Both the position numbers and the translations under genes were made by a program. The notes beneath the pieces are model-generated. The model was not told where the DNA came from, searched no databases, and was given only the letters and a program-made list of their open reading frames with translations. From a virus, in IMG/VR virus record IMGVR_UViG_3300042485_000032, positions 1 to 32,093 of that record: a stretch of DNA of 32,093 bases. One strand, 5' to 3'. This document shows positions 1 to 32,093 of this stretch, piece by piece. Position 1 is the first letter of the stretch, and each line of letters starts with the position of its first letter.

Positions 1-56
1 AATCTATACAATCACAGACAGCCCAAGCAATTCGCAAGGGTACTTTTAAGGATTAA
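1..56 (+). CDS. C-terminal end of an upstream ORF (partial)
   Basis: A frame open from the window edge, read from base 3, ends with TAA at 54-56 and gives a 17-residue tail ending RKGTFKD. The stop lies just before the ATG at 59, as expected for tightly packed early genes. Too little is present to assign a function. The call rests on the open frame and its spacing only. Confidence 0.4.
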   Translation, partial: SIQSQTAQAIRKGTFKD

Positions 57-58
57 GA

Positions 59-316
59 ATGAAATACGAATTTGACACAACCATTGGCGAAGGCTCTGTA
101 ATCGTTACTGTGGTCATGGAATACGAGCAAGACGAAGAAGGCATTTATAACGAGAACATTGAAGATGTGATCTACGAAAAGATTTCTTTGATGGGTATCT
201 TTACTGCTGAACAGTATCGTGATTTAGAGATCGAAGGCTCTATGCGTCTTTCTAAGCACATCTTAGACGAGGCAGATCACGCTAAAACTGTTGACCACGA
301 CATGAGAGCAATCTAA
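59..316 (+). CDS. Small acidic hypothetical protein
   Basis: An 85-residue acidic protein of unknown function. AAGGA lies about 7 bases before the ATG. The N-terminal half (GSVIVTVVMEYE, then a DE-rich stretch) looks like beta strands followed by an acidic loop; no catalytic motif or membrane segment is visible. It is the first complete gene of a run of small rightward ORFs, and its stop overlaps the next ATG (TAATG). The position suggests an early accessory gene, which is inference. Confidence 0.65.
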   Translation: MKYEFDTTIGEGSVIVTVVMEYEQDEEGIYNENIEDVIYEKISLMGIFTAEQYRDLEIEGSMRLSKHILDEADHAKTVDHDMRAI

Positions 317-459
317 TGTTGCTTGGTTGCAAGCCTAAAGAGCCTGATGCAAAGTGTCTAAATTGCAAAAGGTTCTCTTTACCTAATCCAGTAAATGTCA
401 AGAACTCCAAGGACAAGGCTTGCATTTATGTACCTAAATCTTTACAGGTGAAAACATGA
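316..459 (+). CDS. 47-residue Cys-rich small protein
   Basis: A short ORF of 47 residues starting MLLGCKPKEP and ending SLQVKT. It contains four cysteines, including a CLNC pair and a later KDKACIY, so a zinc-binding knuckle is possible. It starts on the TAATG overlap with the gene before it and ends in an ATGA overlap with the next gene. This coupling is the main reason to believe it is translated. Function unknown. Confidence 0.55.
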   Translation: MLLGCKPKEPDAKCLNCKRFSLPNPVNVKNSKDKACIYVPKSLQVKT

Positions 460-707
460 CTGAATGGACTCCAGAGGAAGACGAGGCTTTTAACATGGTT
501 GAACAAAACAGCAATCTTGGAAAGCAGATATTGAGAGCAAACAAATCTAGTGGCATGGACTGTTGCACTTATGACTGCACCCAAGGAAGGAACTGTCCAG
601 TACGCAATAAAACGCTAGATGAGGTTGCCCATGAATTTAGCTTAATGAAGTCTTTTGGTGATACGGCACAGAGTTTTGCTGCTTATGTAAGGGGTATGAA
701 AAAATGA
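456..707 (+). CDS. Small Cys-rich conserved phage protein
   Basis: An 83-residue protein with a cysteine cluster near the middle (CCTYDCTQGRNCPVR), flanked by an acidic N-terminus and a helical, basic C-terminus ending RGMKK. The cluster resembles one I recall from small uncharacterised phage proteins; it may bind metal. ATGA overlaps couple it to the genes on both sides. No enzymatic motif is visible. Confidence 0.65.
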   Translation: MTEWTPEEDEAFNMVEQNSNLGKQILRANKSSGMDCCTYDCTQGRNCPVRNKTLDEVAHEFSLMKSFGDTAQSFAAYVRGMKK

Positions 708-868
708 TTGAATTAGTTTGGAATTATGAGGAAGGCGAAGGCCAAGTGTTAATTAAGAAAGAATTTTTAATGGAACACAGGGTTGTTCAACTAGACGCTT
801 TGGTTGATTGGATTGCTGAACTACAAACAATTTATAACTCAATGACGGCAAATCATGAGCAAGGGTAG
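704..868 (+). CDS. 54-residue hypothetical protein
   Basis: A short ORF (MIELVWNYEEGEG... to NHEQG) that starts in an ATGA overlap with the preceding stop and ends inside the start of the next ORF. It is acidic and has no motif I recognise. It is supported by translational coupling and by filling the gap between two credible genes. Function unknown. Confidence 0.5.
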   Translation: MIELVWNYEEGEGQVLIKKEFLMEHRVVQLDALVDWIAELQTIYNSMTANHEQG

Positions 869-1052
869 TTCTCCAAGACCTTTTAAGGTAAGCAATCAAG
901 AATACGCAAACCGATGGGATGCCATATTTGGCAGAGACAATGAGAAAGAAAACAAAAAGGAAGCATTGGAATCTGATAGACCCGATAACTCATGCAATAG
1001 TCGGGTCAGCGATAACCCACAGGGACAAGCTGGACAAACTCAGACTCCTTGA
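855..1052 (+). CDS. Small hypothetical protein with SSPRPF N-terminus
   Basis: A 65-residue hydrophilic protein. The first 30 residues (MSKGSSPRPFKVSNQEYANR, then WDAIFG) resemble a class of short phage proteins of unknown function; the tail is low-complexity and charged. Its last 113 bases overlap the next gene in another frame, so the poorly conserved-looking tail may simply read through coding sequence of that gene. It overlaps the preceding stop by 14 bases. Confidence 0.55.
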   Translation: MSKGSSPRPFKVSNQEYANRWDAIFGRDNEKENKKEALESDRPDNSCNSRVSDNPQGQAGQTQTP

Positions 1053-1398
1053 GTACTCAGCACTAGACGCAATGACCAAAGGCTCTGGAACTATCTCTGA
1101 TTGGCGTACCTTGGTTGATGTATTAAATCTGTGTGAGATGATGGGAAAGAATGGGGTAGGCCCAGAGGTGCTACCTGTATGCCAAACAGCACAGGATAGC
1201 CTCCACAAAGCCGCCTTGCGTTACCAAGAGACAAAGAAGATGGGATTGGATGGTCAAGGTATAAAAGCCATCAGAGAATTGATTGAGTATGCTGATCTAC
1301 AGCAGGGAAGTATCTCAAGATCAGAGTTTGAGAGATACATTCAGAAAACAAAAGACTACATAAAGTCAAATGGGAATCTGGTGGTAGAGATTGAATAA
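940..1398 (+). CDS. Conserved phage protein of unknown function
   Basis: About 152 residues from the preferred start (MRKKTKRK). An upstream ATG at 919 is in frame, but its extra seven residues look unlike the basic start seen here. The protein is mostly alpha-helical, with a basic N-terminus followed by HAIVGSAI and a region ending in a SEFERYIQKT motif. I recall similar proteins from phages of betaproteobacteria, without known function. It lies shortly before the operon terminator, so a regulatory role is possible but not shown. Confidence 0.7.
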   Translation: MRKKTKRKHWNLIDPITHAIVGSAITHRDKLDKLRLLEYSALDAMTKGSGTISDWRTLVDVLNLCEMMGKNGVGPEVLPVCQTAQDSLHKAALRYQETKKMGLDGQGIKAIRELIEYADLQQGSISRSEFERYIQKTKDYIKSNGNLVVEIE

Positions 1399-1648
1399 CA
1401 AACTTTCTAGCCGTGAGAGACTACACCTAGCAAGGGTCAAAGAGATGCCTTGTGGAGTCTGTGGTCAGGCAGGGCCATCAGATGCTCACCACATTGAGCA
1501 GCACCAGCAGTATCTTTGTATTCCGCTATGTAAGGATTGCCATCAGGGTAGCCATAATGGAATTCATGGGCAAGCAAGAATTTGGTCGGTTTATAAGCAT
1601 ACAGAGTTGACTGTGTTAAACGAAACCCTGAGAAAGTTGATAGGATAG
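1391..1648 (+). CDS. Ref-like HNH (RecA-dependent) nuclease
   Basis: An 85-residue protein that starts at TTG inside the stop region of the preceding gene. It has a compact zinc/HNH nuclease core: C21-x2-C24, the AHHI pair at residues 32-35, then LCKDCH (C47, C50, H51) and a final SHNGIHG with two further histidines. This pattern and the ERLHLARVK start match the Ref family (P1 Ref is a RecA-dependent nuclease used in recombination). It is the last gene before a terminator and may belong with the ERF/NinB recombination genes at the other end of the window. The family assignment rests on motif layout alone. Confidence 0.75.
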   Translation: MNNKLSSRERLHLARVKEMPCGVCGQAGPSDAHHIEQHQQYLCIPLCKDCHQGSHNGIHGQARIWSVYKHTELTVLNETLRKLIG

Positions 1649-1671
1649 AGACACTCGTTGCCATGAGTTTT

Positions 1672-1698
1672 AGAGAGACTTGTTCTCTCTTTTTTTTT
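1672..1698 (+). terminator. Rho-independent terminator after the early operon
   Basis: A 7-bp stem AGAGAGA / TCTCTCT (1672-1678 with 1684-1690), a CTTGT loop, and a run of nine T (1690-1698). It lies 24 bases after the stop of the Ref-like nuclease gene and before the packaging genes, so it probably separates early from late transcription. Confidence 0.8.
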
Positions 1699-1708
1699 AT
1701 GGGATAAT
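1680..1708 (+). promoter_or_regulatory. Candidate sigma70-type promoter overlapping the terminator
   Basis: TTGTTC (1680-1685), a 17-base spacer, and GATAAT (1703-1708). It would start transcription near 1715, just ahead of the ATG at 1732. The -10 matches consensus at five of six bases; the -35 is weak and lies inside the terminator hairpin. It could drive the late/packaging operon. Confidence 0.35.
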
Positions 1709-1731
1709 GAACAAACTCCATGAGGATTGCC

Positions 1732-2235
1732 ATGACAGGCTTGCTAGAACCATCCGTAAAGATTGAAATTGAAATACAAAGCCAAGAGAAAAGTGGCAAG
1801 GCTTGTCCTGTTGCTACAGGTGATGTAGAGGTCAATCTTGAGAATCGTCAGAAGGCCATCGACAAGGCTAACTATGGCCCAATGAATCCCAATGAGGCCA
1901 ACATGGATTACTGGCGTGAGATCAGTAAGACTTGGAGAAACTCACCAGTTCAGGCTAAGAAGTCTCGCTGTGGTAACTGTTCAGCCTTTATCCAAACACC
2001 AAAGATGCTTGCTTGCATTGAGTCAGGCTTGGAGATGAATGGCGAGGAGATGGATGCTTGGGAAGTGATTGACGCTGGTGACTTAGGTTACTGCGAAGTA
2101 TTTGATTTTAAGTGTGCTTCCAAGAGAACTTGTGAGGCATGGATTGCAGGTGGGCCAATAACCGAGGAAAAACATGGGAACGACAAATCAGCAAGCTCTG
2201 GAGATGATGCAGAAACTTATGCAGAAGAAGACTAA
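1732..2235 (+). CDS. Conserved Cys-rich phage protein
   Basis: 167 residues from the ATG at 1732, chosen because GAGG lies 6-7 bases upstream; an in-frame ATG at 1720 overlaps that ribosome site. The central part carries regularly placed cysteines: CGNC, a later LACIES, GYCEVFDFKC and RTCEAWIAGGPI. I recall this Cys pattern and the GGPI ending from uncharacterised phage proteins. Six cysteines suggest a metal or iron-sulfur site, but this is inference. The C-terminus is acidic and low-complexity, and its end overlaps the next small gene in another frame. Confidence 0.75.
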   Translation: MTGLLEPSVKIEIEIQSQEKSGKACPVATGDVEVNLENRQKAIDKANYGPMNPNEANMDYWREISKTWRNSPVQAKKSRCGNCSAFIQTPKMLACIESGLEMNGEEMDAWEVIDAGDLGYCEVFDFKCASKRTCEAWIAGGPITEEKHGNDKSASSGDDAETYAEED

Positions 2236-2296
2236 ACCCATGCCTGTGCGTGGGGAAAGAACTGCAAAGAATAAAGCGAAGAAGCCTAAAAAATGA
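2174..2296 (+). CDS. 40-residue basic protein
   Basis: A short ORF (MGTTNQQALEMMQKLMQKKT, then a Lys-rich tail ending KKPKK). GAGGA lies about 8 bases before its ATG. It overlaps the end of the preceding gene by 62 bases and shares ATGATG with the next start. Highly basic, so a nucleic-acid contact is possible; function unknown. It would be missed by a 60-residue cutoff. Confidence 0.55.
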   Translation: MGTTNQQALEMMQKLMQKKTKPMPVRGERTAKNKAKKPKK

Positions 2297-2451
2297 TGGG
2301 CTTGTATGCAAACATCGCAGCAAAGAAAAAGCGCATCGAGGCGCAAAAAGCTGCTGGCAAGACTCCAGAGCGTATGCGTAAAGTTGGCTCGAAGGGTGCG
2401 CCAACTGCGGATGCGTTTAAGCAAGCGGCTAAGACTGCTAAAAAGAAATGA
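2293..2451 (+). CDS. 52-residue conserved basic phage protein
   Basis: The ORF reads MMGLYANIAAKKKRIEAQKA, then a KxGSKGAPTADAF segment and a Lys-rich tail. I recall small phage proteins with a GLYANI...KGAPT layout next to similar neighbours, without known function. It starts within the stop of the upstream gene and ends in an ATGA overlap with the next. The second ATG (2296) is an equally possible start. Confidence 0.65.
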   Translation: MMGLYANIAAKKKRIEAQKAAGKTPERMRKVGSKGAPTADAFKQAAKTAKKK

Positions 2452-2699
2452 TTAAACGAGGCTCAGAGCAGTTTTCTGGCTATAACAAGCCTAAGAGAAC
2501 TCCTGACCATCCAACCAAGTCTCACGCTGTTTTAGCGAAGTCTGGTGAGGATGTGAAGCTGATTCGTTTTGGTCAGCAAGGCGTAAAAGGTTCTGCTGAT
2601 GGCACGAAGCGTAACGAAGCGTTTAAGGCTCGTCATGCGGAAAATATCGCTAAAGGCAAGATGAGTGCAGCGTTTTGGGCAAACAAGGTTAAGTGGTAA
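2448..2699 (+). CDS. Conserved basic phage protein (FGQQGVKG type)
   Basis: 83 residues, strongly basic. The core TKSHAVLAKSGEDVKLIRFG followed by QQGVKG looks like a small beta-barrel-like segment, and the C-terminus (FKARHAENIAKGK...WANKVKW) is helical and basic. I recall proteins of this kind lying upstream of terminase genes in related phages. No activity is known to me. It is coupled to the preceding gene by ATGA. Confidence 0.65.
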   Translation: MIKRGSEQFSGYNKPKRTPDHPTKSHAVLAKSGEDVKLIRFGQQGVKGSADGTKRNEAFKARHAENIAKGKMSAAFWANKVKW

Positions 2700-2718
2700 A
2701 AAAACAACAGGTGCAGTT

Positions 2719-2883
2719 ATGAAGATGACAAAAGCTGGTCAGAAAAAAGTTGGCAAGGTCATGGGTGAGTACAAAGAAGGCACTCTGCACTCTGGTAAGG
2801 GTGGCAAGGTTATTAAGAGCCGTGACCAAGCGATTGCGATTGCTATGGCAGAAGCTGCTAAGAAAATTGGCAGGATGAAGTAA
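2719..2883 (+). CDS. DUF6496-like small basic protein
   Basis: 54 residues from the ATG at 2719, which has AGGTG about 6 bases upstream; a longer frame opening at 2665 would overlap the previous gene and lacks a site. The sequence KVGKVMGEYKEGTLHSGKGG, followed by a DQAIAIAMAEAAKK helix, fits the DUF6496 family (KxMxEfk.GtLhS...QAiAIAlsEA). Function unknown. The stop overlaps the start of the next gene. Confidence 0.7.
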   Translation: MKMTKAGQKKVGKVMGEYKEGTLHSGKGGKVIKSRDQAIAIAMAEAAKKIGRMK

Positions 2884-4064
2884 TGGCTGAACTTGGCGCA
2901 TTTTTTGGTAATCCAAACATACAGCGTCAAGGTGCTAGGGCTAGAGCCTTGGCAGGACAGAGAGATGTCAACACATTGGCAGACCCTCGCACTTATGCAA
3001 TTGTTCAGGGTTTGTTAGGAACTGCTCCTGACCAGATGGGGTTTAGTGTTCTAAATCCTGATTACGAAAAGATTAGAAAAGCCGCAGAGCCAGCGTTTGC
3101 TTTAGGGTCTTTGTTGCAAATTGCACCAATGGCTAAAGCCTTAAATGCGCCAGCAGCAGCTATTGGTAAAGCAGTCGGGCCAACTGTAGATAGATTGGTT
3201 ACTCAAACGCTTGAGCGTGGTGGTTTACCTGCTGATATTTTGCGAGGTATGGTGCAAGGTAGCCAAAGTGCAATGCTACCGCCATCAAGATTTATTGGTA
3301 AGCCGCTTGAAGGACTTTTAAGCAAGGTTGATGTTGGCGGTGGTCGTATTGAAGAATTTGGAACTGACCAACGATTAGTTGATATTGCCAAAGACATAAC
3401 CCAAAAAAAAGGTTTTGTTTATAGCCCTCAATTGAAATATGCCAATGTAGATGAAGCTAGGGCAAAGCGTTTGGCAGACGCTTATGACAAGATGGAAAAC
3501 AATCCAAGCAACAAGGCTGTTAAAAAAGCCTATGACGCTATGATTGAAGAAACAATGGAACAGTATGAGGCACTAAGGAAAAAAGGCTATAAATTTAGTT
3601 TTATGCCTGAGAGTGGCGATATTTATGGCAATCCAAGAAACGCCATTAACGATATTGTTCAAAACCAAAGATTGTCTGTTTTCCCAACAGAACAAGGTTT
3701 TGGTTCTTTGGTGGAGGCATCACAAGCAAACCCATTACTAATGAAAATTGGTGAAAAATGGGGTGGCAAAGATGTCACAGCTAATGATGTGTTTCGCGCA
3801 GTCCATGATGTATTTGGTCATGGCAAACATGGTGTTGGTTTTCGCGCAGGTGGTGAAGAAAACGCTTTCCAAGCTCATGCAAGGATGTATTCACCAGAGG
3901 CATTGCCAGCCGTTACATCGGAGACTCGTGGTCAGAATTCATGGGTAAACTATGGCCCATTTGGTGAGTTTAATAGAAAAGCCTCACCCTCTGAAACAAT
4001 ATATGCAGAACAAAAAACAGGCATCATGCCTGATTGGACATACATAGAAGGTTTGCTTAAATGA
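2883..4064 (+). CDS. Large protein with HDxFGH-type C-terminal domain
   Basis: 393 residues. The N-terminal part (about 1-110) is Ala/Pro-rich and partly hydrophobic; residues 155-300 look helical. The C-terminal domain (about 300-380) holds VHDVFGHG (H308, D309, H313), GGEENAF (E325, E326), a further H332 and SETRGQNSWVNYGP. I recall this block from other phage and mobile-element proteins, often at the end of large multi-domain ones. The spaced His, Asp and Glu residues suggest a metal-dependent hydrolase, possibly of the metallopeptidase kinds described in phage polyvalent proteins, but that is inference. It lies between small basic proteins and the terminase genes, so it could be packaged or act early. 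Confidence 0.7.
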   Translation: MAELGAFFGNPNIQRQGARARALAGQRDVNTLADPRTYAIVQGLLGTAPDQMGFSVLNPDYEKIRKAAEPAFALGSLLQIAPMAKALNAPAAAIGKAVGPTVDRLVTQTLERGGLPADILRGMVQGSQSAMLPPSRFIGKPLEGLLSKVDVGGGRIEEFGTDQRLVDIAKDITQKKGFVYSPQLKYANVDEARAKRLADAYDKMENNPSNKAVKKAYDAMIEETMEQYEALRKKGYKFSFMPESGDIYGNPRNAINDIVQNQRLSVFPTEQGFGSLVEASQANPLLMKIGEKWGGKDVTANDVFRAVHDVFGHGKHGVGFRAGGEENAFQAHARMYSPEALPAVTSETRGQNSWVNYGPFGEFNRKASPSETIYAEQKTGIMPDWTYIEGLLK

Positions 4065-4417
4065 TAGTGCAGTTGTTTATTGCTGTTACAGAGTTAATAG
4101 CAATATGGTTACTCCAAGACAAACGAGAAAGCCACAGAAAGTTTGCTCCGATATTTGGCTTGCTTGGCCAGCCATTCTGGTTCTATTCATCATTTATGGC
4201 AGACCAATGGGGTGCATTTATACTATGCTTCTTTTTTACAGCAGCATGGATTAAAGGTCTTAAAGACTACTGGCTTACAAAAAGAGAGCAAGCACTAACA
4301 AGCGAGCAATACTTTGAGTTAATTACTGATGCTGTTGAAAAAGTAGAAAAAGGTAGTAAACTAGATCAAAAGGACTACATCAAGAGAGTTTTGAGAGAGG
4401 CTCTTGGTATTCGATAA
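4061..4417 (+). CDS. Membrane protein of unknown function
   Basis: 118 residues with three hydrophobic segments (about 3-18, 30-45 and 50-64), including GLLGQPFWFYSSF and WGAFILCFFFTAAW. A charged helical C-terminus of about 50 residues follows. I recall similar small membrane proteins in phages, encoded near the packaging genes. It overlaps the preceding stop by 4 bases (ATGA). Function unknown. Confidence 0.65.
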   Translation: MIVQLFIAVTELIAIWLLQDKRESHRKFAPIFGLLGQPFWFYSSFMADQWGAFILCFFFTAAWIKGLKDYWLTKREQALTSEQYFELITDAVEKVEKGSKLDQKDYIKRVLREALGIR

Positions 4418-4448
4418 TTAACCTTGACCAACCCTAGAGGAGTCAAAC

Positions 4449-4715
4449 ATGATTGAAAAACAATCAAACCTTTCAAACCGAGGTGGCGCACGAGATGGCG
4501 CAGGAAGACCTAAAGGTAGCCTAGACAAAGGTAACGCTGTCATCAGAGAGATGATCTTAGAAGCACTAGAGGGTGCTGGTGGTGTTGCATATCTAATCGA
4601 CAAAGCAGAGAGCCATCCACAGGCTTTCATGGGACTAATCGGTAAAGTCTTACCACTTCAGGTAACTGGAGAAGAAGGTAAAGACATTCAGATAAGTGTC
4701 CAATGGCAGAAGTAA
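4449..4715 (+). CDS. terS: Putative terminase small subunit (DUF5681-like)
   Basis: 88 residues with GAGGAG about 6 bases upstream of the ATG. The N-terminus has NRGGARDGAGRPKGSLDKGN, the basic glycine-rich start of DUF5681-type proteins, which often lie directly before the large terminase. The rest is a helical segment with AFMGLIGKVLPLQVTG. Small terminases recognise phage DNA and load the motor. This protein is shorter than classical TerS, so assignment rests on the start motif and on the 13-base overlap with the large subunit. Confidence 0.65.
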   Translation: MIEKQSNLSNRGGARDGAGRPKGSLDKGNAVIREMILEALEGAGGVAYLIDKAESHPQAFMGLIGKVLPLQVTGEEGKDIQISVQWQK

Positions 4716-5965
4716 TCGAGATAGCCTACAAACCCAGAGAACAACAACTTGCTATCCATGAACTGATGGACAGTAAGCGTTTTGGTGTTGTTGTTGCTCA
4801 CAGACGTATGGGCAAGACTGTCTCTGCTATCAACCATCTAATCAAGGAAGCTATCCTCAACCAAAAGGAAGCCCCTAGATACGCTTATATAGCCCCTACA
4901 TATGGGCAAGCCAAGCGAGTGGCATGGGACTACCTTGTGAAGTATGCAGAGCCTCTAGGAGGCACTAGCAATATCTCTGAACTAAGGGTGGACTTCTGGG
5001 GTAGACGCATCCAGTTATTTGGCTCAGACAATCCAGAAACACTCCGTGGTCAATACTTTGATGGAGTAATCCTAGATGAGATTGGCGATCAAAACCCAAA
5101 GATATGGACTGACATTATTCGCCCTGCACTAGCTGACAGGAAGGGGTGGTGCTTATTTATCGGGACACCAAAGGGACACAACCACTTTAAAGAACTGCGA
5201 GACAGAGCAGAAAAGGAAGATGGATGGGGTTTACTTGAGTTCAAAGCCTCAGAGACAGGTGTAGTGGATGACACAGAACTGAAGGCTGCTCGAAGTGAGA
5301 TGGGTGAGGATAAGTACCGCCAAGAGTTTGAATGTAGCTTTGACGCTGCCGTAGAGGGTTCTTACTATGGGCAAATCCTCAACGAGTTAGAAGACAAGAA
5401 GCATATGCAAGAGATTCCTTGGGAGGAACTTAGCAGAACCTTTACAGCTTGGGACTTGGGTATGGGTGACTCTACGTCTATCTGGGTAGCTCAGTTAGTA
5501 GGTACAGAGATCAGATTGATCGACTACTATGAGAATCATGGGGTGGGACTAGACCACTATGTAAAGTGGATTAAGGACAACGACTACTCAAAAGCCGAAC
5601 ATATCTTGCCCCATGACGTTAGGGTCAGAGAGTTAGGCACAGGTAAGAGCAGACTAGAGATGCTTGAGGAAGCTGGCCTAGAGATCAATATAGCCCCAAG
5701 GATGAGCCTAGATGATGGCATCCAAGCAGTTAGGCGTATGCTGCCTAGGTGTTGGTTCAATATGCCAAAGGTAGAAACAGGGCTGAACTGCCTGAGAAAC
5801 TACCGCAGAGATTACGATGAGAAGCGTAAGATATTCTATGAAAGACCACTTCACGATTGGTCTAGTCATGGAAGTGATAGCTTTAGATACTTAGCCCTCG
5901 GAATTGATGAAGGTCATAGCACTTGGGATAAGCCGATTAACAAACTACCGAAATGGATTGTCTGA
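4703..5965 (+). CDS. terL: Terminase large subunit
   Basis: 420 residues, normal for a compact TerL. The ATPase domain has a Walker A-like AHRRMGKT (32-39), a Walker B with catalytic Glu (GVILDE, 121-126) and a GTPKG coupling motif (154-158). The C-terminal RNase H-like nuclease shows TAWDLG (D251) and a second acidic region at HDVRVRELGTGKSRLE; the HGSDSFRYLALG segment supplies the likely final Asp. It cuts and pumps phage DNA into the prohead through the portal. It overlaps both neighbours by a few bases. Confidence 0.95.
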   Translation: MAEVIEIAYKPREQQLAIHELMDSKRFGVVVAHRRMGKTVSAINHLIKEAILNQKEAPRYAYIAPTYGQAKRVAWDYLVKYAEPLGGTSNISELRVDFWGRRIQLFGSDNPETLRGQYFDGVILDEIGDQNPKIWTDIIRPALADRKGWCLFIGTPKGHNHFKELRDRAEKEDGWGLLEFKASETGVVDDTELKAARSEMGEDKYRQEFECSFDAAVEGSYYGQILNELEDKKHMQEIPWEELSRTFTAWDLGMGDSTSIWVAQLVGTEIRLIDYYENHGVGLDHYVKWIKDNDYSKAEHILPHDVRVRELGTGKSRLEMLEEAGLEINIAPRMSLDDGIQAVRRMLPRCWFNMPKVETGLNCLRNYRRDYDEKRKIFYERPLHDWSSHGSDSFRYLALGIDEGHSTWDKPINKLPKWIV

Positions 5966-6138
5966 TGTATGTAGAACGCCAAGGGGTTAATCATGCCCCA
6001 AAGATAAAAGAACTTGAAAATCGCATTGAACTATTGGAAAATGTGGTAAAAGCATTACAATTGGACAAACCCCGAATGGGTCGCCCTCCAAAGGAAAAAC
6101 ATGGAAACGAACGACTTGAAGTCGATACTACAAGCTGA
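5965..6138 (+). CDS. Small coiled-coil protein with AT-hook-like motif
   Basis: 57 residues from the ATG in the TGATG overlap with the terminase stop; an in-frame ATG at 5953 is possible. A short leucine-patterned coiled coil (KELENRIELLENVVKALQL) is followed by KPRMGRPPKEK, which resembles an AT-hook (GRP core). It could bind DNA during packaging, but its role is unknown. The last 38 bases overlap the portal start. Confidence 0.55.
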   Translation: MYVERQGVNHAPKIKELENRIELLENVVKALQLDKPRMGRPPKEKHGNERLEVDTTS

Positions 6139-8236
6139 GATTGACGACTCGATTGGATTTATTGAGAGCGAGACAGTCGAGCAGCGTAAGCAAGCATTAG
6201 AGGCTTATCTACGTTCTCCTTACGGGAATGAGGTCGAAGGCAAGTCTCAGATCGTTACAGGTGAGGTAGCAGAAGCGGTTGATGGTGCTTTGCCATCCTT
6301 AGTTCGTATCTTTACAGGCTCAGATAACATTGTTGTGTTTGAGCCACAAGGCCCAAGGGATGAAGCCTCTGCCAAGCAAGCTACTGACTACTGTAATTGG
6401 GTGTTTAGTAGGGATAACGAAGGTGTAGCCATTCTCCATGATTGGTTCAAAGATGCTCTTTTGCAGAAAAATGGCGTAGTTAAAGCCTATTGGGAAGACA
6501 AAGAAAACATCACCAAAGAGCGTTACTTCAACTTGTCTAACGATGAGTTGGCAATGCTTATGTCTGACGACACAATGGAGATTGTCGAGCAAGACACAGA
6601 AGAATTCCCTATCCTAGACCAAATGGGTAATCCTGCGTTTGACCAGATGGGTCAGCCAATGATTAACCAAGTTCACAACGTAATGGTGCAGCAGAAAAAG
6701 ATGGTCGGTCGGGTTCGCATCGAGAACGTGCCTCCAGAGGAGTTCTTGATTAGCAAGAAGGCTAGAACCATTGCTGACAGCCCATTCGTAGCACATCGTC
6801 AAATGTTGACTCGTAGCACATTGATGGCTATGGGCTTTAACAAGAAGCAAGTTGAAGGTCTGCAAATGGGTGATGCTCTTGCATACACTCCAGAGCGTGT
6901 GGCTCGTTTCTCTGCTGGTGAGCAACCTTACCAAGTACAGACTGATGACCCATCTATGCAAGAGATTGAGGTCTTTGAGTGCTATGTAAAGACTGATGTA
7001 AATGGTAAGGGTATTGCCTCACTCGTTCAGGTGTTCTACGCATCTAACGAGATTCTTGAGGATGCCAAGGGTAAAGAGATGGTCGAGGAAGTTGACTACG
7101 TTCCTTTCCACTCTATCTGCCCCATCCCAATCCCACACAAGTTCTTTGGTAACTCACTTGCTGACAGAACCACAGACATTCAGCTAATCAAGACTACGAT
7201 TACTCGTCAGATTCTGGATAACCTCTATCTGACAAACAATGCACGAGTAGTCGCTGTTGAGGGTCAAGTAAACCTAGACGATCTGCTTACATCTACCGCA
7301 GGTGGTGTTATTCGTGCCAAGTCTCAGGGTGCTGTAACTCAGTTGGCTGTACAGAACGTAGCCACTGCTGCTTTCCCAATGCTTCAGTACTTGGACACAA
7401 TGCAATCTAAGCGTACTGGCGTATCTGATGCCTCACAGGGTTTAGACCCATCTATCTTGCAGAACGTGACTGCTGCTGCTGTTGCTTCTATGCAACAAGC
7501 TGGCGCAGGTAAGATTGAACTGATGGCTCGTTTGTTTGCTGAGACAGGTGTTAAGTCTCTGTTTAAGGGCATCTTGCATCTCTTATGCAAGTACCAAGAC
7601 AAGCCTCGTTTGGTGCGTATGCGTGGTGAGTTCGTAGAGTTTGACCCTCGTACATGGGCTAACCAGTACGATGTAGCGATTAACGTAGGTTTGGGTGCTG
7701 GTAACAGACAAGAGCAAATGGCTATGCTAAACATGGTTCTTGCCAAACAAGAGCAATTGATTGGTCAGTACGGCCCTGCTAATCCTTATGTCTCCCCTGC
7801 TCAGTATCGTTCTACTTTAGGTCGAATGGTTGAGTTGGCAGGATTTAAAGATTCTGGTGAGTTCTACAAAGCAATCACACCAGAGCAAGATCAGCAATTG
7901 TCTAATCCTCCTCCTCCACAACAACCTCAGATGCCTCCAGAAGTTCAGGCATTGATGCAAAAGACTCAGGCTGAGATTCAGGCTAACCAACAAAAGGCTC
8001 AAGCTGATATGCAACTGCAACAACAGCAAATGCAGATTGATATGCAGATGGCTCAACAAAAGGCTGGTCTTGAGATGCAATTACTTCGTGAGAAAGAAGC
8101 GGCTAAGTTGCAATTAGAGCGTGAGAAACAACAGGCTTACTTTGCTATGAAGCAACAAGAGTTTGAGGTTGAGGCTCAACTAAAAGCAATGAAGGTCGGT
8201 GCTGGTATCACTTCTAACGTAGAGATTAAGGGTTAA
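6101..8236 (+). CDS. Portal protein
   Basis: 711 residues, in the size range of P22/SU10-type portals. The start has AAGGA upstream. The N-terminal half (ESETVEQRKQALEAYLRSPY, VEGKSQIVTGEVAEAVDGAL) and the ADSPFVAHRQMLTRSTL region match long podovirus portals. The wing and stem lie in the middle, including KTTITRQILDNLYLTNNARV. The last 110 residues form a Pro-rich hinge and a Gln-rich coiled coil, consistent with a barrel that enters the capsid. It forms the dodecameric DNA entry channel and sits next to TerL as usual. Confidence 0.9.
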   Translation: METNDLKSILQAEIDDSIGFIESETVEQRKQALEAYLRSPYGNEVEGKSQIVTGEVAEAVDGALPSLVRIFTGSDNIVVFEPQGPRDEASAKQATDYCNWVFSRDNEGVAILHDWFKDALLQKNGVVKAYWEDKENITKERYFNLSNDELAMLMSDDTMEIVEQDTEEFPILDQMGNPAFDQMGQPMINQVHNVMVQQKKMVGRVRIENVPPEEFLISKKARTIADSPFVAHRQMLTRSTLMAMGFNKKQVEGLQMGDALAYTPERVARFSAGEQPYQVQTDDPSMQEIEVFECYVKTDVNGKGIASLVQVFYASNEILEDAKGKEMVEEVDYVPFHSICPIPIPHKFFGNSLADRTTDIQLIKTTITRQILDNLYLTNNARVVAVEGQVNLDDLLTSTAGGVIRAKSQGAVTQLAVQNVATAAFPMLQYLDTMQSKRTGVSDASQGLDPSILQNVTAAAVASMQQAGAGKIELMARLFAETGVKSLFKGILHLLCKYQDKPRLVRMRGEFVEFDPRTWANQYDVAINVGLGAGNRQEQMAMLNMVLAKQEQLIGQYGPANPYVSPAQYRSTLGRMVELAGFKDSGEFYKAITPEQDQQLSNPPPPQQPQMPPEVQALMQKTQAEIQANQQKAQADMQLQQQQMQIDMQMAQQKAGLEMQLLREKEAAKLQLEREKQQAYFAMKQQEFEVEAQLKAMKVGAGITSNVEIKG

Positions 8237-8238
8237 TC

Positions 8239-9573
8239 ATGTCAAACATTGATAATCTCATTAAGCAGATTCAATCTCAAGGCACTACCTCTAAATGGAC
8301 AGGTGGCTATGGTGTTGATGCGGCTACCAAAGACATGGCTCGCATCTTGGATAGCATTGGGATTACCGACATTAACCAGTTTGGCCCTGTAACCAAGCAA
8401 GTTGAGTTATACATGGGTGAGGGTGTAGATGGCACTCCAATCTATCAAACTCAAGAAGAACAAACCTTTGGAAACAAGATAACTGGTCAAGCTGTTCCAG
8501 TTACTTATAGTGATCGTCAGACAGGCAATGCTTTTGGTGGTACTTTTGAAGGCAAAGGTAACACAGGCTATCGAGTAGATTTCACTCCTGATGGCAAGCC
8601 AATTTTCTACACTACTGGCGCATCTAGTTCTAATGTTGTTGAAAAGATTAAACCATTTGCACAAATGGCTTTGTTGGCTGCTGGTATTGGTGGTTTGGAG
8701 TCTTTAGGTTTAGGTGCTGGTGGTGCAGCCGCAGGTGGTGCTACTGGATTGGGTGCTGCTGGTATGACAGCCGCAGAACTTGCACAATTAGACTTAGCTT
8801 TAGGTGGTATTGGTGGTTCTACTGGTGCTACTACTCTTGGTAATGCTTTGTTGACAGGTGCGTCAGTACCGACTATTACAAGTTTGACAGGTGGTAGTGG
8901 TCTTTTAACAGGTGCAGCAGGTGGTATTACTGCTGAATCAGTAGCTGCTAAGTTGGCTGAAGGTGCTACAGGAATGGGTAGTAGCGCAGGTTCGGGATTG
9001 TTAGAGTCAGTATTTGACCCGACATATGGGGGTGAATTGTCTCCTGTTATGGGTGGCGGTGCTGAGTCAGTATTTGACCCGACATATGGTGGAACTCTTG
9101 GTGCTCCTACTGTGGCTAATGCTGCTACTGCTGCCGCTACTGCTGCCAAAACAGGTTTAAGCGTATCTGATGCACTTCGTGCTGCTGGTCTTGTTGCAAC
9201 AATTGCAGGGGTAGGCAATGCAGTAGGTGGTGGTGGTGGCACTAGTGGTTTCCCCATAGTGCCTATCCCTAGCGATTGGACAAGCCCAATTAAGCCTACA
9301 GGTACAGCAGCGTTCACGCCTTTAGCCCCAATTGACTTTGGCAACAAAGAGATGCTTCGTGGCACACAATGGGAACAGTTACTAAGCCCTGACTATGGCA
9401 AAGCACCTGCAATGCCAACTCCCACCAACCCATCTAACATGACGTTTAATGAGTTGACCAGAATCTTGGGTGGCCCTACAACTTCAGCACCAGCACAGAA
9501 CCTTTCAATCAACGATGTAATCGCAGGAATACAAAGCCAATATGGACAAACACCAACAGGCTCAATGGGCTAA
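8239..9573 (+). CDS. Gly/Ala-rich virion-associated protein
   Basis: 444 residues. Residues 1-130 are hydrophilic (TSKWTGGYGVDAATKDMARI). The centre (about 135-330) is very rich in Gly, Ala and Leu, with hydrophobic stretches such as MALLAAGIGGLESLGLGAGG that could span or disturb membranes. The C-terminus is Pro-rich. A ten-residue motif, ESVFDPTYGG, occurs twice, 20 residues apart. Its place between portal and scaffold suggests a minor capsid or ejected protein. No homologous family is certain. Confidence 0.7.
   Translation: MSNIDNLIKQIQSQGTTSKWTGGYGVDAATKDMARILDSIGITDINQFGPVTKQVELYMGEGVDGTPIYQTQEEQTFGNKITGQAVPVTYSDRQTGNAFGGTFEGKGNTGYRVDFTPDGKPIFYTTGASSSNVVEKIKPFAQMALLAAGIGGLESLGLGAGGAAAGGATGLGAAGMTAAELAQLDLALGGIGGSTGATTLGNALLTGASVPTITSLTGGSGLLTGAAGGITAESVAAKLAEGATGMGSSAGSGLLESVFDPTYGGELSPVMGGGAESVFDPTYGGTLGAPTVANAATAAATAAKTGLSVSDALRAAGLVATIAGVGNAVGGGGGTSGFPIVPIPSDWTSPIKPTGTAAFTPLAPIDFGNKEMLRGTQWEQLLSPDYGKAPAMPTPTNPSNMTFNELTRILGGPTTSAPAQNLSINDVIAGIQSQYGQTPTGSMG
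9004..9089 (+). repeat. Direct repeat of 26 bp, 60 bp apart
   Basis: Positions 9004-9029 and 9064-9089 are identical and encode ESVFDPTYGG twice in the same frame. The exact DNA identity, beyond what protein conservation needs, points to a recent internal duplication of 60 bp. Confidence 0.85.
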
Positions 9574-9781
9574 GAATTTGTTAAGCGATGACTTTTTCAT
9601 AGAAGTCATAGATAACTTGAAAAAACAACAGATTAGTGTAATAATTAACACAAGTGGTGAAGAATCTGATAAGCGTGAAGATGCTTACAGACACATCAAG
9701 ACAATTGAATTGATTACAGGACACCTAGAAGGCTTGGCCTCGGAAACTTTAATCAAAGAGAAGAAGTGGAAGATTTTGTAA
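9542..9781 (+). CDS. Small hypothetical protein between portal-region and scaffold genes
   Basis: 79 residues, overlapping the preceding gene by 32 bases. It is hydrophilic and helical (NLLSDDFFIEVIDNLKKQQI) and ends ASETLIKEKKWKIL. I recall proteins with this pattern in phages with the same capsid gene order, always beside the scaffold gene. It may help prohead assembly, but no function is known. Confidence 0.7.
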   Translation: MDKHQQAQWAKNLLSDDFFIEVIDNLKKQQISVIINTSGEESDKREDAYRHIKTIELITGHLEGLASETLIKEKKWKIL

Positions 9782-9809
9782 TTCTGTGGTATAAAAGCCA
9801 CACCTCCGT

Positions 9810-9832
9810 CTAGAAGGTTTCTAGCGATTTTT
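9810..9832 (+). terminator. Weak hairpin with T-rich tail before the scaffold gene
   Basis: CTAGAA (9810-9815) pairs with TTCTAG (9819-9824) around a GGT loop, followed by CGATTTTT. The stem is short and AT-rich, so at best it is a weak terminator or an RNA processing site ahead of the highly expressed scaffold/capsid genes. Confidence 0.25.
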
Positions 9833-9842
9833 GAGATGACAA

Positions 9843-10763
9843 ATGGAAAACACCAACCCACAAGGGAGTGAAAGCCTAGATGTAAACCAAGCCGCTTCAG
9901 CGTTTGAAGGGATGATGGGTGATTCTGAGGAAGCCGAACAAGGCCAATCCGAAGGTCAACTAGAAGACCAACAAGAGACTGATGAAGTTGAATATTCTGA
10001 AGAAGAAGAACCCAAGCCAAGATATAAAGTCAAGGCAAGTGGTGAGGAAGTTGAGGTAGAACTTGACGAACTCATTAAGGGTTATCAACAAGGTGCAGAT
10101 TACACTAAAAAGTCTCAGGCTCTAGCTGAACAACGTAAAGCTCTTGAAGCTGAACGTCAACATTTAGAGTATGTAAAACAAGAGCGACAGGCATATGCCC
10201 AGAAGTTGCAAGCGTTGGATAGCTTCCTTTCGCAGCAAGATCAGGGTGTTAACTTAGATGTTCTAAAGGAAACAGACCCCATTGGCTATGCCGTGGCGGT
10301 TGCTGAACAGAGTCAGCGAGAGAAGCAATTAGCAGTAGTTAGGAATGAGCAGCAAAGACTTGCCCAACAGCAACAATCTGAGCATCATGCCTCTTTGCAA
10401 AACCATCTCCGTCAAGAGTCTGAGAAGCTAACCAGTTTGATTCCTGAGTTGGCTACGCCACAGGGTGATGCGGTTCGGAAACAAATCCGTGACTATGCGA
10501 AGTCTGTTGGGTGGTCTGACCAAGAACTCAGTCAACTATATGACAGTCGTGCTGTGGTGACTTTGTATAACGGGATGAAGTATCAGCAACTTCAAAAGAG
10601 CAAGCCAGAGGTAAACAAGAAACTTCAAGCTGCTCCAAAGATGATGCGATCAGGAACTTCTGCCCCTCCTACTAAGTCATCAAGTGACAAACAGGCGATG
10701 CAAAGGTTGCGTGAGACAGGAAAAGTCTCAGACGCTGCCAAAGCATTTGAACGATTCTTTTAA
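9843..10763 (+). CDS. Putative capsid scaffolding protein
   Basis: 306 residues, strongly acidic at the N-terminus (EE/Q-rich, 25-60), then YKVKASGEEVEVELDELIKG and a long coiled coil (about 85-200, rich in Gln, Glu and Arg). A basic helix near the C-terminus ends VSDAAKAFERFF. Charged, highly helical proteins directly upstream of the capsid gene are typical scaffolds, which shape the prohead and then leave; the C-terminal basic helix would contact the capsid protein. Assignment rests on composition and position. Confidence 0.8.
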   Translation: MENTNPQGSESLDVNQAASAFEGMMGDSEEAEQGQSEGQLEDQQETDEVEYSEEEEPKPRYKVKASGEEVEVELDELIKGYQQGADYTKKSQALAEQRKALEAERQHLEYVKQERQAYAQKLQALDSFLSQQDQGVNLDVLKETDPIGYAVAVAEQSQREKQLAVVRNEQQRLAQQQQSEHHASLQNHLRQESEKLTSLIPELATPQGDAVRKQIRDYAKSVGWSDQELSQLYDSRAVVTLYNGMKYQQLQKSKPEVNKKLQAAPKMMRSGTSAPPTKSSSDKQAMQRLRETGKVSDAAKAFERFF

Positions 10764-10778
10764 ATTTTGGAGTAAATT

Positions 10779-11100
10779 ATGGCTACCTATCAAACATATA
10801 CCGCTATCGGTATGCGTGAAGACCTTTCGGATGTTATCTACTCGATTTCACCAACAGATGTTCCATTTATGTCTTCCATTGGCAAGACTAAAGCTACTGC
10901 TGTTCTGCACGAGTGGCAGACTGACAGCTTGGCTGCTGCTACTTTGGACAACTTCACAGTCGAGGGTGCAACAGCATCTGACGCTACCATGTCTCCAACA
11001 ACTCGTGTTGGCAACCGCACTCAGATCGCACAGAAGACTATCAAGATTTCTGGCACTTTGCAGTCTGTTGACAAAGCTGGTCGTAAGTCTGAAAAGGCGT
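10779..11100 (+). CDS. Major capsid protein, exon 1
   Basis: Codes for the first 107 residues plus one base of the next codon. GGAG lies 7 bases before the ATG. The sequence MATYQTYTAIGMREDLSDVI, then ISPTDVPFMSSIGKTKA, LHEWQTDSLAA and VGNRTQIAQKTIKISGT, matches the N-terminal arm and early core of DUF5309/SU10-type capsid proteins. The normal continuation of SVDKAGRKSE is cut off: the unspliced frame runs into TAA at 11112. A P1 helix predicts the 5' splice site after T11100. Joined to exon 2, the protein would have 320 residues. Without splicing only a 111-residue fragment forms. Confidence 0.8.
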
Positions 11101-11407
11101 TAGCTTTCCATTAAGCGCCCGTATTCGGTAACGAATATTGAAAAACTAGGTGAATTGCTGGAAACTCCTTAGAGCCTCTAACACTACAGCATAGCTAGAA
11201 ATGGCAAGTGCGAAAGTTTGAAAAGATAGAGGATTGGACAATCAGCAGCCAAGCACCCGAAAAGGTGAAGGTTCAACGACTAGGGAGTAATCCCGTAGAG
11301 CCAAGTGGCTCGAAGTGCCTAGCCCCTCAAATGAGGGTGAAGATATAGTCTGATCTTGTATGAGAGTACAAGCCTCGAAAGAGGGTCAAGAAAGTAACGA
11401 ATCTTGG
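11101..11407 (+). ncRNA. Group I intron (IA-like) in the major capsid gene
   Basis: The insert carries all four conserved core elements in order: P (aattgctggaaa, 11153-11164), Q (aatcagcagccaagc, 11240-11254), R (gttcaacgactagg, 11271-11284) and S (aagatatagtctga, 11340-11353). P4 pairs GCTG with CAGC, P7 pairs GACTA (11278-11282) with TAGTC (11346-11350), and P3 pairs CTAGG (11146-11150) with CCTAG (near 11318). Two hairpins between P7 and P3' (GGGA..TCCC and GAGCC..GGCTC) are P7.1/P7.2-like, a subgroup IA trait. P8 is CCCTC/GAGGG; two further hairpins follow S. P1 pairs exon GGCGT (11096-11100) with intron GCGCC (11115-11119), with the required U-G at the splice site. G11407 is the only nearby 3' G that restores the frame. 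No ORF for a homing endonuclease is present. The exact 3' end is inferred. Confidence 0.9.
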
Positions 11408-12048
11408 CAAACACAAATGATCAATTGGCTAAGGCTTCTAGCGAAATCAAGCGCGACATGGAAACAACCCTGTTGAGCAACCAAACTGCTTCTAACGGCA
11501 ATAGCTCTACTGCTCGTAAATTGGGTGGTCTGCAAGCATGGTTGAACTCCAACTATGATGGCGGTACTTCTGGTGTTGCTGGTGACTTGGGTACTACTGC
11601 TCGTACCAACGGCACTAACCGCACTTTCACAGAAGACATCCTGAAGACTGTTATCCGTGAAGTTTACGCTTCTGGTGGCAATCCTAAAGTGTTGATGGTT
11701 AACCCTGCTCACAAGCAATTGGTTTCCGCTTTCACAGGTATTGCTGCACAGCGTTTCATGGCCCCAAGCAATGCGCCTACAACCATCATTGGTGCGGCTG
11801 ATGTCTATTTGAGCGATTTCGGTACAGTTTCTGTTGTGCCTAACCGCTTTATGACATCTACCAACACCTGTGACGAAGTTGCATATGTGCTTGACCCAGA
11901 CATGGCTGCCATCGCTTACTTGCGCCCATTCCAGACCAACGAGTTGGCTGTGACTGGAGACAACGAAAGCACACAATTGTTGGCTGAGTACACCTTGGAA
12001 GTTAAGAACCAAGCTGCTCACGGCATCATTGCTGACATCACACCTTAA
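11408..12048 (+). CDS. Major capsid protein, exon 2
   Basis: Codes for the remaining 213 residues, in a different frame from exon 1. It reads NTNDQLAKASSEIKRDMETT, then a TARKLGGLQAWL segment, the conserved DUF5309 core, and continues through VMVNPAHKQLVSAFTG, DVYLSDFGTVSVVPNRFM and YLRPFQTNELAVTGD to the stop at 12046. Upstream in this frame a stop at 11395 blocks any contiguous start; a TTG at 11404 could otherwise only give an N-terminally truncated protein. The predicted junction reads KSEKA-S-NTNDQL, about four residues longer than I expect for the family, so the 3' site could be slightly off. It forms the HK97-fold capsid shell. Confidence 0.8.
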
Positions 12049-12063
12049 TTTAAGGTAACTCCG

Positions 12064-12104
12064 AAAAATGCCTCAGACTTAAACATCTGGGGCATTTTCT
12101 TTTC
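12064..12104 (+). terminator. Strong rho-independent terminator after the capsid gene
   Basis: A 13-bp stem (12065-12077 with 12086-12098; one T-G wobble) with an 8-base loop, followed by T-rich sequence to 12103. It lies 16 bases after the capsid stop codon. Such a terminator, partly read through, would give more capsid mRNA than tail mRNA. Confidence 0.85.
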
Positions 12105-12128
12105 TACTCAAACTGATAGAATTAGGCT

Positions 12129-12443
12129 ATGCAAAATCCTAACAATTTTAGACAAACTGCTGTTCATGCCGATGGCGAAGGTGGCATCGTTATTCAGACT
12201 CGCCAAGATGTTTCAGATATTGTTGAGCAGAATAAAAAGGAATTTAATTCCTTTGATGAACGTGCAAGATGGTCTGATAATTTGTTTGGCAATAAGGTCG
12301 CATCCATCCCAATGACTGTGATTGATGATCTGAATAAAGCTGGAATCATGCGTGGCTTTGCTGTCCTTGATGACAAGCGTTTTGCTGCTTGGTTAAATGA
12401 CCCAATGAATCGTGCATGGCGCACTAGGACAGGAGTAGTATGA
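12129..12443 (+). CDS. Conserved virion-region hypothetical protein
   Basis: 104 residues. It contains DIVEQNKKEFNSFDERARWS, VASIPMTVIDDLNKAGI and a C-terminal WLNDPMNRAWRTRTGVV. I recall this pattern in small proteins located between the capsid and head-tail adaptor genes of related phages; function unknown. It is the first gene after the capsid terminator and overlaps the adaptor start by four bases (ATGA). Confidence 0.7.
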   Translation: MQNPNNFRQTAVHADGEGGIVIQTRQDVSDIVEQNKKEFNSFDERARWSDNLFGNKVASIPMTVIDDLNKAGIMRGFAVLDDKRFAAWLNDPMNRAWRTRTGVV

Positions 12444-13060
12444 GTTTCGCAACTTACTCTGATTTAAAAACCTCAATCGCAGGTTACTTAGCTAGGTCTG
12501 ATCTGACAAACCAGATTCCAGACTTCATTACATTTGCTGAGAATCGTCTGCGTAGAGAACTGCGTGTTCGTCAGATGCTAAAGTCTGTAACAACAGCTAC
12601 AGTATCAGGTGACTCAACTGTTGAAGTTCCTAGCGATTTTTTAGAGATTCGTGATTTTGTCGTTTTGACAAACCCAATTCAGCCATTGAGTTACTCAAGC
12701 CCATCTACTTTGTCTAATGACCCAAGAGCATCAGAAGTTGGTGTTCCTAAGTCTTACACGATCTTGGCTAACGAGTTTCTGTTGTCTCCATCTCCTGATG
12801 GAGTCTACACATTGAGACTCTTGTACTATTCTGCTCCTCCGTATATGTCTAGTTCAAACGCATCTAATGTGTTTTTGAATGTTGCACCTGACGCACTACT
12901 TTATGCTGCTTTGCTTGAGGCAGAGCCGTATCTTATGAACGATGGTCGTGTTAATACATGGGGAACTATGTATGATCGTGCGATTTCCTCTCTCACTAGG
13001 TCTGATGAGAATACTCAGTACTCTGGTGTCCCATTAGCAATGAAACTTACTGCAAGGTGA
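12440..13060 (+). CDS. Head-tail adaptor protein (SU10-type)
   Basis: 206 residues. The start MSFATYSDLKTSIAGYLARS, then QIPDFITFAENRLRRELR, VPSDFLEIRDF, YYSAPPYMSSSNASNVFLN and ALLYAALLEAEPYL, is the usual layout of the podovirus adaptor (SU10 adaptor / gp11-like). This ring attaches below the portal and carries the tail nozzle. Overlap with the upstream gene is four bases. Confidence 0.85.
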   Translation: MSFATYSDLKTSIAGYLARSDLTNQIPDFITFAENRLRRELRVRQMLKSVTTATVSGDSTVEVPSDFLEIRDFVVLTNPIQPLSYSSPSTLSNDPRASEVGVPKSYTILANEFLLSPSPDGVYTLRLLYYSAPPYMSSSNASNVFLNVAPDALLYAALLEAEPYLMNDGRVNTWGTMYDRAISSLTRSDENTQYSGVPLAMKLTAR

Positions 13061-13064
13061 AACT

Positions 13065-13451
13065 ATGGCTGAAATGTCTAACTACTTGGAAAATGCTCTT
13101 ATCAACGTAACTCTGAGAGCAACTAGCTACACAGCACCAACGACTGTGTATGTGGCTTTGTACACTTCTGACCCAACAGATGCTGATACTGGAACTGAGT
13201 GTTCTGGCACTAGCTATGCTCGTCAGTCTGTGACGTTTGGTGCGCCTAGCAATGGTGCTACTACTAATTCTGCGGCTGTTGAGTTTCCTCAAGCTGGTGG
13301 TGCATGGGGTACGATTACACACATCGGTATTCGTGATGCTTTGACTACAGGTAACTTGCTGTATCACACCGCACTTGACGCATCTAAGACTATTGCAACT
13401 GGTGATGTGTTTCGCATTGCCTCTGGTTCATTGAGCGTTACTTTAGCGTGA
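13065..13451 (+). CDS. Virion structural protein (Gp80-like beta protein)
   Basis: 128 residues, rich in Thr, Ser, Ala and Gly with a beta pattern. The segments MSNYLENALINVTLRA, TVYVALYTSDPTDA, GTSYARQSVTFGAPSNG, WGTITHIGIRDA and TGNLLYHTALDASKTI resemble a family of small phage tail/virion proteins I know as Gp80-like. It lies between adaptor and nozzle genes, so it is probably a minor virion part; its exact place is unknown. Confidence 0.75.
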   Translation: MAEMSNYLENALINVTLRATSYTAPTTVYVALYTSDPTDADTGTECSGTSYARQSVTFGAPSNGATTNSAAVEFPQAGGAWGTITHIGIRDALTTGNLLYHTALDASKTIATGDVFRIASGSLSVTLA

Positions 13452-13452
13452 G

Positions 13453-14343
13453 ATGGCTGATTTACTGCCTCCGTGGACAATTGACTCGCTAGACAATTTA
13501 AAGTCTAGCATTGATGACTTAACACTCACACTCGATAGTTCACTCTACACTACCTCAGTTACCCTATGGGATGCCTATGGGTCTGTGAGTGCTTCTGCGA
13601 CTGTTACGGCTGATGCTGTAAGGGTTCAGAATGGTGTAGCAGCAGTAGATGGAACGGCAGATGTAACGGCTAGTGGAACTAGGGTTCAGTTTGCTAGTGC
13701 AAGCATTACAGGTTCAGCTAGTGTCTCTTGTGATGCGACTAGGGTTCAGTTTGCTTCTGGTGCGATAGATGCTAGTGCAACAGTAACTGCGGATGCGATC
13801 AGGGTTCAGTTTGCCTCTGGAAGTATCACAGGTAACGCTGATGTAACTGCAATTGGAACTCGTGTTCAGTTTGCTGACGCTTCAATTACTGGTACTGCCG
13901 ATGTAACTGCTTTGGGTGGAATTGTTGCCAATGGTGTAGCTTCTATAACTGGTAATGCGACTTTTACTGCTGATGCAATTAGGGTGCGTGATGCCGTAGC
14001 TGTTATTACTGGTAGCGCAACATTTACTGCCAATGGTGGAATTGTTGCTGATGCCAATGCAAGTATCACTTGTAATACAGATTTTACGGCTTCAGCTTCC
14101 GCAATTTACGCAGGAGTTGGTAGTGTTACTGGTACGGCTACGATCACAGCAAAGGGTGTAATCCTTGGTGAGAACTGGACACCAGTACCAGAAGACGATA
14201 ACACTTGGACACCTGTTTCTACAGATTCAAATACTTGGACGACAGTATCGAGTGACACAAACACATGGACACCTGTGTCTGCTAATGACAACACATGGAC
14301 AATTCAGGCTCAAGGAAGTAACACATGGCAACGACAAAACTAA
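13453..14343 (+). CDS. Tail protein with two sets of tandem repeats
   Basis: 296 residues. After a 40-residue N-terminus (IDSLDNLKSSIDDLTLTLDS), about nine 20-residue repeats follow, each of the kind TADAIRVQFASGSITGNADV, then about five 10-residue repeats with the core NTWTPVSxDx. The first set looks like a beta-solenoid; the second like a short Trp-based repeat. It sits between a small virion protein and the nozzle gene, so it is likely part of the tail or a fibre. No family is recognised. Its last 19 bases overlap the nozzle start. Confidence 0.7.
   Translation: MADLLPPWTIDSLDNLKSSIDDLTLTLDSSLYTTSVTLWDAYGSVSASATVTADAVRVQNGVAAVDGTADVTASGTRVQFASASITGSASVSCDATRVQFASGAIDASATVTADAIRVQFASGSITGNADVTAIGTRVQFADASITGTADVTALGGIVANGVASITGNATFTADAIRVRDAVAVITGSATFTANGGIVADANASITCNTDFTASASAIYAGVGSVTGTATITAKGVILGENWTPVPEDDNTWTPVSTDSNTWTTVSSDTNTWTPVSANDNTWTIQAQGSNTWQRQN
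13620..14080 (+). repeat. 60-bp tandem coding repeats
   Basis: The motif AGGGTTCAG recurs exactly every 60 bases at 13621, 13681, 13741 and 13801, with diverged copies at 13861 (CGTGTTCAG), 13981 and related positions. Each unit codes for 20 residues. Copies differ mostly in the second half and at third codon positions. Confidence 0.85.
14173..14335 (+). repeat. 30-bp tandem coding repeats (NTWTPVS type)
   Basis: Units reading (N)TWTPVSxDx recur about every 30 bases (ACTTGGACACC, ACTTGGACGAC, ACATGGACACC, ACATGGACAAT). They encode the Trp-Thr-rich C-terminus of the gene. Confidence 0.75.
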
Positions 14344-15770
14344 ACTTTGGTGAATGGATGCCTGACCAACCTAGCATTACTGGTGCTTTGGTTGACGCAA
14401 AGAACGTAGTCTCTCAGGCTGTGGGTTATGGCCCACTTCCAACTGCGGCTACATTTTCTCAACAAGCCTCTGAAGACCTTACTACATTGGTAGCAGGGAA
14501 AACCCCTACAAACGACACTAAGTTATTTGCTGCTGGAACAACAAAGATTTTTAGCATAAGTGGTGTTGGTGCAGTAACCAATGTTTCTAAAACTGGTGGA
14601 TACACTCCTAACGCTTATGCTGACAGATTTAGATTTACTCAGTTTGGTAACGCCATCATTGGGACTAACTTTAGTGACCCGATGCAAGTGTTTACCCTAG
14701 GTACTTCTACTGCGTTTGCAGACCTAGCGGCTAATGCTCCAATCTGTCGCTATATAACTGTAGTTCGTGATTTTGTGGTGACTGCGTTTATTAACGCTTC
14801 ATCTGTTCTTTATCCATCTAGAGTTCAATGGTCTGGCATCAATGATGAGACTGAATGGGATGCAGATCAGGTAACTCAATCTGATTACCAAGACATTCCT
14901 GATGGTGGTCAGATCATGGGAATTCGTGGTGGCGAGGTGGGAATCATTCTCTTGGAAAAGGGAATAACTCGCATGAGTTACATCGGTACTCCATTTATTT
15001 TCCAGTTTGACAATATCTCTCGTGGTAAGGGATGTATCGCTTCTGGCTCGATTGCTCAAGTTCAAGGTATAACTTTCTTTCTGTCAGACGATGGTTTTTA
15101 CTCGTGCGATGGTCAGAGTGTTATGGGAATTGGCACAGAAAAGGTAGATCGTTGGTTCTTTGCTAACGCTGATGAGAGCCAATTCAACCTAATGTCTGCT
15201 GCTGTAGACCCTGTTCGCAAGCTGATTATCTGGAACTTTAGAACTACTTTTGGTAACAGACAGTTGTTAATTTACAACTTCAACACTAAAAAGTGGACTT
15301 ATGGAGATGCTGGTGCTGACTACATCTCTGACGCTTCTACTGCTGCAACTACTCTAGAAAACCTAGATTCGATCTCAGCAAGCATTGATGCTTTGACTGT
15401 TAGCTTGGACTCTATCCTTTACATGGGTGGAAAGTACTTCTTAGGAGGCACAAGTGGCAGATATGTCGTTACCTACAATGGTGCTAACGCTACAGGGAAC
15501 ATCGTAACTGGTGATCTAAATGCGGGTGGTAGATCAGTAGTAACCCTAGCTAGACCCTTGATTGATGGTGGTTCAGCTAATGTGGCGGTAGCTTCTAGAA
15601 CACTATTGAGTGAAGCACCTGTGTTTGGTACGTCTCTAGCGGCTGATTCTGATAACAGGGTATCTCTGAGATCGAATGGAAACTTCCATCAGTTTCAGAT
15701 CACACCTACAGGTCAATGGAAGACTGCTGTTGCCTTGGATGTAGATTTCCAAGGTCAGGGAGTTAGATAA
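14325..15770 (+). CDS. Tail nozzle-like protein
   Basis: 481 residues, near the length of the P22 gp10 / SU10 nozzle class. The core reads VVRDFVVTAFINASSVLYPS, RVQWSGINDETEW, YQDIPDGGQIMGIRGG, LLEKGITRMSYIGTPFIFQF and ITFFLSDDGFYSCDGQSVMG, a blade-type beta pattern. It probably forms the tube below the adaptor through which DNA leaves. A 20-residue segment near residue 350 (LDSISASIDALTVSLDSILY) resembles the N-terminus of the gene before it. The last base of its stop overlaps the next ATG (TAATG). Confidence 0.8.
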   Translation: MATTKLNFGEWMPDQPSITGALVDAKNVVSQAVGYGPLPTAATFSQQASEDLTTLVAGKTPTNDTKLFAAGTTKIFSISGVGAVTNVSKTGGYTPNAYADRFRFTQFGNAIIGTNFSDPMQVFTLGTSTAFADLAANAPICRYITVVRDFVVTAFINASSVLYPSRVQWSGINDETEWDADQVTQSDYQDIPDGGQIMGIRGGEVGIILLEKGITRMSYIGTPFIFQFDNISRGKGCIASGSIAQVQGITFFLSDDGFYSCDGQSVMGIGTEKVDRWFFANADESQFNLMSAAVDPVRKLIIWNFRTTFGNRQLLIYNFNTKKWTYGDAGADYISDASTAATTLENLDSISASIDALTVSLDSILYMGGKYFLGGTSGRYVVTYNGANATGNIVTGDLNAGGRSVVTLARPLIDGGSANVAVASRTLLSEAPVFGTSLAADSDNRVSLRSNGNFHQFQITPTGQWKTAVALDVDFQGQGVR

Positions 15771-16561
15771 TGTTTAGAACACTTCCTCCTTTTGGTGGAG
15801 ATCAGCGACAGACTGCTGAGATTGTTCGTCAGATCATGGATGGCAAGACCAACAATACTGGAACGCTAACCTTGGCTACTGGTGGTGCTACGACTACCAC
15901 TCTGAACGACAGAAGGATTGGTGGGGATAGCGTTATTTTGTTTGTCCCTGACTCGGCTGCTGCCTTTGCTGATTCTATTCCTTATGGGGCTTTTCAGGAC
16001 TCTACAGACCAGACTGCTGCTAGTACGACTGTTGCTTACCCTATTACCTTTAATACAACTGATTTCTCTAATGGAGTTACGTTATCAAATAATTCAAGAT
16101 TAAACGTAAAAAACGCAGGACTCTACAATTTACAGTTTTCCATTCAGTTTAAAAACACCACAAACGATGGACATGACGTTGATGTTTGGTTTCGCAAGAA
16201 TGGAACAAATATCGCAAATTCAAACAGTAGATTTCATCCTCCTGCAAGGAAAAGTTCTGGCGACCCTAGCCATATGATTGCTGCATTGAATTTCTTTGTT
16301 GACATGGTTGCTAATGATTACGTTGAAATTGTGTGGAGAACTGAAAATACTGGTGTAAGTATTGAGCATTTTGGGACAAGCACAAGCCCAACAAGACCTG
16401 CTGTTCCATCAGTTATAGCTACTATGAATTTAGTAGGTGGCTCTGGAAGTGCTACTTTTAATGGTGTTTACGCTAGTAGCCAAGGACAGGGAACAGCTAC
16501 GATCACCCATTTTGCAAACTCAACTGCGGATAAGAAATACAAGTATGTTGTTATTGGATAA
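15770..16561 (+). CDS. Tail protein with C1q/TNF-like domain
   Basis: 263 residues. The first 80 form a beta-rich segment (TLTLATGGATTTTLNDRRIG, then GDSVILFVPDSAAAF). Residues about 85-205 match a jelly-roll pattern: NNSRLNVKNAGLYNLQFSIQ, a DGHDVDVWFRKNGTNI strand and MVANDYVEIVWRTENTGVSI. This C1q/TNF-like fold occurs in receptor-binding or decorating phage proteins. A small beta end (TATITHFANSTADKKYKYVV) follows. It is likely a short spike, decoration or tail tip protein. Confidence 0.65.
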   Translation: MFRTLPPFGGDQRQTAEIVRQIMDGKTNNTGTLTLATGGATTTTLNDRRIGGDSVILFVPDSAAAFADSIPYGAFQDSTDQTAASTTVAYPITFNTTDFSNGVTLSNNSRLNVKNAGLYNLQFSIQFKNTTNDGHDVDVWFRKNGTNIANSNSRFHPPARKSSGDPSHMIAALNFFVDMVANDYVEIVWRTENTGVSIEHFGTSTSPTRPAVPSVIATMNLVGGSGSATFNGVYASSQGQGTATITHFANSTADKKYKYVVIG

Positions 16562-16623
16562 TTTAAGTATAATTATGCCCAAGGATGACGCATCTCGCAG
16601 TCCAAAACTCTTTGGAGGAAATG

Positions 16624-18135
16624 ATGTCACCTTTTTTTAATGAAGATACCCCGATATATCAAAACTACGAAGACAATAGTGGTTTTTTGAGGGATAGATT
16701 TATGCCAAACCGCCAACAAGATGGTGGTTCAGGCTTTCTTGGTGGTGAGCGAAGCTACAGACAGAATCCACTAATGGATGCTGGTGTTGCTGATGGTGGC
16801 TTTGAAGCACCATTGATGCCTAGCTTTCTTGGGGGAAATGCGCCTGTAGCACCTCCTGTCTATGCACCTCCTCCTCCTGCATACACGCCACCACAAGAGC
16901 CTGTGTTTACGCCTCCTGCGCCAATAGCTCCTAATTACATTATTGAAGATAATTTTAATCTTCCACCTATAGAGCCAACACCACCACCTCCTACTCAAAT
17001 TAATGGGCTTGGTGGTGATGGAATGATGGCTCCTAATTACATTATTGAAGATAATTTTAATCTTCCACTTATTGAGTCAACACCACCACCACCTCCTGTG
17101 GTGACACCTGAACCTGCGCCTCCACCTCCTCCTGCGCCTGTGGCTGCTCCTGCGCCTCCACCTGTACCTGTGGCTGCTCCTCTTGCGCCTCAAGCTGCAC
17201 CTGCACCCCAAGCTGCGCCTATGGCTGGGCCTATACCTACTAGCCCTGCGCCTGTTCAACCTGCTACGCCAGCACCTGTAGCACCTACTACACCTACTAA
17301 GACTGCGAGTCCTACTATGGCAACAGCACCAACTACATCAAACATTGACCCAACAATTCAGCCTTACCTGTCTTATGGTTTGCAAGAAGCACAAAAGCTA
17401 TATCAAGGTGGTGGGCCTCAGTACTATGGTGGTCAGACTTATGTAAGCCCATCACAGCAAACGCAAACTGGATTACAGGCTTTAGAGCAACGTGCATCTC
17501 GGGGTAGCCCCTTAACTGGTGCTGCTCAGAGCCAACTGCAAGGAACTATTCAGGGTAACTACCTAAGTGGAAACCCTTTCTTTCAAGGTGCGTTTAACCC
17601 TGCTGCACAAGCGGCTGAGTCTAAGTTTAAAGAATCGCTAGGTAGCATTGGTTCTGCGGCTTCTAAGGCTGGTCGTTATGGCTCTGGTGCTATGTCTACC
17701 ATGCAACAAGGTGCTAGTGGTCAGTTTGCTAAGACTTTGGCTGATACTGCTGGTGGCTTGGCTTACCAGAACTACGAAGCAGAGCGTGGTCGCCAACAAG
17801 CGGCTACGATGGCTGCACCTCAAATGGCTCAAGCTGACTACGCTGACATTCAGAATATGCTCAAAGCAGGTCAGATGCGTGAAGGCTACACAGGCGCACA
17901 GCAACAAGCTGATATTGCTAAGTTCAATTTCCAACAGCAACAGCCACAGCAAAACTTGGCTAACTTCTTGTCTGGTGTTTATGGTAACCCTTTGGGTAGA
18001 CCTCAGCAACAAGGAGTTATTGCTCCACAACCATCTAGATTGCAAAACTTCTTAGGTACTGCTTCTTTGTTGGGTGGTCTTGAGAAAGATACTGGTTGGT
18101 TGAGCAAGGGTTGGAACGCTTTAACAAGCCCATAA
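16624..18135 (+). CDS. Proline-rich internal virion-like protein
   Basis: 503 residues from the ATG at 16624, which has GGAGG five bases upstream; ATGs at 16585 and 16621 are in frame but less well placed. Residues about 75-245 are extremely rich in Pro and Ala, with two copies of PNYIIEDNFNLP. From about 250 the protein is a Gln/Ala/Gly-rich helical domain: IQPYLSYGLQEAQKLYQ, GAAQSQLQGTIQGNYLSGNP and GLAYQNYEAERGRQQAAT. I recall this latter pattern in podovirus internal or ejected proteins. The Pro-rich part may be a flexible spacer. Confidence 0.7.
   Translation: MSPFFNEDTPIYQNYEDNSGFLRDRFMPNRQQDGGSGFLGGERSYRQNPLMDAGVADGGFEAPLMPSFLGGNAPVAPPVYAPPPPAYTPPQEPVFTPPAPIAPNYIIEDNFNLPPIEPTPPPPTQINGLGGDGMMAPNYIIEDNFNLPLIESTPPPPPVVTPEPAPPPPPAPVAAPAPPPVPVAAPLAPQAAPAPQAAPMAGPIPTSPAPVQPATPAPVAPTTPTKTASPTMATAPTTSNIDPTIQPYLSYGLQEAQKLYQGGGPQYYGGQTYVSPSQQTQTGLQALEQRASRGSPLTGAAQSQLQGTIQGNYLSGNPFFQGAFNPAAQAAESKFKESLGSIGSAASKAGRYGSGAMSTMQQGASGQFAKTLADTAGGLAYQNYEAERGRQQAATMAAPQMAQADYADIQNMLKAGQMREGYTGAQQQADIAKFNFQQQQPQQNLANFLSGVYGNPLGRPQQQGVIAPQPSRLQNFLGTASLLGGLEKDTGWLSKGWNALTSP
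16927..17068 (+). repeat. Direct repeat of 40 bp, 102 bp apart
   Basis: Positions 16927-16966 and 17029-17068 are identical and encode PNYIIEDNFNLP twice, inside the Pro-rich spacer. The distance is a multiple of three, so loss or gain by recombination would keep the frame. Confidence 0.85.
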
Positions 18136-18145
18136 GGAATAAATC

Positions 18146-19519
18146 ATGGCAGGACTATTAGATATTTTCGGCACTAGCGGTCAGGAAACGATGGGTCTTT
18201 TGGGAATGTCTCCAGAAGAAGTGCAAAGGAATCGTGACAGCGCACAAGCCCAAGCACTCTACGCATTAGCAGGTCGCCTATTCCAAGGTGGTAGGGGAGC
18301 ATCATCTGTGCTTGAAGGACTTCAACAAGGTCAGCAAGCATACAGAACAGCTATGCAAGGTAGTCTGCAACAACAACTACAAAACGCACAGATTCAAGAG
18401 ATGTTGCGTAAGCGTCAGCAAGAACAACAACAATTGGCTGAACAACAGCGAGTTCAGCAAGTTCTTAGACGGGCTGTTGGCCCTGAAGTATTCCCAGAGA
18501 CTCCATTGACTAATATGATGGGTCAAGAGGTTGCTGGCCCTAATATGCCACAGCCTAAAGGCATGGGATTGACTCAAGATGTTGTTAATCAATTGATTGG
18601 CTCTCAACAAGGTCAAGCTGCTTTGGGACAGATGGCTGATCTAATGCCTAAACTGCGTAAGGCAGGTATTGGTGCTGAACAAAGACCAGAAGACAATCCT
18701 TTCTTGGTATTTACTCAAGATGAGACTATTCCAAAGAATGTTCAGACACTTGCCCAACAATATGCTAAGAGTTGGTCGTCTGGTCGTTTAGACCCTGATG
18801 TCGCTGACAAGCGATTCTCTGAACTTACTGCTATGGCTCAAAGAGTGCAAGACAGAGATGCGGCACAAGCCAATCTAAAAGCCCAACAAGAGCAAATGAA
18901 TGAATTTAAGAAGCAAGGATTAGAGCAATCTGCTCAAGCAAGAACACTTGCTAATCAAATTGCTTTGGGTAATCAGCAACTTAATCGTATGATTGCTGAA
19001 CAAAAAATTGAAGCAGCTAAGAACAAGCCTTTGCCAGCAAGTCTCCAGAAGTCTGAAGATGAGGATATCCAAGCTATCAATAGCTATAAAGCAACACAGA
19101 AAGAGTTATTCTCTCCACTTAAAGCATTGACTCCAGACCCTATTACTAAGAAACCAATGCTAGAACTTGGCCCTGTTCAGAACTTGCGCTATCAAGCTGC
19201 TAACTTAACAGGTGACTCAACAGAAGCATCTCGTGCATATGCTGATTTGCAATCTGCTGTTAAAAATGCAGTTAACTTAAAAGTTAGTGCTGAAAAAGGT
19301 GTACAGACTGATAAGGATGTATTGCGTTTTGCTGACGCATTGATTGCGGCATCTGGTAAAAACGATACTAAAGCAACATTAGAAGCATTAAGAAAGTTTA
19401 ATGATTCAATTGCTACCGCACAGGAAAACACAGTCAAACTTATTGACCAGCGTAGGAAGTCTCAGGGTGTAGCACCTTTATTTGGTGATACGAATAGAAA
19501 TGTTAATGTGAACTACTAA
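18146..19519 (+). CDS. Putative internal virion (ejection) protein
   Basis: 457 residues with AAGGAAT before the ATG. It starts MAGLLDIFGTSGQETMGLLG, followed by a long Gln-rich coiled coil (about 65-115, 230-300) and an Ala-rich helical end with KDVLRFADALIAASGKNDTK. Composition, size and its place between two similar genes fit proteins that leave the capsid with DNA. No enzyme motif is visible. The spacing to the next ATG is one base. Confidence 0.65.
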   Translation: MAGLLDIFGTSGQETMGLLGMSPEEVQRNRDSAQAQALYALAGRLFQGGRGASSVLEGLQQGQQAYRTAMQGSLQQQLQNAQIQEMLRKRQQEQQQLAEQQRVQQVLRRAVGPEVFPETPLTNMMGQEVAGPNMPQPKGMGLTQDVVNQLIGSQQGQAALGQMADLMPKLRKAGIGAEQRPEDNPFLVFTQDETIPKNVQTLAQQYAKSWSSGRLDPDVADKRFSELTAMAQRVQDRDAAQANLKAQQEQMNEFKKQGLEQSAQARTLANQIALGNQQLNRMIAEQKIEAAKNKPLPASLQKSEDEDIQAINSYKATQKELFSPLKALTPDPITKKPMLELGPVQNLRYQAANLTGDSTEASRAYADLQSAVKNAVNLKVSAEKGVQTDKDVLRFADALIAASGKNDTKATLEALRKFNDSIATAQENTVKLIDQRRKSQGVAPLFGDTNRNVNVNY

Positions 19520-19520
19520 T

Positions 19521-21116
19521 ATGCCATATTCCATTACTACAAAAGACGGAATTACGATTCCAGACATTCCTGATGATGTTGCGCCAGACGCACCAGAATT
19601 AAAGGCAATGGTTGAGAGAATTCGTGCTAGTCAAAAACCTGTTGCAAGTCAGGCTCCATCTGGACAACCACAACTATCTACTGCTGATGTGGCTGTTAGT
19701 GCTGTAAAGAACTTTCCTAGTTCTGTGGGTTCAATGCTTGGTGACATATATCAAGCCGTTACAAGCCCTGTTCAAACTGCCAAAACAGTTTTAGACCTTG
19801 GTGCTGGTGTACTACAAAATGTACTTCCAGAAAAATTAGTGCAAATGATTGGTGAGGACAAGCCTAGCCGTGAGATTGCAAACAAAGTAGGTCAATACTA
19901 CGTTCAGCGTTATGGTAGCGTAGAAGGTGCTAAACAGGCAATTGCAAAAGATCCTGCTGGTGTAATGGCAGACCTTTCTACTGTTTTGACTGCTGGTGCT
20001 ACTTTGCCTACAAGGGCTGCTCCTGCATTATCTACTGCGGCTCGTGCTGTTGACCCATTGATGTTAGCGGCTCGTACTACTGGAAAAACACTTGATGTTT
20101 TAGGTGGTGCTACTAAAGCTGGTCTTGGATTACAAACTGGCGTAGGCTCTGAGGCAATTGGTCAGGCTTATCAAGCAGGTAAAGCTGGTGGCGAAACTTC
20201 TGACTTGTTTAAAGCAAATCTGCGTGGCGAAGTCCCACAATTAGAAGTTCTTGATGCTGCCAAGCAAAACCTTGCAAAAATGGCGACAGAAAGAAGGCGT
20301 GTTTATAACGAAGGTCTAAAAAACATTAAAGGAGACAAAACTGTTCTTTCTTTTAATGGCGTAGATAACGCAGTTAAACAAGCAATAGATGATATTTCAT
20401 TCAAAGGTCAAATTAAAGATGATTTTGCTTTTGAAAAATTAACAGAAGCACAAGCAAAAATTAACAACTGGAAAAATCTAGACCCTGCTGAGTTTCATAC
20501 CCCAGAAGGTTTAGATGCTTTAAAGCAACAAATTGGTGGCATTCTTGAGAAAATTCCTTATGAGCAAAAGACTGCTTTAACTTTAGTTAATCAAGTTTAT
20601 AACGGAATTAAATCAGAGATTGTTAAACAAGCACCAACTTATTCAAAAACAATGAAAGCGTATTCTGATGCAACAGATACGATTCGTGAGATTGAAAAAG
20701 CTTTGTCACTTGGAAACAAGGCAACAGCAGATACAGCAATGCGTAAGTTGCAGTCTTTGATGCGTAACAATGTAAACACCAATTATGGTCAGCGTGTAAA
20801 TCTTGCTAAAGAACTTGAGCAAGTTGGTGGTCGCCAAATGATGCCAGCATTGGCAGGTCAGGCCCTTTCTGAATGGACACCAAGAGGATTGCAACGAGCA
20901 ACATCAATTCCTACTGCATTTTTAGCGCAAGGTGTTGGTGGATTGCCACTTGCAGGAGCTTCATTGGTTACATCATCTCCTCGTTTGATGGGAGAAGCTG
21001 CCTATGGCGCAGGTCGAGTAGGTAGAGGTCTGCTTGATGTGCAAAACAGACTCCCTGAATTAGACTATCCAACAATGTTCAATCTGCTTTATCAAGCAAA
21101 TCAACCCAAGGAATAA
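19521..21116 (+). CDS. Putative internal virion (ejection) protein
   Basis: 531 residues. It begins MPYSITTKDGITIPDIPDDV, a short leader I recall in related phage proteins. Then it has Ala/Gly-rich helices and a possible amphipathic region (TAKTVLDLGAGVLQNVLPEK). A Lys-rich helical middle (RRRVYNEGLKNIKGDK, YEQKTALTLVNQVYNGIKSE) follows, and the end is hydrophobic: PTAFLAQGVGGLPLAGASLV. It could insert in the host membrane during DNA entry. No transglycosylase motif is seen. It is the third of three large helical proteins before the tail fibre. Confidence 0.65.
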   Translation: MPYSITTKDGITIPDIPDDVAPDAPELKAMVERIRASQKPVASQAPSGQPQLSTADVAVSAVKNFPSSVGSMLGDIYQAVTSPVQTAKTVLDLGAGVLQNVLPEKLVQMIGEDKPSREIANKVGQYYVQRYGSVEGAKQAIAKDPAGVMADLSTVLTAGATLPTRAAPALSTAARAVDPLMLAARTTGKTLDVLGGATKAGLGLQTGVGSEAIGQAYQAGKAGGETSDLFKANLRGEVPQLEVLDAAKQNLAKMATERRRVYNEGLKNIKGDKTVLSFNGVDNAVKQAIDDISFKGQIKDDFAFEKLTEAQAKINNWKNLDPAEFHTPEGLDALKQQIGGILEKIPYEQKTALTLVNQVYNGIKSEIVKQAPTYSKTMKAYSDATDTIREIEKALSLGNKATADTAMRKLQSLMRNNVNTNYGQRVNLAKELEQVGGRQMMPALAGQALSEWTPRGLQRATSIPTAFLAQGVGGLPLAGASLVTSSPRLMGEAAYGAGRVGRGLLDVQNRLPELDYPTMFNLLYQANQPKE

Positions 21117-21119
21117 ACT

Positions 21120-23333
21120 ATGCCAAAGACAAAAATCTCAGAATTTTCTAGCACCCCTGCTAATAACACAGACATTGACTCGATCAACATTGCGGAGGGT
21201 TGTGCGCCCTCTGGTATCAACGATGCTATCCGTGAGTTAATGGCTCAACTGAAAGACTTTCAGACAGGTGCTGTTGGTGACTCGTTTAACGGGCCTGTAG
21301 GGACTACTACTGCTGCGGCTGGTGCTTTTACTACTCTAAGCGCATCTAGCACTTTGAGCGTAACTGGTGCAGGTTCTATCCAAGGTCTAACAGTAGGCCG
21401 TGGTGCAGGTGCTGTGTCTACCAATACTGCGGTGGGTGCTAGTGCTTTGGCGGGGGCTAACACTGGCGGCTTTACAACTGCTCTTGGCTACCAAGCTGGA
21501 ATCTCAAACACAAGTGGTCAAAATACTTTTGTTGGTGCAAATTCTGGACAATACGTCACAACTGGAAATAGAAATACAAGCGTGGGCGTATCTACTCTTG
21601 GTTTTAATAACGGTGCTTCTCCAATTACAGTTTCTGATAATACTGCTGTTGGTCATGGAGCTTTAACGGCTTCAACTTCTGGCGCATCTAATACAGCGAT
21701 TGGCTCTCAAGCACTACAAGCCAACACCACAGGCACTAACAACACAGGTGTAGGTTATCAAGCCTTTTACTCCAATCAAACAGGCTCATCTGGCACTGCG
21801 ATGGGCTATCAAGCGGCATATTCAAGCACCGCAGGAAATCCCACAGCATTTGGCTATCAAGCATTGCTTAACAGCACTACTGGCGCAGAAAATTCTGCAT
21901 TTGGTGTGTGGGCGTTAAGACTGAATACCACGGGTTCAAACAATGTAGGTATTGGACGAGAATCTCTTTACTCCAACACCACAGCATCTAATAACACTGC
22001 TGTAGGTTATCAAGCTGGATACGCAAACACAACTGGCGCACAAAACGTATTTGTTGGCCGCCAAGCAGGTCAAACAAGTACTACTGGCAATGCGATTGTT
22101 GCTATTGGTGACCTTGCCCTTGGTGCAAACACTGCATCTAACAACACGGCTGTAGGTTTTGCCGCACTTGCTTCAAACACCAGCGGAACTCAAAACGTTG
22201 CTTTAGGTGGTGCGCTTTATGGTTCTACTGGCGGTGCGTTGTATGCTAACACTACTGGAAGTAACAATACCGCAATTGGACAACAAGCACTTTTATCCAA
22301 CACCACAGCATCTGAAAACACTGCTGTAGGTTACCAATCTGGCTACAGCAATACAACTGGTAGTCCCGTATCTGCATTTGGGTATCAGTCTTTATACGCA
22401 AATACAACAGGTATTAGAAACACATCAATCGGCTACAAGTCGTTGATAGCCAATACAACGGGTGGAGAAAACTCTGCATCTGGTCATGCCGCTTTGTTTT
22501 CAAATACAACTGGTTCAAATAATACAGCTATTGGCTCACAGGCTTTATTGTCAAACACCACAGCATCTAACAATACTGCTGTAGGTTATCAGGCTGGTTA
22601 TGGCAATACAACAGGCACACAAAGTGCCGCTTTTGGTAATGTTGCTTTGTATGCAAACACAACAGGTGATAACAATACTGCTATAGGGCATCAATCTTTA
22701 GACGCAAACACTACTGGCTCAAATAATACAGCCGTTGGTGTTAATGCTCTTGGAGCACAAACAACAGCTTCATCTAACACCGCCATTGGTGTTGGTGCTG
22801 GTGGCGCTATTACAACTGGAGCAAAAAATACTATTGTTGGTCGTTATGACGGCAACCAAGGTGGCCTAGACATTCGCACAGCAAGCAACCACATCGTACT
22901 GTCTGATGGGGATGGGAATCCAAGGGGTTATTTCAACAGTAGCGGGGCATTCAACGTGGCTGGTGTTTACAGTAACACCTCAGCGTCTTCCGCGAACGTA
23001 GGCGTTGGTTCTGATGGTTTCTTATATCGCTCTACTTCTGCGCTGAAATACAAGCAAGACATCCGTGACCTTGAGGAAATGGACATTGGTTTGTTGCGCC
23101 CTGTCCGTTATAAGTCTAAATGCGAAGGCGATGACCAAACCAAAGACCACTTAGGCTTGATTGCTGACGAAGCGGCTGATGCTGGCTTTGAGGAACTTGT
23201 TACTCGTGGAGTAGCTGGCGAAATTGAAGGTTTCCAATATGAGCGTTTGACTGTTGTGTTGCTCAAGAAATTACAGGTTCAAGATGCGTTAATTCTCTCA
23301 CTCAAGGCACGTTTGGATGCCGCTAATCTTTAA
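21120..23333 (+). CDS. Tail fibre with repeat stalk and S74 chaperone
   Basis: 737 residues. The N-terminus (about 1-60: NIAEGCAPSGINDAIRELMA) resembles virion-attachment ends of phage fibres. Residues about 100-580 consist of repeats of 14-15 residues such as GSNNTAIGSQALLSNTTA and NNTAVGYQAGYGNTTG, like the head repeats of trimeric autotransporter adhesins. The end (about 637-737: STSALKYKQDIRDLEEMDIG, then LRPVRYK, DHLGLIADEAADAG, YERLTVVLLKKLQVQ) is a peptidase S74 intramolecular chaperone. The family trimerises the fibre and cuts itself off with a Ser/Lys dyad; the S and K five residues apart in STSALK are candidates. It is the likely receptor-binding protein. Confidence 0.85.
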   Translation: MPKTKISEFSSTPANNTDIDSINIAEGCAPSGINDAIRELMAQLKDFQTGAVGDSFNGPVGTTTAAAGAFTTLSASSTLSVTGAGSIQGLTVGRGAGAVSTNTAVGASALAGANTGGFTTALGYQAGISNTSGQNTFVGANSGQYVTTGNRNTSVGVSTLGFNNGASPITVSDNTAVGHGALTASTSGASNTAIGSQALQANTTGTNNTGVGYQAFYSNQTGSSGTAMGYQAAYSSTAGNPTAFGYQALLNSTTGAENSAFGVWALRLNTTGSNNVGIGRESLYSNTTASNNTAVGYQAGYANTTGAQNVFVGRQAGQTSTTGNAIVAIGDLALGANTASNNTAVGFAALASNTSGTQNVALGGALYGSTGGALYANTTGSNNTAIGQQALLSNTTASENTAVGYQSGYSNTTGSPVSAFGYQSLYANTTGIRNTSIGYKSLIANTTGGENSASGHAALFSNTTGSNNTAIGSQALLSNTTASNNTAVGYQAGYGNTTGTQSAAFGNVALYANTTGDNNTAIGHQSLDANTTGSNNTAVGVNALGAQTTASSNTAIGVGAGGAITTGAKNTIVGRYDGNQGGLDIRTASNHIVLSDGDGNPRGYFNSSGAFNVAGVYSNTSASSANVGVGSDGFLYRSTSALKYKQDIRDLEEMDIGLLRPVRYKSKCEGDDQTKDHLGLIADEAADAGFEELVTRGVAGEIEGFQYERLTVVLLKKLQVQDALILSLKARLDAANL
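21480..22830 (+). repeat. Degenerate coding repeats of the fibre stalk
   Basis: Units of about 42-45 bp (NTAxGxQAlxxNTTgsn) recur roughly 30 times, with longer near-identical blocks such as those around 21985-22020 and 22560-22600 (GCATCTAAnAACACTGCTGT). They favour copy-number change by recombination without frame loss. Not a CRISPR: there are no unique spacers and the frame is open. Confidence 0.85.
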
Positions 23334-23342
23334 AGGAAAATC

Positions 23343-23558
23343 ATGACTATTGAAACACAAACCCCAGAACAAATTGCACAGCATTACAGTGCCGCAATGG
23401 ACTCAGTAAATCTAATCAATGCAGGACAGCCAGAAGGCATGACTGCTGAAGACTGGGCAGACTGCTTGGCTCGTAACAAAGAGCACCTCAAGATTATGTT
23501 GGCTAAAGACTTCTGGACAACAGAAAACCTTGCACCCCTGCAAGCTGCTTCTGCATAA
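23343..23558 (+). CDS. Small protein following the tail fibre
   Basis: 71 acidic residues with AAGGA upstream. It contains QIAQHYSAAMDSVNLINAGQ and ARNKEHLKIMLAKDFWTTEN. I recall this kind of protein after tail fibre genes in similar phages. A role in fibre assembly is possible, but not shown by the sequence. Confidence 0.7.
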   Translation: MTIETQTPEQIAQHYSAAMDSVNLINAGQPEGMTAEDWADCLARNKEHLKIMLAKDFWTTENLAPLQAASA

Positions 23559-23567
23559 GAGAATGAC

Positions 23568-23798
23568 ATGAGCGATCACACGACAGAAGTTGCATCAGCA
23601 GTAGCGACTAAAGCAGCCTCAGTAGCTACCTATGGTGGTGCTGGTAGTGCCGTATTCTTTGGTTTATCAGCCAATGAATTTGGTGCTCTCTGTGGTGTGA
23701 TTATTGGCTTTGTTGGTCTGGTTGCTAATATCTGGTTCAAGCATCAGCATCTTAAACTAGCACGAGAACAGCATGGTAACAGCGAAGAAAACAGTTAA
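23568..23798 (+). CDS. Holin, HP1-type (class II)
   Basis: 76 residues with two hydrophobic segments (about 18-34 and 38-56), the layout of a class II holin. ATKAASVATYGGAGSAVFFG and FVGLVANIWFKHQHLKLARE, with the basic KHxHxxLA end, match HP1-family holins I recall. It would form lesions in the inner membrane at the time of lysis, next to the lysozyme cassette. The end overlaps the next gene by 26 bases. Confidence 0.75.
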   Translation: MSDHTTEVASAVATKAASVATYGGAGSAVFFGLSANEFGALCGVIIGFVGLVANIWFKHQHLKLAREQHGNSEENS

Positions 23799-24453
23799 AA
23801 CACCTGCAAAGGTAGCCCCTGTTAAGCGTTCTACTCCAAAGGTTGTTCCTAAAAAGAATGAATCTAATGCTGACAAGGTAATTGAACTCATCAAGTGGGT
23901 GGATAACCCATTCAAGCTGTTTACAGTTATCTTGTTGTCTTTCTTGTTCTTTGCAGGGTATTTTGCTTGGGACTCACGACAAGTCTTATTGCAAGCCATC
24001 ACTAACTCTAGCCATCAAACAGAACTAAAAGACACTCCATCATTGATGCAAGTGGCTTTAGCTGTTCAAAGAGACTTAGAGGCTGAGACTATTACTGTTC
24101 ACAAAGCTAATCTATCGGTTAACTCTCGAACAAACATCTTTGCTTTGAACTCTAAAGGTCACGACAAGACAATGGATGGAGTTAATTCCTCATTGTTCAA
24201 CAAAGACCCACAGCGTAATCAAGCCATCATAGCCATGCTAAGTGGTGAGGTGTCCTGCGACAAGTTAGTGGTGACAGGCAAGAACTCAGATTGGGAAGAA
24301 AAGCAAGGTGTGAAGTATGTTTGCCGTGGTGGTATTCCTCCACAGATGGGTGAGTTTGAGGGTTATATTTCAGTAGGCTTTAAGGATGTTCCTGAAGACC
24401 CTACAGAAATCAAGACACGAATCAATCTAGCCACAACTGAGATGAGTAAATGA
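23773..24453 (+). CDS. Single-pass membrane protein in the lysis region
   Basis: 226 residues. A basic, Lys/Pro-rich cytoplasmic start (MVTAKKTVKTPAKVAPVKRS) is followed by one membrane segment (about 47-66, FKLFTVILLSFLFFAGYFAW), and a 160-residue periplasmic-side domain with two cysteines (C159 and C179 or nearby). It is not an obvious spanin: there is no coiled coil next to the membrane and no partner lipoprotein. Function unknown; context suggests lysis or superinfection control. Confidence 0.65.
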   Translation: MVTAKKTVKTPAKVAPVKRSTPKVVPKKNESNADKVIELIKWVDNPFKLFTVILLSFLFFAGYFAWDSRQVLLQAITNSSHQTELKDTPSLMQVALAVQRDLEAETITVHKANLSVNSRTNIFALNSKGHDKTMDGVNSSLFNKDPQRNQAIIAMLSGEVSCDKLVVTGKNSDWEEKQGVKYVCRGGIPPQMGEFEGYISVGFKDVPEDPTEIKTRINLATTEMSK

Positions 24454-24734
24454 AATGGATAGTGTTGGTACTTTTTTCCATTTGGTTATTAGTATCAGCA
24501 CAACCCAAGCAATGCTTGTTGTCAGACTTCTATGCTTTGAGTTGGATAAGCGAGCCAACTATGCGACACATGGAATTATCTCGTTGGATAACTACGAATG
24601 GCGACTCTTGTAGTTCTGAAAAACTACTTGTTTTGTGGAATAACTTAGCATTGTGGGCTGGAGTTGCTGATAGTGCCGAGATGAGGGCAAAGGTTCTTTA
24701 CTATTTTGCTAGAGCAAGAGAAAGGGAAAAATGA
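24450..24734 (+). CDS. Small exported protein
   Basis: 94 residues with a signal peptide-like start (MKWIVLVLFSIWLLVSAQPK; cleavage perhaps near residue 18). Two cysteines remain (C22, C54) that could form a disulfide. The helical end reads LLVLWNNLALWAGVADSAEM and RAREREK. There is no lipobox at the expected place. Overlaps on both sides (ATGA) tie it to the lysis genes. Function unknown. Confidence 0.65.
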   Translation: MKWIVLVLFSIWLLVSAQPKQCLLSDFYALSWISEPTMRHMELSRWITTNGDSCSSEKLLVLWNNLALWAGVADSAEMRAKVLYYFARAREREK

Positions 24735-24970
24735 TTACTTTAAATAGGTGGTATCCACTTGTTTACCCTACTCAATACGATGTGAAGCAAATAGCTTTTG
24801 AGAAGGCTGTGGAGCGTGTCCAAGCTGAATATAGAGAAGCCACAGAAGCAAACAAGATTGAGTTTAAGACTCGTGAGTTGGAAGTTGAACTCTACGATAA
24901 AAAAGCTAGACAACATACGATTGAGCTTGGTATGTTTGAAGATAGAAGACGATTTCAGATTTTTGTATAA
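24731..24970 (+). CDS. Small coiled-coil hypothetical protein
   Basis: 79 residues. After MITLNRWYPLVYPTQYDVKQ a charged helix (AFEKAVERVQAEYREATEAN) runs to the end. It has no signal or membrane segment. ATGA coupling to the preceding gene supports translation. No function is recognised. Confidence 0.55.
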   Translation: MITLNRWYPLVYPTQYDVKQIAFEKAVERVQAEYREATEANKIEFKTRELEVELYDKKARQHTIELGMFEDRRRFQIFV

Positions 24971-24978
24971 GGACTAAT

Positions 24979-25482
24979 ATGCTTTCACTTTTTTCTACTC
25001 TTGGTGGTTTGCTAATTTCAGGCTTACCAAAACTCCTAGAATACTTTCAGAACAAGGCTGACCAAAAGCATGAGTTAGCTTTGGCTAGAGTGCAGACTGA
25101 GAAAGAACTACAGTTAGCTGCGGCTGGCTTTGCGGCTCAAGCCAAGGTAGAGGAAATTCGCACAGATCAGGTTTCCATGCAGTCTGAAGCACAGATGACA
25201 GAAGCTGCTTTAAAGCACGATGAGAAGGTCTTAGAGAAGGCTTCTCAATGGGTGGCTAATTATGTTGGTACTGTAAGACCCACAGTTACCTATATCTTTG
25301 TCTTTGAGTTAGTCGCTATCAATGCTTGGATAGCCTACTACATCTACTCTCGACCTAGTTTGGTGATGAGCATGGATGATTTGATTCGTGTATCTGACAT
25401 TATTTTCTCTACCGATGAGATGGCTATGTTGGGTGGAATTATTGGTTTCTGGTTTGGCTCAAGAGGCTGGAACAAGAAATGA
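24979..25482 (+). CDS. Holin-like protein (3TM GTA-holin type)
   Basis: 167 residues. One hydrophobic segment at the start (about 2-19), a long charged helix (24-90), then TVRPTVTYIFVFELVAINAW (98-117) and MAMLGGIIGFWFGSRGW (148-164). The end FWFGSRGWNKK and the VRPxxTY segment fit the three-membrane-segment holin family known from gene transfer agents. It ends in an ATGA overlap with the lysozyme, supporting a lysis role. It would be the second holin-type protein of the cassette. Confidence 0.75.
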   Translation: MLSLFSTLGGLLISGLPKLLEYFQNKADQKHELALARVQTEKELQLAAAGFAAQAKVEEIRTDQVSMQSEAQMTEAALKHDEKVLEKASQWVANYVGTVRPTVTYIFVFELVAINAWIAYYIYSRPSLVMSMDDLIRVSDIIFSTDEMAMLGGIIGFWFGSRGWNKK

Positions 25483-25982
25483 AAATCAGCAAAGAAGGTG
25501 AACACCTGATGCACTTCTTTGAAGGCTACAGGAACAAGCCTTATCGCTGTTCTGCGGCTATTTGGACAGTCGGTTGGGGTCACGCTATGTATGGAGATCA
25601 ACTAAATCTCCCAAACGTGCGTAAAGAGGGTTACACAGGTTTAATTCGTTCTGACTATCAACTTAAAGGGGAAGACAATCGTGTCTGGTCAAAAGAGGAA
25701 TTGGTTGAATTATTCAAAGTTGACATCAGCAGTTTTGAACGTGGTGTTCTTCGACTTAGCCCTAATCTGGTTGGTCATCAAGGGAAATTCGATGCTGTTG
25801 TCTCTTTCGCTTATAACGCAGGGTTAGGTAATTACCAAAGGTCTACCATTCGCATGAAGGTTAATAGGGGTGATTGGGATGGGGCGGCAGAGGCATTTAT
25901 GTCTTGGACTAAGGCTGGTGTCAAAGAAGTCGCAGGTTTGGTTAAGCGCAGAAAAGCGGAAAAAGCATTGTTCCTTAATTAA
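25479..25982 (+). CDS. Endolysin (GH24 lysozyme)
   Basis: 167 residues, standard for T4/P22-type lysozymes. The catalytic region is FFEGYRNKPYRCSAAIWTVGWGH: Glu15, Cys24 and Thr30, spaced as Glu/Asp/Thr in T4 lysozyme, so Cys replaces the usual Asp. The rest has AVVSFAYNAGLGNYQRSTI and FMSWTKAGVKEVAGLVKRRK, the normal C-terminal lobe. There is no signal or SAR segment at the N-terminus, so it should need a holin to reach the cell wall. Compared with T4, an insertion (about 37-70) follows the active site. Confidence 0.9.
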   Translation: MKISKEGEHLMHFFEGYRNKPYRCSAAIWTVGWGHAMYGDQLNLPNVRKEGYTGLIRSDYQLKGEDNRVWSKEELVELFKVDISSFERGVLRLSPNLVGHQGKFDAVVSFAYNAGLGNYQRSTIRMKVNRGDWDGAAEAFMSWTKAGVKEVAGLVKRRKAEKALFLN

Positions 25983-26015
25983 ACTGACATAGATATAAGA
26001 TTTAATCTGACACCT

Positions 26016-26387
26016 ATGGCTAATATACCCAATCAACAAGACGCTGAACTTTTTGCCCAAAGTATTAAAAAATGGCAAGAGGTGCTGAATCTTGGTGATT
26101 GGAGGATAGAGAAAGGGATAAAACCTGCCAAGCAAGCAATGGCTTCTGTTGAGTTTAACGAAAATGCTAGGCTTGCCGTTTACCGACTAGGTGACTTTGG
26201 TGCAGAAAAAATAACTGATGAATCGCTAGACAAGACTGCTTTGCATGAGTGCTTGCATATTTTCTTGCACGATCTAATGATGGTTGCGACAGACCCTAAG
26301 TCTTCAGACGAGGATATTGAAATGCAAGAGCATAGGGTAATTAACTTGCTTGAAAATCTCTTAAAGGATTCTCATGGTATCAAGTAA
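26016..26387 (+). CDS. Zinc metallopeptidase-like protein (HExxH)
   Basis: 123 residues with HECLH at 77-81 followed by IFLHDL and a later EMQEHRVINLLENLL; E105 or H106 could complete a zinc site. The N-terminus (KKWQEVLNLGDWRIEKG) resembles small phage proteins of this kind. It overlaps the next gene by 14 bases. Whether it cuts any protein is unknown; the length is short for a full peptidase. Confidence 0.65.
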   Translation: MANIPNQQDAELFAQSIKKWQEVLNLGDWRIEKGIKPAKQAMASVEFNENARLAVYRLGDFGAEKITDESLDKTALHECLHIFLHDLMMVATDPKSSDEDIEMQEHRVINLLENLLKDSHGIK

Positions 26388-27363
26388 TGGGCTAACAACT
26401 TGTTCAGATGAGGAATTTCTAGCCCTTTGGGACAAGTATCAATCTGTCGCCAAAATAGCAAAACTCTTATGTTTGACCGAACGGGCTGTAAATTACCGCA
26501 GAAGACGCATGGAAAATCGTGTGGGTGTTTTGAAAGCTATAGACTCAAGAGGTGTTATTTACGATCAGAAAAGAGCTAAATCCTTTTCTCCTTTAAAACA
26601 AATAGAGCTTGGCATACTAGATGGGACTGTTATTGTGTTCTCGGATGCCCACTTCATTCCTGCACAGCGTACAACAGCGTTTAAAGGGCTTCTATGGGCT
26701 ATCCAAGAGTTTTCCCCAAAGGCCGTGATATGTAATGGTGATGCGTTCGATGGAGCGTCTATATCGAGGCACGATGTAACAGATCAACCACAGACTTCTG
26801 TTATTCAAGAGTTAAAGGCTTGTCAGGCTATGCTTGGTGAGATTGAGGAGGTAGCAAAAGCAGCAAGGCACAATGTAAAGCTAGTGTTTACATTTGGCAA
26901 TCACGATGTAAGGTTTGCCAACAGATTGGCTCAACACGCACCACAATTTAAGGATGTACAGGGCTTTAAGCTGACAGACCATATCACCGAGTGGGATTTC
27001 TGTTGGGCGGTATGGCCTACCCCACAAGTAATCATCAAGCACCGATATAAGGGTGGAGTCCATGCGACTCACAATAATACAGTCCAAGCGGGTATTTCAG
27101 TGGTTACAGGGCATCTTCATAGTTTAAAAGTGACCCCATTTACTGACTATAACGGGAACAGGTTTGGGGTAGATACAGGGACACTTGCTGAGACTGATGG
27201 CCCACAGTTTACTTATGCTGAACTAAACCCTAGCAACCACAGATCAGGCTTTGCAGTACTGAACTTCTTTAATGGGAAGTTATTGTGGCCTGAACTCGTA
27301 CACAAGTTTGATGAGGACTTGGTTGAGTTTCGTGGTGAAGTGATTGATGTAGGTGCATTTTGA
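26374..27363 (+). CDS. Calcineurin-like metallophosphoesterase
   Basis: 329 residues. Residues 11-50 look like a helix-turn-helix (YQSVAKIAKLLCLTERAVNY). From 85 a phosphoesterase follows with the family metal motifs: SDAHF (D91, H93), NGDAFDG (D123, with D126), GNHD (175-178), a His near 230 and GHLH (246-249). Members cleave phosphoester bonds in nucleic acids, nucleotides or proteins with two metal ions. The HTH start suggests that the enzyme is brought to DNA, which is inference. Confidence 0.85.
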   Translation: MVSSNGLTTCSDEEFLALWDKYQSVAKIAKLLCLTERAVNYRRRRMENRVGVLKAIDSRGVIYDQKRAKSFSPLKQIELGILDGTVIVFSDAHFIPAQRTTAFKGLLWAIQEFSPKAVICNGDAFDGASISRHDVTDQPQTSVIQELKACQAMLGEIEEVAKAARHNVKLVFTFGNHDVRFANRLAQHAPQFKDVQGFKLTDHITEWDFCWAVWPTPQVIIKHRYKGGVHATHNNTVQAGISVVTGHLHSLKVTPFTDYNGNRFGVDTGTLAETDGPQFTYAELNPSNHRSGFAVLNFFNGKLLWPELVHKFDEDLVEFRGEVIDVGAF

Positions 27364-27503
27364 GTGCTTGGCTAATCATCCTCACAGGGGCAATATACGC
27401 CTACATTGCTGGTGAGCAGCTATGGAAAGATAACCCACACATGGCTATTGTGTATGCAGGTTACGCTTTCTCGAATGTGGGTCTTTACTTACTGGCTAAG
27501 TAG
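27360..27503 (+). CDS. 47-residue membrane protein
   Basis: A TTG start, overlapping the preceding stop (TTGA), with AGGTG about 5 bases upstream. It reads MSAWLIILTGAIYAYIAGEQ, then LWKDNPHMAIVYAGYAFSNV and GLYLLAK: two membrane segments around a short charged loop. I recall this short sequence type from other phages. It meets the leftward genes tail to tail with an 8-base overlap at 27496-27503. Function unknown. Confidence 0.65.
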   Translation: MSAWLIILTGAIYAYIAGEQLWKDNPHMAIVYAGYAFSNVGLYLLAK

Positions 27504-27804
27504 GTTCACGAACAAACAATCCATTAGGCAATAGTGTGCCTTTCCGATTCTTAATCTGATCGTATGCAACTTCCATGCAGTCTACCAGATTTAGGTCTTG
27601 TAGAGCGCAGTAGTTGACCAGACAGACCATTACATCGCCTACAGCATCCTCGATAGCTTCACGATCATTCTTAATCGTTGCATCAGCTAACTCACCCATC
27701 TCTGACATAGCTTTAAGAAGCTGAGTCTCTGGTGTACTGTTAGGAATAATCTTTCTGGCTTCAGACCATTGGATGATCTTAATTTCTATGTTTGCGTATG
27801 ACAT
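27496..27804 (-). CDS. MazG-like nucleotide pyrophosphohydrolase
   Basis: 102 residues from the ATG at 27804, which has AAGAGAG about 5 bases upstream; a GTG at 27810 is also in frame. The motif is SEMGELADATIKNDREAIED, then AVGDVMVCLV: the Glu/Asp helices of the MazG/all-alpha NTP-PPase fold. Such enzymes hydrolyse NTPs or (p)ppGpp-like nucleotides, and phage copies may keep starved hosts active. It is the last gene of the leftward operon and overlaps the one before by 19 bases. Confidence 0.8.
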   Translation of the reverse strand: MSYANIEIKIIQWSEARKIIPNSTPETQLLKAMSEMGELADATIKNDREAIEDAVGDVMVCLVNYCALQDLNLVDCMEVAYDQIKNRKGTLLPNGLFVREPT

Positions 27805-28112
27805 GACCACTCTCTTTCGTTTCTACTTGAGTTTGATTTAACTGTTTTACCTGTGAGATGAATAAGCCCTAGAACTCTCATCTCGTTTAATCGTCTAGCG
27901 ACTTGATTACCATCTAATCCAGACAACAAAGCTATCCCATCTTTACCTAGATCACCATGAGTTTTTAGGCAGTCTAAGATGATCTGGTGATGTTGAGCGA
28001 CTACTGGTTTAATAGCCTCTGCTGCTTCAAAAGAAGTTAGTGGGTCTGTTGCTCTGACCATTGGAAAGTCAGGCATAACAAAAATTCTTTTAAACGCTTC
28101 TTTGTAATCCAT
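27786..28112 (-). CDS. Winged-helix DNA-binding protein
   Basis: 108 residues from the ATG at 28112, which has AAGGAG upstream on its strand; the frame extends further upstream but without a site and across the SSB-like gene. After MDYKEAFKRIFVMPDFPMVR, a TSFEAAEA helix leads into a winged helix: IILDCLKTHGDLGKDGIALL, SGLDGNQVARRLNEMRVLGL and IHLTGKTV. It probably binds DNA as a regulator or recombination accessory. Confidence 0.75.
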   Translation of the reverse strand: MDYKEAFKRIFVMPDFPMVRATDPLTSFEAAEAIKPVVAQHHQIILDCLKTHGDLGKDGIALLSGLDGNQVARRLNEMRVLGLIHLTGKTVKSNSSRNEREWSCHTQT

Positions 28113-28118
28113 TATTTT

Positions 28119-28145
28119 CTCCTTGAGATGGGGGACTAAGCCCCC
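28119..28145 (-). promoter_or_regulatory. Intercistronic G/C hairpin just before a ribosome site
   Basis: Five G (28130-28134) pair with five C (28141-28145) around a six-base loop, and on the minus strand the hairpin ends five bases before AAGGAG of the winged-helix gene. No T run follows, so it is not a simple terminator. It could affect mRNA decay or translation of the downstream genes. Confidence 0.4.
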
Positions 28146-28152
28146 TATTAAC

Positions 28153-28398
28153 TTAAAACGGCATTGAATCGTCAAATTCTTCTTTAACCTTTTTCTTAGG
28201 CTGCAAAGAAGCATCTGCGTTCTTGTTCTTGACAGACAGAGACATAAACTTGTTTCCATCCTTGCTGACTTTAATCCAAGCTGATAGCCAGTAGTCAGTC
28301 CCATCTACGTTAATGCTACCTTTGTAATCAGGAAATTTAGCATCGTCTTTTCGGTCGTTCTTAAACAACGAGCCTCGGTTGTTGTTATCGTATTCCAT
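28153..28398 (-). CDS. SSB-like small protein
   Basis: 81 residues. It reads NRGSLFKNDRKDDAKFPDYK, then GSINVDGTDYWLSAWIKVSK and KFMSLSVKNK: a compact beta pattern like DUF736/OB-type proteins. The C-terminus FDDSMPF resembles the acidic tip (DDDIPF) of bacterial SSBs that recruits partners. It lies directly after the ERF gene, where an ssDNA-binding protein fits. It is short for an SSB, so the call is tentative. Confidence 0.65.
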   Translation of the reverse strand: MEYDNNNRGSLFKNDRKDDAKFPDYKGSINVDGTDYWLSAWIKVSKDGNKFMSLSVKNKNADASLQPKKKVKEEFDDSMPF

Positions 28399-29000
28399 TA
28401 CTCTTTCGCTTTCTTTAATGCACTTCTTACTTTACTAGGAAGCAAAGTCCACAGAGCAATCTTTTGCTGATCGTCTAGGTTCTCTGCTTCCAACTTCACC
28501 CAAGCTGTCTTAGGTTCTTCTTTCTCACAAAGAGCAATTAAGTCCATTGCTAACTCTTTGAGATAAATCTGTTCATCCTCTGGGATGTTATCCATTGCAC
28601 CCTGAGTAGGTGTGATGATTACTTCTTTGATCGGTGCAGAGGAGTCCAGAGCATCATGCTCAACGATCTCCATTGCTGTCACCCAGAGATAGCGTCTGGT
28701 GTAGGTTTCTACTGCGCCAAGATTCTGGATAGGATGGCAGCCCTTGAGGTTAGCATCAGCCATTGGTGAGGTAATGATGATGTTTGTGCCATCGTCTGTG
28801 TCTGTGATCGTTAGGCTTGCAATCTCTGAATCGTAAGAGACTACGCCACAAAGACCAACTTCATTAAAGATTGAATTGATCGTGGGGATAAAGTCACCGA
28901 GTTCAAAGTATGAGTAGCCAGCGAACTTATTGTGGCCTGACTTCTTGAGAGGTGCGTTTTGCAACATGATTCGTGCTTGCATTAACTTCTTATGTACCAT
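28398..29000 (-). CDS. erf: ERF family ssDNA-annealing protein
   Basis: 200 residues, with AAGGA before the ATG. The ERF core runs from LMQARIMLQNAPLKKSGHNK through FAGYSYFELGDFIPTINSIF to NLGAVETYTRRYLWVTAMEI, followed by VEHDALD. ERF proteins (P22 Erf type) form rings and anneal complementary ssDNA for recombination and circularisation of the genome. A C-terminal helical part (about 140-200) may bind partners. Its neighbours (SSB-like, NinB, nucleases) fit this role. Confidence 0.9.
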   Translation of the reverse strand: MVHKKLMQARIMLQNAPLKKSGHNKFAGYSYFELGDFIPTINSIFNEVGLCGVVSYDSEIASLTITDTDDGTNIIITSPMADANLKGCHPIQNLGAVETYTRRYLWVTAMEIVEHDALDSSAPIKEVIITPTQGAMDNIPEDEQIYLKELAMDLIALCEKEEPKTAWVKLEAENLDDQQKIALWTLLPSKVRSALKKAKE

Positions 29001-29175
29001 TTGAATTTCCTTGAGTTAAATATTCTTCAATCATTGCTTCTTTGTCGTCTTCGTATAAATCCTCGAAAGGTACAAAGTGGTTTTCTCCACAGCATGAGCC
29101 GTAGGTCTTTTGTTCAGTACAGTAGCAGCAGTAAAGCGGCCCTGTTAAATCCTTGATTGCGTCTTGTCTTGTCAT
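28990..29175 (-). CDS. Small Cys-rich protein
   Basis: 61 residues with five cysteines: LYCCYCTEQKTYGSCCGENH, which looks like a zinc finger or knuckle, then an acidic helix (FEDLYEDDKEAMIEEYL). It overlaps ERF by 11 bases and is coupled to the gene before it. I recall similar small proteins in phage early operons; function unknown. Confidence 0.65.
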   Translation of the reverse strand: MTRQDAIKDLTGPLYCCYCTEQKTYGSCCGENHFVPFEDLYEDDKEAMIEEYLTQGNSNGT

Positions 29176-29327
29176 TGGATTCTTTGAACTTGTTTAGCTA
29201 CAAGCCATTTATCACCTAACTGGCGTACTGACTTCACCCATTGCTTTTGGTAGCCTCTAATAACCTCTGGAGGGGCATCGTAGGTGGCAAATATCTTACG
29301 AACGTGGGTTAAGAATCGTGTGTTCAT
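29172..29327 (-). CDS. 51-residue hypothetical protein
   Basis: From the ATG at 29327: MNTRFLTHVRKIFATYDAPP, then EVIRGYQKQWVKSVRQLGDK and a basic end. A longer frame upstream is open but is already occupied by the coupled 29-residue membrane ORF. The YDAPP...WVxSVRxLGDKW pattern is one I recall from short phage proteins. Basic, so perhaps DNA-linked. ATGA overlaps join it to both neighbours. Confidence 0.6.
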   Translation of the reverse strand: MNTRFLTHVRKIFATYDAPPEVIRGYQKQWVKSVRQLGDKWLVAKQVQRIQ

Positions 29328-29413
29328 GTTGACCACCATGCAACCAGTAAAACTGCCAAGCCAACACCAATTGATATTGCTGTAACGTAATCCATGATTT
29401 TCTCGAAGTTCAT
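29324..29413 (-). CDS. 29-residue membrane peptide
   Basis: MNFEKIMDYVTAISIGVGLA, then VLLVAWWST and stop: one hydrophobic segment. AAGGA lies about six bases before the ATG at 29413, and the stop overlaps the next start in ATGA. It is the first ORF of the leftward operon. Translational coupling and a good ribosome site argue that it is real in spite of its size. Function unknown. Confidence 0.55.
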   Translation of the reverse strand: MNFEKIMDYVTAISIGVGLAVLLVAWWST

Positions 29414-29461
29414 TTTGTTTCCTTAAAAAGACCCACTTACGATTTGTTGTGGGCTGACGCA

Positions 29462-29489
29462 AGTATATCAAACTAAACCAACTAAACAA
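29462..29489 (-). promoter_or_regulatory. Leftward early promoter
   Basis: On the minus strand: TTGTTT (29489-29484), a 16-base spacer, and TATACT (29467-29462) preceded by TGA, an extended -10. It would start near 29455 and serve the MazG-to-peptide operon. Two copies of AACTAAAC lie within -35 and spacer and may be operator half-sites. Confidence 0.6.
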
Positions 29490-29522
29490 GATATTTTTAT
29501 TAGGATAAACCCTTAGGTAAAC
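29471..29522 (+). promoter_or_regulatory. Cluster of TAAAC elements (possible operators)
   Basis: AACTAAAC occurs twice in tandem (29471-29478, 29480-29487), and TTAGGATAAAC (29500-29510) and TTAGGTAAAC (29513-29522) follow. The four TAAAC cores at 29474, 29483, 29506 and 29518 lie in one orientation between the divergent promoters. They could bind the Cro-like protein encoded next door. That is inference. Confidence 0.4.
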
Positions 29523-29535
29523 ATTTTGTTGACTT

Positions 29536-29544
29536 TGCTATACT
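29536..29544 (+). promoter_or_regulatory. Rightward extended -10 promoter (possibly leaderless)
   Basis: TGC-TATACT (29536-29544) is an extended -10; no good -35 is found 16-18 bases upstream. The expected start would be at or within a base or two of the ATG at 29551, and no Shine-Dalgarno site lies before that ATG. The mRNA may therefore be leaderless, as for lambda cI from PRM. Confidence 0.45.
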
Positions 29545-29550
29545 TGTGGG

Positions 29551-29703
29551 ATGGACATAAAACAAGCAATCACACTTGCTGGCTCACAGAGTGAGCTTGC
29601 TAGAATCTTTGGCATAACAAGGGCAGCAGTCAACCATTGGAAGACAATCCCTGCGTTACGCCTATACCAACTCAAAGAACTCAGACCAGAATGGTTTAAA
29701 TGA
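29551..29703 (+). CDS. Cro-like HTH regulator
   Basis: 50 residues: MDIKQAITLAGSQSELARIF, then GITRAAVNHWKTIPALRLYQ and a short end. The helix-turn-helix (SQSELARIFGITRAAVNHW) and length match Cro/YdaS-type repressors. It lies directly by the divergent promoters, so it probably represses them. No CI-type repressor or integrase is in the window. ATGA joins it to the next gene. Confidence 0.8.
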   Translation: MDIKQAITLAGSQSELARIFGITRAAVNHWKTIPALRLYQLKELRPEWFK

Positions 29704-30062
29704 CACAAGAAGCAATAATTAAAGCCCTCCAGAATGGGCCACTTACTTCACAAGAAGTCTGTGATTTAATAGGGATGCCTAAATCCTCTGTATTGTCCAC
29801 AGCTAAGAAACTACGCTACAAAGGCGATCTAACCACAGAGGAGGTTCAGGTTGGTCGCTACAGAGTGGCTAGGTACACCCTTGCTGACCACTTGATTGAG
29901 AACAAGCCAAAAGACGAAACTCGCTGCTTACTGAACCCTTTTGATATTCGTAACGCCAAGGGCATCTTTAGCAAATCAGAGTATGCTGTGATGAACGCAC
30001 AAGCTAAACGATTGCTTGGTAAACCAGTCAAAAAAGAAATTACCAACAATCAATTTATTTGA
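29700..30062 (+). CDS. Winged-helix protein
   Basis: 120 residues. The N-terminus forms a winged helix: IIKALQNGPLTSQEVCDLIG, MPKSSVLSTAKKLRYKGDL and a wing strand VQVGRYRVARYTL. The end is basic (QAKRLLGKPVKKEITNN). It may regulate early genes or assist replication. It starts in an ATGA overlap with the Cro-like gene, so the two are co-translated. Confidence 0.7.
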   Translation: MTQEAIIKALQNGPLTSQEVCDLIGMPKSSVLSTAKKLRYKGDLTTEEVQVGRYRVARYTLADHLIENKPKDETRCLLNPFDIRNAKGIFSKSEYAVMNAQAKRLLGKPVKKEITNNQFI

Positions 30063-30068
30063 TACAAT
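30040..30068 (+). promoter_or_regulatory. Promoter before the DUF1376 gene
   Basis: TTACCA (30040-30045), 17 bases, TACAAT (30063-30068): four and five of six consensus bases at ideal spacing. It would start near 30075, just before the structured leader. It lies at the end of the winged-helix gene. Confidence 0.5.
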
Positions 30069-30074
30069 GTTTTG

Positions 30075-30150
30075 AAACACGGCTAGGTTGGGCTTGATCT
30101 CCCGACCGAAAAGAGTTATCCCCTCTCCTGCCGCAGTTTCTTTTTAGGGG
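30075..30150 (+). ncRNA. Structured 5' leader / possible attenuator
   Basis: Inside an outer CGGC/GCCG pairing (30080-30083 with 30130-30133) lie a 7-bp hairpin GGTTGGG/CCCGACC (30086-30092 with 30101-30107) and a 4-bp AGAG/CTCT one (30112-30115 with 30123-30126). TTTCTTTTT follows at 30137. CCCCT (30120-30124) can instead pair with AGGGG (30146-30150), so two mutually exclusive folds exist, as in attenuators. No ORF is credible here. Whether it terminates, senses something or is only a stable leader is unknown. Confidence 0.45.
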
Positions 30151-30168
30151 TGTTTAAAAGGCGGATTT

Positions 30169-30939
30169 ATGCACTATTACAAGCGTAATCTTGGCGACTA
30201 TGCCAAGAAAGCAGGTCGTTTGACAATGCTTCAACACGGAGCGTACACGCTTCTTATTGATTCGTGCTACGACAGGGAAGTATTCCCAACACTTGAACAA
30301 GCACTTGAATGGACTTGGGCATCTACTGAGGCTGAAGTTGAAGCTGTCAAGTTTGTTCTAAGCAGGTTCTTTGTTCTTGATAAAGAGGGCTGCTATGTGC
30401 AAGATAGGATTCTTGAGGAGCTGTTGCACTACCATAAAAATGCAGACACAAACAAACGAATCGCTGATGAAAGAGAAGCAAAGCGTAGAGAAAAACGCAC
30501 GAATCGTGCACAAAGTGTAGACGAAGCTCCACCTAACCAAGAACCATTAACCACTAACCATAAACCAATAAAGAATACAGCAACTGTCGTTGCAACACCT
30601 GACGGTGTTTCTGATTCTGTTTGGCAAGAATTTAAATCTTTGAGGAAAGCCAAAAAAGCACCGATAACTCAAAGAGCCATTGATGCATTAACCAATGAAG
30701 CAAACAAGGCTGGTTGGACTTTAGAGAAAGCCTTGGAGGAATGTATTGTTCGTGGTTGGCAAGCATTTAAAGCAGATTGGGTTGTCAAGCCAAACCCTGC
30801 TGACAACATAAGGCTCACAGTTCCTCCATCAAATGAGCCTAATCTTGTTTTGCTAAAGATTAAGGAAGATGCAAAAAATGCTGCACCTATGCCTGATTTT
30901 GTTCGTCAATTTGCTAAACAAGTGAAAGGAAATATATGA
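30169..30939 (+). CDS. DUF1376 replication-type protein
   Basis: 256 residues with AAGGCGG about 6-8 bases before the ATG. The N-terminus MHYYKRNLGDYAKKAGRLTM, then LQHGAYTLLIDSCYDREVFP, is the DUF1376 (YdaU-like) domain, often found with phage replication initiators. A basic linker (about 95-130) and a helical C-terminal domain with VWQEFKSLRKAKKAPITQRA follow. It probably loads or starts replication at an origin nearby; no helicase motif is present. Overlap with the next gene is four bases. Confidence 0.8.
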   Translation: MHYYKRNLGDYAKKAGRLTMLQHGAYTLLIDSCYDREVFPTLEQALEWTWASTEAEVEAVKFVLSRFFVLDKEGCYVQDRILEELLHYHKNADTNKRIADEREAKRREKRTNRAQSVDEAPPNQEPLTTNHKPIKNTATVVATPDGVSDSVWQEFKSLRKAKKAPITQRAIDALTNEANKAGWTLEKALEECIVRGWQAFKADWVVKPNPADNIRLTVPPSNEPNLVLLKIKEDAKNAAPMPDFVRQFAKQVKGNI

Positions 30940-31124
30940 AGTTTCTTAAACAACACCCAATTGAATTTTATGTGTCAGTTGCTGGTTATCTTGTTTTTCA
31001 GAACTATGAAATAACAATAGCTTTAACGCCTGAACAAACAAAAGTTTTGCAAAAACAACTTCCTGAATTGATGGAAGTGCAAGATAAACATTGGACTGGA
31101 ATTGATACAAATGTCACACCATGA
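30936..31124 (+). CDS. 62-residue hypothetical protein
   Basis: MKFLKQHPIEFYVSVAGYLV, then FQNYEITIALTPEQTKVLQK and an acidic helix. It begins in an ATGA overlap with the replication protein and overlaps the next small ORF. No motif is recognised; translation is supported by coupling. Confidence 0.55.
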   Translation: MKFLKQHPIEFYVSVAGYLVFQNYEITIALTPEQTKVLQKQLPELMEVQDKHWTGIDTNVTP

Positions 31125-31230
31125 AGCAATGAAACTACTAGACAAGGTGCGTGAAGGTATCCCATACCCTCTACACCTGATAAACAAAGCATTGGAATTA
31201 ACTGGTGACTTACTCTCGAAAGACGATTGA
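31111..31230 (+). CDS. 39-residue hypothetical protein
   Basis: MSHHEAMKLLDKVREGIPYP, then LHLINKALELTGDLLSKDD. A compact two-helix protein which I recall as a conserved type in phage early operons. It overlaps both neighbours. Function unknown. Confidence 0.6.
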   Translation: MSHHEAMKLLDKVREGIPYPLHLINKALELTGDLLSKDD

Positions 31231-31417
31231 AAACCCAAACGATAGGGTAATCCTTGAGCAAGCAGAAGCAAGGGAACTCTATCGCACTTGGGAGACAAAC
31301 AAAGATAGAGACTTTGTGCGTGGTCGGCTTGAGCGAGCAGAACGAATCTATGGCTCTGGTGCTAGAGACAGGATTCGTACCTACATGAACAGAATTAAGG
31401 ATGGGACATTACTATGA
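31205..31417 (+). CDS. 70-residue basic hypothetical protein
   Basis: GTG start, giving MTYSRKTIENPNDRVILEQA, then YRTWETNKDRDFVRGRLERA and ERIYGSGARDRIRTYMNRIK. Helical and basic; the FVRGRLERAERIYGxGARxRIR pattern looks conserved to me. It begins inside the previous ORF and ends in ATGA with the nuclease. A nucleic-acid role is likely but not shown. Confidence 0.65.
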   Translation: MTYSRKTIENPNDRVILEQAEARELYRTWETNKDRDFVRGRLERAERIYGSGARDRIRTYMNRIKDGTLL

Positions 31418-31680
31418 GGAGAGCAGCCCGTGTTGACGCAAATCAAGAGGCAATAGTAAGTGCATTACGAGCAGCAAATGCTTATGTTTGGATTATTGGC
31501 CTACCTGTTGATCTGTTGGTTGGCTACAAGAACCACACTTTTCTCGTGGAGATCAAAACAGACTCTAAAAAGCGTTTAACCAAGCTACAAGCCGACTTTT
31601 TCGATAATTGGTCAGGAAGTACCTTGGCAAGAATAGATAGCCCAGAAGCGGCATTACGGATGATAGGGGTGGTTAAATGA
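31414..31680 (+). CDS. PD-(D/E)XK (VRR-NUC-like) nuclease
   Basis: 88 residues. The start RAARVDANQEAIVSALRAAN is the usual leader helix; the active site is PVDLLVG (D33) followed by FLVEIKTD (E46, K48) and a Gln helix (KLQADFF, Q59). This is the minimal PD-(D/E)XK fold of VRR-NUC-type phage nucleases, which may cut branched DNA. It overlaps NinB by four bases, consistent with one recombination unit. Confidence 0.75.
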   Translation: MRRAARVDANQEAIVSALRAANAYVWIIGLPVDLLVGYKNHTFLVEIKTDSKKRLTKLQADFFDNWSGSTLARIDSPEAALRMIGVVK

Positions 31681-32078
31681 TTATTCACCTGACAAGCACA
31701 GAACAGGCGAAAACCAGTATTCGTCTAAATTGGGACAAAATTACCAAAGCCTTGGATGCTGGAAAACATCTAACGATGGAGATCAAGCTGGCAAGCAAGA
31801 CTCGTGAACAAGAGGAAAAATATCACGCCATGATTGGCGACATTGCCAAACAAGCACAGCACTTAGGTGCAAAGTGGTCTTCTGAGGATTGGAAAAGGTT
31901 ACTGGTAGACCAATTCTTGCGTGAGACTGAAAACATACAGGGAAAGATTGTCCCTAACCTAGATGGCACAGGGATTGTCCAGTTAGGGCTTCAGACTCGT
32001 AAGTTCACCAAAGAGCAAGCAAGCGAATTTGTAGAGTGGCTCTACGCTTGGTCAGCAGAAAATGGAATTGATCTGTGA
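31677..32078 (+). CDS. ninB: NinB recombination protein
   Basis: 133 residues, near lambda NinB (Orf) length. The pattern GKHLTMEIKLASKTREQEEK, YHAMIGDIAKQAQHLGAKWS, EDWKRLLVDQFLRETEN and VQLGLQTRKFTKEQASEFVE is that of NinB. Lambda Orf binds ssDNA and takes the place of RecFOR for the phage recombinase. It fits with ERF and SSB-like proteins here. Confidence 0.9.
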   Translation: MIIHLTSTEQAKTSIRLNWDKITKALDAGKHLTMEIKLASKTREQEEKYHAMIGDIAKQAQHLGAKWSSEDWKRLLVDQFLRETENIQGKIVPNLDGTGIVQLGLQTRKFTKEQASEFVEWLYAWSAENGIDL

Positions 32079-32093
32079 TTAGGGAAAGTACCT
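32075..32093 (+). CDS. Start of a following gene (partial)
   Basis: GTG in a GTGA overlap with the NinB stop begins MIREST and runs off the window. Coupling is the only support. Confidence 0.35.

Follow-up and report, generated by a model that had tools for sequence, protein, structure and literature searches.

A group I intron within the Tyr108 codon of the major capsid gene of an SU10-type phage, with relatives occupying that codon in diverged phages

The interrupted capsid gene and the ends of its intron

We analysed a 32,093-base stretch of viral DNA (referred to as the window here) that belongs to a tailed aquatic phage with SU10-type portal and capsid genes. Two adjacent open reading frames, at 10779-11114 and 11404-12048, are halves of one major capsid protein. 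Both match the SU10_MCP family PF17236, the first over profile positions 8-106 and the second over positions 105-292, in line with the initial annotation, where capsid homology was seen to continue in a second frame. Between the capsid halves lies a match to the Rfam group I intron model RF00028 (82 bits, E value 1e-19, gathering threshold 50), which spans the whole model (positions 1-253 of 253) and is the only match at gathering level in the window. The insert had been described as a group I intron without an endonuclease in the major capsid gene, and this description stands, given that the RF00028 core is present and that the longest stretch between stop codons measures 49 residues. A sub-threshold match to the int-alpA RNA (RF02996, 30.6 bits against a gathering threshold of 35.8) was also seen at 30076-30150, in the gap before a primosomal gene. 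The features of the locus are collected in Table 1.

Table 1. Coordinates of the capsid exons, the intron and its structural elements in the window
Feature	Position	Strand	Basis or remark
Major capsid gene exon 1 (codons 1-107 and base 1 of Tyr108)	10779..11100	+	PF17236, E 4e-33; uninterrupted in intron-free homologues
P1 5' strand GGCGU in exon 1, U-G pair at 5' splice site	11096..11100	+	Pairs with 11115-11119
Group I intron, 319 nt, no ORF	11101..11419	+	RF00028; ends set by homologues, by an indel in relatives and by covariation of P9.0
In-frame TAA stop	11112..11114	+	ORF 10779-11114; unspliced mRNA would give a truncated 111-residue capsid
Internal guide sequence GCGCC (P1 3' strand)	11115..11119	+	Pairing with exon 1 GGCGU
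P7 5' strand GACUA (element R)	11278..11282	+	5/5 pairs kept in 25/25 introns
P7 3' strand UAGUC (element S)	11346..11350	+	Pairs with P7 5' strand
P9.0 5' strand, AU in J7/9	11353..11354	+	Pairs with A11417-U11418
P9.0 3' strand AU, then terminal (omega) G11419	11417..11419	+	Compensatory changes in both pairs
Major capsid gene exon 2 (remainder of Tyr108 to stop)	11420..12048	+	PF17236, E 3e-60

Intron-less homologues, whose comparison had been proposed earlier, were found in IMG/VR. Their exon blocks are contiguous but for one codon, and they read GRKSEKAYQLAKASSEIKRDME uninterrupted. The two blocks lie exactly one codon apart in 155 of 160 capsid loci (a count from two scans of overlapping contigs that includes some duplicates) and 322 nt apart in the window, showing that a single Tyr codon is split by 319 nt. 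Joining T11100 to A11420 gives SEKAYQLAKASS, as in nearly all intron-free homologues. The predicted ligated exons read GGCGTATCAATTGG, and the peptide predicted across the junction contains SEKAYQLAK. The resulting product has 316 residues and matches PF17236 with 330.8 bits over profile positions 8-292 of 292. For the window and for the other scorable introns at this codon (referred to as site-108 introns here), an automated search for T/G splice pairs ranked the Tyr108 junction best with no tie. In the site-108 introns tested, a T precedes the 5' site, a G ends the intron and the best splice falls inside the Tyr codon.

The initial annotation had placed the 3' splice site 12 nt upstream, with a 307-nt insert (11101-11407) and a 320-residue capsid in which SNTND replaces Tyr108, and had held that G11407 alone opens the frame. 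The frame is indeed open across a G11407 junction in the window, but it is equally open with G11419, and the extra residues are absent from the intron-free homologues. In a 317-nt version of the intron (L062/L146), the stretch separating the two candidate ends has a 1-nt indel; there, the equivalent of G11407 leads to SNNKTN and a stop, while that of G11419 gives the correct protein. Moreover, the G11407 junction reaches only 317.8 bits against PF17236, 13 bits lower, and the P9.0 pairs adjoin G11419. We therefore rejected G11407 as a hardly credible intron end. From these comparisons, we estimate a probability of about 94% that 11101-11419 is a group I intron with these boundaries in the Tyr108 codon of an SU10-type major capsid gene. 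The corrected splice site permits proper annotation of the capsid.

RNA structure and predicted splicing

The structure can be drawn from P2 to P9.2, including P9, P9.1 and P9.2. The previously proposed P1 (GGCGT with GCGCC, and a U-G pair at T11100) recurs in related introns, with UG in 18 of 18, and the proposed P3, P4, P7, P8, P7.1 and P7.2 pairings are likewise present. Across these 18 introns, 99.8% of the cells of the named structure pair, compared with 92.7% after shuffling, and 24 pairs changed on both sides, compared with 12 in shuffles; none of 500 shuffles reached the observed paired percentage or covariation score. Pairing drops to ∼40% when the partner strand is slid by one column, a comparison in which the structure is favored by having been written from the window. 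Folding of the window strand also beats shuffled sequence (z = -3.7). The core pairs of P3, P4, P6 and P7 are intact and conserved, with those of P3 and P7 kept across introns. Two hairpins, GGGA/UCCC and GAGCC/GGCUC, lie between P7 and the 3' strand of P3, and in the latter four pairs changed on both sides. From this P7.1/P7.2 arrangement we take the intron to be IA2-like. At the 3' end, the P9.0 pair A11353-U11418 is AU in 22 introns and UA in 3, and U11354-A11417 is UA in 23 and AU in 2, so that all 25 introns have standard pairs and none has a broken one. Inspection by eye for P10, a common but not universal pairing, gave no convincing match of the guide region to exon 2.

P1 varies in concert on its exon and intron sides, with GCG opposite CGC in most cases and the compensatory GCC opposite GGC in L240. 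In 37 of 38 intron-bearing loci, GCG encodes the Ala that precedes Tyr108, whereas intron-free loci mostly have GCT or GCC and use GCG in only ∼4 of 210 cases, suggesting that this exon codon was either brought in by the intron or adapted to it.

The capsid frame stops 14 nt into the window intron, and an in-frame stop occurs 14 to 41 nt into all 25 introns examined. Many of these 25 were found by a pattern over the first ∼12 intron bases, such that the LTLH reading is partly selected, while a stop codon was not required. The early stop may halt ribosomes before the ribozyme core and thereby keep them off the ribozyme.

In the splicing pathway that we propose, P1 would pair exon 1 GGCGU with the guide GCGCC, and guanosine would attack after U11100. 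The freed exon 1 would then attack after G11419, yielding an mRNA for the 316-residue capsid protein, and the in-frame stop would end translation of unspliced mRNA ahead of the core. Splicing in the cell and guanosine-dependent self-splicing are both what we infer from the sequence. Given that the host gene encodes the most abundant virion protein, splicing should need to be very efficient. One could also envisage a dead remnant whose ribozyme no longer splices, leaving the phage defective or the capsid halves as separate proteins. This is very improbable, since the core pairs P3, P4, P6 and P7 are intact and conserved, the exons are intact and other records also hold this intron in intact form. 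In addition, the sole start codon for a separate C-terminal half would be the TTG at 11404, which lies within the intron and lacks an obvious ribosome site.

Recurrence at Tyr108 and the probable route of spread

The site-108 intron lineage is present in 35 records including the window (distinct contigs, counted by hand from contig names), among them phage C72C1 (OQ984150). In the latter, the intron-split capsid gene (932-2133) is annotated as two "major head proteins" plus small opposite-strand ORFs. In relatives whose capsid halves are 81 to 100% identical to those of the window, the intron is 92 to 93% identical, and in 13 carriers whose capsid halves are only 44 to 55% identical at the protein level, it is still 85 to 89% identical. 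In five of these diverged carriers, the 45 nt flanking the intron on each side are only 56 to 74% identical. On the trees, the path from the window to the diverged group amounts to ∼2.1 changes per site for the capsid versus 0.15 for the intron, and within the window's own group (L284) to 0.25 and 0.09, respectively. This points to horizontal movement of the intron lineage between strongly diverged capsid genes.

An alternative is vertical inheritance, in which an ancient intron of the capsid family was lost in most lineages and never spread horizontally. It would fit the occupation of the same codon in capsids down to ∼30% identity in exon 2 and the broad agreement of intron subfamilies with capsid groups. 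Against this, the intron loses little identity (93% to 89%) over a range in which the capsid protein drops from 94-100% to ∼50%, so that under vertical descent the intron would have had to evolve hardly at all, and intron-bearing alleles are rare among near relatives. We consider vertical inheritance unlikely. Within the L231 group, approximately unbiased (AU) tests rejected the intron clade on capsid data (p = 7e-5) but not the capsid clade on intron data (p = 0.23), for groups chosen after the trees had been viewed. This topology conflict is suggestive only; because just one of the two data sets gives a rejection and the groups were picked post hoc, the case for horizontal transfer rests on divergence and not on topology.

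The site-108 introns measured are 246 to 320 nt long and none encodes an endonuclease, the longest stretch between stop codons in relatives of the window intron being 57 to 81 residues. A scan with a pattern for the intron's 5' end located clade members at site 108 alone, all of them lacking an ORF. No longer version with an endonuclease gene emerged from it: every true match was a short capsid intron at site 108, and the remaining matches were due to chance. Searches of the window and related records for GIY-YIG, HNH_3 and HNH domains found none within the intron or next to it. None of the 36 related records searched, many of which are fragments, has GIY-YIG, and HNH is likewise missing from the 15 of them searched for it. 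HNH_3 genes occur in 4 of these 36, often fragmentary, records, three of which are site-108 carriers. Such genes lie at 6274-6402 in L231, 1200-1304 in L305 and 7232-7354 in L333, ∼2 to 5 kb downstream of capsid genes that hold an intron, and are candidate trans partners, present in few carriers. The window itself contains an ORF (1391-1648) that looks HNH-like by eye (CGVCGQAGPSDAHHIEQH...) and has no Pfam match.

One route of spread without a trans endonuclease would be reverse splicing into capsid mRNA followed by reverse transcription and recombination. The outcome of the endonuclease searches would agree with it, as would the match of the guide sequence to the carriers' exon. However, intron-free alleles mostly read GGCUU, GGCCU or AGCCU and thus mismatch the guide, the matching GCG codon being present in only ∼4 of 210, and we know of no reverse transcriptase in such phages. 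This route is rather unlikely. Homing at the DNA level, with the endonuclease provided in trans, is the most likely one; it would have carried the lineage horizontally into this codon of diverged phages. Free-standing endonucleases acting in trans move ORF-less introns in T4-type phages (PMC3984707). The initial annotation had concluded that the intron cannot home by itself as it has no ORF; it is correct that no endonuclease is encoded, but the lineage has apparently moved between strongly diverged capsid genes nonetheless.

In the SU10-type capsid family, short group I introns are also found at window codons ∼20, 23, 25, 51, 114 and 238. A single capsid gene in L286 (5998-7457) holds three introns, as indicated by three RF00028 matches, and alignment gaps indicate three each in L308 (149-1953) and L173 (2502-4146). 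The capsid genes of this family are therefore a hotspot for introns, which occupy several sites and number as many as three in a single gene. A second common site, at window codon 25/26 (NIAP^EETP), holds a 260-nt intron in ∼8 of the 80 nearest capsid relatives of L231; its carriers are L197, L252, L280, L286, L305, L362, L364, L374, L383, L384, L408 and L410. In Vibrio phage 1.232.O (MG592596; L290, 2455-2725), a group I core overlaps the annotated end of the capsid gene and is followed by an HNH nuclease gene, which could be an endonuclease-bearing capsid intron. Taken together, we give even odds to the view that an endonuclease-free group I clade specialized on Tyr108 spreads between ∼50%-identical capsids by means of an endonuclease that none of its members encodes, while SU10-type capsid genes collect several such introns at separate sites. 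Diverged phages that share endonuclease-free introns at one codon, and that have near relatives lacking the intron, offer a ready system for studying how introns travel.

Comparison with known introns

Phage introns have usually been noted in genes of nucleotide and DNA metabolism. The T4 introns in td, nrdB and sunY belong to class IA2, with P7.1/P7.2, a U-G pair at the 5' site and a terminal G. The window intron shares these three features, but the T4 introns reside in genes of nucleotide metabolism, with endonuclease ORFs present in those of td and sunY.

Mycobacteriophage LittleE and lactococcal phage Tuc2009 are published examples of a group I intron in the major capsid gene (PMC3706429). 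The capsid gene had been called an unusual intron host in the initial annotation, which is fair in general and overstated here, considering these two cases and the recurrence within the SU10-type family. For LittleE, splicing was shown by RT-PCR and N-terminal protein sequence (PMC3706429). As in the window, a U precedes the 5' site, a G ends the intron and the interrupted gene encodes the major capsid protein of a tailed phage, but the LittleE intron is ∼819 bp long, has an ORF for a homing endonuclease on its opposite strand and lies at another site in an HK97-like capsid (PMC3706429). The Tuc2009 intron, going by its citation in PMC3706429, is likewise a group I intron in a virion gene, although in a phage of a Gram-positive host.

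In a limited search of the open-access literature, we found no description of a fixed-codon, endonuclease-free intron set across diverged capsids. Collaborative homing (PMC3984707) resembles our case in that an ORF-less phage intron is apparently mobile, except that here no partner endonuclease adjoins the intron or, for most records, occurs in the sequence searched. The group I introns of Jug phages (PMC12363816) are similar in being many, short (mean ∼206 nt) and located in essential phage genes. They differ in belonging to gut phages of 360 to 402 kb with many endonucleases, where terL and nrdD were highlighted rather than this capsid site.
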